A DNA stretch of 64,000 nucleotides from Futiania mangrovi (GTDB taxonomy: Bacteria; Pseudomonadota; Alphaproteobacteria; Futianiales; Futianiaceae), in assembly GCF_024158125.1 (NCBI RefSeq), contig NZ_JAMZFT010000001.1, positions 1,178,001 to 1,242,000 of the forward strand, read 5' to 3'. The notes beneath the pieces were generated by a model. The model was not told where the DNA came from. It did no database searches and saw nothing but the letters and a program-made list of their open reading frames with translations. The translations under genes were made by a program, and so were the position numbers. The first letter of the stretch is position 1. Each line of letters opens with the position of its first letter. This document shows, piece by piece, positions 1 through 64,000 of the stretch.

Positions 1-1
1 C

Positions 2-415
2 CTCAACACGACGACCGCCGTCTATATCGGCATCGTCTATTCCTACCTGCCCTTCATGGTGCTGCCGCTTTACGCTGCCCTGGAGAAGATGGACGAGAGC
101 CTGATCGAGGCGGCGCTCGATCTCGGCTGCACACCGGTTCGCGCCTTCTGGCAGGTGACATTCCCGCTGTCTCTGCCGGGCGTTCTCGCAGGCTGCTTCC
201 TGGTCTTCATTCCTGCCGTCGGGGAGTTCGTCATTCCGGACCTGCTCGGCGGCTCCGATACGCTGATGATCGGCAAGACCCTGTGGACGGAGTTCTTCGG
301 CAACCGCGACTGGCCGGTCTCGTCTGCGGTGGCGATCCTGCTTCTGCTCATCCTCGTCGTGCCCATCGTGATCTTCCAGCGTCTGCAGGACCGCAACCGG
401 GAGGCAGGGGCATGA
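2..415 (+). CDS. ABC transporter permease, PotH/PotB type (5' truncated by window edge)
   Basis: This is the C-terminal 137 residues of an inner-membrane permease; the start lies before the window. The frame is open from base 2. It holds the EAA-type cytoplasmic loop (EAALDLGCTPVRAFWQV) that docks on the ATPase, followed by transmembrane segments and a final hydrophobic stretch (AVAILLLLILVVPIVIF). This pattern is typical of the first permease of spermidine/putrescine-type (POPT family) importers. The stop overlaps the start of the second permease (ATGA), so the two are translationally coupled. The substrate (polyamine or a related cation) cannot be read from this fragment. Confidence 0.85.
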   Translation, partial: LNTTTAVYIGIVYSYLPFMVLPLYAALEKMDESLIEAALDLGCTPVRAFWQVTFPLSLPGVLAGCFLVFIPAVGEFVIPDLLGGSDTLMIGKTLWTEFFGNRDWPVSSAVAILLLLILVVPIVIFQRLQDRNREAGA

Positions 416-1245
416 ACCGGTCTCTCTCGCCCTTCACCGCGACGGCGCTGACGCTGGGCTTCGCCTTTCTCTACCTGCCGATCCTGCTGCTGGTGATCTA
501 CAGCTTCAACGAGAGCAGGCTTGTCACCGTCTGGGGCGGCTGGTCGACCCGCTGGTACGGCGAGGTGCTGCAGAACCAGGCCATCCTCGACGCAGCGTGG
601 GTCACCGTGCGGGTCGCCGCGGCATCGGCCACGGTGGCAACTGTCCTGGGCACGCTCGCGGCCCTCGTCCTCGTCCGGGCGGGCCGGTTTCCTGGCCGTA
701 TGCTGTTCTCCGGCATGGTCTATGCGCCCCTCGTCATGCCCGAGGTCATCACCGGCCTGTCCCTGCTGCTCCTGTTCGTCGCCATGGATTTCGCGCGCGG
801 GTTCTGGACCGTGACTCTCGCCCACATCACGTTTTCCATGTGCTTCGTCGCGGTGGTGGTGCAGTCGCGCCTGGTCAGTTTCGACCGCTCTCTGGAGGAA
901 GCGGCGATGGACCTCGGCTGCCCGCCGTGGCGCACCTTCTTCGAGATCACGTTGCCGGTGATCCTGCCGGCCGTCGTGTCAGGCTGGCTGCTGGCCTTCA
1001 CCCTGTCGCTCGACGACCTGGTCATCGCCAGTTTCACGACGGGGCCGGGTGCCACGACACTGCCGATGCGGATCTACAGCCAGGTGCGCCTTGGCGTCAC
1101 GCCGGAGATCAACGCGATTTCCACCATCCTCATCGCGCTTGTCACTCTGGGCGTAATCGCTGCCTCCATCACCACGAAGCGGCAGGAGCAGCGGCGCGAG
1201 GCGGACATGCGCGCCGCCGTTGCGCGCGAGGCAGCGCAGGCCTAG
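412..1245 (+). CDS. ABC transporter permease, PotI/PotC type
   Basis: Second inner-membrane permease of a polyamine-type ABC importer, 277 residues, the normal length for PotI/PotC. The start ATG at 412 overlaps the upstream stop (ATGA). The N-terminus has a membrane segment (TLGFAFLYLPILLLVIYSF), several more follow, and the EAA loop reads EEAAMDLGCPPWRTFFEI. The highly charged C-terminal tail ends at the convergent boundary with the CpxP-like gene, with a 4-base 3' overlap. The ATPase and binding-protein genes are presumably upstream, outside the window. Confidence 0.88.
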   Translation: MNRSLSPFTATALTLGFAFLYLPILLLVIYSFNESRLVTVWGGWSTRWYGEVLQNQAILDAAWVTVRVAAASATVATVLGTLAALVLVRAGRFPGRMLFSGMVYAPLVMPEVITGLSLLLLFVAMDFARGFWTVTLAHITFSMCFVAVVVQSRLVSFDRSLEEAAMDLGCPPWRTFFEITLPVILPAVVSGWLLAFTLSLDDLVIASFTTGPGATTLPMRIYSQVRLGVTPEINAISTILIALVTLGVIAASITTKRQEQRREADMRAAVAREAAQA

Positions 1246-1730
1246 CTGCCCTTGCGTTCACCGCGCTCCTCGGCGCGCTCCCGGACCCTCTCCATGAGGC
1301 GCTCGCGCCTCGCTTCCAGTTCGGCGCTGATCCGTGCGCGCTCTTCCGGTGTCATGAGGCGGACCATGTCGAATACCGTGGCATGAACCGCCTGTTGCGT
1401 CTCCGCCATCCGGGCTTCCAGTACCCCGGCGGCGGCGGCGGCCTTCTCCTGGTCCACCGTTTCCGCGAAAAGGGTCTCGCGCAGACCTTCGCGCGCCTCG
1501 CCCATCGCCCTGTAGCGCCCGCGCAACTCCTCGCGCCGCACCCGCATCTGTGCCCGGATCTCCTCGGCCCGGTCCCCCGGCAACATGCGCAGGATGTTGC
1601 CCGGCGAGATGCTGACCGCATCCCAGTCGAGCCGGTCGCGGCCGAGGTGCTGCCCTGCCATCAGTCCGCCCAGGAACAGGTTCAGGAGGACCGAGGCGAA
1701 AAGTGCAATTCCAAGCCATTTCCGCCGCAT
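1242..1730 (-). CDS. CpxP/Spy-like periplasmic heavy-metal-sensor family protein
   Basis: A 162-residue protein with one N-terminal hydrophobic segment (LGIALFASVLLNLFLGGLMAG) that would export or anchor it, then an all-helical, Arg/Glu-rich body containing RLMTPEERARI, which resembles the LTxxQ motif of the CpxP/Spy family. Proteins of this family sense or buffer envelope stress or metals in the periplasm. Its start is one base from the stop of the anti-sigma-like gene, so it is the last gene of the EF-hand/sigma/anti-sigma operon. Family assignment rests on length, topology and motif only. Confidence 0.65.
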   Translation of the reverse strand: MRRKWLGIALFASVLLNLFLGGLMAGQHLGRDRLDWDAVSISPGNILRMLPGDRAEEIRAQMRVRREELRGRYRAMGEAREGLRETLFAETVDQEKAAAAAGVLEARMAETQQAVHATVFDMVRLMTPEERARISAELEARRERLMERVRERAEERGERKGS

Positions 1731-1731
1731 G

Positions 1732-2163
1732 TCAGAACTCTCCTCCGAAACGATCGACGCCGGTCAGAGGCGCGCTGATCGCCGGGCCGGCCGTGAACGG
1801 GTCGTCTGTCAGCGCGGGGGTGGAGGCGCGCGCCTCGATGAAGCCGATGGTGAGGCCGAGGGCTGCGGCGGCCGCCAGCGCACTGCCTTGTGCCCAAAGC
1901 CCGCGCATCCAGCCCAGCAGATTTCCCCCGGCGGGCTGCTGCGCATCGATCTCAGCCAGGATCCGGCCGTAGAGCGCGGCGCCCGGCTCCGGCACCTCGA
2001 CCGTGTCGAGCATCCGGGCGAGCGCCTGCGCCCCCGCCAAGGCCTCCCGCGCGGCGGCGTCGCGCGCCATCAGCGTCTCGGCCGCTGTCCGCGTGCCCTC
2101 CGGCCAGCGGGCAAGGTCGGGCCCGTGCCGGTCCAGCAGGTCCTCGAACATCTCGCGTGTCAT
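1732..2163 (-). CDS. Single-pass membrane protein, probable anti-sigma factor
   Basis: A 143-residue protein whose ATG (2163) overlaps the TGA of the ECF sigma gene (ATGA). The N-terminal half is soluble and helical (MTREMFEDLLDRHGPDLARW), followed by one membrane segment (GSALAAAAALGLTIGFIEA) and a short Gly/Pro-rich periplasmic tail. It contains no cysteine, so it is not a zinc-binding (His-x3-Cys-x2-Cys) anti-sigma factor. The anti-sigma role is inferred from coupling to the sigma gene and topology; I do not recognise a named domain. Confidence 0.6.
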   Translation of the reverse strand: MTREMFEDLLDRHGPDLARWPEGTRTAAETLMARDAAAREALAGAQALARMLDTVEVPEPGAALYGRILAEIDAQQPAGGNLLGWMRGLWAQGSALAAAAALGLTIGFIEARASTPALTDDPFTAGPAISAPLTGVDRFGGEF

Positions 2164-2813
2164 TGCCCTTCCCTCCAACTCGCATCGTCCTTCATGTCGG
2201 CAAGCGCCGCGCGCAAGGCACGCCGGGCTCTCGCCAGCAGGGATTCCGTGGCCTCGACGCTCACGCCCAGGATCTCGCCGATCTCCGGGTTGCCCAGGCC
2301 CTCGTAGTGGCTCAGCACCAGCGCCGCTCTCTGCCGGTCGGGCAGCGCCATGATCTCCGCCTGCACCCGCGCCGACATGTCGCTGCGGGCCAGCGCCACC
2401 TCGGGCGTCGGGCCGGCGTCGACGATCTCGCCGGCCGCGTCGAGCCCGTCATGCCCCCAGCCCTTGCGCCGCACCCGGTCGGTGGCGGCGTTGGCGGCAA
2501 CGCGATAGAGCCAGGTCGAGAACCGCGCCGTCCCGCCGTTGCCGAGGCCCTTCCACTTGCCTGCACTCTTCCAGGCTCTCAGGAAGACCTCCTGCGCGAC
2601 GTCCTCGGCCTCCGCCCCGCTTCCCGTGAGGCGCCAGGCCACGCCGTGCACGCGCCCCATGTGCCGGTCCATCAGCGCCCGCAGCGCGCGCGTCTCCCCC
2701 TTCGCCATCGCCGCGACGAGCGGCAGGTCGGGGTCGGCGGACGCACCGGGGGCGTGCCCCGGCACATCCGCCGGTGCGCCGGGGCTCATGCCCTCGCCCG
2801 CACTCACCCGCAT
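2160..2813 (-). CDS. RNA polymerase ECF-family sigma factor
   Basis: A 217-residue group 4 sigma factor. Region 2 is seen around EDVAQEVFLRAWKSA and FSTWLYRVAANAATDRVRR; region 4 is a helix-turn-helix around GLGNPEIGEILGVSVEATES. The first 30 residues are Pro/Gly-rich and variable, so an internal start at 2789 is possible. The gene lies between the EF-hand gene (24-base gap) and the membrane anti-sigma candidate (4-base overlap). The likely role is to activate an envelope or metal-stress regulon including its own operon; the signal is not evident. Confidence 0.88.
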   Translation of the reverse strand: MRVSAGEGMSPGAPADVPGHAPGASADPDLPLVAAMAKGETRALRALMDRHMGRVHGVAWRLTGSGAEAEDVAQEVFLRAWKSAGKWKGLGNGGTARFSTWLYRVAANAATDRVRRKGWGHDGLDAAGEIVDAGPTPEVALARSDMSARVQAEIMALPDRQRAALVLSHYEGLGNPEIGEILGVSVEATESLLARARRALRAALADMKDDASWREGQ

Positions 2814-2837
2814 CTCCGGACGGACCGGGCGTGCGGG

Positions 2838-3326
2838 TCAGTCGCGCGTGCCGCGGCGTTCGCCGTCGCGGTGATGGTCGCGCTTGCGCACCTCGTCGCG
2901 GTCGATCTGGCCGTCGTCGTTGCGGTCTGCGCGGTCGAACATGCGCTCCTGCCGCTCAAGCATCGCCTCCCGCGTCATGAAGCCAGTTCCATCCCGGTCG
3001 ATCCGCTGCCACATGCGCTCGATCCGGGCATTCTGCCGCTCTTCCATACGGGCTTTGGCCGCCGCTTGAAACTCCTGCTTCGAGACGCGCCCGTCGCTGT
3101 CCGTATCCATGCCGGAGAAGCGGTTCAGCGCGCGCGTCTGCATTTCCTCGCGGCTGATCCGGCCGTCCTTGTCCTCATCGAAGCGTTCGAACATCCTTTC
3201 GGCGCGTGCGCCGTCGTGCCCATGGTGACCGTCGCGCCAGGATTTCGCGAGCGCCACCCCGCCCGCGGTCGCTCCCGCCAGCGTGAGCGCCGCCGTAATG
3301 CCATAGACCGCAATCCGCTTGTTCAT
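2838..3326 (-). CDS. Secreted four-EF-hand calcium-binding protein
   Basis: A 162-residue protein with an N-terminal signal peptide (AVYGITAALTLAGATAGGVALA) and four EF-hand loops: DEDKDGRISREE, DTDSDGRVSKQE, DRDGTGFMTRE and DRNDDGQIDRDE. The loops lie between Arg/Glu-rich helices with His-rich ends (HHGHD, DHHRD). It probably binds Ca2+ or other divalent metals in the periplasm. The chosen ATG (3326) begins the only good signal peptide. It is the first gene of a minus-strand run leading into the ECF sigma factor, which suggests it belongs to that stress or metal-response unit. Confidence 0.8.
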   Translation of the reverse strand: MNKRIAVYGITAALTLAGATAGGVALAKSWRDGHHGHDGARAERMFERFDEDKDGRISREEMQTRALNRFSGMDTDSDGRVSKQEFQAAAKARMEERQNARIERMWQRIDRDGTGFMTREAMLERQERMFDRADRNDDGQIDRDEVRKRDHHRDGERRGTRD

Positions 3327-3391
3327 GTCCGTCTCCGTTGGATGGAGGACCCGTTCCGGTCCGTTCATCCCCAGAAACGGAGGGGGAGGCC

Positions 3392-6229
3392 CTATTCCGT
3401 CGCGTCCCCGCCCAGAAGCGCGCGATAGGCCGCGCGCACCTCCGTCCGTGCTTCGTCTAGCCTGGCGCCGAGCGTGTCCAGATCGGCCACGCCCACCACG
3501 CGGCTCATGGCCACAGCGAGTTGCGCAGGCGCCTCTTCCGCAGCGAGCGTGCCTTCGACCGCCACGCCGAGGAACTGCGCCAGCGTCGCATAAAGTCCGT
3601 GCGCCGCCTTCAGCGCCGCGCCATGTCCCTGCAACAGCCGCGACTCCTCCAGCCGGCTCAGGGCATCTGCGCTCTCCGTCGTCAGCAGGTCTGGCCGGTC
3701 CGGGGCGTGGACCAGTTGCAGGGCCTGCCAGATGAACTCCACATCGACCTGGCCACCCGCTGAGAGCTTGATGTCGAACACGCCGGAGGGCGGCCGCTCC
3801 GCGGCAAGCTTCTCCCGCATCTCGCGCACGTCGGCGCAGGTCGAGGCCGCGTCGCGCGGCGCGCACAGCGCCTCCCGGATGGCGGCGTTCACGCGCGCGG
3901 CAAATGCATCCGGCGCGGCGATCACCCGCGCCCGCGTCAGCGCGAGCTTTTCCCACGTCCAGGAGGATTCCTCGTGATAGCGCGCGAACGCCGACAATTG
4001 CGTCGCCAGCGGTCCCGCCCGGCCCGACGGGCGCAGCCGCATGTCCACCTCGTAAAGCTCTCCCTCCGCGGTGGGCACCGTCAGCGCGCTCACCAGCCGC
4101 TGGCCCAGCCGCGCGTAATACTGCTCCCTGGACAAGGGGCTGCCGCCGTCGGACTCCTCCCCCGCCTCCTGATCGTAGATGAAGATCAGGTCCAGGTCGG
4201 AGGTCGCGGTCATTTCGCGCCCCCCGCACTTGCCCAGCGCAACCACCGCGAACGCTCCGCCCGGAACGCGGCCGTGGCGCCGTGCCATCTCGTCCTCCAC
4301 GGCGCGCAGCGTGACCCTTACCGCCGCCTCCGCAAGGTCGGCGAACGCATGGCCTGCCTCGCCCGCGTGCAGCACGCCGCGCAGCACCAGCACGCCCAGC
4401 CGGAACCGCTCCTCCTTGACCACGCGGCGGATCGCATCCAGCGCCCCTTCGAAGCCCTCCGCCGTCTCGACCGCGCCCGCAAGATGGTCCTGCATGGCCG
4501 CAAGGTCCCGCGGGCCGGAGAAGAATCCTGGATCCAGCACGGCCTCCAGCACGGCATGATTGCGGGCGAGATACTCGCCGAGGCGCGGCGCCATGCCCAG
4601 CACCTCCACGAGAAGCTCGAGCAGCGCGGGGTTCGAGCGCAGCAGCGCGAACACCTGCACCCCGCCAGGAAGACCCGACAGGAAGCGGTCGAAGCGAACC
4701 ATCGCCTGGTCGGGATCGGCGGTACGGCCCATGGTCTCGATCAGGACGGGAACGAGGTGCGTCAGGATCTCCCGCGCCCTGGCGGTTCGCGTCGCCGGTA
4801 TCCTGCCATGGTGCCACCCGCGGATCGTGCGGGAAACCGTCTCGGGCGCACGAAACCCCTTCTTGCGCAGGGTTTCCAGGGTTTCCGGATCCTCGTCGGT
4901 GCCGGTGAAGACAAGGCTGCCCTCTTCCGACGACAGCTCGGGCGCGTCGTCGAACAACCCGGCATAATGGCGGCTCACGCGGGTCAGATGGGCCAGCAGG
5001 TCGCTCTCGAAGCTTTCCCGGTCGGCATAGCCCATGAGCGCGGCAAGACACGCCCGGCCCTCTTCGTCCTCCGGCACACGATGCGTCTGCTCGTCGTTCA
5101 TCATCTGGATGCGGTGTTCGACCGCGCGCAGATGGACATAGCTTGCAGCCAGAGCGTCGCGCGTCTCCGGCGTGACCCAGCCCAGGTCCGTCAGCGCATC
5201 GAGACCGCCCAGCGTGGTGCGCTGCCGCAATTCCTTGACCCGGCCGCCGCCGATCAGTTGCTGCGTCTGCACGAAAAACTCGATCTCTCGGATGCCGCCC
5301 CGCCCCAGCTTCACGTCATGCCCGGCGACCGCCAGCGTGCCGTGGCCATAATGCGAATGGATCTGGCGCTTGATCGACTTGATGTCCTCGACCGCGTAGA
5401 AGTCGAGGCTCCGGCGCCAAACGAAGGGTCGCACAAGGTCCAGGAACGCGGCGCCCGCCTCCAGGTCTCCGGCGATCGGCCGCGCCTTGATCAGCGCCAT
5501 CCGCTCCCAGTTCTGGCCGAGCGTCTCGTAATAATGCTCCGCCGCGGGGACCGTGATGACCGGTGGCGTCGCGCCCGCGTCGGGGCGCAGGCGCAAGTCC
5601 GTGCGGAAGACGTACCCGTCGCCGGTCCGTTCCGACAACACCTTCACCAGCGACTGGGAGAGCCGGATCATCGCGGCCTTCACCTCGCCCACCGTATCCG
5701 CCGGCCAGCGCTCGGGGTCGAGGAAAAGCACCAGGTCGATGTCGCTCGAATAGTTCAGCTCGCCCGCGCCCAGCTTGCCCATGCCAAGCACGATCAGGCC
5801 GCATGTTTCCGCCGTTACGGGGTCGGGCCGCTCGGGAAGCTTGCCGCGCCGCACAAGGTCCGCGATCAGCACCGCAACGCCTGCCTGGACGCACGCATCC
5901 GCCAGCCGGGACAGTGCGCCCGTGACCTGGGCAACGTCCCAGAAACCGAACACGTCCGCCCGGGCGATCAGGATGGCGGCGCGTCGCCGCGCCTCCCGCA
6001 GCACGGGCATCAGGGACGCTGCATCTGCACCGCTTGCGGCCGCAGCCGCATGGACACCGGACAGGATCTCCTCGAAGAGCGCGTCGGGCTCCCGGGTCCA
6101 GAGGGCAGGCAGCCAGCTGGCCTCCCGCACCATCTCCCGGGCAAGAAACGCACTGCCCCCGGCGAGGACCTCGACCTGTTCCCAGCACGCGTCGCCGAGC
6201 GAGCTGTCGTCGCCGAGGCGTGCTGTCAT
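3392..6229 (-). CDS. glnE: Bifunctional glutamine synthetase adenylyltransferase/deadenylylase
   Basis: GlnE adenylylates glutamine synthetase under nitrogen sufficiency and removes AMP when nitrogen is short, under PII control. Both nucleotidyltransferase modules are present: GMGKLGAGELNYSSDIDLVL in the N-terminal (deadenylylase) half and ALGKCGGREMTATSDLDLIF in the C-terminal half. From ATG 6229 the product is 945 residues, normal for the family. A GTG at 6319, directly after the ligase stop codon, would give 975 residues with an unconserved-looking Arg-rich leader. The gene follows the O-antigen-ligase-like gene on the same strand but is functionally unrelated to the polysaccharide locus. 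Confidence 0.93.
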   Translation of the reverse strand: MTARLGDDSSLGDACWEQVEVLAGGSAFLAREMVREASWLPALWTREPDALFEEILSGVHAAAAASGADAASLMPVLREARRRAAILIARADVFGFWDVAQVTGALSRLADACVQAGVAVLIADLVRRGKLPERPDPVTAETCGLIVLGMGKLGAGELNYSSDIDLVLFLDPERWPADTVGEVKAAMIRLSQSLVKVLSERTGDGYVFRTDLRLRPDAGATPPVITVPAAEHYYETLGQNWERMALIKARPIAGDLEAGAAFLDLVRPFVWRRSLDFYAVEDIKSIKRQIHSHYGHGTLAVAGHDVKLGRGGIREIEFFVQTQQLIGGGRVKELRQRTTLGGLDALTDLGWVTPETRDALAASYVHLRAVEHRIQMMNDEQTHRVPEDEEGRACLAALMGYADRESFESDLLAHLTRVSRHYAGLFDDAPELSSEEGSLVFTGTDEDPETLETLRKKGFRAPETVSRTIRGWHHGRIPATRTARAREILTHLVPVLIETMGRTADPDQAMVRFDRFLSGLPGGVQVFALLRSNPALLELLVEVLGMAPRLGEYLARNHAVLEAVLDPGFFSGPRDLAAMQDHLAGAVETAEGFEGALDAIRRVVKEERFRLGVLVLRGVLHAGEAGHAFADLAEAAVRVTLRAVEDEMARRHGRVPGGAFAVVALGKCGGREMTATSDLDLIFIYDQEAGEESDGGSPLSREQYYARLGQRLVSALTVPTAEGELYEVDMRLRPSGRAGPLATQLSAFARYHEESSWTWEKLALTRARVIAAPDAFAARVNAAIREALCAPRDAASTCADVREMREKLAAERPPSGVFDIKLSAGGQVDVEFIWQALQLVHAPDRPDLLTTESADALSRLEESRLLQGHGAALKAAHGLYATLAQFLGVAVEGTLAAEEAPAQLAVAMSRVVGVADLDTLGARLDEARTEVRAAYRALLGGDATE

Positions 6230-6319
6230 GTCCTGGCGCGCGCGGCCCGCCCGGTCCGCGTCATGGACCCGCGGGCGCCCGCGCTGCACCGGGTGCCCGT
6301 CAGCCACGCAGCTCTCCAC

Positions 6320-7663
6320 CTACTCTGCCGGATGCGGCCCCGTCACGCCGGCTCCCTTTCCGGCAGCCGTCTTGCCAGACGAGAAGCGGCGCGCTGCAGG
6401 CGCCGACTCCGTACCCACTTCCTTCGCAACGATGTTGCGCAGGATGACGGACATCACGATCAGAACCAGGTAACCGTCGTAATAGGCCATGCTGAGCGCG
6501 GCGCCGCCGACCGCGAAGCCAACCATGGAGATCTGCATCGTTCGTGCGAAATCCTGTGCCCACAGCAGATCGACCCGGTCCCTCGTTTGCCTGATAACCC
6601 AGACTGCTTGCCGCCATCCGAGATACATCATGAACAGATAGAGTGCGAGCCCGACATACCCGTGATCGCCCAACACCTGAAAGTAGATGGAGTGGGCCGC
6701 CTTGGGGTCGTACCTGCCATCGCCGTAGCGCGCCGAGATGTGCGGCTGCTGCGTCGCGCTGAAGCCGCCCCCGACGAGCGGGCGCTCGTTCGCGATGCTG
6801 ATCGCCATGTTCCAGGCGTGCAGTCGGCCGGCAAAGGACTTGTCATCCTTCATCGTCTCGATCGACTCCATCCGCTCCTTCCACTCGTCCGGGACGAAAT
6901 TGTAGGCCGGGATGGCGAGCACCAGGACCAGCGCAGCGGTGAGCACCTTCTGCCGGGTCTTGAGCCACAGGAATCCGCCCATGGCGACCAGCGCGATGAA
7001 GCCGCCACGCGAATAACTCGTGATGACGGCGAAGACTCCAAGCGCGATCACGCCATAGATGACGATTCGCACCCATTGCGTGCGGCTGTAGCGCGCGAGG
7101 TAGTAGAGCACCGGCATGATCATGACCATCGCCAGCGACAGGTGGTTCCGGTCCCCGATCATCGAGCCCTGCGGGCCGAAGTCCGCGGTGCCGAGGTTCC
7201 GCCCGCCTGCCAGGATCCCGGCGACGCCGTTCCGGGCGCAGTAATAGCCGATCGAGATGGCGAGCACCCACATGAGGGCGATGAGCCGTGTCCGCGTATT
7301 CACGATCAGGAGCACGGCGATCAGGTACACGAACACCTTGATCGGGATGTGCATGAAATAGACCCATGCGGATGCGAAATCGAGCGCCGTCAGCGTCGTG
7401 ACCACCGTCCAGAGTCCGAACGCGACCAGGGCGGCCACGGTCCAGCTCATCGGCACTTTCTTGGCGTCGGGCGAGATCAGCCACCCGGCAAAGGTCGCGA
7501 TCACGATCAGCTGGTTGAAAGGGATGTCGTAGGCCAGGCCGAACGTCTCCCGGTGCGGGTTCATCACCGCGAACCACGTCCACACGAGAATGCCGATCTG
7601 CGGTCTGAGAAAACAGAGCGGCAGCAGTCCGAGAAAACCGAAGATAAGCACCAGATCGCGCAT
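6320..7663 (-). CDS. O-antigen-ligase-like membrane protein, exosortase A-associated type
   Basis: A polytopic inner-membrane protein of 447 residues with about a dozen hydrophobic segments and a large periplasmic loop (about residues 250-335) containing RLHAWNMAISIANERPLVGGG and AHSIYFQVLGDHGYVGL, the usual signature of the Wzy_C/WaaL fold. It matches the putative O-glycosylation ligase family found with exosortase A. It probably transfers lipid-linked glycan to an acceptor in the periplasm. The start at 7663 (MRDLVLIFGFLGLLPL) places the first membrane helix at the N-terminus. It is divergent from the small membrane protein and glycosyltransferase at 7792. Confidence 0.82.
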   Translation of the reverse strand: MRDLVLIFGFLGLLPLCFLRPQIGILVWTWFAVMNPHRETFGLAYDIPFNQLIVIATFAGWLISPDAKKVPMSWTVAALVAFGLWTVVTTLTALDFASAWVYFMHIPIKVFVYLIAVLLIVNTRTRLIALMWVLAISIGYYCARNGVAGILAGGRNLGTADFGPQGSMIGDRNHLSLAMVMIMPVLYYLARYSRTQWVRIVIYGVIALGVFAVITSYSRGGFIALVAMGGFLWLKTRQKVLTAALVLVLAIPAYNFVPDEWKERMESIETMKDDKSFAGRLHAWNMAISIANERPLVGGGFSATQQPHISARYGDGRYDPKAAHSIYFQVLGDHGYVGLALYLFMMYLGWRQAVWVIRQTRDRVDLLWAQDFARTMQISMVGFAVGGAALSMAYYDGYLVLIVMSVILRNIVAKEVGTESAPAARRFSSGKTAAGKGAGVTGPHPAE

Positions 7664-7791
7664 CGGACCGTTTTCCTGTTGCCGGCACCACAAGGAGGTT
7701 CCCCGCCAGTCGGCGCAGGGTACCATCCCGTGTTCAGACCTCGCATATTCTGTGCGACGGCCCAAGATTTTGTTAATGCTGACGTCGCACG

Positions 7792-8055
7792 ATGCATCCG
7801 AAAGGCGCCAGCGCGCCGCGTCCGACCCTCACGCTCCGGAGTTTGCTCATGCTTGGCGGCCTGCTTCTGGTGTTGGCGATCGCCGCGATCTACATCGTCT
7901 GCTTCTGGCTGATCGCCAATGAAGGCAAGCCGGACGAAGGCGCACACGGCATCCTTGCGCTGCGCACCGGGGCAGAGGTTCAGGCCCGGAAGGAGAAGCG
8001 AAAACCGCGAAAGAGGGGCCGCGCCGCGCGCCAGTCGCAAGCGGCAAAGCCATGA
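7792..8055 (+). CDS. Small single-pass membrane protein, unknown function
   Basis: An 87-residue protein with one strong membrane segment (LLMLGGLLLVLAIAAIYIVC) and a very basic C-terminal tail (RKEKRKPRKRGRAARQ). The stop overlaps the ATG of the glycosyltransferase (ATGA), so the two are co-translated. I do not recognise the family. By position it may be a membrane partner of the glycosyltransferase. There is no PEP motif, so it is not an exosortase substrate. Confidence 0.6.
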   Translation: MHPKGASAPRPTLTLRSLLMLGGLLLVLAIAAIYIVCFWLIANEGKPDEGAHGILALRTGAEVQARKEKRKPRKRGRAARQSQAAKP

Positions 8056-9266
8056 GCGTACCGATGCAGCTCCTGCGGATCCTGTCGGTAACGACCCTCT
8101 ACCCGAACGCGGCGATGCCGTCGCACGGCGTGTTCGTCGAGAACCGACTGCGTCATCTGGTCGCCTCGGGCGAAGTGGACCTGCGTGTCATCGCGCCCGT
8201 TCCCTGGTTTCCCTTCGGATCGGAGATGTTCGGCGCCTACGCGCGCTTCGCCTCTGTTCCCCACGCGGAGGTCCGGCACGGGATTTCCGTCACGCACCCG
8301 CGCTATCCCGTCATTCCCAAGGTCGGCATGACCGCCGCGCCCTATCTGCTCGCCCGCACGATGGAACGCGCGATCCGCGCCGACATTGCACGAAACGGCG
8401 ACGTCGACCTGATCGACGCCCACTACTATTACCCAGATGGCGTTGCAGCGGCCTGGGTGGCCGGACGCCTCGGCAAGCCAGTGGTCATCACGGCGCGCGG
8501 CACCGACATCAACCTGATCCCGCAGTATCCCCGGCAGCGCCGCATGGTGCTCGATGCGGCTGCCGCAGCCGATGCCTCCATCACGGTGTGCAGGGCGCTC
8601 AAGGACGAACTCGTCGCCCTCGGCGCCGAGGCGGGCAAGATCCATGTCCTGCGCAATGGCGTAGACCTGGACATGTTCCGCCCGCGCGGCCGGGACGCCG
8701 CACGTGCCCGCCACAGCCTGACACGCCCCACGGTCGTCTCGGTCGGCGGCCTGATCGAGCGCAAGGGACATCACCTGATCGTCGAGGCGATGAAGGAGGT
8801 GGCGGGCGCAGACCTGCTCATCGCAGGCGACGGCGAGATGCGCGGCGCGCTCGAGACGCAGATCGCGCGCCTCGGCCTCGGCGACCGGGTGCGTCTGCTC
8901 GGCCGGGTGAACCACGCCGACCTTGCCGAACTCTATTCCGCGGCGGACCTCATGGTACTGGCGTCGAGCCGCGAGGGCTGGGCGAACGTGCTGCTGGAGT
9001 CGATGGCCTGCGGTACCCCGGTTGCGGCGACCCGGATCTGGGGCACGCCGGAGGTGGTGCAGACCGAGGCCGTCGGCACCCTGATCGAGGAGCGCACACC
9101 GGCCGCGATCGCCAACGCGATCCGCCGGATGCTTGCCGCCCCCCGCGACAGGGCCGCGGTGCGCGCCTATGCGGAAAGGTTTTCCTGGGACGAGACCACG
9201 GCCGGGCAGCTTGCGCTCTTCCGGGAGATTCTTGCCCGCCGCGCCGCGCTCAAGACCGCGGCCTGA
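8052..9266 (+). CDS. Family 4 glycosyltransferase
   Basis: A cytoplasmic GT-B fold glycosyltransferase of 404 residues. The N-terminal acceptor domain begins LRILSVTTLYPNAAMPSHG; the donor-binding domain includes VGGLIERKGHHLI, AGDGEMRGALE and the EX7E region SREGWANVLLESMACGTPV. Its place beside the exosortase-type ligase implies a role in building the exopolysaccharide repeat unit; donor and acceptor cannot be read from the sequence. Its last 17 bases overlap the convergent acetyltransferase gene. Confidence 0.85.
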   Translation: MSVPMQLLRILSVTTLYPNAAMPSHGVFVENRLRHLVASGEVDLRVIAPVPWFPFGSEMFGAYARFASVPHAEVRHGISVTHPRYPVIPKVGMTAAPYLLARTMERAIRADIARNGDVDLIDAHYYYPDGVAAAWVAGRLGKPVVITARGTDINLIPQYPRQRRMVLDAAAAADASITVCRALKDELVALGAEAGKIHVLRNGVDLDMFRPRGRDAARARHSLTRPTVVSVGGLIERKGHHLIVEAMKEVAGADLLIAGDGEMRGALETQIARLGLGDRVRLLGRVNHADLAELYSAADLMVLASSREGWANVLLESMACGTPVAATRIWGTPEVVQTEAVGTLIEERTPAAIANAIRRMLAAPRDRAAVRAYAERFSWDETTAGQLALFREILARRAALKTAA

Positions 9267-10365
9267 ACCGGTCGCGCAAGCCCTTCGCGGCCCGCTCCAG
9301 CCAGAAGACGAGCCGGCGCCGCTGCAGTGTCAGCGAGACCAGCGGCGCCGCCTCCTGGCCCAGTTGCGTCTTGTAGCGGTTCTCCCCCGCCATGAAGTCA
9401 TAGACGTGTGCGCCCCGTTCCAGATGGTCCGCCGCGCACATCGCATGGGTGACGAGACCGGGCTTGAGCTTTGCGTCGTCCTCGTAGCGCAGACCGCTCA
9501 GGTAGAAATAGACCCGCCCGTCACGCACGAAATTGTAGAGATAGCCGATCTCGTGCTCTCCCGCTCGCACCCGCACGACCTCCGCCTCGCCGGCCGGCAT
9601 CGCCCGCGCGATCAGCGCCCGATGCATCTCCAGGTAGTGCGGATGGGCGAAGGCGCCGGGCTTGCCGCGCGCCTGCCAATAGGGCTGATGCAGGGCACCC
9701 AGCCGTTCGAAGAAGTCGAGCGCCTCGGCTACCGTGCCGGCCCGGGTCAGGGCAAGGGGTCCGTTGCGTTCCTCGTAAAGCCGCATCGACCGGCGGATCT
9801 GGTGGCGTGTGTTGCGCGACATCGTCTCCAGCACGCCGCCGGCCGCGCGTGCTGCATCCAGGTCCATCTCGGCGGACGCCGCATCGAGACGTTGCCAGAC
9901 CCCGAGCCCTAGCCCTTCCAGCCGCGCGGCAAAGTCCGGCGGCGCGTTGCGCACGTAAAGCTCGTCCCAGAGACGGCCGCGCGCATCCATCAGCGCGGCG
10001 AGCGCGGCGTCCTCAGCCTCTTGCGCACAGTCCGGATGGCACAGGATCCGATTGTATTCCAGGGTCACGACATCCCGCGCGGGATCGCCCGTCTCGTTGA
10101 GAAAGAGCGTCCGGCTGCGCACGAACTTGCGGCGGACGGCGGTTCTCAGCTCGAAGCAGGCAAGCCCCACGGTCTCTTCCCCCCGCGTAACTTCGACCGT
10201 CCAGGGCGCCACGGCCAGCGTGTCGAGCCAGGTGCCGATCCACGTCCAGGAAAGAAAGAACGCAGGCCGCGCCGCCGCTTCCAGGTGCTTCCATTGAACC
10301 GAGAGCCGGCCACGGTCGCGCAAGGGCTCGATGCGCACACTCAATCCATGGGTGTTCGAGTGCAT
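9250..10365 (-). CDS. GNAT-fold acyltransferase, CelD/BcsL-like
   Basis: A 371-residue protein with the layout of the CelD-like (Acetyltransf_6) family: an N-terminal GNAT-like half with FLSWTWIGTWLDTL, and a C-terminal GNAT half with MSRNTRHQIRRSMRLYEE, EIGYLYNFVRDGRVYFYLSG and a conserved end (VYDFMAGENRYKTQLG). Such proteins are found in cellulose and other exopolysaccharide loci and may acylate the glycan. Start ATG 10365 is preceded by GGAAGGTGAT. It is divergent from the large exopolysaccharide operon across a 338-base regulatory region. Confidence 0.78.
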   Translation of the reverse strand: MHSNTHGLSVRIEPLRDRGRLSVQWKHLEAAARPAFFLSWTWIGTWLDTLAVAPWTVEVTRGEETVGLACFELRTAVRRKFVRSRTLFLNETGDPARDVVTLEYNRILCHPDCAQEAEDAALAALMDARGRLWDELYVRNAPPDFAARLEGLGLGVWQRLDAASAEMDLDAARAAGGVLETMSRNTRHQIRRSMRLYEERNGPLALTRAGTVAEALDFFERLGALHQPYWQARGKPGAFAHPHYLEMHRALIARAMPAGEAEVVRVRAGEHEIGYLYNFVRDGRVYFYLSGLRYEDDAKLKPGLVTHAMCAADHLERGAHVYDFMAGENRYKTQLGQEAAPLVSLTLQRRRLVFWLERAAKGLRDRFRPRS

Positions 10366-10482
10366 TGTGGATCACCTTCCGGCTGCGCCAATCACAACCA
10401 TACAACGGTCATCTTTGTCCGGTCCTGTACCGGTTCGGGGCATGCACGAGGGACTTTACGTACCGCGGGCGCCGTTCCCGGC

Positions 10483-10498
10483 TGGCACGGTTCTTGTT
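10483..10498 (+). promoter_or_regulatory. Sigma-54-like promoter (distal), exopolysaccharide operon
   Basis: TGGCACGGTTCTTGTT matches the -24/-12 consensus TGGCACG-N4-TTGCW at every fixed position except the -12 C, which is T. It lies about 205 bases before the first gene of the operon. The lost -12 C makes it the weaker of the two sites here. Confidence 0.4.
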
Positions 10499-10630
10499 AC
10501 ACGTTCGGCGTCGGGCGTTTGACGCCAAACCATGAGTATGAGGAAAATCCTTGCCGGTTTCCGGCAAAAACTGGTTAACGCGCGGGCTTGCATGGGAAAC
10601 TTTAACGTTTTGATGCGACACAGGACGTTC

Positions 10631-10646
10631 TGGCACAGCTTGTGCG
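10631..10646 (+). promoter_or_regulatory. Sigma-54-like promoter (proximal), exopolysaccharide operon
   Basis: TGGCACAGCTTGTGCG keeps the -24 GG and -12 GC at the correct spacing. It departs from TGGCACG-N4-TTGCW at the G after TGGCAC and at the first T of TTGC. The expected start would be about 10658, giving a 45-base leader before ATG 10704. PrsR, a sigma-54 activator, is encoded in the same locus. Confidence 0.55.
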
Positions 10647-10703
10647 TGGAGCGGACAGCGGCTCAAGGGCCTGCGCAGTCCATCGGCTGAGAAGGGTGAA
10701 GAT

Positions 10704-11333
10704 ATGATGCGGCTCCCCGGACTTCTGAAATCGGTCGTTCTCACGATCGTTCTGGCGCTTGGCCTTTCGGCGTGCGCAACTTCGAACAATCCGCCAGCGC
10801 CGCGCGAAGCGGTGGCGCCTACTGCGTCACCTGACTATGTCCTGGGCCCGCTCGACCAGATCCAAGTCTTCGTCTGGCGCTCGCCCGAGCTCTCTTCCCA
10901 GGTTCCGGTGCGTCCCGATGGCCGCATCTCCCTTCCGCTGATCGAGGACATGCAGGCAGCCGGCAAGACGCCGACGCAGCTTGCACGCGACATCGAGGAA
11001 GCGCTGAAGGTCTATGTCCAGAACCCGATCGTCACGGTCATCGTGGACAATTTCCAGGGCGCGCTGAACCAGCAGGTCCGCGTCGTGGGCCAGGCGGCGC
11101 AGCCGCAGGCCATTCCCTTCCGTGCGGGCATGACGGTGCTCGACGTGGTCATCGCGACCGGCGGCCTCACCGAATTCGCCGATGGCAACCGGGCCGTGAT
11201 CGTCCGCTACACGGGCGATACGGAACAGGCCTACAACGTCCGCCTCGACGACCTCATCCGCTACGGCGACATCAAGGCGAACGTGCCGATGCTGCCGGGC
11301 GACGTGCTGATCATTCCCGAGGCATGGCTCTAG
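10704..11333 (+). CDS. Exopolysaccharide export lipoprotein, Wza-like, XrtA type
   Basis: Outer-membrane polysaccharide export protein of 209 residues. It has a lipoprotein signal with lipobox LSAC (Cys24), then the Poly_export domain (DYVLGPLDQIQVFVW through VTVIVDNFQG) and a SLBB-like segment (VRVVGQAAQPQAIPFRAGMT). It is shorter than Wza, as usual for the exosortase-A-associated export protein. A Shine-Dalgarno-like AAGGGTGAAG precedes ATG 10704. It is the first gene of the ten-gene operon that runs to 23690. Confidence 0.88.
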   Translation: MMRLPGLLKSVVLTIVLALGLSACATSNNPPAPREAVAPTASPDYVLGPLDQIQVFVWRSPELSSQVPVRPDGRISLPLIEDMQAAGKTPTQLARDIEEALKVYVQNPIVTVIVDNFQGALNQQVRVVGQAAQPQAIPFRAGMTVLDVVIATGGLTEFADGNRAVIVRYTGDTEQAYNVRLDDLIRYGDIKANVPMLPGDVLIIPEAWL

Positions 11334-11431
11334 GACACGTGCAGCGGGCGGCCCCGGCCTTGCCGGGCCGCCTGCCGCGCGTTCCTGCGCAACCGCGACA
11401 GCGCATACGACTTGCTTGAGGAGTTGACCCC

Positions 11432-12988
11432 GTGGGCGGCGACATTCGTTATCTCATCAATTTCTATCTGACGGAGTTCTGGAAGCGCCGTTGGATCATC
11501 GTCGGCGTTGCCTGGATCGTGGGTCTGCTCGGCGCCCTGATGGTGATGTCGGTCCCTGACCGCTTCGAATCCAAGGCGCAGCTCTACGTCGACACCGAGG
11601 CCCTGCTGCTGCAGGTGCTCAAGAACGACGCGGCGACGTTCGACACCGAACGCCAGATCGAGAATGTCCGCCAACTCATGTACTCGCGACCGAACCTGGA
11701 GCGCGTCATCAAGAACACCGACCTCGACCTGACTGTGAACGACCAGGTCGGCATGGAGCGTCTTGTAGCGAATCTGCAGGAGCGTCTGCAGGTGCTGCGC
11801 GTCGGCCGCGACCTCTATTCGGTCAGCTACGCGACCAACAACGCCAGCGTTGCGCAGCGCGTCGTGCAGGAAGTGCTCAACAGTTTCATCGAACAGAACC
11901 TGATCCTCGAGCAGACGGGTACGGACAAGAGCCGCACCTTCCTTGCCAGCGACCTGCAGCAGATCGAGAAGGATCTCGAGCAAGCCGAAACCAAGCTGAC
12001 GGAGTTCCGCTCGCAGAACGTGGAGATCCTGTCGGACACGAGCTCCCTTCTGAGCCGCATGCGCGAGGCAGAATCGACCATCGACCAGGCGCGGATCGAG
12101 CGGTCGCTGCTCGAGGCGCGGCGCGACCAGCTGGCGGTGAGCCTCGCCAACACTCCGCAGTCGCTCACCAGCGGCGGTTTCGTCTCGGCGCAGGCGCAGC
12201 AGCTGGCAGAACTTCGCTCCCAGCGTGCCCAACTCCTGCAGCGTTTCACGCCGAACCACCCGGATGTGCAGGCGATCGAACAGCAGATCCGCGGGCTGGA
12301 GCAGTCCGGCGTGCGCACTGGTGGCGGCGGCCGTACATCCCAGCCGAACCCGGTCTATGTTCAGCTTCAGGATCAGCTCCAGTCTGTCGAACTGCAGCTC
12401 GCCCAGCTTGACGAGCGCGTCCGCCAGGCGCAGCGCACCGAGACAACCCTGCGCGACACGCTGGAGCGGCAGCCGGCCGTGCAGCAGCAGCTTGGCCAGC
12501 TGCAGACGACCTACCAGCAGCTCTACGACGAATACCGCAAGCGGCGTCAGGACCTGAGCGTCATCGAGATGACCGAGGCGCTGAAGACGCGGACGACGCT
12601 CGTCGACTACCGCGTGATCGAGCCGCCGATCGAGCCGGTCACCCCGGTCGGGCCGAACCGCCTGCTGATGTTCCTTGGCGTGCTGTTCGCGTCCGTCGGT
12701 GCGGGCCTCGCAGTGGCCTTCCTCCGGATCCAGATGTCGGACAATTTCCCGACACTGATGCACCTGCGCAACGCCTTCGAGATGCCGATCCTGGGCAGCG
12801 TGTCGATGATCCGCCCCGCCCGGTCCATGGCCCAGCGCCTGACCAGCCTGGCCGTGTGGGGCGCGAGCGCGGCCGCTCTCGTCGCGATCTTCGGCGGGCT
12901 GATATACCTCTATCACTTCCAGCTTTACCGCCCGAACCTGACGGGGATCTCGGACCAGCTCTACTTCATGTTCCGCTCGGCCATCTGA
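11432..12988 (+). CDS. Polysaccharide chain-length determinant (Wzz-like), XrtA type
   Basis: A 518-residue inner-membrane co-polymerase. TM1 is WIIVGVAWIVGLLGALMVMS; a long periplasmic coiled-coil region follows (about residues 150-390, rich in Gln/Glu/Leu); then hydrophobic segments near FLGVLFASVGAGLAVAFL and VWGASAAALVAIFGGLIYLY. The Wzz domain starts at RYLINFYLTEFWKRRW. The start is GTG 11432 behind GAGGAG. It works with the next gene, a separate tyrosine kinase, to set chain length. Confidence 0.87.
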   Translation: MGGDIRYLINFYLTEFWKRRWIIVGVAWIVGLLGALMVMSVPDRFESKAQLYVDTEALLLQVLKNDAATFDTERQIENVRQLMYSRPNLERVIKNTDLDLTVNDQVGMERLVANLQERLQVLRVGRDLYSVSYATNNASVAQRVVQEVLNSFIEQNLILEQTGTDKSRTFLASDLQQIEKDLEQAETKLTEFRSQNVEILSDTSSLLSRMREAESTIDQARIERSLLEARRDQLAVSLANTPQSLTSGGFVSAQAQQLAELRSQRAQLLQRFTPNHPDVQAIEQQIRGLEQSGVRTGGGGRTSQPNPVYVQLQDQLQSVELQLAQLDERVRQAQRTETTLRDTLERQPAVQQQLGQLQTTYQQLYDEYRKRRQDLSVIEMTEALKTRTTLVDYRVIEPPIEPVTPVGPNRLLMFLGVLFASVGAGLAVAFLRIQMSDNFPTLMHLRNAFEMPILGSVSMIRPARSMAQRLTSLAVWGASAAALVAIFGGLIYLYHFQLYRPNLTGISDQLYFMFRSAI

Positions 12989-13025
12989 CGGACAGCCTGG
13001 AACGACCGCTTCGGAGAACGAAACC

Positions 13026-13973
13026 ATGAGTCTCATCGACCGCGTCGCGAAGAAGTACGGCGAAGGCAAGGAGAAGGGTTCGCTTGTCGAGCGGACCGTC
13101 GACAAGGCCGCGCCCGACTCCGCGAGGACGCGCGCCGCCAAGCCGGCAAAACCGATCGGCGCGCCGCCGGCCGCAATGCCCGTGGCCGAGACGCCGGCGG
13201 CACCGGCCAAGCAAAGCTCGGAGTTCGTGCTCGACTTCACACGGCTGCGCGAGGGCGGGTTCATCACCCCCTACAACCGCCGCTCCCGCGTGTCCGAGGA
13301 GTTCCGCCTCATCAAGCGGCGCCTGATGCAGCGCATGGCGCTGAACCGCGAGGGCGGCCAGGTGCGCGCCCGCAACCGCGAGCACGTGATCCTCGTCACG
13401 AGCGCGCGGCCCGGCGAAGGCAAGAGCTTCAACGCCGTCAACCTGGCTCTGTCGATCGTGCTCGACGAAGGCTTCAACGTTCTCCTCGTCGACGCCGACG
13501 TGGCGCGCCCGTCCCTCAGCAAGCTGTTCAACGTCAACGCCCCGCGCGGCCTGACGGACTTGCTGGGCCAGAACCCGCCGGACATGGCCGACGTCCTGCT
13601 CCGGGAGCGCAATCATCCGCTGAGCTTCCTGCCGGCCGGCACCGCCGTGGCTTCTGCGACCGACCTGTTCGGCAGCCCGCGGATGAACGCACTTATGGAC
13701 GACATCGCAGACCGCTACACCGACCGGATTATCATCTTCGACGGTCCCCCGCTGCTCGCCAGCACGGAGCCTGTGGTGCTCGCCCAGCACGTGGGACAGA
13801 TCGTGTTTGTGGTCGATTCAGACCGCACGTCGCGCAATGCAGTGGAGTCCGCGCTCGATCTCCTCGACCGGCACGACAACGTGAATCTTGTGCTGAACAA
13901 GGCTTCGGCGCAGGGTAATACTGATCAGTTCGGGTCGTACTACGACGCCTACAACCGCGGGGACGCTGCCTGA
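13026..13973 (+). CDS. XrtA-associated tyrosine autokinase (BY-kinase)
   Basis: A cytoplasmic bacterial tyrosine kinase of 315 residues. It has Walker A TSARPGEGKSFNAVN, Walker A' LLVDADVARPSL and Walker B IIFDGPPLL. A short Tyr cluster at the C-terminus (SYYDAYNRGD) is the expected autophosphorylation tail. The first 75 residues are a Lys/Ala/Pro-rich linker. It lacks a membrane part, which is supplied by the preceding Wzz-like protein 37 bases upstream. Phosphorylation cycles of this pair are known to control polymer length and export. Confidence 0.87.
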   Translation: MSLIDRVAKKYGEGKEKGSLVERTVDKAAPDSARTRAAKPAKPIGAPPAAMPVAETPAAPAKQSSEFVLDFTRLREGGFITPYNRRSRVSEEFRLIKRRLMQRMALNREGGQVRARNREHVILVTSARPGEGKSFNAVNLALSIVLDEGFNVLLVDADVARPSLSKLFNVNAPRGLTDLLGQNPPDMADVLLRERNHPLSFLPAGTAVASATDLFGSPRMNALMDDIADRYTDRIIIFDGPPLLASTEPVVLAQHVGQIVFVVDSDRTSRNAVESALDLLDRHDNVNLVLNKASAQGNTDQFGSYYDAYNRGDAA

Positions 13974-14015
13974 GCGCAGCGCGGGGACGGCGCCGTCAAT
14001 GGGGGAGTGAATGTC

Positions 14016-15509
14016 GTGAAGCGTGCCGTAGCCCTGGTCACCGCCAGCACCGTCGCCGGAGTTGCCGTCGCCACTGCGCGGCCGTTGGAGATCACGCCCT
14101 ATGTCGGCGCGGAGGTCACCATCTCGGACAACATCGACCTGGCGCCCAGCGGCCAGGAGGACAGCGCGATCGTCACCACGGCCTATGGCGGGTTCGAGGC
14201 GCTCTACGACAGCCCGCGCTTCCGGGGCGGCGGCGTTCTGGAGCTTGCGGGCGACGTCTACCACGGGCGCGACAATGGCAAGAAATTCGATGGCTTGCGC
14301 CTGAACACGAATGCATTCGGCACGGCGGAAATCATCCCTAACCGGGTCTATGTGGACATGTCCGGCTATTGGCGGGACGTGCTGATCAATTCGGACGGGC
14401 GCATCTCGCTAAACCCGGTGGCGGGCGCTGGCGAGCGCACGGGCGTCGGCAACATCACGATCTCGCCCTCGTATCGCCAGCCGCTCGGGTCCAACCTGAT
14501 CGGCGAGGTGCGGACGACGCACTCGCTGACCGGCGGCGCATCCGGCGACATCTCGACCGAGGTACGGAACGCCGCGCGGGCCTCGCTCGGCACGACACGG
14601 CCGTTCGGCCGGTTCGGCTTCGAAAGCTTCGCCGAGTACAGCAACACTGATTCGGACGAGACGGGAGACGTCAACGACCTGGAGCGGATGACCGCCCAGT
14701 TCACCGGCAGCTACGAATTGTCGCCCCGCTTCGCCCTGCTCGGCCGCGTCGGGTACGACGAGATCGACAGCGCCGGTTTCACCGAGGAAATGAGCGGCTT
14801 CAGCTATGGTGGCGGCTTCCGGGCGCGGCCGACGCCGCGCTCCTCAGTCGAGGTCATCGTGGGCGAGCGCTACAACGAGCTGAATGTGGAGGCGGACGCC
14901 CGTTACCAGCTTACCGACCGCATCACGGCGGGCGTGCGCTATTACCAGGACGTTGCGACCAGCTCCTACTCGGAAACGGAGCTGTTCCAGGCACGCTTCC
15001 TCCAATCGTTCGGCATCTTCGGCACGCCGACCGAGAGCCAGCTTGCCTTCGCCCAGCAGGAGGTCGCCCTGCTGCAGGCTGCAGGCTTCCTCAGCACCGG
15101 CAGTACGAACCGCGTCTATCGCTCGACTGTCCTCAGCGGCTATCTCAGCGGGCAGTTCAACACCAACCTGGTCTATCTGAACGTCTTCGGGCAGGAGCGC
15201 GACTTCGACATCCTGCAGCCGGGCGATCCGTCGATCGACGACCAGAGCATCAATTTCGTCGCGGGCTGGGAGAAGCAGTTCTCCCCGCGGCTTACCGGGA
15301 CGGCGGAAGCGACCTATCGTTATTATACGGGGGACAACCCTGTAACCTCCGACAGCGATACGTACGGTCTCCGGCTGGTGGCCGACTATCAGCTCACCCC
15401 CAATGTCGACATCTACGGCGGCCTGATCCACACGACCCGTCAGGCCACGTTCAACGCGGACGAGTACCGCGAGAACGCGGCCCTGTTCGGTGCACGGGCC
15501 CGCTTCTGA
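14016..15509 (+). CDS. XrtA/PEP-CTERM-associated outer-membrane beta-barrel protein
   Basis: A 497-residue protein with a signal peptide (VKRAVALVTASTVAGVAVA) and a long series of amphipathic strands rich in aromatic residues and Gly. The C-terminus (ENAALFGARARF) ends in Phe, typical of barrels inserted by BamA. It fits the outer-membrane family that accompanies exosortase A, and may be the outer-membrane pore or scaffold for the polysaccharide. GTG 14016 is preferred because GGGGGA stands 9 bases before it; an in-frame GTG at 14007 is too close to that site. Confidence 0.8.
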   Translation: MKRAVALVTASTVAGVAVATARPLEITPYVGAEVTISDNIDLAPSGQEDSAIVTTAYGGFEALYDSPRFRGGGVLELAGDVYHGRDNGKKFDGLRLNTNAFGTAEIIPNRVYVDMSGYWRDVLINSDGRISLNPVAGAGERTGVGNITISPSYRQPLGSNLIGEVRTTHSLTGGASGDISTEVRNAARASLGTTRPFGRFGFESFAEYSNTDSDETGDVNDLERMTAQFTGSYELSPRFALLGRVGYDEIDSAGFTEEMSGFSYGGGFRARPTPRSSVEVIVGERYNELNVEADARYQLTDRITAGVRYYQDVATSSYSETELFQARFLQSFGIFGTPTESQLAFAQQEVALLQAAGFLSTGSTNRVYRSTVLSGYLSGQFNTNLVYLNVFGQERDFDILQPGDPSIDDQSINFVAGWEKQFSPRLTGTAEATYRYYTGDNPVTSDSDTYGLRLVADYQLTPNVDIYGGLIHTTRQATFNADEYRENAALFGARARF

Positions 15510-15530
15510 GCCTCAGGGAACCTGCCCACG

Positions 15531-16799
15531 ATGTTTGAAGAGTACTACGGCTTCACCTCCTCCCCCTTCCGGCTCACGCCGGATCACCGGTTCTTCTACG
15601 GGTCGGAAGGGCACAAGAAGGCGATGTCGTATCTCAAGTACGGCCTCTACCAGGGTGAAGGGTTCATCGTCATCACCGGCGACGTGGGCACCGGCAAGTC
15701 GACGCTGGTCAGCCAGCTTTTCGCGGAACTCAACGCCGACGAGATCGTCGCCGCACAGATCGGCACGACCCATATCGACGCCGAGGATGCGGTGCGCATG
15801 ATCGTGCGCGCCTTCAAGATCAAGACCGAGGGGAGCGACAAGGCCTCGCAGCTGACCGCGCTCGAGGACTTCCTGCAGGAGCAGTATCACGCGGGCCGCC
15901 GCGTGCTTCTGGTGGTGGACGAGGCTCAGAACCTGCCCGCGCGGACGCTGGAAGAGCTGCGCATGCTCTCCAACTTCAACGTCAACGGGGAGTCGCTGTT
16001 CCAGATCTTCCTCGTCGGCCAGCCGCAGTTCCTGCGCTACCTGGCGAACCCCGATCTCGTGCAGCTTCAGCAGCGTGTCATCGCATCCTACAAGCTGAAG
16101 CCGCTCTCGCCTGCCGAATGCCGCGCCTATATCGAGCACCGGCTGCTGCTGGCGGGCTGGACCGGCGTGCCCGATCTGACCGACGGCGCCCTCAACGCGA
16201 TCTACCGCGAGACGAAGGGCGTGCCGCGGCGCATCAACACTCTGTGCAACCGCGTTCTGCTCTACGGCGCGCTCGAGGAGCTGTCGACCATCGACGAAGC
16301 CGCGGTGAACGAGGTCGTCAAGGACCTGCAGGGGGAGGTTCATGCCGCCCCGCAGACCCACATCGACCCTGCCGCGGACATGGACCCGCATGCCCCGCGC
16401 CCGGGCGAAAGCGCTGCCGCGCGGCCCGGTCCCCAGATGCAGGATCCGCGCGACAAGGTCTTCGACGACACGCCGGTCTATGGCGATCCGGAGCCGATCA
16501 ACCCGGATGCAGCCGCCCCCGCCCTGCAAGCGGCCGCAGCAGCGCCCAACACCGAACTCATGCGCCGCATCGACCGGATCGAGACCGCGCTGCTGGCCCA
16601 CGACCGCGCGCTGCGCGAACTGATCGACACTGCGGCAAGCTACCTCTCGACCTGGCAGGGCAAGGATTCCGAAAGCGGCGCCCCGGCCCTCGATACCGCG
16701 CAGACGGCGCTGGAAGAAGAGGCTGCGCCCGCGCTCAGCACCGGCGGCGACGACGATGGTGCGGCGCCGCCGCTGGCGTTCAAGCGGAACATCGTCTGA
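15531..16799 (+). CDS. XrtA-associated AAA ATPase (ExeA-like)
   Basis: A 422-residue ATPase starting MFEEYYGFTSSPFRLTPD, the usual beginning of the ExeA/GspA-like exosortase-associated family. It has Walker A TGDVGTGKSTLVSQL and Walker B VLLVVDEAQNL, then a lid domain ending near residue 270 and an Ala/Pro-rich low-complexity C-terminal third (about 270-420). It sits 21 bases after the outer-membrane barrel gene. Its role in assembly or export of the envelope polysaccharide is known only by association. Confidence 0.85.
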   Translation: MFEEYYGFTSSPFRLTPDHRFFYGSEGHKKAMSYLKYGLYQGEGFIVITGDVGTGKSTLVSQLFAELNADEIVAAQIGTTHIDAEDAVRMIVRAFKIKTEGSDKASQLTALEDFLQEQYHAGRRVLLVVDEAQNLPARTLEELRMLSNFNVNGESLFQIFLVGQPQFLRYLANPDLVQLQQRVIASYKLKPLSPAECRAYIEHRLLLAGWTGVPDLTDGALNAIYRETKGVPRRINTLCNRVLLYGALEELSTIDEAAVNEVVKDLQGEVHAAPQTHIDPAADMDPHAPRPGESAAARPGPQMQDPRDKVFDDTPVYGDPEPINPDAAAPALQAAAAAPNTELMRRIDRIETALLAHDRALRELIDTAASYLSTWQGKDSESGAPALDTAQTALEEEAAPALSTGGDDDGAAPPLAFKRNIV

Positions 16800-16830
16800 C
16801 GCCGCACCGCACCCGATCGGGAGAACGAAC

Positions 16831-17709
16831 GTGTCAGCATCGCCGAAACCCGGGGTCCCGCTCAGCGCGATGACCGTGGACGTGGAGGACTACTACCAGG
16901 TTTCCGCCTTCGAGGGCGTGGTTGATCCGGCCGACTGGGACAGCCTGCCGTCGCGTGTCGAGACCAACACGGAGCGTCTGCTCGATTTCTTCGGCGACCA
17001 TGACGTCCGGATCACCTTCTTCACGCTCGGCATGATTGCGCAGCGGTTTCCCCGCCTGATTGCCCGCATGGCGGCGGAAGGCCACGAGATTGCGAGCCAC
17101 GGCTGGTCGCACGTCCGGATCTTCCACCAGGATCGTGCCGCCTTTGCCGAGGATGTGCGCAAGACCAAAGCCACCCTCGAGGATGCAGCAGGCGTCGAGG
17201 TGCGCGGTTACCGGGCTGCCAGCTTCTCGCTGACCAAGGCAACGCCCTGGGCCTACGAGGTGCTTGCGGAGGCTGGCTATGCCTATTCCTCCAGCGTCAA
17301 CCCGATCTCGCACGACCTCTACGACAACGCCCACCTGCCCCGGACCCCGTTCCGGGAGCCGACGGCGAACATGCTGGAGATCCCGGTCACGACCGCGCTC
17401 GTCAAGGGCCGGCGCAAGGCTTGCGGAGGCGGCGGCTTCTTCCGGATCCTGCCCTATGGCATGTTCACACGGCGCCTTCGAAGCGTGGTGCAAGACGAGA
17501 ATATCCCAGCGGTTTTCTACTTTCACCCGTGGGAGATCGACCCCGATCAGCCGCGCATCGCCGGCGCGCCGCTGAAGTCGCGCATTCGTCACTACACCAA
17601 TCTTTCACGCATGGAAGGCAAACTCGACCGCCTCATGCGCGAGTTCCGCTGGGGCCGGATGGATGCGGCCTTTCAGACGGACGCCTCCGCCCTGCTGGCC
17701 GCCGAATAG
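16831..17709 (+). CDS. XrtA-associated polysaccharide deacetylase
   Basis: A 292-residue NodB-fold deacetylase. The metal and catalytic motif is MTVDVEDYYQ, the paired histidines are in SHGWSHVRI, and the conserved Arg is in RGYRAASFS. The C-terminal DUF3473-like extension (VFYFHPWEIDPDQPR and RHYTNLSRMEGKL) is typical of the exosortase-linked branch. It likely removes N-acetyl groups from the exopolysaccharide or its precursors. Start GTG 16831 lies behind GGGAGA. It has no signal peptide. Confidence 0.87.
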   Translation: MSASPKPGVPLSAMTVDVEDYYQVSAFEGVVDPADWDSLPSRVETNTERLLDFFGDHDVRITFFTLGMIAQRFPRLIARMAAEGHEIASHGWSHVRIFHQDRAAFAEDVRKTKATLEDAAGVEVRGYRAASFSLTKATPWAYEVLAEAGYAYSSSVNPISHDLYDNAHLPRTPFREPTANMLEIPVTTALVKGRRKACGGGGFFRILPYGMFTRRLRSVVQDENIPAVFYFHPWEIDPDQPRIAGAPLKSRIRHYTNLSRMEGKLDRLMREFRWGRMDAAFQTDASALLAAE

Positions 17710-17722
17710 GACGGGAGATTCC

Positions 17723-18826
17723 ATGTCCGCGATGCCGAAGCCCTTCACGGCCGAGGCCCGTGCCCCTCAACCGCCCGCCGATGCGGAGCGGGTGCCGGTG
17801 ACCGTGGCGCCGCTTGCCGCGGACCGGGAGGCGGCGTGGGACACCTTCGTCGAAGCCCATGCCGAAGGCACGATCTTCCACCTGTCGCGCTGGCGCGAGG
17901 TGTTCTCGCAGGCATTCGGCTACGAGACCCACCTGCTCGCCGCGACGCGGGGCGAGGCGATTGCGGGCGTGCTGCCGCTGGTCCACGTCAAGACGCCATT
18001 GTTCGGCAACGCGCTCATCTCCCTGGGTTTCTACGTCTATGGCGGGATCCTGGCCACCGACAGCGAGGCCCGCACAGCGCTCGCCGAGGCCGCGGCGGCA
18101 CTGGGCGGGCGGCTCGGCGTCGATTATGTCGAGTTGCGCCACCGCGAGCCGCTCCTCTCCGGATGGCACACGAAGGCGGAGACCTACGCGACCTTCATCG
18201 CGGACCTTCCCGCCGACGAGGATGCAAATCTCAAGATGATCCCGCGCAAGAAGCGCGCGGACGTGCGTAAGGGCATCGCGAACGAGAAGCTGACCGTGGA
18301 TGCCGACGCGCCCGTCGAGGCGTTCTTCCACTGCTACGCGACGAGCCTGCGCAACCTCGGGACGCCGGTCCAGTCCCTGCGCTACTACCGCACGATCAAG
18401 GAGGTCTTCGGCGACCGCGTCGAGGTCTCGACCGTCAACGGCCCGGACGGCCCCGTGTGCGGCCTGCTCAGCTTCTTCTGGCGCGATACGGTCCTTCCCT
18501 ATTTCGGCGGCGCGCTGCCCGAGGCGCGGGCGCTGCATGCCTATGACTACATGTACTGGGCGCTGATGCGGCGCGCGGCGGCGCGCGGCTGCACGCGCTT
18601 CGACTTCGGCCGCTCCAAGACCGGGACCGGGGCTTACGACTACAAGACCTATTGGGGCTTCCAGCCGCAGCCTCTGCACTACCAGTACCATCTTGTGAAG
18701 GCACAGGACCTGCCCGACGTGAACCCGAACAACCCGAAATATCGCCTGATGGTGCAGGCCTGGCAGAAGCTGCCGCTCTGGCTCGCCAACACCGCCGGTC
18801 CCTTCGTCGCGCGGCAACTGGGATGA
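17723..18826 (+). CDS. FemAB-like XrtA-associated protein
   Basis: A 367-residue double-GNAT protein of the FemAB-like family found in exosortase A operons. Visible blocks are TIFHLSRWREVFSQAFGY, IPRKKRADVRKGIANEKL, a GNAT-like core ending YDYMYWALMRRAA and CTRFDFGRSKTGTGAYDYK. It may transfer an amino acid or acyl group to the glycan or its lipid carrier. ATG 17723 follows GGGAG. The stop overlaps the next ATG (ATGA). Confidence 0.84.
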   Translation: MSAMPKPFTAEARAPQPPADAERVPVTVAPLAADREAAWDTFVEAHAEGTIFHLSRWREVFSQAFGYETHLLAATRGEAIAGVLPLVHVKTPLFGNALISLGFYVYGGILATDSEARTALAEAAAALGGRLGVDYVELRHREPLLSGWHTKAETYATFIADLPADEDANLKMIPRKKRADVRKGIANEKLTVDADAPVEAFFHCYATSLRNLGTPVQSLRYYRTIKEVFGDRVEVSTVNGPDGPVCGLLSFFWRDTVLPYFGGALPEARALHAYDYMYWALMRRAAARGCTRFDFGRSKTGTGAYDYKTYWGFQPQPLHYQYHLVKAQDLPDVNPNNPKYRLMVQAWQKLPLWLANTAGPFVARQLG

Positions 18827-20121
18827 ACGGGGCCGGCGACTTCGGCGGCGAGATCCTGTTTCTCGCCCACCGCATCCCCTACCCGCCCAACAAGGGCGAG
18901 AAGATCCGTGCCTGGAACATGATCCGGCACCTTGCGCGGCTCGCGCCGATCCACATCGGTGCGCCGGTCGACGATCCCGCAGACATCGAGCACCGCGCGG
19001 CGGTCGAGGCCGTCGCGGCGAGTGCCTGCCTGCCGCAGGTCGACCCGCGCGTCCGCAAGCTCCGCGCAAGCCTCGGCCTCTTCACAGGCGAGCCACTGAC
19101 GCTCCCCTATTTCCGCAACCGCACGCTCAAGCACTGGGCAGACACGGTGCGCGCGAACCGCAAGATCGTGCTGGAGGTCGTCTATTCCTCGGGCGCCATA
19201 ACCTATTGCACGCCGGAACCGCGCCCCGGTACGGCGCGGCTTGTCGATTTCGTCGACCTCGACAGCGACAAGTGGCGCCAGTACGCGCGCACGGCGGGCC
19301 TGGCAGGCCGCATCGTCTACGGGCGCGAGGCGCAGACGCTCGCGGCGGAGGAGGTGCGCATCGCACGCTCGGCGCATGCGAGCACCTTCGTGTCGGAGCA
19401 GGAGGCCGCCCTCTTCCGCGCCGCCGCACCGGAGCTTGCCGACACCATCCACGCGGTCGGAAACGGCGTCGACATCGACTATTTCTCGCCCGCGCACAGT
19501 TTCGACAGCCCCTTCGCCGCCGCCCCGCACATCGTCTTCACGGGCGCGATGGACTATTGGGCGAACGTGGATGCGGTGCTCTGGTTCGCCAACGACATCC
19601 TGCCGCGCATCCGCGAGGAGGTGCCGCAGGCGGTGTTCGTCGTGGTGGGCTCCAACCCCGCGCCGGAAGTGTGCGCGCTTGCCGATCGCCCGGACGTGCT
19701 GGTGACGGGGCGCGTGCCTGACGTGCGCCCCTATGTCGCCTTCGCCGACGTCTGCGTCGCACCGATGCGCATCGCGCGCGGCATCCAGAACAAGGTGCTC
19801 GAGGGCATGGCCATGGGCCGGGCCGTCGTCACGACCTCCATGGGGTTCGAGGGGATAGACGCCACGCCGGGCGAAGACCTGGTCGTGGCCGACGGGGCCG
19901 ACGCGATCGCGGACGAGGTCGTGCGCCTTTTGGGCGACCCTGCGGCGCGCGGCCAGCTTGGCGATGCGGCGCGCAGCCGCGCCGTGGAATCCTTCGGCTG
20001 GGACGCACGTCTCGCCGATCTCGACCGCGTGATCGGCCTTGCGCGCGGCCGCGCGGGGCATGATCTGATGCAAGGGGCCGGCCGGCCTCTCGAAGCAGCC
20101 GCAGAGGGACAGACGACATGA
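18823..20121 (+). CDS. XrtA-associated family 4 glycosyltransferase
   Basis: A 432-residue GT-B glycosyltransferase beginning with the conserved ILFLAHRIPYPPNKGEKIR of the exosortase-linked family. The donor site region includes FTGAMDYWANVDAVLWF, PYVAFADVCVAPMRIARGIQ and NKVLEGMAMGRAVV. It is coupled to both neighbours by 4-base ATGA overlaps. It should add a sugar to the growing repeat unit on the cytoplasmic face. Confidence 0.87.
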   Translation: MNGAGDFGGEILFLAHRIPYPPNKGEKIRAWNMIRHLARLAPIHIGAPVDDPADIEHRAAVEAVAASACLPQVDPRVRKLRASLGLFTGEPLTLPYFRNRTLKHWADTVRANRKIVLEVVYSSGAITYCTPEPRPGTARLVDFVDLDSDKWRQYARTAGLAGRIVYGREAQTLAAEEVRIARSAHASTFVSEQEAALFRAAAPELADTIHAVGNGVDIDYFSPAHSFDSPFAAAPHIVFTGAMDYWANVDAVLWFANDILPRIREEVPQAVFVVVGSNPAPEVCALADRPDVLVTGRVPDVRPYVAFADVCVAPMRIARGIQNKVLEGMAMGRAVVTTSMGFEGIDATPGEDLVVADGADAIADEVVRLLGDPAARGQLGDAARSRAVESFGWDARLADLDRVIGLARGRAGHDLMQGAGRPLEAAAEGQTT

Positions 20122-21707
20122 CTGCCGCCACCCTGCCGGACGATACGATGGCCCGGGACGACGACCTGCGCGCCGCCTGGCGGCGGGCACTGATCACGCT
20201 CGGCATCCTTGTCGCCGCGGTGCTTGCGCTGAGCGTGCCTGTCGTCGAGAGCCTGCTCAATGTCTGGTGGAACACCGCCACCTACAACCACTGCTTCCTC
20301 GTCGTCCCGATCGCGGCGTTCCTCGTGTGGCTGCGGCGCGAGCGGGTTGCCCCCCTGCGCCCGCGGGTGGAGCCGCTGGCACTCGTGCCGGTCGCCGGGG
20401 CGGGTGTCACGCTCATGCTGGGGGAGCTTGCCGACATCAACATCGTCCAGCATTTCGCCCTGGTCGGCCTGATCGTCAGCCTGGCGATCTTCACGCTCGG
20501 CCGCGAGGTGGTGTGGGAACTGAAGTTCCCGCTGTTCTTCCTGTTCTTCCTCGTCCCCGTGGGCGACCAGGCCGTGCCGTTCCTGCAGGACATCACCGCG
20601 CACTTCGCAGTGTGGCTGCTGCGCGCCATCGACATCCCGATTTTCCACGACGGCATCATGATCGAAACGCCGACCGGCCTCTTCGAGGTGGCCGAGGCGT
20701 GCGCCGGCATCCGCTTCCTGATCGCCAATGTGGTGATCGCGGTGCTGTTCGCGCACCTGGCCTACGACCGCTGGTGGAAGATGGCGGTCTTCATCGGGCT
20801 CGGTATCCTCATCCCGATCGTCGCGAACGGCATCCGCGCGTTCGGCATCATCTACATCGCCTACATGACCGACAACGAATACGCCGTCGGCGTCGACCAC
20901 ATCGTCTACGGCTGGGGTTTCTTCGCCGCGATCATGCTGATCCTGCTGTTCATCGGAAACCTCTTCGCCGACCGCCGGCCCGGCGACATGCCGAACACGC
21001 CTGCGTGGCGCATGGCGTCGGCCCCGCGTGCGGTCACCCCGCTGCTGGCGGGCATTGCAGCACTCGCCGCGCTCGCCGCGCCGGCGTTTGCAAGCTACAA
21101 GCTCAACCGCGACTTCTCCGCGCACACGACGCCGCCCCTGACGGCAATCTCCTCGCCCGCGCCGGGCTGGACCATGACCGCGAACCCGGACATCGCCTGG
21201 TCGCCGGAATTCGAGAGTGCGGACGCCAACTACCTATTCCGCTTCGAGAAGGAGGGTGCCGCCCCCGTCGACCTGTTCATCGCCTGGTACACGCATCAGC
21301 GTCATGGGGCGAAGGTCGTCTATTTCGCCAACACGTTCGAGCAGCATCCCCGCTGGGTACGGCTGGAAACGCGCGGGGTCCGCCTTGACACGGGCGCCAG
21401 CGGCCTGCCCGCCTCCGTCCGCACGGACCGCATCGGCGGGATCCGCCCGCCGCAACGCCTGGTCGCCTCCTGGTACTGGGTGGACGGGCGCTTCTCGTCC
21501 GGTGCGCTCGACGCCAAGCTCGACCAGCTGCGCGCCAACCTGACGGGCGGAGAGGATGCAGCCGCGGTGATCGCCCTGTCGGCTCCACTGGAGTTCGAGC
21601 GCGAGGAAGCCCTCGCGGCCATCGAGGCATTCCTCGCAGACGCCCAGCCCCTGGACGCCTGGCTCGCCACGCTGGCCGCCGCCGCGCGTCCCTCCGGCAC
21701 GAACTGA
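20118..21707 (+). CDS. xrtA: Exosortase A with fused C-terminal EpsI domain
   Basis: A membrane transpeptidase-like enzyme that cleaves the PEP-CTERM tail of exported proteins. The eight-helix exosortase core spans about residues 20-285, with the catalytic triad visible as Cys195 (EACAGIRFL), Arg240 (ANGIRAFG) and His261 (VDHIVYGW). Residues about 305-529 form a periplasmic EpsI (DUF3485) domain with APGWTMTANPD, FIAWYTHQRHGAKVV and ASWYWVDGR. The fused form is usual for exosortase A. No substrate with a PEP-CTERM tail is in the window. Confidence 0.92.
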   Translation: MTAATLPDDTMARDDDLRAAWRRALITLGILVAAVLALSVPVVESLLNVWWNTATYNHCFLVVPIAAFLVWLRRERVAPLRPRVEPLALVPVAGAGVTLMLGELADINIVQHFALVGLIVSLAIFTLGREVVWELKFPLFFLFFLVPVGDQAVPFLQDITAHFAVWLLRAIDIPIFHDGIMIETPTGLFEVAEACAGIRFLIANVVIAVLFAHLAYDRWWKMAVFIGLGILIPIVANGIRAFGIIYIAYMTDNEYAVGVDHIVYGWGFFAAIMLILLFIGNLFADRRPGDMPNTPAWRMASAPRAVTPLLAGIAALAALAAPAFASYKLNRDFSAHTTPPLTAISSPAPGWTMTANPDIAWSPEFESADANYLFRFEKEGAAPVDLFIAWYTHQRHGAKVVYFANTFEQHPRWVRLETRGVRLDTGASGLPASVRTDRIGGIRPPQRLVASWYWVDGRFSSGALDAKLDQLRANLTGGEDAAAVIALSAPLEFEREEALAAIEAFLADAQPLDAWLATLAAAARPSGTN

Positions 21708-21719
21708 GGGCAAGGGGCC

Positions 21720-23690
21720 ATGTGCGGCATCGCCGGACTCTTCGACCTCCGTGCAGAGCGGATGCCCGACGGCGATCGCCTCGGCCGGATGCTGCGGGCT
21801 CTTGCGCATCGCGGCCCGGACGGCGAGACGCGCCACCTCGAACCGGGTCTCGCCTTCGGCCACCGGCGCCTGGCCATCATCGACGTGGAGGGCGGCAGCC
21901 AGCCGATCTTCAACGAGGACGGCACGGCAGCCGTTCTCTTCAACGGCATGATCTACAACTACCGGACGCTGATGGACGACCTCGGCGCGCGCGGTCACCG
22001 CTTCCGTACGCGCTGCGATACCGAAACCATCGTCCACGGGTTCGAGCAGTGGGGCGCGGATGTCGTAGACCATCTCGACGGCTTCTTCGCCTTCGCGGTC
22101 TGGAACCGCAACACGCGGCAATTGCTCCTCGCACGCGACCGGTTCGGCAAGAAGCCGCTCTATTACGCAGTCGACAGCGATGGCTGGCTCGTCTTCGCGT
22201 CCGAGGTGGGCGCGATCCTAGCCGCGCTCGGCCAGGCGCCAGCGTTGCGCGCCGACGCGGTCGAGGACTATCTGGCCTTCGGCTATGTGCCGGAGCCGAA
22301 ATCCGTCTTCCAGGGCATCGAGAAGCTGCCTCCCGCGCACCGCGTGCTTCTGAAGGGCCGCGACGGCCGCATTGCTCCGGAGGCCTATTGGGATCTCCGC
22401 TTCCCCGAACGCCCCGACGACATCGACGAGGCCGCCGCCATGGCGGGCGTGCGCGAGCGTTTGGACGCAGCGGTTGCCAAGCGGCTCGTGGCGGATGTGC
22501 CCCTCGGCGCCTTCCTGTCGGGCGGGGTCGATTCCAGCGCCATCGTGGCATCGATGGCGCGCACCAGCGACCATGCTGTGCAGACTTGCGCCATGGGCTT
22601 CGACGACCCGTCCGTCGACGAGACGCGGTTCGCGCAGATGGTCGCCGACCGCTACCACACCGACCATTTCACCGAGGTGGTGAACATGGAGGCGGCGAGC
22701 CTGATCGGCACGCTGGCCCATGCCTATGGGGAGCCGTTCGCGGACGCCTCCGCCCTGCCCACCTTTCTCGTCAGCCGGCTGGCGCGCCGCCGCGTCACTG
22801 TGGCGCTGTCGGGCGACGGCGGCGACGAGGTGTTCGCGGGCTACCGCCGCTACCCCTTCCACATGAGGGAGGAGGCGCTGAAAGCCTGGGTGCCTTCCAA
22901 CATCCGCCGCCTCGTGTTCGGCCCGCTTGCCCGCCTCTACCCGGCGCTGCCGAACGCGCCGCGCTGGCTGCGCGCGCGTGCGACCTTCGAGGCGCTGAGC
23001 CTCGACACCGTCGGCGGCTTCTTCCGCGCCGTGACCATCATGCCGGACGCGGTGCGCGACGCGGTGCGGTCGCGCGACCTGGGGCGCACGCTCGCCGGCT
23101 ACCACCCTTCGGAGGTGCTGCGCACCCACGCCGACCGGGCCGGAACGGACGATGCGCTGGCGCGTGCCCAATACATCGACCTCAAGACGTGGCTTCCGGG
23201 CCAGATGCTGGTGAAGGTCGACCGGGCGAGCATGTCGAACGGGCTGGAGGTGCGGAACCCCTTCCTCGACCGCGATCTCGTGGAATGGGCCGCGCGCCTG
23301 CCCGCGCACCTGAAGGTGCAGGGCTTCTCCGGCAAGCACGTGCTGAAGCGCGCGATGGAGGAGCGTCTGCCGCGGGAGGTGCTGTACCGCCCCAAGCAGG
23401 GCTTCACCGCCCCCATAGACCGCTGGATGCGCGCGGGCCTCGACGACCGCCTGGCCGGCCTCGCCGCTTCGCCGCGCCTGCGTGAGAGCGGCCTTGTCTC
23501 GCCCGAGGGGATCGCATCCCTCGTCACCCAGCACCGCACCGGACGCGGCGATTTCAGCCGCCCCCTGTGGGCCCTGATGATGTTCGACGCCTTCCTCGAG
23601 GAAACGGCGCGGACCGTGGCGGACTCACTGACCTCCGTCGCTCCCGGGGTCCCGAAGGCTGTAGAGCGCAATCTCAGCGCCCTTGGCTGA
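21720..23690 (+). CDS. XrtA-associated amidotransferase, asparagine synthase family
   Basis: A 656-residue class II amidotransferase. The N-terminal glutaminase domain starts MCGIAGLFDLR (catalytic Cys2), with FNGMIYNYRTLMDDLG. The synthetase domain has the PP-loop LSGGVDSSAI and LSGDGGDEVFAGYRRYPFH. The family is the exosortase A-linked asparagine-synthase relative, thought to amidate a sugar or peptide component of the envelope polymer. It is the last gene of the operon, and its 3' end overlaps the convergent membrane-protein gene by 66 bases. Confidence 0.88.
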   Translation: MCGIAGLFDLRAERMPDGDRLGRMLRALAHRGPDGETRHLEPGLAFGHRRLAIIDVEGGSQPIFNEDGTAAVLFNGMIYNYRTLMDDLGARGHRFRTRCDTETIVHGFEQWGADVVDHLDGFFAFAVWNRNTRQLLLARDRFGKKPLYYAVDSDGWLVFASEVGAILAALGQAPALRADAVEDYLAFGYVPEPKSVFQGIEKLPPAHRVLLKGRDGRIAPEAYWDLRFPERPDDIDEAAAMAGVRERLDAAVAKRLVADVPLGAFLSGGVDSSAIVASMARTSDHAVQTCAMGFDDPSVDETRFAQMVADRYHTDHFTEVVNMEAASLIGTLAHAYGEPFADASALPTFLVSRLARRRVTVALSGDGGDEVFAGYRRYPFHMREEALKAWVPSNIRRLVFGPLARLYPALPNAPRWLRARATFEALSLDTVGGFFRAVTIMPDAVRDAVRSRDLGRTLAGYHPSEVLRTHADRAGTDDALARAQYIDLKTWLPGQMLVKVDRASMSNGLEVRNPFLDRDLVEWAARLPAHLKVQGFSGKHVLKRAMEERLPREVLYRPKQGFTAPIDRWMRAGLDDRLAGLAASPRLRESGLVSPEGIASLVTQHRTGRGDFSRPLWALMMFDAFLEETARTVADSLTSVAPGVPKAVERNLSALG

Positions 23691-25340
23691 CCGGTAGACC
23701 GGTTCGTAGAAGGGTTCGACCCGAAGCCCCAGCGCGGTCGCCCAAGGCACGTCATCCCCTGTCGGGCGGCCGAGGACGGCCAGCATCTGGATCCGCCGCT
23801 CAGGCGACGGCAGGTCCCATCCGACCGGCATCACGAACAGCGGCCGGCTCACCGGATCGTTCCCGGCGACGTCCGCGGGCGCATATCCTTCGGCGAACCG
23901 CAGCGGCGGATTGACCGAGACGAGCCGCGCCTCCGGTCCCGCCTGTACCGACGGAAGGTTGAGTTCCAGCGCGCCCGCCTCCCCGGCGGCCAGCAGCATG
24001 ACCTGTCGCGGGAGGGGGTCTGCCGACAGGTCCAGCGTAAGCACCCGCTCGTCCCGCCCAAGCAGGGCACCGACCGTCTCGGCCTCCGTGCGGGCGGGGG
24101 CCGTCCTTTCCCGGTGATCCAGCGCGCTACCTGCAACCAACCCGCCGAGAAGCACCAGCCCGGCCAGTGCAGGTCCCCGCACGATCAGGCTGACGCCGAC
24201 CGTCCCGCACCACAGTGCCGCGAGAACCCACCCAAGCCCGCCCACGGCGCGCCCCGCGCCGGTATCGAGCCCACCGCCGGGGACAAGGAAGAACACCAGC
24301 CACAATACCGCAGCTGCTACACCCAAGCCGTCCTCACGCCGCCACGCACCGTCGATGAGGCGCGCGAAACCGCAGACCACAACGCCATAAACCCCGATCC
24401 CGAAGGCAAGCACGGCAGCCTCCCGCGCCTTGCCGGCCGCGCTCTCGAGCAGCAGCGCAGCCCCTGCGGACGGGTCGGTCAGAAGATCCGCCACCAGCGG
24501 CCAGTCGAGCGCATAGGTACGTGCATGCAGCGCCAGAAGGGCAAGGGCGGGCGCAAACGAAGCAAGTGCGAACGCCAGACGGACCAGTGATCCCCGCAAC
24601 GCCGTCCTACCGTCCGTCAGCACCGCGGAGCGGACGCCGTCCAGCAGCGTCAGGAGAAGCAGGATGCAGGCCGCCACGGCGAACACGGGCGCCGCCGCAA
24701 GGAACATGAGCCCAAGCAGAAAGCCGGCGATCACGGCTCCCATCACGTCGGCGATCCCGCCACGCTCGCTCCACAATACGAGGAGCGCGACAAAGAGCGC
24801 GATGGCCAGCCCCTCGCCCGCCGTCAGGCCGCCGACGACCATACCCGCCGGTACCAGGGCCGCCGCGGCGGCAAACGCCCAGCCCGTGGCCTGCCCCCCG
24901 CCCCGCCGCGCGGCAAGCGCCACCGAGAGGCCCGCGACCGCCAGGATCAGCAATCCCTGGAAGATGACGGCCGCGCGCGCCGTACCGGCCACGCCAGCCG
25001 CAACCGCGGTCAGCCAATATCCGAGGCTCGATGGTTCCAGCTGGCGCGAAAGGTCGAGAAAGCGCGTCACGCTGTCGAGGTCGCCAACCCACCCATGCAG
25101 CACCAGCCGCGACACATAGGCGGCCTCCGCAACCGCGGCTCCCCCAAGCAGGCCGAGCGGGCCTGCAAGCCAGATCCCCGCGATCAGCAGAAGCAACAGG
25201 CCCCAGACCGCCGCAACGTCGAACCCGCCGGCATGCCGCCGGCGCGCATTCTCACGCGTCTGCGCAAGCCGCCCGGCCGGCGATGCGTATGGCCCAGCTG
25301 CTGTGTCGGCTCCGGAAACGGCGCCCGCCGTCGCACTCAT
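23625..25340 (-). CDS. Large polytopic membrane protein, unknown function
   Basis: A 571-residue protein with about eleven hydrophobic segments between residues 45 and 400 (for example VWGLLLLLIAGIWLAGPLGL) and a soluble C-terminal domain of about 170 residues (from RDERVLTLDLSADPLPRQ). The layout recalls GT-C glycosyltransferases, but I cannot see a clear DxD-type catalytic motif. ATG 25340 is preceded by GGGGGAGA. It lies downstream of the 38-codon reading frame and the minus-strand sigma-54-like site, and its 3' end overlaps the amidotransferase gene. Confidence 0.7.
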   Translation of the reverse strand: MSATAGAVSGADTAAGPYASPAGRLAQTRENARRRHAGGFDVAAVWGLLLLLIAGIWLAGPLGLLGGAAVAEAAYVSRLVLHGWVGDLDSVTRFLDLSRQLEPSSLGYWLTAVAAGVAGTARAAVIFQGLLILAVAGLSVALAARRGGGQATGWAFAAAAALVPAGMVVGGLTAGEGLAIALFVALLVLWSERGGIADVMGAVIAGFLLGLMFLAAAPVFAVAACILLLLTLLDGVRSAVLTDGRTALRGSLVRLAFALASFAPALALLALHARTYALDWPLVADLLTDPSAGAALLLESAAGKAREAAVLAFGIGVYGVVVCGFARLIDGAWRREDGLGVAAAVLWLVFFLVPGGGLDTGAGRAVGGLGWVLAALWCGTVGVSLIVRGPALAGLVLLGGLVAGSALDHRERTAPARTEAETVGALLGRDERVLTLDLSADPLPRQVMLLAAGEAGALELNLPSVQAGPEARLVSVNPPLRFAEGYAPADVAGNDPVSRPLFVMPVGWDLPSPERRIQMLAVLGRPTGDDVPWATALGLRVEPFYEPVYRSAKGAEIALYSLRDPGSDGGQ

Positions 25341-25426
25341 GGCTTCTCCCCCGATTCTGCAGGGGGATTATCCCATGAAAGAGGGCCCCGGACACGGGCC
25401 GGATGTGTGGGAAGCGCGCGCGCCCT

Positions 25427-25543
25427 TCAGGAGACGACCAGCGCCACCGTCAGCGCGATGGCAGCCCAGGAAACGAGCGACAGCCCCACGAGCGAGAGTA
25501 GAGAGGCCCGGGTCGACCAGCGTGACGAAGGATTCATCGCCAT
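25427..25543 (-). CDS. Candidate 38-residue membrane peptide
   Basis: A short frame encoding an 8-residue polar start (MAMNPSSR), a linker and one 20-25 residue membrane helix ending at the C-terminus (SWAAIALTVALVVS). A good Shine-Dalgarno sequence (GAGGGGCG) stands directly before the ATG. A sigma-54-like promoter lies 168 bases upstream on the same strand, and the 571-residue membrane protein gene follows 86 bases downstream. No family is recognised; a chance frame in GC-rich DNA cannot be excluded. Confidence 0.4.
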   Translation of the reverse strand: MAMNPSSRWSTRASLLSLVGLSLVSWAAIALTVALVVS

Positions 25544-25985
25544 CGCCCCTCGATGCCAAGGTCCGGTAGCAGCACGGCCAAGACCAGGACCGCCTTCATT
25601 CGCCCGCTTCGCCATGTCGCACCCCCCCGATCTTCAATCGACCCGCCGACAGCATCCCGCACCATGCACCGGCCTGGATCGCGCCTGTTTTGTGGTTCAA
25701 AAACGTTAACGCAAAGGCCATGCCAGAATGAAGCCATTCGTTTTGCGCGATAAATTCTTTTTTATATTCAATATATTAAACAATCCGCATGTCACGATCT
25801 TCAGCCTGGGAAGCCGAATCAGTCGCGTCATCCGTAAAAATCCGGATGCGCAGGCGTCATCAAACTGACATGCGTCCTTGGCGGAGAGTCCAAGGCTTCG
25901 TATCCGCGTCCATTCCGGCAATTACCGACTTGTAAAGATTATTGACATAGGATCGACTCCTGAAGGTTCGACACCCAGCTCGTCA
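25544..25985. other. Divergent intergenic region between the small membrane peptide and prsK
   Basis: About 440 bases with no convincing gene. The stretch 25690-25800 is strikingly AT-rich for this genome (for example ATTCTTTTTTATATTC near 25746). It contains the minus-strand sigma-54-like promoter at 25711-25725. It also has two small dyads, CATCCG/CGGATG near 25828-25849 and CCTTGG/CCAAGG at 25876-25895. The plus-strand promoter for prsK is probably in the AT-rich part, but I cannot assign -35/-10 boxes with confidence. Confidence 0.5.
25711..25725 (-). promoter_or_regulatory. Sigma-54-like promoter, minus strand
   Basis: Read on the minus strand, TGGCATGGCCTTTGC gives TGGCATG-N4-TTGC, matching the -24/-12 consensus at all positions but one (C to T at the sixth base). 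A transcript would start near 25698 and run into the 38-codon frame and then the 571-residue membrane protein gene. Confidence 0.6.
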
Positions 25986-28124
25986 CTGGAGGCCATCATT
26001 CTTTCGTACTTGATCGCCCTTGCCGTCTTCGGGGCGCTTTCGGTCTATCTCGCCCTCACCTGGCGGCGGGGAAACCGGCGCGGCCTGGTGCTGCTGGCGC
26101 CCGTGGTCATCACGGGAGTGTGGGCGGGACTCTACACGGCGCTGTCTTGGCTGCCGATGCTGCCGCTCTGGCTTGCGCCCGTGGCTGATACGGCACGCAC
26201 GGTATCATGGGCGCTGCTCGTCCTGCTCTCGCTGCGCTGGATGCTGCAAAGGGAGGGCGAGCCGCTCGTGCGCGACCGGCTGTTCCTCGTTCTGGCTGGC
26301 CTGGCAGTTACTGCGATCGTCTTCTCGGTACCGCCGGCCGTCCATGTGGACCTGGGCCGGGTGCCGGTCAGCATCATCACGCTGTTCCTCCTGTCCGTGG
26401 TCGGCCTGCTGCTTGTCGAGAACCTGTACCGCGCCACCCGCGGGACCTCGCGCTGGGTCTTCAAGTACCTGATCGCCGCCGCGGGCACCGTCTTCGCCTT
26501 CGATCTCTATTTCTACGCCGAGGTGCTGCTGTTCGGGCGGCTCGAGCCGTTCTCGGCGATGGCCCGGCCGATCATCGCGGCAATGGTCGCGCCGCTGCTC
26601 GTCGTGACAGCGGCGCGGGTGCGGCGATGGTCGTTCGACGTGACGATCAGCCGCGACGCGGTCCTGCACACGACGGCACTGGTCGGGTCGGGCCTCTATC
26701 TCGTTCTGGTCGCGGGCGCGGGCTACGTGCTGCGGCTGGCGGATGCGTCCTGGGGTCCCGTCCTGCAGATCGTGATCCTGGCAGGCGCGGGTCTCGTGCT
26801 CGTCATGTTGCTGATGTCGGGCCGGCTCAGGGCGCGCGCGCGGCGTTATATCTCGCGCAACTTCTTCACGCTGAAGTACGACTACCGCGCCGAGTGGCTG
26901 CGGTTCATCCGCACGCTCTCCGGCATCGGCGAGGACGATCACGAGACCAGGAACGAGACCCTGCAACAGCGGGCAGTCCATGCGCTGGCCGACGTCGTCG
27001 AGTGTTCGGGTGGCGCACTCTTCACGCGCGGACGCGGGGGCGCCTTCGTGCGCACGGCGAACTGGAACTGGTCGACGATCAAGCGCCTGCTGAGCCTGCC
27101 TGCGCCCTTCATCGAGCTTGCCGAAAGCCGCCAGCCGGTCATCGACCTCGCCGCACCGCCTTCGGCGGACGAGCGGGGACGCATCGCCGACGCCCGCGGC
27201 GCCATCGCCGGATGGCTGGAGCAACTCGACGGCGAGGCGTGGCTGCTCGTGCCGCTGGTCAGCGCCGAGGAACTCGTCGGCGTCGCCCTCCTCGGCAAGC
27301 CGCGCGACCGCCGCCCGCTCGGCTGGGAGGACCGTGACCTGTTCGAGGTGCTGGGCCCCCAGGTCGCGAGCTACCTGCGCGAGGAAGTGGCCACGCGGCG
27401 GGTCTCGGAGACGCAGGAGTTCGCCCGCCTCAACCGCAATTTCGCGTTCGTGATCCACGACCTGAAGAACCTCGTGAGCCAGCTGTCGCTCATCGTGCAG
27501 CAGGCCAAGAAACACGGCGACAATCCCGAGTTCCAGAAGGACGCGATGGAGACCGTGGCGGAATCCGTCGACAAGATGCGCGCCATGCTGGTGAAGCTGA
27601 AGGAACGGACGGACGACAAGACCGAGACCGTCGCCATCGACCTGGCCCCGGTGATCCGCAGCGTGGCCGTGAACCGCCGGCTGCTGATGCCGAATCTCGA
27701 CATCGGCACGGTGGAGGAGCCCTTGCGCTGTGATGTCGAACCGGAGGCGTTCGAGGCAATCCTCGCGAACCTGATCCAGAATGCGTTCGAGGCTGCCGGC
27801 GAGCAGGGCCGCATCTCCATCGACGCGCGCGCCGATGGGCCCCACATGTCATGCCGCGTCAGCGACACGGGCCCGGGCATGAGCGCCGACTTCATCCAGG
27901 GCGGACTTTTCCAACCGTTCCGCTCCACCAAGTCATCCGGTTTCGGCATCGGCATGTACCAGTGCCGGGAACTGGTCGAAGCCTGGGGCGGAACGCTCGA
28001 CGTCCGCTCCGAGCCGGGAGAGGGCACGACCGTCGCGGTCCGCCTGCCGCTCGCCGGCCATTCCGAGACGCCTGCCGGCCCGCCCGCAGCGGACCGTGCG
28101 GCCATGACGACTGCGGGCACATGA
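25986..28124 (+). CDS. prsK: PEP-CTERM system sensor histidine kinase PrsK
   Basis: Membrane sensor kinase of about 710 residues: eight or so N-terminal transmembrane helices (from IILSYLIALAVFGALSVYLA), a GAF-like domain, a HisKA-type site in FVIHDLKNLVSQLSLI, and an HATPase domain with NLIQNAFEAAG, DTGPGMS and SSGFGIGMYQCR. It partners with PrsR directly downstream. The start is uncertain because there is no ATG or GTG near the N-terminus: options are CTG 25986, ATT 25998 (GGAGG five bases before it), TTG 26010, or TTG 25878, which would add 36 residues. Confidence 0.85.
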   Translation: MEAIILSYLIALAVFGALSVYLALTWRRGNRRGLVLLAPVVITGVWAGLYTALSWLPMLPLWLAPVADTARTVSWALLVLLSLRWMLQREGEPLVRDRLFLVLAGLAVTAIVFSVPPAVHVDLGRVPVSIITLFLLSVVGLLLVENLYRATRGTSRWVFKYLIAAAGTVFAFDLYFYAEVLLFGRLEPFSAMARPIIAAMVAPLLVVTAARVRRWSFDVTISRDAVLHTTALVGSGLYLVLVAGAGYVLRLADASWGPVLQIVILAGAGLVLVMLLMSGRLRARARRYISRNFFTLKYDYRAEWLRFIRTLSGIGEDDHETRNETLQQRAVHALADVVECSGGALFTRGRGGAFVRTANWNWSTIKRLLSLPAPFIELAESRQPVIDLAAPPSADERGRIADARGAIAGWLEQLDGEAWLLVPLVSAEELVGVALLGKPRDRRPLGWEDRDLFEVLGPQVASYLREEVATRRVSETQEFARLNRNFAFVIHDLKNLVSQLSLIVQQAKKHGDNPEFQKDAMETVAESVDKMRAMLVKLKERTDDKTETVAIDLAPVIRSVAVNRRLLMPNLDIGTVEEPLRCDVEPEAFEAILANLIQNAFEAAGEQGRISIDARADGPHMSCRVSDTGPGMSADFIQGGLFQPFRSTKSSGFGIGMYQCRELVEAWGGTLDVRSEPGEGTTVAVRLPLAGHSETPAGPPAADRAAMTTAGT

Positions 28125-28134
28125 GGACCGACCG

Positions 28135-29556
<1,422 letters not shown>

Positions 29557-29665
29557 ACGGGATCGTCACAATTTCGGACCATAGATCGGGTCCGATAAGC
29601 TTGCCTAGTACGCCACCGAGACCGTTCCCGGCAGCAGGCCGGGGACTTCAGACCGGAAAGAGGAC

Positions 29666-32464
29666 ATGACGGATCATTCCAGCCTGACCAGACGCCCGCT
29701 CCGTGCGGCCACGCTCGCCCTTGCAGCGCTTCTGGCCACGACATCCATGACCCCGGCGTTTGCCGCGGTCGATGCAAGCTCGGTGCGATATTACCAGGAA
29801 GCGCTGGAGGAGGTCGACAAGGGCAATGTCGACGCCGCCATCATCCAGCTGCGCAACGCGCTCCAGCGCGACCCTGAGAACCACGATGCCCGCCAGCTTC
29901 TGGGCAAGCTGCAACTGCAGCGCGGCGACGCGGTCTCCGCCGAGAAGGAGCTGTCGCGGGTGATCGAAAAGCGCCCGACCGACGAGGCTGAGGCGCTGCT
30001 GGGACGCGCCCTCCTTGCCCAGGGCCGCTACGAGGAGACGATCCGGCGGGTCACGCCGGACGGTCTCGACACGGAATCGACGATCGCCAAGCACGCGGTG
30101 CTGGGCGAGGCCTATCTCGCCAAGCAGGACTTCGCGAAGGCTGAAGAGCTTTACAACCGCATCGTCGAGCTGGATCCGAAGTCCGTTCAGGGCCAGTACG
30201 GGCTCGCCCGCGTCTACACGCTGGGCCGCCAGCTTCAGAAGGCGGAACGGCAGATCGACGAACTGCTGCGCGATCACCCCGAGCACGGTCCTGCATGGAT
30301 GGTCCGGGGCGAGCTGGCCATGGCCAAGGAAGACCGCCACATGGCGCTGTTTTCCTTCAACAAGGCCATCGAGCTCATGCCTCGCGACGTGAACGGCTAC
30401 ATCGCCCGCGCGCGCGCCTACCTGATGAACAACCAGATCACGCAGGCGCGCGAGGACGCGAACCGGGTGATCGAACTGCGCCCCAACAACGCACTCGGCT
30501 ACTACCTGCTGTCGGCGGCCGCATTCGCGGAGGGCGACACGGTCGCGGCGGACCAGGCCTATATCCGCGTGGCCGAACAGCTGCGCGACTTCCCGCCCGC
30601 ACTGCTTCTGGGTGCGCTCATCAAGTTCAAGATGGGTGACTTCGCCCAGTCGGAACAGCTGATGACCCGCTATGTGAATTCGGAGCCGGGCAATATGGCC
30701 GCGCGCCGGGCTCTCGCCATCGTGCGTCTGCGCGTCGACAGCCCGCAGGCCGCCATCGACCTGCTGGAACCGATCGTGCGCGACAGCCCGACCGACGTCT
30801 CCTCGATGCAGGCGCTCGCTTCCGCCTACACGCGCGTCGGCCAGTACGACAAGGCTGACGCCATGTACCGCCGCATCCGCGAGGTCGGCCGGCCGCAGGA
30901 CATCCGGCGCGCCGAAGCCGCGCAGATGCTGCTGTGCGAGGGCGGCGAACTGTCGCCGGCCGCGGCGGAGGCGTGCAGCGGCATGCTGCGCGACGACCTC
31001 GGCAAGGATATCCTGCTGGTTCTCGACTACATCAACACCGGCGATCTGGACCGGGCGCTCGCCGAGGCGGAGAAGCTCCAGACCTCCAATCCCGACAGCG
31101 AACTGGTTCTGCAGACGCTCGCAGGCGTGCATGTGGCGCGCAAGGATACCGGCAAGGCGCGGGAGATCCTGTCCGCAGCGCTGGAGAAAAACCCCGACTT
31201 CACCTCGGCCGTGGACCTGATGGAGGCCCTCGACAAGCGCGAGGGCCGGACGGGCGAGATCGAGGGACGCCTGCAGTCGCTCATTTCCCGCAGCCCGGAG
31301 AACCCCGCGCTGGCGGTGCGTCTTGCCCGCCACTACGCGGAAAACGGGCAAGGCGGGAAAGCCGCGAGCTTCCTTGCAGACAATCTCGGCCGCTATGAGC
31401 GGAGCATCCAGTACCGCGAGGCGATGGTCCGGGTGAACCTGTCGGAGAACAACCCGGCCGCCGCGCGCGAGGCCATCGCGGGCCTCGTCTCGCTGCGCCC
31501 CGAGGATGTCGACGTGCTGCGCTTCGCGCTCAACGGCTACATCCTCACCGACAATCTCGACCGCGCGGTCGAGATGGGGAAGAAGCTCGTCGAGGTCGCG
31601 CCGGACGACAACCAGCATCCGCTGGCACTGGCTCAGCTTCAGGTCCGCTCGCGCGATTTCGATGCAGCCCTCGCCACGATGAAGAAGGCACGCAACGCCT
31701 CCCCGAACGATTCGGAACTCGCCCGGACGGAGGCCAGCATCTACCTGCTGAAGAACGACATGGACGGTGCGATGTCCGTGGCCCGCGACTTCCAGTCGGT
31801 GAGCTTCGCCGACGGCAAGGAAATGGAGGCGAGCCTTCTGGCCCGCCAGGGCCGGATCGAGGACAGCATCCTCCTGCTCGAGAACGCCTTGATCGAGAAG
31901 CCGCAATCGCAGCTTGCCACCGGCCTCTACCGTGCCCGGCGCCAGGCCGGCCGCACCGAGGCGGCGGTCGAGGGTCTGAAGCAATGGCTCACCGACAACC
32001 CCGGCGACCGCGGCGCGACGACGGTGCTTGCCGCCGGGCTGCTCGAGACCGGGGCCTACCGGGATGCCGAGACGCTCTACCAGGCTCTGCTGATCGAAGA
32101 CCCGCGCAACGCCGTGCTGCTCAACAACATGGCATGGGTCCGCGGACAGCTGCGCCGTCCGGACGCGATCGACTATGCCGAGCGGGCCTACATGCTGAAG
32201 CCCGACTCCGCCCTGATCGCCGACACCTATGGCTGGCTCCTGCTGCAGCGCGACAAGGTGACCGAGGGGCTCAACATCCTCGAGGCTGCCTCCAAGGCCG
32301 CGCCCGACAATGTGGAGATCCAGGCGCACTACGGGATCGCGCTGAGCCGCGCAGGCCAGAACGAGAAGGCGATCGAGGTGCTTGAAGCGGCGCTCGACGA
32401 CGGTGCGGGCTTTGCCGAGCGCAAGCTCGCCGAGGAGACGCTGCGCCGGCTCAAGGGCAACTGA
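29666..32464 (+). CDS. prsT: PEP-CTERM system TPR-repeat protein PrsT
   Basis: A 932-residue protein made almost wholly of tetratricopeptide repeats (for example NVDAAIIQLRNALQRDPEN, NEKAIEVLEAALDDG). It belongs to the PrsT family that accompanies PrsK/PrsR and exosortase A. It carries an ordinary signal peptide (ALAALLATTSMTPAFA then AVDAS), not the lipobox Cys usual for the family, so here it looks periplasmic and soluble. It follows prsR by 109 bases and ends at a strong hairpin terminator. Confidence 0.88.
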   Translation: MTDHSSLTRRPLRAATLALAALLATTSMTPAFAAVDASSVRYYQEALEEVDKGNVDAAIIQLRNALQRDPENHDARQLLGKLQLQRGDAVSAEKELSRVIEKRPTDEAEALLGRALLAQGRYEETIRRVTPDGLDTESTIAKHAVLGEAYLAKQDFAKAEELYNRIVELDPKSVQGQYGLARVYTLGRQLQKAERQIDELLRDHPEHGPAWMVRGELAMAKEDRHMALFSFNKAIELMPRDVNGYIARARAYLMNNQITQAREDANRVIELRPNNALGYYLLSAAAFAEGDTVAADQAYIRVAEQLRDFPPALLLGALIKFKMGDFAQSEQLMTRYVNSEPGNMAARRALAIVRLRVDSPQAAIDLLEPIVRDSPTDVSSMQALASAYTRVGQYDKADAMYRRIREVGRPQDIRRAEAAQMLLCEGGELSPAAAEACSGMLRDDLGKDILLVLDYINTGDLDRALAEAEKLQTSNPDSELVLQTLAGVHVARKDTGKAREILSAALEKNPDFTSAVDLMEALDKREGRTGEIEGRLQSLISRSPENPALAVRLARHYAENGQGGKAASFLADNLGRYERSIQYREAMVRVNLSENNPAAAREAIAGLVSLRPEDVDVLRFALNGYILTDNLDRAVEMGKKLVEVAPDDNQHPLALAQLQVRSRDFDAALATMKKARNASPNDSELARTEASIYLLKNDMDGAMSVARDFQSVSFADGKEMEASLLARQGRIEDSILLLENALIEKPQSQLATGLYRARRQAGRTEAAVEGLKQWLTDNPGDRGATTVLAAGLLETGAYRDAETLYQALLIEDPRNAVLLNNMAWVRGQLRRPDAIDYAERAYMLKPDSALIADTYGWLLLQRDKVTEGLNILEAASKAAPDNVEIQAHYGIALSRAGQNEKAIEVLEAALDDGAGFAERKLAEETLRRLKGN

Positions 32465-32508
32465 GCGGGCCAGGCCGGCCGCACCGGCAAAGGCAGGAAG
32501 AACCGACG

Positions 32509-32543
32509 AAGGGCCGGGAAGGGTTACCCCCTCCCCGGCCCTT
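32509..32543 (+). terminator. Rho-independent terminator after prsT
   Basis: A perfect 10-bp stem AAGGGCCGGG/CCCGGCCCTT with a 15-base loop, followed by a pyrimidine run (TTCCCTT). It lies 45 bases after the prsT stop on the plus strand. Confidence 0.75.
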
Positions 32544-32587
32544 TTCCCTTGCCGCCAGCCCTTCGGCAGGCTCCGCGCGCAGGTGCG

Positions 32588-32623
32588 AAAAAGGGCCCGC
32601 CCGCTGATGTGCGGACGGGCCCT
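32588..32623 (-). terminator. Rho-independent terminator after prsE
   Basis: Read on the minus strand, an 8-bp stem AGGGCCCG/CGGGCCCT extended inward by CCGC/GCGG after one mismatch, then TTTTT. It lies 34 bases after the stop of the type I adaptor gene and faces the prsT terminator. Confidence 0.8.
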
Positions 32624-32656
32624 CCGGTGCCGTGAGGCCAAGGCCTGGCGGCGTGC

Positions 32657-34114
32657 CTACATCTCGCGGAAGGCGCGCTGCAGGATGTGGCGAACCGGGT
32701 CGAGAAGATAGTCGAGGGCAGTCCGCTCCTGCGCCGCGACGACGATTTCCGCAGGCATCCCGGCCACGAGCTGTGCATCCTGCAGGCCCGCAAGCTCTTC
32801 GTCCGGCACGGCGATACGGGCGACGTAGTAGCTGACGCCCGTCTGCTGGTCCGTCACGATGTCGGGCGCAACCTGCACCACCGTGCCGTCGAGCGGCGGC
32901 GTCATGCGCTGGTCGAACGCCGTGATGCGGATCTGCGCCGGCAATCCGGCGTGCACGATGTCGATGTCCGTCGGGCGGATGCGTGCCTCGATGGTAAGGT
33001 CGTCCTCGGCGGGCGCAATGTCCATCAGCGGCTCTCCGGGCGAGACCACGCCGCCCACGGTGTTGACGGCGCTGCGCAGGACCGTTCCGTCGATGGGCGC
33101 GCGGATCACCAGCCGCTCGTAGACGTCGCGGGCCGACTTCAGCCGCTGCTCCAGGTCGACGAGGCGGTCCTGCGTCTCGCGCAGTTCCTCGAGCACCCGG
33201 CGGCGATAGTCCTCGCGCACCTGGATCATCTGGATGCGGGCCTCGCCAATCGCGACCTTCGCCTGCGAGATGCGTGCGATGCGGGACCCCCGCTGGCCTT
33301 CGAGTTCGGCGACGGCGCGTTCCAGCGCAAGAACGCGCGTGCGGTTCGTGTGGCCGGCGGCGAGCAGTTTCTGCAGGCCCTCGAGCTCCTCGCGGATGAT
33401 CCGCGTCTGCTCCTCGGCGGCCTGCTGCTCGGCGCGCGTTCCCTCGATCTGCTGCTCGTACTGCTCGATCCGGCTTTCCAGAATGTCGATCTGGCCGCCC
33501 AGTTGTTCGTTGCGGGCGGAGAAGAGAGACATTTGCGAGGCCATGGCCGCCTGGGCGCGGGGGTTCCCGGCCTCCGCGGCCTCGCCGACCTCGAGCGGAA
33601 TCTCGAGCGTATCGGCCCCATCGCGCTCGGCGAGGAGACGGGCTTCCGCCGCCCGCTCGGCCATCACCTGGGCCTCGAGAAGTTCCATCGTCGCGCGCGC
33701 GCGCGTGTCCTCGAGCGTGAAAAGGACATCGCCTGCCTTCACGCTGTCGCCTTCCTGAACGCGGATCTCGGCGACGATGCCGCCCTCGAGGTGCTTCACC
33801 GTCTTGCGCTTGGTGGCCGAGGTGACCATGCCCTGCGCGATGGCGCCGGCAGCAAGCTGCGCCGTCCCGGCCCAGGCTGTGAAACCGCCGAGGCCCAGCG
33901 CCACGACAAGCACGCCGGCAGCTGCCGTGGGCCAGGGATCGACGGGCACCTTGCGGACCGACTTCGCGCCGGCAGCCTTGCGCTCATCCTCGCCCGCACG
34001 TCCGGAGAACAGGCCCGACAGCCCGGTCGTGCCCAACAGGGAGCGCAACCGCGCCGGGTCCACCCGCCCGAGGCGGGTCTTGAGCCAGGCCGCGATGTCC
34101 GTTTGCTTAGCCAT
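32657..34114 (-). CDS. Type I secretion periplasmic adaptor (HlyD family), PrsE-like
   Basis: A 485-residue membrane-fusion protein. It has a short cytoplasmic N-terminus, one membrane helix (PTAAAGVLVVALGLGGFTAW), a lipoyl half-motif (KTVKHLEGGIVAEIRVQEGD), a long alpha-helical hairpin (about residues 150-330) and a beta-barrel part with VIRAPIDGTVLRSAVNTVGG. It bridges the ABC exporter to a TolC-type outer-membrane channel, which is not in the window. ATG 34114 overlaps the end of the ABC gene by 8 bases. Confidence 0.88.
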   Translation of the reverse strand: MAKQTDIAAWLKTRLGRVDPARLRSLLGTTGLSGLFSGRAGEDERKAAGAKSVRKVPVDPWPTAAAGVLVVALGLGGFTAWAGTAQLAAGAIAQGMVTSATKRKTVKHLEGGIVAEIRVQEGDSVKAGDVLFTLEDTRARATMELLEAQVMAERAAEARLLAERDGADTLEIPLEVGEAAEAGNPRAQAAMASQMSLFSARNEQLGGQIDILESRIEQYEQQIEGTRAEQQAAEEQTRIIREELEGLQKLLAAGHTNRTRVLALERAVAELEGQRGSRIARISQAKVAIGEARIQMIQVREDYRRRVLEELRETQDRLVDLEQRLKSARDVYERLVIRAPIDGTVLRSAVNTVGGVVSPGEPLMDIAPAEDDLTIEARIRPTDIDIVHAGLPAQIRITAFDQRMTPPLDGTVVQVAPDIVTDQQTGVSYYVARIAVPDEELAGLQDAQLVAGMPAEIVVAAQERTALDYLLDPVRHILQRAFREM

Positions 34115-36005
34115 TGACCGCCTCCTTGAAGTGTTCCAGGACGCGCCGCGCGCGTCCGGGCGCCTCGCGGGCCGCCGCATCGTGATCGTCCGTTGCAGCC
34201 TGGTTCGCTGCGCCGCCGCCCGCGCCCGGTGCGCCTCCGCCCCCATGCGGATCGTTCGCGGCCGATGCTTCGTCACCGGCCTGATCGTCTCCCGGCTGGG
34301 TCGTGATCTGGTGCGATGGCTTGAAGAACGGGAGCGGCTGGGCCGTGCGGTTGAGGATCTCGTCGCGGGGGCCGAGCGCGCTCACCATGCCGTCGCGCAG
34401 GACGAGGATGCGGTCGACGCCCTGCAGCATGCTGGGCCGGTGCGAGATGAGCACGACAGTGATGCCCCGGCGCTTCAGTTCCGCGATGCACTTCAGCAGC
34501 GCAAGGTCGCCGTCATGGTCGAGATTGGCGTTCGGCTCGTCGAGCACCACGAACGCCGGGTTGTCGTAGAGCGCGCGGGCGAGCGCGATCCGCTGGCGCT
34601 GGCCGCCGGACAGCGCGCGCCCGCCCTCGCCGATACGGGTTTCGTACCCGTCGGGAAGCGACAGGATCAGTTCGTGCACACCGGCAAGCCGGGCCGCGTC
34701 CACCACCTTCTGCGGGTCGATGTCGCCCAGGCGCGCGATATTCTCCTTCACGGTCGCGTCGAACAGTTCCACGTCCTGCGGCACATAGCCGACATAGCGC
34801 CCGAGATCGCCGTGCGCCCAGCGGAACACGTCCGCGCCACCCAGTCTGACGGCGCCGGCCGCCGCGGGCCAGACGCCGACGAGCAGGCGCGCCAGCGTCG
34901 ACTTGCCGGACGCGCTGGGGCCGATGACGGCCATCACCTCGCCCGGTTCCATCGCAAAGGAAATGCCGCGAAGGATCGGCTCGCGCCCGCCGGGGGCAAC
35001 CGCTGCCGCGTTCTCCACCGTCACCTGACCTTCCGGCCGGGGCAGTCGCATGCGCTTGCCAGGCTCGGGGAAGGCTGCAAGCAGCTCCTTCAACCGGTCA
35101 TAGGCGCCGCGCGCGCCGACGAAGCCGCGCCACGAACCGATCATCTGCTCGACCGGCGCAACCGCCCGGCCGACGATGATCGAGGCGGCGATCATCATGC
35201 CTGCCGACATCTCGTGCACCAGGACGAGGGAAGCGCCTCCCGCCAGCACGCCCACCTGCAGGACGATGCGGAGCGCCTTGGACAGGCCTTGCAGGACGGC
35301 GACCCAGTCTGCCGCCTCGGATTGCAGCGACAGCCCGCGGTACCAACGCCCGAGCCAGCGCGTCCGTGCCCTGCCCGTCATGCCCATGGCGCGCAGGGCC
35401 TCGATGTTCCGGACGGTCTGGTCGGCGAACTGTTCGGCCTCGCCCAGGTGCTGTCCCGCCTCCCTGAGGCGCGTGCGCGAGATCCATTCGGTGGCAAGCG
35501 CCATGCCGATCAGCAACACCGCGCCGGCGACGGCAATCCCGCCGAGAACCGGATGGATGAGGAAGATGACGAGGAGATATACCGGAATCCAGGGTGCGTC
35601 GAAGAACGCAGCCGGCCCCGCCCCCGTCAGGAACTGGCGGACCGTGTCCACGTCGCGCAGACCGGCCAGACGCCCTCCTGCCCCCGCGGTCAGCGCGCGA
35701 AGCGCGAGCGCATTGAACACGGGACGCCGGATGCGCTCGTCGAAGGCGTTGCCGATGCGGATCAGCATCCGCCCACGCACCCCCTCCAGCACGCCGTAGA
35801 TCACCAGCAGCCCGACCGCCACCGCCGTCAGAGCCACGAGCGTCTCCCCGCTCTGGCTCGTCAGCACGCGATCGTAGACCTGCATCATGTAGACCGGCGA
35901 AACCAGCATCAGCAGGTTGATGACCATGCTGAAACCCGCGGTCGCCAGAAATGCGGATCTGAGCGCCTTGAATCCCTCGCCCGCATCTCCCGTCTTGCGC
36001 GTCAT
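34107..36005 (-). CDS. Type I secretion ABC transporter (permease-ATPase fusion), PrsD/PrtD-like
   Basis: A 632-residue half-transporter. The membrane domain begins AFLATAGFSMVINLLMLVSPVYMMQVYDRVL, typical of PrtD/PrsD-type exporters. The ATPase domain has Walker A GPSASGKSTL, signature LSGGQRQR, Walker B AFVVLDEPNANLD and the switch His in LISHRP. The C-terminal 60 residues are a Gly/Ala/Asp-rich tail, unusual for the family. ATG 36005 follows GAGGAG. It exports RTX proteins without a Sec signal; the 1486-residue RTX protein nearby is the obvious cargo. Confidence 0.9.
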   Translation of the reverse strand: MTRKTGDAGEGFKALRSAFLATAGFSMVINLLMLVSPVYMMQVYDRVLTSQSGETLVALTAVAVGLLVIYGVLEGVRGRMLIRIGNAFDERIRRPVFNALALRALTAGAGGRLAGLRDVDTVRQFLTGAGPAAFFDAPWIPVYLLVIFLIHPVLGGIAVAGAVLLIGMALATEWISRTRLREAGQHLGEAEQFADQTVRNIEALRAMGMTGRARTRWLGRWYRGLSLQSEAADWVAVLQGLSKALRIVLQVGVLAGGASLVLVHEMSAGMMIAASIIVGRAVAPVEQMIGSWRGFVGARGAYDRLKELLAAFPEPGKRMRLPRPEGQVTVENAAAVAPGGREPILRGISFAMEPGEVMAVIGPSASGKSTLARLLVGVWPAAAGAVRLGGADVFRWAHGDLGRYVGYVPQDVELFDATVKENIARLGDIDPQKVVDAARLAGVHELILSLPDGYETRIGEGGRALSGGQRQRIALARALYDNPAFVVLDEPNANLDHDGDLALLKCIAELKRRGITVVLISHRPSMLQGVDRILVLRDGMVSALGPRDEILNRTAQPLPFFKPSHQITTQPGDDQAGDEASAANDPHGGGGAPGAGGGAANQAATDDHDAAAREAPGRARRVLEHFKEAVNG

Positions 36006-36150
36006 GTCGAACTCCTCAGCCCCAGGACCACGAGAGCGGCATCCCCCTGTCCGCCAGCCCTCATGGGACGACTGAGCGTAGCGTTTAGTCCCTAACCGGG
36101 AGTTAACCTTGATGAAGGGTTGCTGGACCCTTTTGGGGGCCATTCGCCAT

Positions 36151-36167
36151 TTGCACGCGGCTTGCAT
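36151..36167 (+). promoter_or_regulatory. Sigma-54-like promoter before the unknown 306-residue gene
   Basis: TTGCACGCGGCTTGCAT matches the extended consensus TGGCACG-N4-TTGCAT at all fixed positions except the first G of the -24 GG. The expected start is about 36179, 50 bases before the ATG of the next gene. Loss of a -24 G would normally weaken the site. Confidence 0.45.
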
Positions 36168-36230
36168 CGATTGCCCCTTAGAGGCAAGGCTGTTTGCCAA
36201 TGAGACAGACTCTTGAGGAAAGGATCTTCG

Positions 36231-37151
36231 ATGCAGAAGGGTGCCGCAGAGCGCAAACCGGGAGAGACCGATGATGAGTTGCTTCACAAGGTAGGGACTG
36301 GAAACTGGCGAGCGGTTCGCCTGCTCGATTACCCAGTTGATCGTATCCTCGAGGCTGCTGGAGCCTGGAAAGCACAGGCTGCCGGAATTGTGAAGCCTTG
36401 GTTAGTCTGGTGCGCACATCCGGACTGGGCCGTTCTTCAGCAAAAGCTTGTCCTTTCGGCCGGTTGGACTCCAATCGTCGGCTTCGATCCTCGAGTAAGT
36501 CATGTTCCCATTGTCCCCGGAAGCCTTCGTATCGACTTCAACGAGCAACTCCAATTGCCTCTGATGTACCCGCATTTCCCGGTCGAACTTGCCTTCATGT
36601 GGATCGACAAGATCGCTTTCTGGCACTCCGACTTTCTGCTTGCTCATGACATGATGGAGCGCGTGGCAACCCAGTTTGAGTCCCTGCCCCAAGGCGAATG
36701 CTTCGTCACTCATCCAGGTCATCCGATCCGCACCCGGCTAAAGTGGCTGTTGAACGCAAAGGATGCGCGCTATTGGGAATTGCTCGGTTGCACCACCAAG
36801 GAAGCCAGCAAAAGTCAATGGGACAACGGGACCAGTTGGTGGATGAACTTCCAAGATCATCCAAATTGTCCGGATAAGGTCGAGTACGAACGGCGTGCAA
36901 AGTGTTACTATGATCACGGTTCAGGAATTCGCTACTGGCACCAAAAGTGCGGCGGAAGAGTGCGATTTATATATGAAACGGAAATCGCGCACGGCCACTT
37001 CACAAAGATTGGAAATCCGGATTTCAAGCGTAGCATTCCCGCTGGACAGTCAGACTCTCTTCGCCTGATGGAACAGGACATGTCCCGCAACTTTGGGCTT
37101 GTGGAAGCGGCAAAAAAGATGCGAATTGAGGATTTATTATCAAGTGACTGA
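36231..37151 (+). CDS. Unknown protein in the exopolysaccharide locus, low-GC gene
   Basis: A 306-residue soluble protein with no signal peptide or membrane helix. It is rich in Trp, His and Cys; conserved-looking blocks are KPWLVWCAHPDWAVLQQK, FMWIDKIAFWHSDFLLAHDM and GSGIRYWHQKCGG. The second block slightly recalls GT-A glycosyltransferase metal sites, but this is not proof, and I do not recognise the family. ATG 36231 follows AGGAAAGG. GC is about 50%, well below its neighbours, which suggests recent acquisition. A sigma-54-like promoter precedes it and a perfect hairpin begins at its stop codon. Confidence 0.75.
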   Translation: MQKGAAERKPGETDDELLHKVGTGNWRAVRLLDYPVDRILEAAGAWKAQAAGIVKPWLVWCAHPDWAVLQQKLVLSAGWTPIVGFDPRVSHVPIVPGSLRIDFNEQLQLPLMYPHFPVELAFMWIDKIAFWHSDFLLAHDMMERVATQFESLPQGECFVTHPGHPIRTRLKWLLNAKDARYWELLGCTTKEASKSQWDNGTSWWMNFQDHPNCPDKVEYERRAKCYYDHGSGIRYWHQKCGGRVRFIYETEIAHGHFTKIGNPDFKRSIPAGQSDSLRLMEQDMSRNFGLVEAAKKMRIEDLLSSD

Positions 37152-37188
37152 GGGAAAAGCTGAAAGTGCGTCAGATTTTCCCTCAGTC
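37146..37188. terminator. Bidirectional hairpin between convergent genes
   Basis: A perfect 13-bp inverted repeat GACTGAGGGAAAA/TTTTCCCTCAGTC with a 17-base loop. The left arm includes the stop codon of the 306-residue gene, and the right arm ends 6 bases before the stop of the RTX gene. It lacks a long T-run after the stem, so termination may rely on the T-rich end of each arm. Its symmetry fits service to both genes. Confidence 0.65.
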
Positions 37189-37194
37189 AGAAAG

Positions 37195-40100
37195 CTAAAG
37201 CAGGATGAGACTGGTCGTATCTACTTGGTTTGCCTGAACCCCTTCGAGCGTGATCGAACCCAGCGCGCCGAAGTCGAACACGGCGTCGCCGTCGGCATTG
37301 GTGCCGAGTGCGGCCATGATGTCAGCCTTGGACGCAAGACCCGGAAGCTCGGCCACCTTGAACTCCAGCCGGTCGATGCCGGCCTCGAAGTCCACGATAC
37401 GGTCGTGCCCGATCGCGCCACGGTCAAAAACGAAGGTATCCATCACCCCATTGTGCAGAACGGTACCGGCCCCGCCCTTGAGCACGTCATTTCCGCCGCC
37501 GGCCGAGATGCGGTCCGAGCCGCGACCGCCGACGATGTAATCGTCGCCCGCGCCCGTTATCAGCGTGTCGTTCCCCTCGCCGCCAAAGACGAGGTTGATG
37601 CCGTCGCCAAGAACGATCTGGTCGTCGCCGCCGCCGGCAATCACCATCCAGTTCTCGCCATCGGTCTTCGTCAGGCCGTTCGCTTCGTCGTCAAGGATCA
37701 GCACGTCGCTGTTGGAGAGGATGCTGCCGTCGGAGAGAACGGGCATGATGTTGAACGCGGAAAGATCATCAAAATTAGACACCATATCTGGTGAATGCTC
37801 AACCAGGAACCCAAACGCCTCTAGCGAATTCACATCCCCGGTCAGAGAGAAATGGAGTCCATTGGCGGCACGCGCATAGGCGACAAACCCGCCTCCAGAT
37901 GCTGGATAACCCGGCATTGAGCCATCGTCGCGAAGCTGCTCAAGCCCGCCGGAGGCCTCAAATAGCTCCTGCCATGTATCGACAATTACTTTGTTGCCGT
38001 TTACATCTGTTATAATGTGATTAAGTACATAGCTGGAGCCAATTCGAGGATCGAATCCTTTGTCCTCGTTGGTAAAGCGACCAGCAATAAAGTTCGTTTG
38101 CCATTCCATTAGCGCGCCGGCATCTTCGAAACCCATTCGAAGTAATTGTGGAAGCGCAAGGGCCACAAAGTCCTGTTGAAAGTTCGTGATGTCAGTTCTT
38201 GTTGGCTCAAACCAACCTGCAAACTCAGCAGTCTGATGCCCGCTTTCCATATGGCGGACGATAAAGTCTTTCAAGACGTCTTCGACAACCTCTGTGATAT
38301 ACGCCCTATAAGTCGTACCTTCGGGCGAAACCCATGAGGCGTAAGCCGCTTCACGAAGGAACCATGCGTAAGAACGCACCTGCTCACCATAAAATGAGAA
38401 ATCTCCATCGAGTCGCGAGGTTCTCTGGTAGGCCTGAAGCACATTCCAAGAAGTCTGCGCTTCGAGTTGATCGAGGTAATACTGATCCCCCGTCAGCAGA
38501 TACGGCAGGTAACTGAGAGATGGCTGGTGTGCCACGTCCGGGGTCCAGCCGGTTTCCTTGTAGCTGATCGGTTCGATGCCGTGCCGGTCGAGCGTGGCAC
38601 GGGAGTCGATCCAGACTGTCGGATGGTCGGTGTACTTCGCTGCCTCGCCGGTGGCCTTGTCGATAAAGTGCCAGGGGATGTTGCCGGCCGCTTCCGCATT
38701 AGCAATCAGCGTCTGATAGGCCCGTTCGTCCATCGAATGGAGATAGAGTGTGGCCCAGTTGGGAAGCAGCCCGATATCGTTCCGGTACCCGGTTCCAGGC
38801 ATGTACTGCTGGATGTTGCCGGTCGCGTCCGTACCCCCCGAATTCGCCATCGCCGTGTCGTAGAGCTTTTGGATCTCGTTCGCGCTACCGCCCACAGCGA
38901 GGTCGTAGCTCGGGATCGCCCCGGTCTGGATCATGTAGGCGACGTCGAAGATCGTGTGGACGGGCGCGGGCTGCTTGGTCGCGAACATCTCCCGCCAGGT
39001 CGTGTGGTGATGCTGCGTCACGTCGTCGAGGAACTTCACGGTCTGCCCATTCGACGTGATCGTGGCGTCGTACTGGATCGGCACGTCGTCAGTTTCGAAC
39101 AGCCAGTTGTAGTTGAACTGCACGTTCGTGCGCACCGTGCCGTCGGCCAGCATGCGCACGTCGAACGACAGCTGGAAGTCGTCGCGCACGTCCGCGCTCA
39201 GGCGCACCTCGGTCGCGAACGGGCCCGAGATCCAGGACTTGACCGTGCCGTTGGCGATTGCGTCGGAAAGCAACTGTGCCACGTCCACCGTGGCGCTGGT
39301 GCCGTCCGCGAAGTCCATGCGCACCTGCATGTCGAGACCGGAGGCGAGAATGTCGGAGGCGTCGAGCGCGGGCGGCACAACTGACGGCTGTCCCTTGGCC
39401 AGCATCACGTCCAGCGCCTGGCCCGAGGCCGAGGCCGGAAGCTCCAGCGTCAGGATCGCGTGGCGCACGGAGCCATCCGGATGCGTCGCCTTCGCGTCAA
39501 CCTGCAGCGCATAGTCCTGCCCGCCGATGCGCGCGACGATGACGTCGCCGGGCTTCACGTCGCCCTGGGCGAACACATGGCCGAAGGTGACGACCTTGGA
39601 GGTTCCCTCGCCCAGTTGCCCGACCTGAAGCTTGAGGCCCACGATCTCGTCCGGGGCCTGCGCTTCCAGCACCTTCGGCGCGTAGATCACGCCTGACTGC
39701 TGACCCTCCAGCAGCGGCGCCGCCATCGCAACCTGAATGGCTTCGCCGCCCGACGTGCCACCGGTACCCGAGTCGGTGGTGCCCGAGCCGTCGGACACCA
39801 CGGGCTCGGCGGTGGTATCGCCCGGTACGGGCTCCGCCACCGTGCCGCTGTCGGCGGGCAGCTGGTGCACGCTGCCCTCCAGCACCTCGACCGCGACGTC
39901 GCCGAGCGCGGCAAGCATGACCGGATCCTGGGTCAGAACCAGAGACTGGATGGCAGCGGGCACCGAGGCCCCGGAGTTCCCCTGCACTTCGGACACGATG
40001 CGCAGAACGGTCCCTTCGGCCGGGGGACCGTCGAAGACGACAGCCATGTCCGGCAGTTCCGCGAAATCGACCGCCCAGGAGCCATCGGCCTGCTGCGTTC

Positions 40101-41655
40101 CACCGACGACACGCGCCTGCTGCGGCAGCCCCTGGATCACGAGACGGCCCTGCAGAGCCTCGCCCGAGAGAGAAAGACCGAGCGCGATGGACTGCAGGTC
40201 CGCGGTGCTGAAGCCCACCGCGGCGCCATCGGCGACGACGCCCTGATAATCCGCCGCCTCGGCCACATCCGTATAGACAGGACCCGAATGGGCAAGAACC
40301 TGACCCGTGGCGGAGACCATTGCCGCGGAGAGCACGAGTGCCCCCGCAAACCCGGTCGACAGCCGGCCGGCGATCGTGCCAGCCGCATCAAGTCCAAGCA
40401 TCCACCTGCCCTCCTGATCCTGAACACCACCCTGGATCGTGGCACCCAGCGGTACGCCCGCGATCCGGATCATCGCGCCCTCGGGGGGCGTACCGGACGG
40501 GTCGACGACGAGACTGAACGCCCCCTCGCCGGCAGTCAACTGTCCCGCATAGAGTCCGAGCGCGGGTTCGCTCACAGGCTCCTCCGGCGCGGGATCCTGC
40601 GCAACCGGCTCTTCCGTCACGGGCTCCTCGGTAACGGGGGGCTGTTCCGCCACGGGCTCCTCGGTAACGGGAGGCTCTTCGGTAACTGGCTCTTCCGCCA
40701 CGGGCTCCCCGGTAACGGGGGGTTCCTCGGTAACGGGCTCCTCCGCCACGGGTTCCCCGGTAACGGGGGACTCTTCCGTCACAGGTGCAGGTTCCTGGGC
40801 GACGGGTTCCTCGGCCGGGGCAGGTTCCTGGACGACAGGCTCCTCCACTGTCGGAAGCGGCGTCTGGTCCTGCACCACGAAGCGGTCACCGTGCCGCCCG
40901 TGCGTGTCGAAGCCGTATTCGAACCCCGAGGCAAGCTGGATCCTGCCCGAGGACGTCAACGACACGCCTTCGATCTCGATCCGCCCGATCTCGAGAGTTG
41001 CACCGTCCGCACCCTCGACGCGAACGGAGAGCTGGCCGAGGCCGATCGCGGCCACCGGTACCCACGCGTCGAGGCTGAACGTCTTGCGCGGTGCATGGAC
41101 GCCCGCAATGCCACTCGATGCGATCACGGCGCCGTCCAGCAGAACCTCCACGCGGTCCGCAAGGTTGGACGACGGGTTGGAGAACGTGACCGCGATCTGC
41201 GTATCGGGCGGCGTCTCCTCCACCGTGCGCGAGAGAGCCGTGTCCCCGGTCGTGGTGGACGCCTGCAGGTACGTCGTTTCGGAGAGCTGCGTCTGCGTGC
41301 CGGGAAGCGCATTCGTCTCGACGGCGCCGAAGCCCCAGCGCGTGTTGGCATGCTCGACCAGCGTATAGGCGCTGCCGGAGTCGAGGGTCACGCCCTGGTT
41401 GTCCCTGCGCACCGTATCGTCTAGCCGCGCGCGCGTGAGGTTCAGGCCACTGCCTTCCTCGCCCGAAACAACGATGCCGATGTCGGAAAAACTGGCACCG
41501 GAAACATCATACCAGCCCTTGATCGCGAATGTGCCGTCCGGAGACAGCACGTCCACCAGCGATACAGTTTCTATAAGGGTGTCACCAATATAGATATCGA
41601 CGACTTGCGGATAGGTCGCGCCGAAAACCGAAAATTCGAGCGAAAGAAACTGCAT
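37195..41655 (-). CDS. Giant RTX protein with polysaccharide-lyase-like domain, type I secretion cargo
   Basis: A 1486-residue protein with no Sec signal. Residues 1-235 hold two similar beta-sandwich copies (VDIYIGDTLIETVSL and VEVLLDGAVIASSGI), perhaps carbohydrate-binding. Residues 268-364 are a Pro/Glu/Val/Thr repeat linker. From about residue 690, TFGHVFAQGDVKPGD and HPDGSVRHAILTLEL resemble the RIFT domain of exo-rhamnogalacturonan-lyase-like (YetA/PcRGLX) proteins, followed by a probable alpha/alpha barrel. Residues 1341-1397 are RTX nonapeptides (GGEGNDTLITGAGDDYI), then an 89-residue C-terminal secretion region. It probably trims or remodels the exopolysaccharide outside the cell after export by the adjacent type I system. 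Confidence 0.8.
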   Translation of the reverse strand: MQFLSLEFSVFGATYPQVVDIYIGDTLIETVSLVDVLSPDGTFAIKGWYDVSGASFSDIGIVVSGEEGSGLNLTRARLDDTVRRDNQGVTLDSGSAYTLVEHANTRWGFGAVETNALPGTQTQLSETTYLQASTTTGDTALSRTVEETPPDTQIAVTFSNPSSNLADRVEVLLDGAVIASSGIAGVHAPRKTFSLDAWVPVAAIGLGQLSVRVEGADGATLEIGRIEIEGVSLTSSGRIQLASGFEYGFDTHGRHGDRFVVQDQTPLPTVEEPVVQEPAPAEEPVAQEPAPVTEESPVTGEPVAEEPVTEEPPVTGEPVAEEPVTEEPPVTEEPVAEQPPVTEEPVTEEPVAQDPAPEEPVSEPALGLYAGQLTAGEGAFSLVVDPSGTPPEGAMIRIAGVPLGATIQGGVQDQEGRWMLGLDAAGTIAGRLSTGFAGALVLSAAMVSATGQVLAHSGPVYTDVAEAADYQGVVADGAAVGFSTADLQSIALGLSLSGEALQGRLVIQGLPQQARVVGGTQQADGSWAVDFAELPDMAVVFDGPPAEGTVLRIVSEVQGNSGASVPAAIQSLVLTQDPVMLAALGDVAVEVLEGSVHQLPADSGTVAEPVPGDTTAEPVVSDGSGTTDSGTGGTSGGEAIQVAMAAPLLEGQQSGVIYAPKVLEAQAPDEIVGLKLQVGQLGEGTSKVVTFGHVFAQGDVKPGDVIVARIGGQDYALQVDAKATHPDGSVRHAILTLELPASASGQALDVMLAKGQPSVVPPALDASDILASGLDMQVRMDFADGTSATVDVAQLLSDAIANGTVKSWISGPFATEVRLSADVRDDFQLSFDVRMLADGTVRTNVQFNYNWLFETDDVPIQYDATITSNGQTVKFLDDVTQHHHTTWREMFATKQPAPVHTIFDVAYMIQTGAIPSYDLAVGGSANEIQKLYDTAMANSGGTDATGNIQQYMPGTGYRNDIGLLPNWATLYLHSMDERAYQTLIANAEAAGNIPWHFIDKATGEAAKYTDHPTVWIDSRATLDRHGIEPISYKETGWTPDVAHQPSLSYLPYLLTGDQYYLDQLEAQTSWNVLQAYQRTSRLDGDFSFYGEQVRSYAWFLREAAYASWVSPEGTTYRAYITEVVEDVLKDFIVRHMESGHQTAEFAGWFEPTRTDITNFQQDFVALALPQLLRMGFEDAGALMEWQTNFIAGRFTNEDKGFDPRIGSSYVLNHIITDVNGNKVIVDTWQELFEASGGLEQLRDDGSMPGYPASGGGFVAYARAANGLHFSLTGDVNSLEAFGFLVEHSPDMVSNFDDLSAFNIMPVLSDGSILSNSDVLILDDEANGLTKTDGENWMVIAGGGDDQIVLGDGINLVFGGEGNDTLITGAGDDYIVGGRGSDRISAGGGNDVLKGGAGTVLHNGVMDTFVFDRGAIGHDRIVDFEAGIDRLEFKVAELPGLASKADIMAALGTNADGDAVFDFGALGSITLEGVQANQVDTTSLILL
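40564..40854 (-). repeat. Degenerate 48-base tandem repeat encoding a Pro/Glu linker
   Basis: Residues 268-364 of the RTX protein repeat EPVAEEPVTEEPPVTG-like 16-mers built from 4-6 residue units. The DNA repeats are close copies (GGCTCCTCGGTAACGGG and variants), so the linker could vary in length between strains by slippage. Confidence 0.75.
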
Positions 41656-41995
41656 TTTTAGCTCCCGAGCAGACGCCCCCGCATCTTCAGCACGTATTGA
41701 ACGGCCCCTTCCCTAATGCCGCGTTAAACAAACAATTCGATGAAAGAGTATTCGATCAACGCCGATGCCTCACTTTTCATAAAACTGTCTGGATCGTGAT
41801 TTATTCCTTCCGCCTGTTCATAAACGTGACGGTAACCATGCGCGGGATATGGCATGGATCGTGCTTTGGCTGGCACCGGCTTTCGGGCTGGCGTAAGCAT
41901 GTGCCGGACATCCCCCGGCACCCCCCGCGGAATGGCCCTGATGGCATTCAAGCGCATGCCGTGCTTAGAGGGGCGGTTGGCAAGAGAGGTTGGTT
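41656..41995. other. Divergent intergenic region between the RTX gene and the sugar transferase gene
   Basis: About 340 bases with no convincing gene; the first 180 bases are AT-richer than the neighbours. It holds one plus-strand sigma-54-like site (41850-41865) overlapping a dyad CCATGC/GCATGG (41837-41857). I see no clear promoter for the RTX gene on the minus strand. Confidence 0.5.
41850..41865 (+). promoter_or_regulatory. Sigma-54-like promoter before the sugar transferase gene
   Basis: TGGCATGGATCGTGCT keeps -24 GG and -12 GC at proper spacing and, like the proximal site at 10631, has GTGC where the consensus has TTGC. The predicted start is about 41877, giving a 120-base leader before GTG 41996. 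Confidence 0.5.
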
Positions 41996-43363
41996 GTGCT
42001 GAACCTGTTCGGTCACTACGTCCGGGCGAATACCGTGCTCCTCGGGATCGCGGAATTTCTGTTCCTGGGCGTGGCCTTCTACCTTCTGGCTCTTCTGCTG
42101 CTCGGCGCGGCGGCGGGCGCCGGGGAACAGCATTTCGTGCTGACGCGCGTCCTTGTCCCGACCTGCGTGCTGATGCTGACGATGTTCTCGCTCGGCCTGT
42201 ACGAGCCGCGGGCACGCCATGACCTGCGCGTGTTCCTGATCCGCCTGCTCGCAAGCTGCCTGGCGGGCGGGTTCGTCCTCTTCCTTTTCTTCATCCTCGT
42301 GGGTACGGGCGCGCGCGATGCAGGACTGACCGGGTTTTCGGCGAGCGGCGTCGCCTTCGTCGTCGTTCTGGTCCTGTGGTTCGCGTTCAACGCGATAACC
42401 CGCAGCGAGGCCTTCCGCACCCGCATGATCGTTCTGGGAACGGGCGAGCGCGCGGGCGAGGTGGCGAGCCTGGCGGCCCAGCCGGGCTCGAGCCTCTCGG
42501 TCGCGAGCATGCTGTCGGCCAGCGACATCAAGGACACGGAGACGGGCGAGGCGCGCAACCTTCTCGACCTGTGCCGGCGCACCGGCGCGACGGAAATCGT
42601 CGTCGCGCTGCAGGAGCGGCGCGGCGTGCTGCCGGTCAGCGAGCTTCTCGCCTGCCGGATGCACGGGATCAATGTGACCGACTATTCCACCTTCTGCGAG
42701 CGCGAGAGCGGCAAGGTGGACCTGGACAATGTGTACCCGAGCTGGCTGGTCTTCTCCGACGGCTTCCGGAACACGCAGCGCACTTTCCTCTGGAAGCGGC
42801 TGTTCGACGGAATCGTGTCGCTTTCGATCCTGACGCTCTGCCTGCCGATCCTGATCGGCACCTACCTGGCGGTGCGGCTCGACAGCAAGGGGCCGGGCTT
42901 CTATCGCCAGCGCCGCGTCGGCCTCGATGGCAAGGTGTTCGAGGTCTACAAGTTCCGCTCCATGCGCACCGACGCCGAGAAGGCGGGCGCGCAATGGGCG
43001 AGGCAGAACGACGACCGGGTGACGCGCGTCGGCCGCTTCATCCGCCGCACGCGCATCGACGAACTGCCGCAGCTGATCAATGTGCTGTCGGGCGACATGA
43101 GCTTCGTGGGCCCGCGTCCCGAGCGCCCGGAGTTCGTGGCCGAACTGTCCCAGGAAATCCCCTATTACCAGGACCGCCACAGGGTGAAGCCGGGGATCAC
43201 GGGCTGGGCGCAGATCAACTACCCCTACGGCGCCTCGGTCGAGGACACGAAGGAAAAGCTGAAGTACGACCTCTATTACATGAAGAACTGCACGCTCTTC
43301 CTCGACTTCCTGATCCTGCTGAAAACGATCCGCGTCGTCCTGTGGCCCGAAGGCGTGCGCTAG
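41996..43363 (+). CDS. Polyprenyl-phosphate sugar-1-phosphate transferase, XrtA-associated
   Basis: A 455-residue initiating transferase for exopolysaccharide. It has four N-terminal membrane helices, a CoA-binding-like middle part ([18 protein letters not shown]), and the bacterial sugar-transferase core: [53 protein letters not shown] and [12 protein letters not shown]. It loads the first sugar phosphate onto undecaprenyl phosphate. GTG 41996 has GAGAGG six bases before it; a TTG at 41990 is less likely. This start of glycan synthesis stands apart from the main operon but has a similar sigma-54-like promoter. Confidence 0.9.
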
Positions 43364-43381
43364 GGCGGCGGACGCACTGCG

Positions 43382-44266
43382 CTACCAGCAGTCGACGCGC
43401 ACGACAGCCTCCGCCTGCGCCTCCGCCTGGAGGGCCGATGCGGCCGCCGCGTCTCCGCCGTCCGGATAGGACGATGGCAGGCTGACGCCCGCCCCGCGGG
43501 CGAAACGGGCCAGGTCACCCGCCGAGATGGCAAGTCCAAGATTGGTGATGGTGACGCCGGTCGCCGCATAGACGGCAGCGGAGTTTATCTTCTGCGCGAT
43601 CAGCCCCACGACCCGTCCCTGCCGGTCGATCACCGGGCTGCCGCTGTGGCCGAAGCGCACGTCGGCGGAAACCGGGACGCGACCGTCCGGCGGCGACATG
43701 TCCGACGGGATGCTGCCTTCCACGATGAGCGCCTGCATGGGCCCGATCCCCCGGAACGGATAACCGACAATGCGGATGTCCCGGCCAGAGGGATCGCCCG
43801 AGGCATCGAGCACGAGCGGCTGCACCGCGTGGGGCCGAGTGCGCAGCAGGGCGAGGTCGGTCGCGCTTTCCCGCGCCACGACACGGGCAGGAAGCCGTTC
43901 CCGCTTGCGGGTCAGGACCGTCACGTCCTTGCAGGCGGCAACGGTGTGGAGGGAGGTCAGCACCTCTCCGCGCGTACCGATGAAGAAGCCCGTGCCATAA
44001 CCCTTCACCGCGGGCAGGGTGCGGTCGGGCGCAGCGATCTGGCCGGCGATCGCGGCGCGGCGCGCCTGCTGGCGTACCTCCGCCTCGCTCTCGGATATCA
44101 CGGTGCCGGTACACTTGCCGGAAACGACACGGGAGACCGCGTCGCGCGCCGGATCGTAACAGAACTGGACCTGGGATGCCTCGTCGGCCCGCGCGGAAGT
44201 GGACAGTGCCGCTGCAACCAGCGCCGCCGCACATCCCGCCGCCGTCCACGCCCGCGATGCGTTCAT
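43382..44266 (-). CDS. Secreted trypsin-like serine protease
   Basis: A 294-residue periplasmic protease with a signal peptide (WTAAGCAAALVAAALSTSARA). The chymotrypsin-fold triad is visible as His107 (VLTSLHTVAAC), Asp137 (SATDLALLR) and Ser208 (RFGHSGSPV). Unlike DegP it has no PDZ domain. An in-frame GTG at 44275 is an alternative start. The gene follows the ccm genes on the same strand, recalling the cyc/ccm-degP order of some alphaproteobacteria. Confidence 0.8.
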   Translation of the reverse strand: MNASRAWTAAGCAAALVAAALSTSARADEASQVQFCYDPARDAVSRVVSGKCTGTVISESEAEVRQQARRAAIAGQIAAPDRTLPAVKGYGTGFFIGTRGEVLTSLHTVAACKDVTVLTRKRERLPARVVARESATDLALLRTRPHAVQPLVLDASGDPSGRDIRIVGYPFRGIGPMQALIVEGSIPSDMSPPDGRVPVSADVRFGHSGSPVIDRQGRVVGLIAQKINSAAVYAATGVTITNLGLAISAGDLARFARGAGVSLPSSYPDGGDAAAASALQAEAQAEAVVRVDCW

Positions 44267-44300
44267 CGCATGCACCCCGCGCCCGATGCGCGACGCCCGG

Positions 44301-44798
44301 CTACCCGTCCTTCCCGGCCTGCGGCCCCTTCAGGAGGGCATCGAGCCTGCGCTGTTCCTCCGCCGAGAGTGGCGCCGCGCCATCCCCGGCCTGCTTGCGG
44401 GCCGTCGCGCCCAGAAGGCGCCATACACCGAAGCCCGCCACGGCAAACAGCAGAAACGGCCCGAACCACAACACGTAAGTCTGCGGCTTCACGGGGGGTT
44501 TGAGCAAGACAAAGTCGCCGTACCGGCGCACCAGAAAGTCCACGACCTCGGCATCCGTGTCGCCGTCGACAAGGCGTTCGCGCACGATCAGGCGCATGTC
44601 TCGGGCAAGCTGCGCGTCGGAATCGTCGATCGACTGGTTCTGGCAGACGAGGCAGCGCAGCGTCTTCGAGATCTCGCGCGCGCGCTCCTCCAGCACAGGA
44701 TCGTCTAGCTGCTCGTCCGGCTCGACCGCGGTGGCGAAGGCGGCACCCGCCAAACCGAGCGCGAAGAGCAACGCGAGGAATGCCACGCGCAGGCTCAT
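44301..44798 (-). CDS. ccmH: Cytochrome c maturation protein CcmH
   Basis: A 165-residue thioredoxin-like reductant for apocytochrome c heme-binding cysteines. It has a signal peptide, the redox motif LRCLVCQNQS (Cys49, Cys52), and a C-terminal membrane helix (YVLWFGPFLLFAVAGFGVW). The ATG overlaps the ccmF stop (ATGA). Confidence 0.92.
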   Translation of the reverse strand: MSLRVAFLALLFALGLAGAAFATAVEPDEQLDDPVLEERAREISKTLRCLVCQNQSIDDSDAQLARDMRLIVRERLVDGDTDAEVVDFLVRRYGDFVLLKPPVKPQTYVLWFGPFLLFAVAGFGVWRLLGATARKQAGDGAAPLSAEEQRRLDALLKGPQAGKDG

Positions 44799-46774
44799 GC
44801 CGCTGCCTCCGCCGTCTTGCGCCGGCTGCGCGGCTGCGGTGCGCCGACGCGAAGACGCCGGTCGGCGAGCGACAGGCATCCGCCGAGCACCATCAGGCCC
44901 GCCCCGCCCCAGAGCCAGGGCGCGAGCGGATTGTCGAAGATCCGCACGCTCCAGGAGCCGTTCTCCTGCACCTCGCCCATGACGACATAGAGGTCGCCCA
45001 GAAGCCCGGTGACGATCGCCGCCTCGGTCGTCGGCATGCGCTGGACGGGATAGAACCGCTTCTCCGGCGTCAGCGTCTTGCCCGCGAAGCGGCCGTCCGT
45101 CACCGCCAGGTTTCCGGTCACCGACATGTAGTTGGGACCGCGCACCCGCTCCACCCCGTCGAAGCGCAGCGTGTGGCCGGCCACCGTCACCGTGTCGCCG
45201 GGCGCCATGATGACAAGTTCCTCGGTCTTCCAGCTTTCGACCGCGACGACACCCGCGAGGAATATGCCGAGCCCGCCGTGGGCCAGCGCCATGCCCCAGA
45301 CGCTGCCCGGAAGCCCCCGGGCGCGCGCCCAGGTGTCGCCAAGAGGCGCGCGGAAGGCGCGCGTGCGCTCCGCGAGGTCGCACAAGGCGCCGACGACGAG
45401 CCAGGTTGCGAGCCCCATGCCGAAGGACGCAAGCAGCGGCGTGCTCCCGCTGAGTGCGGCGGCAACGGCGGTCACGGCCACCGCCGCGACGGCGGCGGCC
45501 ACAAGGCGCTGGAACGCGCCTGTGAGGGTGCCGCGCTTCCACGCGAGCATCGGCCCGAAAGGCACTGCCAGCAGAAGCGGCACCATCAGCGGCCCGAAGG
45601 TCAGGTTGTAGTAGGGAACGCCGACGGAAACCTTGTAGTCGAACGCCTCGGCAAACAGCGGGAAGAGCGTGCCGAGAAGCACTGTGGCGCAGGCCACCGA
45701 CAGGAAGAGATTGTTGAGGATCAGCGCGCCCTCGCGGCTGACCGGCTGGAACACCGCGCCGGACGACATCTGCGGCGCACGCCAAGCGAACAGCGCGAGC
45801 GCCCCCCCGATCGCGACGACGAGCAGGCCGAGAATGAAGACCCCACGCGTCGGATCGGTCGCAAACGCATGGACCGAGGTCAACACGCCGGAGCGCACAA
45901 GGAAGGCTCCCATCAGCGAGAGCGAGAACGCAAGAATCGCGAGCAGGATCGTCCAGATCTTCAGCGCGTCGCGCTTCTCCACCACGATGGCGGAGTGGAG
46001 CAGCGCGGTCGCCACCAGCCAGGGCATGAAGGAGGCGTTCTCCACCGGATCCCAGAACCACCATCCGCCCCAGCCAAGCTCGTAATAGGCCCACCAGGAG
46101 CCGAGCACGATGCCGAGCGTCAGCGCGGCCCAGGCCACCAGCGTCCACGGCCGAACCCAGCGCGCCCAGGCAGGATCGACGCGCCCCTCGAGCAGGGCAG
46201 CGACGGCGAAAGAGAAGACACTCGAAAGCCCGACATAGCCCAGGTAGAGGAAGGGCGGGTGAAAGGCGAGGCCCGGATCCTGAAGCAGCGGGTTGAGGTC
46301 GGCCCCGTCGAGCGGCGCGGGATCGAGGCGCAGAAACGGGTTCGATGTCACGAGGATATAGGCGAGGAAGGCGACACCGATCAGGCCCTGGATGCCGATC
46401 GTGCGCGCCGCGAGCGTCGACGGCAGCCGCCGCCCGCCCATCGCGATCATGCCCCCGAAAAGCGCAAGGATCAGCACCCAGAGGAGCATCGAGCCCTCGT
46501 GGTTCCCCCACACGCCCGTCACCTTGTAGAGCATGGGCTTGAGCGAGTGCGAGTTCTGCGCGACGTTCGATACGGAGAAATCCGACACGACGAAGGCGTG
46601 CATCAGCGCAAAGAAGGAGATCGAGACGAAGAGAAGTTGCGTCAGCGCAGCCGGCGCCGCCATGTCCATCAGCCGCGCGCTGCCGCGATGGGCGCCGTAA
46701 AGCGGAACGACCGCCTGGACGAGCGCGACCGCGAGCGCGAGAACGAGCGCGAAATGCCCAAGCTCGGGGATCAT
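44795..46774 (-). CDS. ccmF: Cytochrome c heme lyase CcmF
   Basis: A 659-residue polytopic membrane protein with the WWD heme-handling signature ([19 protein letters not shown]) and the other expected blocks ([19 protein letters not shown] and [12 protein letters not shown]). It ligates heme from CcmE to apocytochrome c in the periplasm together with CcmH. It overlaps the ccmE stop and the ccmH start by 4 bases each. Confidence 0.95.
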
Positions 46775-47217
46775 TGGGCGCCCTCCTGCCAGTGGCCCTG
46801 CTTCTTCAGTGCGTCCGCAACCTCGGGCGGCATGTAGGTCTCGTCATGCTTGGCAAGCACGGTCGCGGCGAGGAACGAGCCGTCCGGGCCGAACGCCCCT
46901 TCCGCGACGATGCCCTGCCCCTCGCGGAACAGGTCGGGCAAGATGCCGTCGTAGCGCACGGTCATGGTGTTCGCGGTGTCGGTGATGTCGAAGGCAACCT
47001 GCCGCCCCTGCCCCCGGATGACCGAGCCGTCGACGACGAGTCCGCCGACCCGGATACGCTGGCCGGGCTCGACCCCCTTCGCCGCAACCTCCGTCGGGCT
47101 GAAGAAGAAAACGACCTGGTCCTGAAGCGCGGTGAGGACAAGCCCGACAGCCACCGCGAACACGGCCAACCCGCCCGCGATCAGGCCGATCCTCAGCTTC
47201 TTGCGACGCGTCATCAT
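46771..47217 (-). CDS. ccmE: Heme chaperone CcmE
   Basis: A 148-residue membrane-anchored heme carrier. One N-terminal helix ([19 protein letters not shown]) is followed by an OB-fold, with the covalent heme ligand His124 and Tyr128 in [12 protein letters not shown]. It is first in the ccmE-ccmF-ccmH operon. ccmI, which often precedes ccmE in alphaproteobacteria, is absent. Confidence 0.94.
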
Positions 47218-47366
47218 CTTGCCGTGACCACCTTGCAGAGGGCCTTGTCCCTGAACGCAATTCTATTTAGCGAGCCGAGGCTCCCGGCGAAAGGGCGCGA
47301 GGATGCCTGCGGCGATCAGTCCGGAGGATTCCCGCGCCTCCGCGGCCCGAACTGCCACGAAACGGT

Positions 47367-47395
47367 GTAAAGAAAAAGGGGCGCCGAAGCACCCC
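47367..47395 (-). terminator. Rho-independent terminator after the repeat-rich peptidoglycan-binding protein
   Basis: On the minus strand AAGGGGTGC-TTCG-GCGCCCCTT forms a 9-bp stem (one G-U pair) closed by a UUCG tetraloop, followed by TTTCTTT. It lies about 33 bases after the gene's stop and 150 bases before ccmE. Confidence 0.88.
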
Positions 47396-47427
47396 TTCTC
47401 CCGTGATCTGCGTCAAGCGCCCTGCGT

Positions 47428-48390
47428 TCAGGCCGGGTTGACGCCAAGCATGCGCAGCGTCTCGATCGTCAGCTCGCCCGAGCCGAGGCCCTTGTCCTTC
47501 TGGAACCGCTCCAGCGCGTCGTAGGTGCCGCGGCCCAGAACGCCATCGATCTTGCCCGGATCGTAGCCGGCATTCTTCAGCGACGTCTGCAGACGGGTCA
47601 CCCAGTCCTCGGTCATGTTGACCTCGCAGAGGATTTCCCGCCACTCGATCGAGCCGTCGGACATCTTCACGCGCTTGGTCACGGTCTCGTACTCGGCCGG
47701 AACCTCGGTCACGACCTGGCGGGCAGGCTCGACGACCTTCTTGACCTTGATGGTCTCGTACTTCGCCGGAATCTCGACCTTCACGGTCTTCGGCGGCTCG
47801 ACCATGATGCGCTTGCGCACCTTCTCGGTCACCGCAGGGACGACCTCCTCGACGACCTGCGCCGGGGTCTTCATCACCCGCTTGCTGACGGTCTTGTACT
47901 CGGCCGGAACCTCGACAAGGCACATCGTCTCGCCGGTGCCGCGCTCGACCTTCTGAATCGGGCCGCAGTTGTTCTGCCAGGTGGTGTAGGCGGCGCGCAC
48001 CAGCACCTGCTCCTCAACCTCCTCGAACTCCGCCGGGACGGGCACGAGCTTTGTGGATTCCTCCTGCACGACGACGATCTCGTCGACGAAGTCGTACTGA
48101 GCCTCCACAAGCTCGAACTTGAAGGAGGCTTCCTCGACGAGAACCTCCTGCTCGACCTCCTCGTACTTCGCAGGGATCGTCTCGACCTCCTGCGAGGCGG
48201 GCTTGATCAGCACCCGCTCCTCCTGCTCGGCATATTGCGGCGGGATGAACACGCGCGCGAAGCACTGGCCGGGCTTCGCATTCGGCGGCAGGTTCAGGCC
48301 CGTCGTGTCGGTGGAGGCGGTTTGCGCCATTGCCGGCGCGGCGAGCGCGAGCGCAGCCGCCCCCGCAAGAACAATCCTCAATCCCCTCAT
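47428..48390 (-). CDS. Secreted 23-residue-repeat protein with C-terminal peptidoglycan-binding domain
   Basis: A 320-residue protein with a signal peptide (VLAGAAALALAAPAMA). It has two blocks of four repeats at an exact 23-residue period, each starting like PAKYEEVEQEVLVEE: residues 50, 73, 96, 119 and 162, 185, 208, 231. A 43-residue step between the blocks holds two cysteines (142 and 157). A peptidoglycan-binding type 1 domain (VTRLQTSLKNAGYDPGKIDG) closes the protein. It is likely attached to the cell wall. ATG 48390 follows GGAGGG. The repeats do not match a family I can name. Confidence 0.75.
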   Translation of the reverse strand: MRGLRIVLAGAAALALAAPAMAQTASTDTTGLNLPPNAKPGQCFARVFIPPQYAEQEERVLIKPASQEVETIPAKYEEVEQEVLVEEASFKFELVEAQYDFVDEIVVVQEESTKLVPVPAEFEEVEEQVLVRAAYTTWQNNCGPIQKVERGTGETMCLVEVPAEYKTVSKRVMKTPAQVVEEVVPAVTEKVRKRIMVEPPKTVKVEIPAKYETIKVKKVVEPARQVVTEVPAEYETVTKRVKMSDGSIEWREILCEVNMTEDWVTRLQTSLKNAGYDPGKIDGVLGRGTYDALERFQKDKGLGSGELTIETLRMLGVNPA

Positions 48391-48832
48391 CGATCCCTCC
48401 AAGATCACTGCAGAAACTCTCGCAAAACGCCCCATCCCGCTTCCGGGTCCGGAGCGCCGCCATACGGGCGCCAAGGTGAACCCAACGCCAGAACCAGCAA
48501 AACCCCCGGTTTTCCCCGGCTAGACCTACACCGATTCGGCTACATGCGCGACCTGACACATGATGCCCCGGCGGGCGTCAACCCCGCACCGTCGCAGACA
48601 TCCCGGCCGGACATGTGCAACCTGGACGCACTCACCCCGTCCTCTCCGTGAGACGACCGCGGAACCGGACTATTCCCGGCCTGCAAGAAAATCTTGCCAT
48701 GTCCCCGCGGCAGGGTGGCATGTCGCAATTGCAGCACAAGTGTCGCAAACTGTCCGTGACATGCGCGCCCGGGCGGATAGGGTCGAGCGCAGCAGGATAA
48801 CCGCTTCCAGGAGCGCGGGGATACATTTTCGG
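48391..48832. other. Intergenic region upstream of soxB
   Basis: About 440 bases with no convincing gene, separating the divergent repeat protein and the sarcosine oxidase operon. Features seen are a palindrome GCAAGA-AAA-TCTTGC (48683-48697) and two copies of TGTCGCAA exactly 20 bases apart (48721 and 48741). Confidence 0.5.
48721..48748 (+). promoter_or_regulatory. 20-bp-period direct repeat, candidate AraC/GlxA-type operator
   Basis: TGTCGCAA occurs at 48721-48728 and 48741-48748, two helical turns apart, as expected for a dimeric AraC-family activator. It lies 85-112 bases before soxB. From memory, the Pseudomonas ArgR regulator of the same GlxA subfamily uses TGTCGC half-sites. The GlxA-type regulator at 61670 is a candidate binder. 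Confidence 0.45.
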
Positions 48833-50080
48833 ATGACACGCTTCTCGGCCTTCGCGATCGCGCGCAACGCGCTGAGCTTTCACAAGGACTGGGGACCGCA
48901 CTGGCGCAATCCCGAACCGAAGCGCCAGTACGACGCGGTGATCGTCGGCGCCGGCGGGCACGGGCTGGCGACGGCCTACTACCTCGCCAAGGAGCACGGG
49001 CTGACCAATATCGCGGTGCTGGAGAAGGGCTGGCTCGGCGGCGGGAACACGGGGCGGAACACGACGATCATCCGGTCGAACTACCTCCAGGACGCCTCGA
49101 ACGCGATCTACGAGCTTTCGCGCGCGCTCTACGAGGGCCTGTCGCAGGAGCTGAACTACAACGTCATGTTCTCGCCGCGCGGCGTGATGATGCTCGCCCA
49201 GACCGAGCACGAATACCGCGCGCTGCAGCGCACCTCGCACGCCAACCGGCTGAACGGCGTCGAGACGCGGATGATCACGGCGGACGAGGTGAAGCGGATC
49301 TGTCCGATCCTCAACACCTCGCCCAATGCGCGCTATCCCGTTCTGGGCGCGCTGTGGCAGCCGCGCGCCGGGACCGCGCGCCACGATGCGGTCGCTTGGG
49401 GCTATGCCCGGGGCGCGGACGCACGCGGCGTCGACATCGTGCAAAACTGCGAGGTCACGGGCATCGACGTCGAAAACGGGCAGGTCACGGGGCTCACAAC
49501 CACCCGCGGCCACATCCGCACGCGCAAGGTTGGCGTCGTCGTCGCGGGCCACACGAGCCAGCTGATGGCGATGGCCGGGGTGCGCATGCCGATCGAGAGC
49601 GTGGCGCTGCAGGCGCTCGTCTCCGAGCCGATCAAGCCGGTCATGCCCTGCGTCGTGATGGCCAACACGGTGCACGGCTACATGAGCCAGTCCGACAAGG
49701 GTGAGCTTGTGATCGGCGGCGGCGCCGACGCCTACAACAATTTCAACCAGCGCGGCTCCTTCACCTCGCTGGAGCACACGGTCCGCGCCCTGGTCGAGAC
49801 GTTCCCGGCGATCTCGCGGCTCCGGATGCTCCGGCAATGGGGCGGCATCGTCGACATGACGGGCGACCGCTCCCCCATCCTGTCGCGGACGCCGGTCGAG
49901 GGGCTCTACGTCAATTGCGGCTGGGGCACCGGCGGGTTCAAGGCGATCCCCGGATCCGGCTTCTCCTTCGCGCGGCTGATCGCGCGGGGCGAGGACGACG
50001 TCTGCGGGCCCTTCTCGCTCGACCGCTTCCGCGAGGGGCGGATGATCGACGAGTCGGTCGCCGCCGCCGTGGCACACTGA
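48833..50080 (+). CDS. soxB: Sarcosine oxidase beta subunit
   Basis: A 415-residue FAD-binding subunit, exactly the usual length. The dinucleotide-binding motif is AVIVGAGGHGLATAYYLA, and the C-terminal FAD segment is YVNCGWGTGGFKAIPGSG. It carries the sarcosine oxidation site. With the alpha, gamma and delta subunits it converts sarcosine, O2 and tetrahydrofolate to glycine, 5,10-methylene-tetrahydrofolate and H2O2. It is the first gene of soxBDAG. Confidence 0.94.
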   Translation: MTRFSAFAIARNALSFHKDWGPHWRNPEPKRQYDAVIVGAGGHGLATAYYLAKEHGLTNIAVLEKGWLGGGNTGRNTTIIRSNYLQDASNAIYELSRALYEGLSQELNYNVMFSPRGVMMLAQTEHEYRALQRTSHANRLNGVETRMITADEVKRICPILNTSPNARYPVLGALWQPRAGTARHDAVAWGYARGADARGVDIVQNCEVTGIDVENGQVTGLTTTRGHIRTRKVGVVVAGHTSQLMAMAGVRMPIESVALQALVSEPIKPVMPCVVMANTVHGYMSQSDKGELVIGGGADAYNNFNQRGSFTSLEHTVRALVETFPAISRLRMLRQWGGIVDMTGDRSPILSRTPVEGLYVNCGWGTGGFKAIPGSGFSFARLIARGEDDVCGPFSLDRFREGRMIDESVAAAVAH

Positions 50081-50093
50081 GGGAGGGCGGATC

Positions 50094-50393
50094 ATGCTGC
50101 GCATCACCTGTCCCGTCTGCGGTGCCGAGGGCGACGAGACCGAGTTCGCTTATGGCCACCAGGCTCACATCCACCGCCCCGGCCCCGACTGCACGGACGC
50201 CGAGTGGGAGGAGTACCTGTTCCTGCGCGAGAACCCGAAGGGCTGGCACGCAGAACGCTGGCTGCACGCCTTTGGATGCGGCAAGTGGTTCCACGCGGTC
50301 CGCCACACGGTAACCATGGAGATCGCTGGCACCTACCCGGCCGATGCAAAGCCGCCCGCCGACCTGAAGACGCTGCTGGAGGGAGCGGCCTGA
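50094..50393 (+). CDS. soxD: Sarcosine oxidase delta subunit
   Basis: A 99-residue zinc-binding subunit. Probable ligands are Cys6 and Cys9 (TCPVCGAEG) plus His58 and Cys62 (WLHAFGCGKWF). It lies 13 bases after soxB and 2 bases before soxA. Confidence 0.94.
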   Translation: MLRITCPVCGAEGDETEFAYGHQAHIHRPGPDCTDAEWEEYLFLRENPKGWHAERWLHAFGCGKWFHAVRHTVTMEIAGTYPADAKPPADLKTLLEGAA

Positions 50394-50395
50394 CC

Positions 50396-53300
50396 ATGCC
50401 CCACCGCCTGCCGACAGGCGGCCGGATCGACCGGTCGCGCCCCCTCACCTTCCGCTTCGACGGCAAGACCTATCGCGGGTACGAGGGCGACACGCTCGCC
50501 TCCGCGCTGATGGCGAACGGCGTGATCCTGATGGGCCGCTCGTTCAAGTACCACCGCCCACGCGGACCGATCGCCGCCGGGGCGGAGGAGCCGAATGCGC
50601 TGGTCGAGGCCGGCGAGGGCACGCGGCACGAGCCGAACCTGCGCGCAACGCAGGTGGAGCTTTACGAGGGCCTGACCGCCCGCTCGCAGAACCGCTGGCC
50701 GTCGCTCGCCTGGGACGTGGGCGCGGTCAACAGCAAGCTGGCGCGCGTCTTCCCGGCGGGCTTCTACTACAAGACCTTCATGTGGCCGCGCAGCTTCTGG
50801 GAAAAGCTCTACGAGCCGGTGATCCGGCGGGCGGCGGGCCTCGGCACCGCGCCGAAGGAGCGCGACGGCGACACCTACGAGCAGATGCACGCCTTCGCCG
50901 ACGTCACGGTCGCGGGCGGCGGGGTCGCGGGCCTCGCGGCAGCGTTGGCTGCGGCGGAGGCCGGCGCGCGCGTCTTGCTGATCGAGGACCAGCCAGTGCT
51001 CGGCGGGCGGACGCCGGACGAGGGGCACGAGATCGCGGGCAAGCCAGCCGCAGACTGGATCGCGCAAACGGAAGCCGCGCTGCGGGCGCACGCCAACGTC
51101 ACGATCCTGAGGCGCACCACGGTCGTGGGGCATTTCGACCACAATTATCTGATGGCGGCCGAACGGGTCGGCGACCATGCCCCGGCGCCGACGGCCGGGG
51201 CGGCGCCGCGCCACCGCCTGTGGAAGATCCGCGCCCGGGAGACGGTCGTCGCGGCAGGCGCGATCGAGCGGCCGATGGTCTTTGCCAACAACGACCGGCC
51301 GGGCGTGATGCTCGCCTCCGCCGTGCGGACGTTCGTTGCGCGCTACGGCGTGTCGCCCGGCCACCGGGTCGTCGTCTTCACCAACAATGACGACGCCTAT
51401 CGCACGGCGCTGACGCTCGCCGACGCGGGCGTGATGGTGCCGCTGATCGTGGATGCGCGCGAGGGCTCCGACGGCGACCTCGTCCGCCAGGCGCGCGAGC
51501 GGGGGCTGTCGATCCGGTTCAAGGCGGGGATCGCCACGGCGCTCGGCACGAAAGCCGTGACCGGCGTGCGCGTGGGCACGCTGCGCGACAGCGGACGCAT
51601 GGGCGACCCGCTGGAGACGATCGACTGCGACGCCGTCGCCATGTCGGGTGGCTGGAACCCGGCGGTGCACCTCTTCTCCCACTGCGGCGGCAAGCTGCGC
51701 TTCGACGAGACGCTCGCGGCCTTCGTGCCGGGGGAAACGCGGGAGCGGCTGACGGTCTGCGGCGCGGCAAACGGGGCGATGACGCTCGACACCGTACTCG
51801 CCGACGGGGTCGCCAAGGGGCACGCGGCGGCGGCGCGCGCGACGGGAGCAGATGTGGGCAAGGCCCCGAAGCCGCCCAGGGCCGACGCGCCGCGGGAGGC
51901 GCCGCTCGCGCCGATCTGGTTCGTGCCCTCGCTCCCGCCCTATGCCGAGGGGAACAAGCACTTCCTCGACCAGCAGAACGACGTGACCGCGGCGGACGTG
52001 GAGCTTGCGGCGCGCGAGGGTTACCGCTCGGTCGAGCACACGAAACGCTACACCACGCTCGGCATGGCGACGGACCAGGGCAAGACGTCGAACATCGCAG
52101 GGCTAGGCATCCTCGCGGACGCACTGGGCAAGCCGATCCCGAAGGTGGGGACGACCACCTTCCGCCCGCCCTACACCCCCTACTCCTTCGGCGCGATCGC
52201 GGGACGGCGCGCGGGCGCACTGTTCCACCCGGTCCGCAAGACGCCGATCAGCGACTGGGCCAACGCCCACGGCGCGGACAACGAGCCGGTGGGCGACTGG
52301 CGCCGCCCCTTCTGCTACCGCAAGCCGGGCGAGACGCGCGAGCAGGCCGTCACGCGCGAGGTGCGCGCGGTGCGCCAGGCGGTCGGGCTGCTGGATGCTT
52401 CCACCCTCGGCAAGATCGAGGTGCGGGGACCGGATGCGGGCGAACTGCTCGACCGCGTCTACACCAACATGATGTCGACGCTGATGGCCGGACGCTGCCG
52501 CTACGGCCTGATGATGAACGACAACGGCTTCCTGTGGGACGACGGCGTCGTGGCGCGGCTGGGCGAGGACCGCTTCGTCCTGCACACGACGAGCGGCAAT
52601 GCAGGCCGGGTGCGCGCGTGGCTGGAGGAGTGGCTGCAGACCGAGTGGTTCGACCTCAAGGCCTATGTCACCGACGTGACGGAGCAATGGGCGCAGATCG
52701 CGGTGGCGGGACCGAAGGCGCGGCGGCTGCTGGAGAGCCTCGACAGCGACATCGACTGGTCGGCGGACGCCTTCCCCTTCATGGCGCAGGTGAGCGGACG
52801 TCTGGCGGGCTGCCCGGTGCGTGTCTACCGGATCAGCTTCTCGGGCGAGTTGTCCTACGAGATCGCCGCGCCGGCCAGCCAGGGCCTGCACCTGTGGCAG
52901 GCGCTGCTGACAGCGGGCAGCGCGCTCGGCGTCCAGCCCTATGGCACCGAGGCGCTGCACATCCTGCGCGCGGAGAAGGGCTTCATCATGATCGGGGACG
53001 AGACCGACGGGACGGTCACGCCGCGCGACCTCGGCCTCGACTGGGCGCTGTCGAAGAAGAAGCGCGACTTCATCGGCAAGCGCGCGCTGGAGCGCCCGGA
53101 GATGACGCGGCCCGACCGCAGGCGACTCGTCGGCCTGCTGACGGAGGAGGCGCAGACCGTCCTGCCGGTCGGCGCCTGTGCGGTGGCCGATCCGAACGCC
53201 GCCAGACCGATGAAGACGATCGGCCACGTGACCTCCAGCTACATGAGCCCGACGCTGGGCCGTTCAATCGCCATGGCGCTCGTCGAGCGCGGGCCGGAGC

Positions 53301-53404
53301 GGATGGGAGAGACGCTCTCCTTCCCGCTGGAGTCGGGCGTCGTGCGCGCGAAGATCGTGGACCCGGTTTTCTACGACAAGGACGGGGAGCGGCAGAATGT
53401 CTGA
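50396..53404 (+). CDS. soxA: Sarcosine oxidase alpha subunit
   Basis: A 1002-residue subunit. The N-terminal 2Fe-2S-like fold (FDGKTYRGYEGDTLASALMA) lacks cluster cysteines, as normal for SoxA. An NAD+-binding Rossmann domain (VTVAGGGVAGLAAALAAAEAG) follows, and a C-terminal aminomethyltransferase-like tetrahydrofolate domain (from about residue 610; FSGELSYEIAAP, GTEALHILRAEKGF). It produces methylene-tetrahydrofolate from the sarcosine methyl group. The 3' end overlaps soxG by 8 bases. Confidence 0.94.
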   Translation: MPHRLPTGGRIDRSRPLTFRFDGKTYRGYEGDTLASALMANGVILMGRSFKYHRPRGPIAAGAEEPNALVEAGEGTRHEPNLRATQVELYEGLTARSQNRWPSLAWDVGAVNSKLARVFPAGFYYKTFMWPRSFWEKLYEPVIRRAAGLGTAPKERDGDTYEQMHAFADVTVAGGGVAGLAAALAAAEAGARVLLIEDQPVLGGRTPDEGHEIAGKPAADWIAQTEAALRAHANVTILRRTTVVGHFDHNYLMAAERVGDHAPAPTAGAAPRHRLWKIRARETVVAAGAIERPMVFANNDRPGVMLASAVRTFVARYGVSPGHRVVVFTNNDDAYRTALTLADAGVMVPLIVDAREGSDGDLVRQARERGLSIRFKAGIATALGTKAVTGVRVGTLRDSGRMGDPLETIDCDAVAMSGGWNPAVHLFSHCGGKLRFDETLAAFVPGETRERLTVCGAANGAMTLDTVLADGVAKGHAAAARATGADVGKAPKPPRADAPREAPLAPIWFVPSLPPYAEGNKHFLDQQNDVTAADVELAAREGYRSVEHTKRYTTLGMATDQGKTSNIAGLGILADALGKPIPKVGTTTFRPPYTPYSFGAIAGRRAGALFHPVRKTPISDWANAHGADNEPVGDWRRPFCYRKPGETREQAVTREVRAVRQAVGLLDASTLGKIEVRGPDAGELLDRVYTNMMSTLMAGRCRYGLMMNDNGFLWDDGVVARLGEDRFVLHTTSGNAGRVRAWLEEWLQTEWFDLKAYVTDVTEQWAQIAVAGPKARRLLESLDSDIDWSADAFPFMAQVSGRLAGCPVRVYRISFSGELSYEIAAPASQGLHLWQALLTAGSALGVQPYGTEALHILRAEKGFIMIGDETDGTVTPRDLGLDWALSKKKRDFIGKRALERPEMTRPDRRRLVGLLTEEAQTVLPVGACAVADPNAARPMKTIGHVTSSYMSPTLGRSIAMALVERGPERMGETLSFPLESGVVRAKIVDPVFYDKDGERQNV

Positions 53405-53987
53405 CAGCGTTCCGATGCTGAAGAGCGCGCTCGACGGCGTCGCGGCGGGCCGGACGGGGCTCGCGCTAGACCTCGCGGAGGTGTTTCCGCAAGGCATGGT
53501 GACGCTGCGGGCGGACGCTGGCGAGGCGTTTGAGGCGGCACTCTCCTCCCTCGGCCTGCCGCCACTGCCCGGCGTGCGCCGCTCGACGGTCGCGGACGGG
53601 CGCCGCCTGATCTGGATGAGCCCGGACGAATGGCTGCTGCTGTGCGCCCATGGGGAAGCCGCGGACCTTGCCCAACGTCTCGACGCTGGGCTCGAAGGCG
53701 TCCCCCACGCGGTGGTCGATGTGTCGGACGCGCGCACGGTGTTGCAGATCCGCGGCGCGGGCGCGCGGGAACTTCTGATGAAGGGCGCGCCCGTCGACCT
53801 GTATCCGGCCTCCTTCGGCGTCGACGACGTGCGCCGCACCCAGTTCGCCGAGGTCGCGTGCGCCTTCTGGATGATCGCCGACGGCCCGCCTGCCTTCGAG
53901 ATGGTGGTCTTCCGCTCCTACGCCGAGTTCGTATGGCGCTTCCTGGCCGACAGCGCCCGCAAGGAGGCGATGATCCGGCTGTTCTGA
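53397..53987 (+). CDS. soxG: Sarcosine oxidase gamma subunit
   Basis: A 196-residue GcvT-like small subunit with WMSPDEWLLLCAHGEA and a conserved end (FEMVVFRSYAEFVWRFLADS). It overlaps soxA by 8 bases and completes the heterotetramer operon. Confidence 0.92.
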   Translation: MSDSVPMLKSALDGVAAGRTGLALDLAEVFPQGMVTLRADAGEAFEAALSSLGLPPLPGVRRSTVADGRRLIWMSPDEWLLLCAHGEAADLAQRLDAGLEGVPHAVVDVSDARTVLQIRGAGARELLMKGAPVDLYPASFGVDDVRRTQFAEVACAFWMIADGPPAFEMVVFRSYAEFVWRFLADSARKEAMIRLF

Positions 53988-54095
53988 CCGCACCCGGTTG
54001 TCAGCGCCTCGGCTTTCGGGCGACACTGGCCCCCTTGCCGGCGCGGTACCCTGCTGGCCAAGGGATTGGGCATCTCGCCACCGGGGACGTCGCAC

Positions 54096-54692
54096 ATGGG
54101 CTTCTTTGTTACGATTCTTGTCGGTTTTGCAATTGGCTATGCCTTCTGCTTCATGCAGCGTGGGAAGCGGGAGGAGCGGCTGCACGACAGCTGGCGCCAG
54201 CGCCTGACGCAGGCCGAGACACAGGCGCGCGCACTGCGCGACGACCTGAAGGCCGCGCGGGAGGCGGGCGCGGGCGGCCCCCAGGGAGGCGGCGCGGCGA
54301 TCGACGAGTTGCGCCAGAAGCTGATGGCCTGCGAATCCGAGCGTGCGCGTGCGCTGGCCGAGGTCGACCGGCTCAAGGGGGCCGGTGCAGCAGCACGCGC
54401 ACCCGCAGCCCCCTCCGCCCGGCTTCTGGAGAGCGAGGCCGCCGCCCGCGCCGCCGCGACGGGGATTCCTGCCGCGGACGCGGATGCCGCGCCCGACGAC
54501 CTCACCCGCATCAAGGGCGTGGGTCCGAAGCTCGCAGGCCTCCTGAACGAGCTTGGCGTCTTCACCTTCGCGCAGGTCGCCGCGTGGACGCAGGCCGACA
54601 TCGACCGCGTGGACGAGCGGCTCGGCAGCTTCAAGGGCCGTATCCGGCGCGACGATTGGGTCGCACAGGCGAAAACGCTCGCGAAAGGCTGA
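54096..54692 (+). CDS. Membrane-anchored coiled-coil protein with helix-hairpin-helix domain
   Basis: A 198-residue protein. The N-terminal membrane helix (FFVTILVGFAIGYAFCFM) is followed by a charged coiled-coil region (about residues 25-130), then a helix-hairpin-helix domain of the flap-endonuclease-like type (DDLTRIKGVGPKLAGLLNEL and RRDDWVAQAKTLA). Such domains are common at the C-terminus of alphaproteobacterial small membrane proteins; whether they bind DNA is not known. It sits 108 bases after soxG and converges on the RACo gene. Confidence 0.75.
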   Translation: MGFFVTILVGFAIGYAFCFMQRGKREERLHDSWRQRLTQAETQARALRDDLKAAREAGAGGPQGGGAAIDELRQKLMACESERARALAEVDRLKGAGAAARAPAAPSARLLESEAAARAAATGIPAADADAAPDDLTRIKGVGPKLAGLLNELGVFTFAQVAAWTQADIDRVDERLGSFKGRIRRDDWVAQAKTLAKG

Positions 54693-56738
54693 TCAGGCGG
54701 CGGGCGTGCCGCGCCGCCGGCGCCGTGAACGCCCGCCCTCGCCCGCCTCCGCCGCCGCCGTCACCTCGCGCGGCGGCAGGTCGACCGCCTTGGCAAGCTC
54801 CGTATAGGGAGCGGTCGCGTGCGGGATCGCCATCGCGCCCACGAAATGCTCCTGGAACTTCGGCTCGACCGCCGTCTCGATCTTCTCGATGCGGCGCACG
54901 ACGTCCTCGATCTCGGCGCGCGCGGCCGTGTTGAGCAGCGCGATGCGTGCGCCCGTGCCTGCGGCGTTGCCCGCCGAGCCGACCTTTGCCGGGTCGCAAT
55001 CGGGGATGAGGCCCAGCACCATCGCGTAGACCGGGTCGATGTGGCTGCCGAACGCGCCCGCGAGCGTCACCCGCTCCACCCGGTCGATGCCGAGATGATC
55101 CATCAGCAGCCGCGCGCCCGCGTAGAGTGCGCCCTTGGCAAGCTGGATCGCGCGCACATCGCCCTGCGTGATCCGCACCGCCGGGTCGCCGTCGTGCAGG
55201 AGGTAACTGAAGGTGCGCCCCTCGCCCGCGATCCGGTGCGTGCGCGCGCCCTTCGTCCCGTCGACGATGCCGTCCGCGCGGATGAGGCCCGAGAGATACA
55301 TCTCCGCCAGCGCCTCGATGATGCCCGACCCGCAGATGCCGGTGACGCCGATGCCCGCGACGGCTTGAGCGAAGCCCGGCTCGTTCGACCATAGGTCGCA
55401 GCCGATCACCTTGAAGCGCGGCTCCAGCGTCTCGCGGTCGATGCGCACCCGCTCGATGGCGCCGGGGGCTGCGCGCTGGCCGCAGGAGATCTGCGCCCCC
55501 TCGAACGCCGGTCCCGTGGGCGAGGAGGCCGCAAGCAGCCGGTGGCGGTTGCCCAGAAGGATCTCGGCATTGGTGCCCACGTCGACGATCAGCGCGATCT
55601 CGTCGGAGAGGTAAGGCGTCTCCGACAGCGCGACAGCAGCCGTATCCGCGCCCACGTGCCCGGCGATGCAGGGGAGCACATAGACCCGCGCGCCGGGGTG
55701 AAGCTTCAGGTCAAGCTCGCTCGCGCGCAGCGACTGCGCCGTCCCCGCCGCAAGCGCGAAAGGCGCGCCGCCAAGCTCGCTCGGGTCGATGCCCAGAAGC
55801 AGGTGATGCATGATCGGGTTGCCGACGAACACCGCCTCGAGAATGTCCCCGGGCGCTATGCCCGCCTCCGCCGCCACTTCCGCCGCGAGGTCGCTGATCG
55901 CCTCGCGCACCGCCGCCGTCATCTCCCGGTCGCCGCCGGGGTTCATGAGGACGTAGGAGACGCGGCTCATCAGGTCCTCGCCGAAGCGGATCTGCGGGTT
56001 CATCACGCCGGCGGACGCCACCACCTCCCCGCTCGCGAGGTCGCAGAGGTGGGCGGCGATGGTGGTCGAGCCGACGTCGATGGCAAGCCCGTAGATCCGG
56101 TCGCGGAAGTCCGGCCAGACGGCGACGATGCGTGGGCCGGCGCGATCCTCGTGCACCGCCACGGTGATGCGGAAGCCGCCCTTGCGCAGCGCGGCTTGCA
56201 GCACGCGGATCACGTCGAGGTCGGCGGCCGCCCCCTCGATCCCCCATTGCGCGGCAAGTGCTGCCTGCACGCGCTCGAGGTCGCCCTGCGGCTTGTGCAT
56301 GTCCGGCTCCTCCACCTCCAGGTAATGGAGGCGGGTGGCCGGGTTCATCTCGATGGCGCGGACCTCGGCCCGCTTGCGGACGACCTGCTTGTGGACCTGG
56401 CTGTCGGCGGGCACGTCGATCACGGCGTCGCCCTGCAGCGTCGCGGTGCAGGACAGACGCCGGCCCGCCTTCATGCCGCGCTTGGAGCGGTAGCGTTCCT
56501 CGACCGCGCTCCACGGGCTCAGGTGCCCCGCGCGGCTGGTGAGCCCGTGCTTGGCGAACTCCCCCTCCGACAGGACGACCTGGCAGCGCCCGCAGATCCC
56601 GCGCCCGCCGCAGACGGAATCGATGTCGACGCCGAGGGACCGCGCGGCCGTCAGGATCGGCGTGCCGACCGGGAAACGGCCACGCCGCCCGCTTGGCGTG
56701 AAGACGAGGAGCGCGTCGCTGGTCTTGCCATCCGGCAT
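54693..56738 (-). CDS. Reductive activator of corrinoid proteins (RACo-like, 2Fe-2S and ASKHA domains)
   Basis: A 681-residue ATP-dependent enzyme that re-reduces inactive Co(II) corrinoid protein. The N-terminal ferredoxin has cluster ligands Cys43, Cys49, Cys52 and Cys97 (DSVCGGRGICGRCQV). The large C-terminal part is the DUF4445/ASKHA ATPase fold, with YGLAIDVGSTTIAAHLCDL and LIVDVGTNAEILLGN. The final residues are Arg-rich (GGRSRRRRRGTP). It fits the maintenance enzyme for the corrinoid protein encoded at 63283. Confidence 0.88.
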   Translation of the reverse strand: MPDGKTSDALLVFTPSGRRGRFPVGTPILTAARSLGVDIDSVCGGRGICGRCQVVLSEGEFAKHGLTSRAGHLSPWSAVEERYRSKRGMKAGRRLSCTATLQGDAVIDVPADSQVHKQVVRKRAEVRAIEMNPATRLHYLEVEEPDMHKPQGDLERVQAALAAQWGIEGAAADLDVIRVLQAALRKGGFRITVAVHEDRAGPRIVAVWPDFRDRIYGLAIDVGSTTIAAHLCDLASGEVVASAGVMNPQIRFGEDLMSRVSYVLMNPGGDREMTAAVREAISDLAAEVAAEAGIAPGDILEAVFVGNPIMHHLLLGIDPSELGGAPFALAAGTAQSLRASELDLKLHPGARVYVLPCIAGHVGADTAAVALSETPYLSDEIALIVDVGTNAEILLGNRHRLLAASSPTGPAFEGAQISCGQRAAPGAIERVRIDRETLEPRFKVIGCDLWSNEPGFAQAVAGIGVTGICGSGIIEALAEMYLSGLIRADGIVDGTKGARTHRIAGEGRTFSYLLHDGDPAVRITQGDVRAIQLAKGALYAGARLLMDHLGIDRVERVTLAGAFGSHIDPVYAMVLGLIPDCDPAKVGSAGNAAGTGARIALLNTAARAEIEDVVRRIEKIETAVEPKFQEHFVGAMAIPHATAPYTELAKAVDLPPREVTAAAEAGEGGRSRRRRRGTPAA

Positions 56739-56777
56739 GATCGGACCTGTCAGCTTGCTTGCGTTTCGCCCGGCGCC

Positions 56778-57689
56778 TCAGGCCGCACCGCCGCGCCGGC
56801 GGCGGCGTTCGCGGCGGCCGCCTTCGCCCTCTGCCCCCTCGGGCGCCGGCGCGCGGTTCGCGGTCAGCCAGGCGCGGCAGTCGGGGTCGACGCCGTTCAG
56901 CGTGTTGGCCGCACGCACGCCGTCCATTTCCTCCTTGTGAAGCGGGTTCATGATCGCGCTCGTCATGCCCGCGCAGGCGGCCATCGAGAGGAAATGGGCG
57001 TTCATCGCGTGCCGGTTCGGGATACCGAAGGAGATGTTGGAGGCGCCGCACGTCGTGTTGACGCCCAGTTCCTCGCGAAGGCGGCGGATCAGGGTGAAGG
57101 CCTGCTTGCCCGCGGCGTTGAGCGCGCCGATCGGCATGACCAGCGGGTCGACCACCACGCGGTCCTTGGAAATGCCATGATCGGCGGCGTGCTCCACGAT
57201 CTTCTTGGCGACCGCGTAGCGCACGTCCGGGTCCATGGAGATGCCCGTCTCGTCGTTCGAGATGGCGACGACGGAGGCGTCGTATTTCTTCACCAGCGGC
57301 AGCACACGCTCCAGCGATTCCTCCTCGCCCGTGACCGAGTTCACCAGTGCCTGCCCCTTGTAGACGGCAAGCCCCGCCTCCAGCGCGTCGATGATGGAAC
57401 TGTCGATGGAGAGCGGCACGTCGACGATGGACTGCACGAGCTGGATCGTCTCGGCGAGGATGCGCGGCTCGTCGGCGAGCGGGATGCCCGCGTTCACGTC
57501 GAGCATCATGGCGCCCGCCGCAACCTGCGCGACGGCGTCGGCCTCCACCATCGAATAGTCGCCGTTCTTCATCATCTCGGCGAGCTTCTTGCGGCCCGTG
57601 GGATTGATCCGCTCCCCGATCACGCAGAACGGCTCGTCGAAGCCGATGACGACCTTCTTCTTCTCCGAGGTGACGACGGTGCGGGCCAT
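56778..57689 (-). CDS. Methyltetrahydrofolate:corrinoid methyltransferase (MtgA-like)
   Basis: A 303-residue pterin-binding TIM barrel. Signature blocks are IGERINPTGRKKLAEMM, MLDVNAGIP, LSIDSSIIDALEAGL and GASNISFGIPNRHAMN. It exchanges methyl groups between tetrahydrofolate and the corrinoid protein, here probably producing methyl-tetrahydrofolate. About 30 C-terminal residues are Glu/Gly/Arg-rich (EGEGGRRERRRRRGG), a tail not needed for the fold. It lies between metF and the RACo gene and is preceded by a 16-bp palindrome. Confidence 0.88.
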   Translation of the reverse strand: MARTVVTSEKKKVVIGFDEPFCVIGERINPTGRKKLAEMMKNGDYSMVEADAVAQVAAGAMMLDVNAGIPLADEPRILAETIQLVQSIVDVPLSIDSSIIDALEAGLAVYKGQALVNSVTGEEESLERVLPLVKKYDASVVAISNDETGISMDPDVRYAVAKKIVEHAADHGISKDRVVVDPLVMPIGALNAAGKQAFTLIRRLREELGVNTTCGASNISFGIPNRHAMNAHFLSMAACAGMTSAIMNPLHKEEMDGVRAANTLNGVDPDCRAWLTANRAPAPEGAEGEGGRRERRRRRGGAA

Positions 57690-57715
57690 GGGCTGAAATC
57701 CCTCAGCTTGAGGAT

Positions 57716-57731
57716 ATAAAGATGTCTTTAT
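57716..57731. promoter_or_regulatory. 16-bp palindrome, candidate SahR/ArsR-type operator
   Basis: ATAAAGA-TG-TCTTTAT is a perfect palindrome centred 34 bases before the ATG of the methyltransferase gene and overlapping the metF stop. From memory it resembles the operator of the SAH-responsive ArsR-family regulator SahR of methionine-cycle genes in proteobacteria. The AT-rich word stands out sharply in this GC-rich DNA. Confidence 0.6.
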
Positions 57732-58624
57732 GCGACTTGCCGTGTCCCGCGCGCATTGTCAAGGGGCTGGGCGTGCAACCCGCCCCGGTTCCCGGCGATC
57801 CACTCCGCCGTCTGGCGCAATCCGCCGAGGGGGAAGAAATGCAGCCGGCGGATCGCCGAGGCGGGCGTCTCCGCGACATGTTCCGCGATGCGGCCGACGA
57901 AGGCGTCGGGTCCCGCGACCGACATCAGCTTCGTCATGTTGCGCGCCTGCCGGGTCAGCACCCGCATGGACGGGCCGATCCCGCACATGGTCGCATACTT
58001 GATGAGGGTCGAGAGCTTGGCCGGACCTGCGACGCCGAGGTCGATGGGCAGCCGGTTGCCCCCGGCGCGAAGCCGCTCGGCCCACGCGATGCAGGGCGCG
58101 GCCTCGAAGCAGAATTGCGTGGTGATCGACAGTGCGTCGCCGGTGCATTCCGCATAGGCGTTCTTCCAGGCGAGCGCGGCGGCGATCCCCTCCTCCCCGA
58201 TGTCCCGGTTGCCTTCCGGATGCCCGGCGACCGCGACCGTCCGTATGCCGGCGTCCGACAGCGCGCCTGTCTCAAGCACCGCCATGCTGTCGGCGAAGGG
58301 GCCGCGCGGCCGCTCGATCCCGCCCGCGATGCAGAGCGCGGAGGACACGCCCGCCTCGCCCGCATACGCGCGCGCCCATTCCCGCAACTGGTCCTCGCTG
58401 TCGAGCAGGCGGGCGGGGATATGGGGACGGGGGCAGAACCCCTCGCGCACGAGCCTGCGCGCCGCGCCCAGCATCTCCGCGAACGGCGTCCCCTCGATGT
58501 GGGCGACATAGACCGTCGTGCCGCGCGGCAGCAGGTCGCGCAGGTCCGGAACCTGCCCGATCTGCTTCGGGGTCACCTCGATGGTGAAGCTCTGCAATAG
58601 CGCGCGCACGGCAGGTGTCGTCAT
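57728..58624 (-). CDS. Methylenetetrahydrofolate reductase family protein
   Basis: A 298-residue FAD-type MetF-like TIM barrel; visible blocks are IEVTPKQIGQVPDL, AGHPEGNRD, ITTQFCFEA and RLHFFPLGGLRQTAEW. In a methyl-transfer catabolic cluster it would most simply oxidise methyl-tetrahydrofolate to methylene-tetrahydrofolate. It could also run in the usual reductive direction for methionine synthesis. It is 45 bases downstream of the small virulence-factor-domain gene and followed closely by the MtgA-like gene. Confidence 0.82.
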   Translation of the reverse strand: MTTPAVRALLQSFTIEVTPKQIGQVPDLRDLLPRGTTVYVAHIEGTPFAEMLGAARRLVREGFCPRPHIPARLLDSEDQLREWARAYAGEAGVSSALCIAGGIERPRGPFADSMAVLETGALSDAGIRTVAVAGHPEGNRDIGEEGIAAALAWKNAYAECTGDALSITTQFCFEAAPCIAWAERLRAGGNRLPIDLGVAGPAKLSTLIKYATMCGIGPSMRVLTRQARNMTKLMSVAGPDAFVGRIAEHVAETPASAIRRLHFFPLGGLRQTAEWIAGNRGGLHAQPLDNARGTRQVA

Positions 58625-58669
58625 CCCGTCACTCCAACCGGGGTCTCTCGCGCCCCGTCCAGACCGTTG

Positions 58670-58978
58670 TCAGTCCGGCGCCGCCGCGTACCCGCCCCGC
58701 TCGACGAGCGCCTTGAGACGCCCGGGCGTGAGTTCCGCCTCGATCCGGGCGACGGCATCCTCGACCGCCGCTTCCAGATCGTCCTCGCAGGGCTCGGGCG
58801 CGCCGCGCCGCCACTCGGCAAGATAGGCATCGGTCCCGCTCGCTCCCACGCGCATCGCGCACCGGTCGATGGCCTGTTCGAAGCGCTCCGAAAGCTGCCG
58901 CTTCGCCGTCCGCCGCCCCGCCCTGGCGATGACCTGTGCGGGGATGTCGCGCCAGTACACGACCGTGAGTTGACCCAT
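58670..58978 (-). CDS. Small virulence-factor-domain protein, unknown function
   Basis: A 102-residue soluble protein starting MGQLTVVYWRDIPAQVIARAGRR, matching the short domain named virulence factor. The C-terminal half is acidic and helical (DDLEAAVEDAVARIEAEL). It is first in the run leading to metF and the methyltransferase gene. Its recurrence near such genes suggests a role in corrinoid or folate methyl transfer, but its activity is not known. Confidence 0.72.
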   Translation of the reverse strand: MGQLTVVYWRDIPAQVIARAGRRTAKRQLSERFEQAIDRCAMRVGASGTDAYLAEWRRGAPEPCEDDLEAAVEDAVARIEAELTPGRLKALVERGGYAAAPD

Positions 58979-59109
58979 GTCCGATCCGTCCTTGCCGATG
59001 TGAAGGGTTACGCGAATGCGCGGGGCCGTCCGCTGCCGCCAGCGACCGGGCGCGCGCCGATTGCGACAGAGGTGCCGGATTCGCGGCCGTTTTTGAAGCC
59101 TCACGCGGC

Positions 59110-59841
59110 TCAGGGGCCCGGGGGTGTCTCCGGCCCGTCGGGCGCGAACGCTTCCGCGATGTCGAACGCGCGCGAGGCGAACTGCCGGTGGGCCAGCACC
59201 GCGCATACGAGAAACGTGGTCAGCATCAGCGTCAGCGGCCCGATGAACCAGCCGAGATAGGCCAGCGCGAAGAAATAGGCGCGCAGGCCCCTGTTGAACT
59301 GCTTGGCCGCGACGATGTTCATTTCGGCGGCGCGCAGGGCCGCGTCGCGTGCCTCCGCCGTGTCTGCCTGGTCGGTCAGCGGTGCCGCGCCCACGAGGAT
59401 CGAGCAATAGTTGAACAGCCGGAACGCCCAGCCGAACTTGAAGAAGGCGTAGACGAAGATCATCGTGAAGACGAGGATCTTCGCCTCCCACGCAGCCGGG
59501 TCCATGCCGCCCACCAGGAAAGGCACATCCGACGCCACCGCCATGATCCGCTCCGTCGCGCCGAGCAGCGCAACGCTGCCGCCGATGGCGAGGATCGAGG
59601 TCGAGGCAAAGAACACCGTGCCGTTCAGCAGATTGGCGAGGATCGCGGTGTCGACCATCCGCACCTCGCGCGTCAGCATCCGCAGCATCCAGCGCCGCCG
59701 CGCCTCGTTCATGCGCGTGGTGAGCGTATGTCTGGCCAGCGGGCCGGTATCGACCACCAGCGCGAACAGGATCCACCCGCCGAAGAACACGGCAACGGCG
59801 GCGAAATCGAGTGCGGAGAGCCCCATGTCGGGCAGCGGCAT
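59110..59841 (-). CDS. DUF599 family membrane protein
   Basis: A 243-residue protein with four or five membrane segments (LDFAAVAVFFGGWILFALVV, LVFTMIFVYAFFKFGWAF) and conserved loops (MNEARRRWMLRMLTRE; AAKQFNRGLRAYFFALAYLGW) typical of DUF599. The function is not known. It is divergent from the mttB-like gene. A shorter start at 59826 is possible. Confidence 0.8.
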   Translation of the reverse strand: MPLPDMGLSALDFAAVAVFFGGWILFALVVDTGPLARHTLTTRMNEARRRWMLRMLTREVRMVDTAILANLLNGTVFFASTSILAIGGSVALLGATERIMAVASDVPFLVGGMDPAAWEAKILVFTMIFVYAFFKFGWAFRLFNYCSILVGAAPLTDQADTAEARDAALRAAEMNIVAAKQFNRGLRAYFFALAYLGWFIGPLTLMLTTFLVCAVLAHRQFASRAFDIAEAFAPDGPETPPGP

Positions 59842-60000
59842 GCCGGACCCCTGTCTTGCGTTGGCCGAGGTCGCTCACGGTGCATGGCTTGCCGCGAATG
59901 GGCAAGGCGCGCCATGCGGGCGCGCGAGAATTGGGCGAGCGCGCGGCATCGAGGCCATGCGCTTCCGCAACGGTCCATCTCCAAGGGAGGCGCGTGGCCC

Positions 60001-61587
60001 ATGTCCGATACCGACCCCGGCGGTGCGATGGATCCACAGGCCGCATCCGCGGGGCGGAGCGGCAGGCGCGGGCGCGGGGGGGCGGATGCGCGACGCGCGC
60101 GCCGCGGCGGCGGCGGCCTCGGCCCCCAGATGACGGCCATCGTGCGCAAGGTGCCGCTCTACGACCCCCTGAGCGAGGAGGGTCTCACCCTTGTCGAGGA
60201 GAACGCCGAAACCGTCCTGCAGGAGATCGGGATCGAGTTCCGCGACGATCCGGAAATCCTCGACCTGTGGCGCGCAGCCGGGGCCGACGTGCAGGGGGAG
60301 CGCGTCCGCATGCCGAAGGGTCTCTGCCGTGCGCTGCTGAAGACCGCGCCGCGGCGCTTCGTCCAGCATGCACGCAACCCGGATCGCTCGGTCGAAATCG
60401 GCGGCGATTCCATTGTGTTTGCGCCAGTTTACGGCCCGCCCTTCATCCACAATCTCGACGAGGGGCGGCGCTATGCGACCATCGAGGATTTCCGCAATTT
60501 CGTGAAGCTCACCTGGATGACGCCGTGGCTGCACCATTCGGGCGGCACCGTATGCGAGCCGGTGGACCTGCCCGTCAACAAGCGCCACCTGGAGATGGTA
60601 CTTTCCCACATCCGCTATTCCGACAAGCCCTTCATGGGTTCCGTCACCGCGCCGGAGCGGGCCGAGGACACGGTCGAGATGGCCCGCATCCTGTTCGGCG
60701 CGGATTTCGTGGATCGGAACACGGTGCTCCTCAGCCTCATCAACGCCAATTCGCCGATGGTGTTCGACGAAACTATGCTGGGCGCGTTGAAGGTCTACGC
60801 TCGCGCCAACCAGGCCTGCCTCGTCACCCCCTTCATCCTGTCGGGCGCGATGTCGCCCACGACCGCCATCGGCACGCTGACGCAGGTTCTGGCGGAGGTG
60901 CTGGCGGGCGCCGCCGTCACCCAGATGATCCGCCCGGGCGCGCCTGTGCTCTTCGGCGTCTTCGCAAGCTCCATGTCCATGCAGTCGGGCGCGCCGACCT
61001 TCGGCACGCCAGAGCCGTCGCTCGTGCTCTATGGCGCGGCGCAGCTTGCCCGCCGCCTCGGCCTGCCGTTCCGCTCAGGCGGCAGCCTGTGCGCTTCCAA
61101 GCTGCCGGATGCGCAGGCGGCCTATGAATCCGCCGCCACCATGAACGCGACCATGATGGCGGGGACCAACTTCGTGCTGCACGCGGCGGGCTGGCTCGAA
61201 GGCGGGCTCGCGGCGTCCTACGAAAAGTTCATCCTCGATATCGACCAGCTCGGCATGTACCAGCGCTTCGCGGAGGGCTACGACATGTCGGAGCGCGGGC
61301 AGGCCATGGACGCGCTGCGCGAGGTCGGACCCGGCAACCATTTCCTCGGCTGCGCGCACACGCAGGCGAATTTCGAGAGCGCCTTCTACCGGTCCTTCAC
61401 GGCAGACAACAATTCCTACGAGCAATGGCTTTCCGAAGGTGGACTGAGTTCCGCCGACCGCGCCAACCGCATCTGGAAGGAGCTGCTCGCCGGCTACGAG
61501 GCCCCGCCGCTCGACCCGGGCATTGCCGAGGCGCTCGACGACTTCGTGGCCCGGCGCAAGGCCGAGATGCCTGACGCCTTCGCCTGA
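60001..61587 (+). CDS. Trimethylamine/glycine-betaine methyltransferase family protein (MttB-like, non-Pyl)
   Basis: A 528-residue TIM-barrel methyltransferase of the MttB superfamily. It moves a methyl group from a quaternary or tertiary amine to a corrinoid protein. It is open throughout without an in-frame amber codon, so it is of the non-pyrrolysine (MtgB-like) type. Blocks seen are IGIEFRDDPEILDLWRAAG, FAPVYGPPFIHNLDEGRR, FILSGAMSPTTAIGTLTQ and GNHFLGCAHTQANFES. Residues 17-40 are an Arg/Gly-rich extension. The substrate is not provable; the sarcosine oxidase and GlxA-type regulator nearby favour glycine betaine or a related methylamine. Confidence 0.87.
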   Translation: MSDTDPGGAMDPQAASAGRSGRRGRGGADARRARRGGGGLGPQMTAIVRKVPLYDPLSEEGLTLVEENAETVLQEIGIEFRDDPEILDLWRAAGADVQGERVRMPKGLCRALLKTAPRRFVQHARNPDRSVEIGGDSIVFAPVYGPPFIHNLDEGRRYATIEDFRNFVKLTWMTPWLHHSGGTVCEPVDLPVNKRHLEMVLSHIRYSDKPFMGSVTAPERAEDTVEMARILFGADFVDRNTVLLSLINANSPMVFDETMLGALKVYARANQACLVTPFILSGAMSPTTAIGTLTQVLAEVLAGAAVTQMIRPGAPVLFGVFASSMSMQSGAPTFGTPEPSLVLYGAAQLARRLGLPFRSGGSLCASKLPDAQAAYESAATMNATMMAGTNFVLHAAGWLEGGLAASYEKFILDIDQLGMYQRFAEGYDMSERGQAMDALREVGPGNHFLGCAHTQANFESAFYRSFTADNNSYEQWLSEGGLSSADRANRIWKELLAGYEAPPLDPGIAEALDDFVARRKAEMPDAFA

Positions 61588-61669
61588 TCTCGGTGATCCG
61601 ATCCGGAATTGACGAGTCGGCGGCGCTCCTGTGTCCTTGATGTGTGGGTGAACGGACGGAGGCGCGGCC

Positions 61670-62686
61670 ATGAGCAGGACCGAGATCGGCGAGCGCCCGC
61701 ACCATGTCGCCTTCCTGCTGGTGCCCGAGTTTTCGATGGCGGCCTTTTCCTCGGCCGTCGAGCCCTTGCGCATCGCCAACATGCTGGCCGAGCAAGAGGT
61801 GTTCACCTGGGGACTCCTCAGCGTGGACGGCGCGCCCGTTGCCGCGTCGAACGGCATCGTCTTCACACCGTCGGGTGGGCTCAAGGATCTGCGCCGCGGC
61901 AACACGGTCATCGTCTGTTCCGGCCTCAACGTGCAGAAATACCAGACGAAACCGCTGGAGAACTGGCTGAGGCGGCAGGACAGGCTGGGCGTCAATCTCG
62001 GTGCGGTGTGCACCGGCTGCTACATCCTCGCGCATGCCGGGCTGCTCGATGGCTACCGCTGCACGATCCATTGGGAAAACCTCGCGTCCTTTACCGAGGA
62101 ATTTCCCGATATCACTGTTTCGACGCACCTTTTCGAGATTGACCGCAACCGCTTCTCGTCCGCTGGCGGCACCTCGCCCATCGACATGATGGTCACGCTG
62201 ATCGCGCTGGCGGAGGACCGGGATCTGGCGCAACAGGTGGCGGAAGAACTGATCCACGCGCCGATCCGAGACCAGACGGAGCATCAGCGCATCTCGCTCC
62301 CCGCCCGCATCGGCGCGCGTCACCCGAAGCTCGTGCAGATCGTCGCGGCGATGGAGGAGAATTTGGAAGACCCGCTCTCGCCCGCCGAGCTTGCGCGGGA
62401 CGCCGGCCTCTCGACGCGGCAGCTCGAACGCCTGTTCCGCCGGTATCTCAACCGCTCGCCAAAGCGATATTACCTCGAGTTGCGCCTTCAGAAGGCCCGG
62501 CAACTCCTTCTGCAGACAGATATGTCCGTCATCAATGTGGCGATGGCGTGCGGCTTCACCTCGCCCTCCCACTTCTCCAAGTGCTACCGCGCCTTCTTCG
62601 ACCGCACCCCCTATCGCGAGCGCGGCCTGCCCGGACCGCATCTCGCCCGCGCCGTCGAGCAGGCAGAAGATTTCGCCCGCGGCTGA
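61670..62686 (+). CDS. GlxA/GbdR-like AraC-family transcriptional regulator
   Basis: A 338-residue regulator. The N-terminal DJ-1/PfpI-like domain (HHVAFLLVPEFSMAAFSSAV) has an elbow Cys in GAVCTGCYILAHAG. The C-terminal part has two AraC helix-turn-helix motifs (ELARDAGLSTRQLERLFRRY and INVAMACGFTSPSHFSKCYR). Relatives such as GbdR control glycine-betaine, carnitine or choline breakdown. It lies 82 bases after the mttB-like gene on the same strand and is the likely activator of this cluster and of soxBDAG. Confidence 0.87.
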   Translation: MSRTEIGERPHHVAFLLVPEFSMAAFSSAVEPLRIANMLAEQEVFTWGLLSVDGAPVAASNGIVFTPSGGLKDLRRGNTVIVCSGLNVQKYQTKPLENWLRRQDRLGVNLGAVCTGCYILAHAGLLDGYRCTIHWENLASFTEEFPDITVSTHLFEIDRNRFSSAGGTSPIDMMVTLIALAEDRDLAQQVAEELIHAPIRDQTEHQRISLPARIGARHPKLVQIVAAMEENLEDPLSPAELARDAGLSTRQLERLFRRYLNRSPKRYYLELRLQKARQLLLQTDMSVINVAMACGFTSPSHFSKCYRAFFDRTPYRERGLPGPHLARAVEQAEDFARG

Positions 62687-62690
62687 CCGC

Positions 62691-63281
62691 TCAGGCTGCG
62701 AGGAACCGTGCCAGATCGCCGTAGCCGGTGACGCGCCGCTCGAAAGCGAGGCCGAGACGCCGGGCCGCGTCCTGCGCCCTCTCCGTCAGGTCCGGATCGT
62801 CGGTCTGGGCGAGGTAGACCACGCGCTCGTAATTTCCGAAATAGAGGTCGCGCAACTCTGGATGCCTGTCGAGGCCCAGGCCCGCCCACACGATCGCGTC
62901 GAACTGCCGCGCAAGGAAATCCGTCAGAAAAAAGGATGTTACGTCGCGTTCTTCCGTTTCGGCGAACCTGTCGAGGCCGCTGAAGAACGCATAGCAATGG
63001 GGACCCGCGATCCGCTCCGCCCCCTCCTCCGCAAGCACGGCGTCGAGCCGCCCGCCGGTCCCGCAATCGCCGTAGAGGACGAGCGGGCGCGCGCCTTCCG
63101 CCTTCGCCTGGCGGATCTTCGCGCGCACGGCCTCCGGAATCCGGTCGGGGCGGTTGTGCAGTTCCGCCGGCAGGCAGCGCAGGTCGACGCCCTCCAGCCC
63201 CTGCTGATCCAGCACGGCCAGCACCTCGCGTGCGAGCGCGCCGCACGCGATCAGGACGGTGCGGGGCCGGCCGGTCGTCAT
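62691..63281 (-). CDS. DUF1638 domain protein
   Basis: A 196-residue soluble protein starting with the conserved VLIACGALAREVLAVL, and containing VLYGDCGTGGRLDAVL and DRFAETEERDVTSFFLTDFL of DUF1638. It is coupled to the corrinoid protein gene (one base between). DUF1638 proteins recur next to corrinoid methyltransferases; a role in cofactor or methyl-transfer chemistry is inferred only from this. The Cys-containing motifs may bind metal. Confidence 0.82.
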   Translation of the reverse strand: MTTGRPRTVLIACGALAREVLAVLDQQGLEGVDLRCLPAELHNRPDRIPEAVRAKIRQAKAEGARPLVLYGDCGTGGRLDAVLAEEGAERIAGPHCYAFFSGLDRFAETEERDVTSFFLTDFLARQFDAIVWAGLGLDRHPELRDLYFGNYERVVYLAQTDDPDLTERAQDAARRLGLAFERRVTGYGDLARFLAA

Positions 63282-63282
63282 C

Positions 63283-63990
<708 letters not shown>

Positions 63991-64000
63991 GGGTCATCTC

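Follow-up and report, generated by a model that had tools for sequence, protein, structure and literature searches.

The locus examined here raises the question of what a sigma-54-type promoter is doing next to the prsK and prsR genes of Futiania mangrovi when it points away from both, and which regulator and which gene it would serve. The genome (3.39 Mb) encodes RpoN, PrsK and PrsR together with about 15 PEP-CTERM genes, and the stretch of DNA that was analysed, a 64-kb window, carries a complete XrtA/PEP-CTERM exopolysaccharide locus with an export protein, a chain-length protein, a tyrosine kinase, the TIGR03016 outer-membrane protein, an ATPase, a deacetylase, FemAB and a glycosyltransferase, as well as exosortase A at 20118, an amidotransferase at 21720, PrsK at 25878, PrsR at 28135 and PrsT at 29666. 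The prsK gene (25986-28124, plus strand) encodes the XrtA/PEP-CTERM histidine kinase (TIGR02916, 595 bits, cut-off 300), and prsR (28135-29556, plus strand) encodes a sigma-54-dependent response regulator, the presumed activator (TIGR02915, 662 bits, cut-off 502.6). On the opposite strand, with the amidotransferase on one side and PrsK on the other, lies an orphan gene of 571 codons, and the intergenic region that holds the promoter elements discussed here measures 645 nt. The start of prsK has no ATG or GTG near the conserved N-terminus, and since the candidates on the plus strand are TTG 25878 and CTG 25986, an annotated start may overrun the PrsR box described below. Two further observations concern the setting: a 1486-residue protein with RTX-like calcium-binding repeats in its C-terminal part is encoded beside the XrtA locus (37195-41655, minus strand), and a second exosortase-like gene of this genome (G000:C4:111804-112574) stays under the cut-off of the XrtA model at 186 bits, with a PEP-CTERM gene about 15 kb away.

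The first-pass annotation had singled out a near-consensus TGGCATG-N4-TTGC on the minus strand as the best sigma-54-like site, and the scan agrees with it. The -24/-12 promoter CTGGCATGGCCTTTGCG (25710-25726, minus strand; core at 25725-25711, spacing GG-N10-GC) is the top-scoring site on both strands of the window, with 29.8 against 28.1 for the runner-up, its -24 GG and -12 GC are set in consensus-like flanks, and 0.07 sites of such a score are expected per 64 kb of both strands under a second-order Markov null. Transcription from it is predicted to start at about 25699. Across the genome, TGGCAYGN4TTGC occurs ten times, against two for the reversed control pattern, and three of the ten copies stand directly 5' of PEP-CTERM genes; of 17 PEP-CTERM-type frames inspected in the same genome, 14 have a sigma-54-like site close to the start.

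The decisive element, which is absent from the first-pass annotation, is a PrsR box in the same region. The motif 1 of Haft et al. is 17 nt long, ends in TTTACA and stands about 63 nt (32-92 nt) 5' of the sigma-54 motif; they proposed PrsR as its likely binder (PMC1569441). A dyad derived from the host itself, TGTMA-N8-TKACA, was rejected as the PrsR box, as it scored at chance level in this region of the window (5.7 bits, p 0.31) and was barely enriched in the genome (47 copies against 33 for the control); given this weak result, relatives were therefore examined. The motif rebuilt from the PEP-CTERM genes of ten other genomes contains a prominent inverted repeat with N7 spacing, located mostly at -78 to -91, with the consensus TGTCGGGATTCTTTACA. 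With the resulting matrix, which holds 13 boxes 5' of PEP-CTERM promoters of other genomes, TGTCAATAATCTTTACA (25931-25947, minus strand) scores 23.5 bits and is the best box of the window on both strands, the second non-overlapping match reaching 13.6 bits, and a score of this grade has p<1/3000 under a 300-nt intergenic null. The matrix is not overfitted, since it also recovers a box with a sigma-54 site 5' of PEP-CTERM genes in gammaproteobacteria and in a Nitrospira, outside its training set. The 3' TTTACA end of TGTCAATAATCTTTACA is directed at the sigma-54 site, which lies 221 nt away on the same strand, both of them beside prsK/prsR. The earlier proposal of a PrsR-controlled unit is thus well supported by the presence of both elements in one intergenic region, and it is further backed by the RpoN, PrsK, PrsR and PEP-CTERM genes of this genome and by the sigma-54 sites 5' of most of the latter. 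Judged from the sequence, a PrsR-sigma-54 promoter divergent from prsK is a well supported prediction, and it is very probably functional.

The host's own PrsR box is ill-defined, because most of its PEP-CTERM promoters have poorer boxes that do not match TGTCAATAATCTTTACA in quality. In several of them (L092, L093, L094, L099, L100 and L102) a TGTNA-N8-TNACA dyad replaces the N7 box of the relatives, which may mean that the specificity of PrsR has changed here or may be due to chance. A possible second dyad, TGTCA-N6-TGACG (25854-25869, minus strand), was noticed by eye; this weak candidate resembles TGACAGTTTGCCTGACG and CGTCAAGTTTCCTGACG, each 5' of a PEP-CTERM gene of this genome, with the spacing off by one base.

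What the promoter would transcribe is less straightforward. The first-pass annotation had proposed a 38-codon frame with a strong Shine-Dalgarno sequence and one membrane helix at the C-terminus of the product, a small membrane protein that annotation would usually miss. The helix was confirmed (best 19-residue Kyte-Doolittle mean of 2.33), as was the open frame, which runs to 25427 on the minus strand and has an in-frame ATG at 25615 (25427-25615, 62 codons), with alternatives of 38 or 36 codons from ATG 25543 or ATG 25537. The proposed 38-codon boundary is not established. Shine-Dalgarno pairing amounts to -6.4 kcal/mol for ATG 25543 and -7.0 kcal/mol for ATG 25537, and the GAGGGG is badly spaced for the former and suits the latter at least equally; the strongest sequence of the leader by far serves ATG 25615, at -13.5 kcal/mol, which lies beyond the 1st percentile (-10.2) found for random sites. 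Codon usage from 25544 to 25615 is non-coding-like (-0.83 per codon, GC3 0.43), and the last 38 codons show a GC3 of about 0.81, like that of the 571-codon gene, and a codon score of 0.0. The two lines of evidence disagree on the start, the Shine-Dalgarno sequence favouring 25615 and codon usage 25543/25537.

It is also conceivable that the promoter is real but gives the 571-codon gene a long leader, untranslated or regulatory, in which the small frame is open by chance alone; among the alternatives this one survives best, at somewhat less than even odds. Open frames are common in GC-rich DNA, and the 571-codon gene has a good Shine-Dalgarno sequence of its own (-8.6 kcal/mol). The codon score of the small frame is ambiguous: 0.0 lies between the values of genes, whose 5th percentile is 0.22, and those of off-frame sequence, whose 95th percentile is also 0.22, and 2% of genes score as low as the frame, 18% of off-frame stretches that stay open as high. 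When the effect of amino-acid composition is taken out, the score becomes -0.07 for the 36 codons and just 0.04 for the 571-codon gene. No homologue or family match was found for the peptide, nor any homologous small-frame region in the genomes and related loci searched. Against a chance frame stands the rarity of its features: a Shine-Dalgarno-led ATG opening 20-80 codons with a helix hydropathy of at least 1.9 was absent from 400 Markov leaders and from 256 gene-derived stretches and occurred twice in the window, although this rarity is overstated because the thresholds were chosen after the frame had been seen. A regulatory leader is disfavoured, as folding is no better than in shuffles (z 0.65) and no Rfam family matches the leader. 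Weighing these points, we slightly favour translation of the small frame, so that the idea of an overlooked small membrane protein keeps the support of its rarity by chance and its gene-like GC3 and loses its 38-codon limits. The frame is not a PEP-CTERM protein, ending in AAIALTVALVVS with neither a PEP motif nor a basic tail, and it is not among the TIGR02595 matches of this genome. Two frames that overlap it, of 67 and 41 codons, were discarded on account of their non-coding-like codon usage. The only other frame of the window that combines the same features (7849-8055, plus strand) comprises 68 codons with a Shine-Dalgarno sequence and an N-terminal membrane helix (MLGGLLLVLAIAAIYIVCFWLIANEG...) and has no family match.

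Downstream of the small frame, a 5-pair hairpin followed by CTCTTT (25384-25400, minus strand) precedes the next gene; as a terminator it is no better than chance, with one such hairpin found against 0.7 expected. A transcript from about 25699 would likely reach the 571-codon gene (23625-25340, minus strand), which shares 66 bp with the 3' end of the AsnB-like amidotransferase gene convergent to it. The first-pass annotation had correctly described its product as a 571-residue membrane protein, which is polytopic, and had left its role unknown; profile comparison now narrows this to a divergent GT-C protein of the PMT_2/GT39 type. No family matches the protein above its cut-off. PMT_2 is the sole Pfam match of the N-terminal half at E<10 (E 2.6, nearly the full model length), with 8.7 bits against the Pfam cut-off of 26.1. 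When compared by hhalign with an alignment of PMT_2 proteins, the protein is colinear with them over residues 28-559 (probability 44.7, E 2.3e-4, score 40.8); the controls, which were reversed and shuffled sequences and other membrane proteins, stayed at scores of at most 19 and probabilities of 0.3 or below. The lengthwise similarity thus exceeds that of the controls, and the protein shares with the PMT_2/GT39 GT-C glycosyltransferases (PF13231) a polytopic architecture with a soluble C-terminal part; it differs from them in falling below the family cut-off, in having Ala-Glu in place of Asp-Glu, the acidic pair of the first outer loop, and in having Glu-Pro-Ser-Ser-Leu in place of Lys-Pro-Pro-Leu. 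Therefore, a GT-C derivation is quite probable on the profile evidence, and glycosyltransferase activity is uncertain, since the altered acidic pair and Lys-Pro-Pro motif make a diverged or inactive GT-C protein possible. No convincing homologue was found in 84,980 genomes, 58 relatives, 385 class genomes and plasmids, where one match (E 6e-4) pointed to PMT_2, and no positional orthologue occurs in 48 other prsK loci, the relatives compared being class-level kin. Single-sequence structure prediction gave a mean pLDDT of 44.6 and no usable model.

Compared with known systems, the arrangement is familiar in its parts and unusual in its spacing and target. The promoters described by Haft et al. 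likewise combine a 17-nt box that ends in TTTACA with a -24(GG)/-12(GC) site behind it, in genomes with PrsK/PrsR and with a large non-coding upstream region, but they drive PEP-CTERM genes, which the gene downstream here is not, and their spacer is 32-92 nt against 204 nt here (PMC1569441). That range is a distribution over 99 promoters and not a mechanistic limit (PMC1569441). No good PrsR box was found at the usual distance from the sigma-54 site, where the best candidate has 1.3 bits. An IHF-like site, ATTCAATATATTA (25766-25778, plus strand), sits in the AT-rich stretch that separates box and promoter and agrees with 12 of 13 positions of WATCAANNNNTTR, a weak match. For pepA of Aquincola tertiaricarbonis RN12, RpoN dependence was shown experimentally and the -24/-12 elements were mapped (PMC9850573); that promoter is also of the RpoN type, in a genome with PrsK, PrsR and PrsT, and has a PEP-CTERM protein directly behind it, whereas the small frame and the GT-C-like protein follow here. 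As an addition to the known PrsR/sigma-54 class, with unusual spacing and a non-PEP-CTERM target, the promoter is well supported.

Autoregulation of prsK is a serious rival, or companion, of divergent activation. In three relatives (L148-L150), whose genomes encode RpoN, a PrsR box stands just 5' of the operon that holds prsK with no sigma-54 site nearby, which suggests, from sequence, an autoregulation that would not use sigma-54; their boxes (L148 5423, L149 5400 and L150 5403, on the minus strand and oriented to prsK) are strong, at about 25 bits. Here the box lies about 40-55 nt 5' of the likely prsK start, in the same orientation to prsK as in those relatives, and the 204-nt spacer is unusually long. 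It could thus be argued that the box serves mainly the autoregulation of prsK-prsR, and that the sigma-54 site answers to another enhancer-binding protein or is incidental. We consider this unlikely, as the best sigma-54 site of the 64 kb falls in the same 645-nt region and on the strand that the box faces, which chance would hardly produce, and as the window scan found no sigma-54 site directed at prsK. It is possible that a single PrsR box is used divergently by both sides. A PrsR box with a sigma-54-like site divergent from prsK (about 2179, minus strand) was also found on a contig of the gammaproteobacterium UBA5338 (L211); that promoter reads into a gene with a signal-like N-terminus, followed by a masked stretch. 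That the whole arrangement is coincidental and contains no PrsR/sigma-54 promoter, which the spacing outside the published range might suggest, is very improbable, given that each motif outscores all others of its kind in the window, that the two share one strand at a distance of 221 nt beside prsK/prsR, and that the nulls give 0.07 expected sigma-54 sites per 64 kb and p<1/3000 for the box.

We therefore return to divergent activation by PrsR as the preferred reading, namely a PrsR-activated promoter that leads to the small frame and the GT-C-like protein and joins the latter to the PEP-CTERM regulon, a reading to which we assign a probability of roughly 0.6. From the box, the sigma-54 site, the genes for RpoN, PrsK and PrsR, the open frames and the GT-C resemblance, we infer activation, co-transcription, small-frame translation and function as follows. 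Phosphorylated PrsR would bind the box at 25931-25947 and loop back to the promoter, perhaps with the AT-rich stretch bent at the IHF-like site, and would there open the RpoN polymerase sitting at 25726-25710. The transcript from near 25699 would span the frame of the single-helix peptide and then the 571-residue GT-C-like gene, so that the GT-C-like protein would join the PEP-CTERM regulon and be made alongside the PEP-CTERM proteins, presumably acting on PEP-CTERM glycosylation or on the exopolysaccharide. A more ambitious version, which we regard as doubtful, holds that a divergent promoter of its own gives the PrsK/PrsR system direct control over a two-gene unit, one gene for a single-helix peptide that is translated and one for a diverged GT-C membrane protein; the unit would be an accessory, specific to this lineage, for modifying PEP-CTERM proteins or exopolysaccharide, and the peptide would be the partner of the GT-C protein or its regulator. 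To our knowledge, very little work has addressed targets of PrsK/PrsR other than PEP-CTERM genes. With a promoter that has the canonical box beside prsK and would lead to a glycosyltransferase-like membrane protein, a connection of PEP-CTERM expression to sugar modification becomes open to test, and one defined small frame would come under one defined switch.
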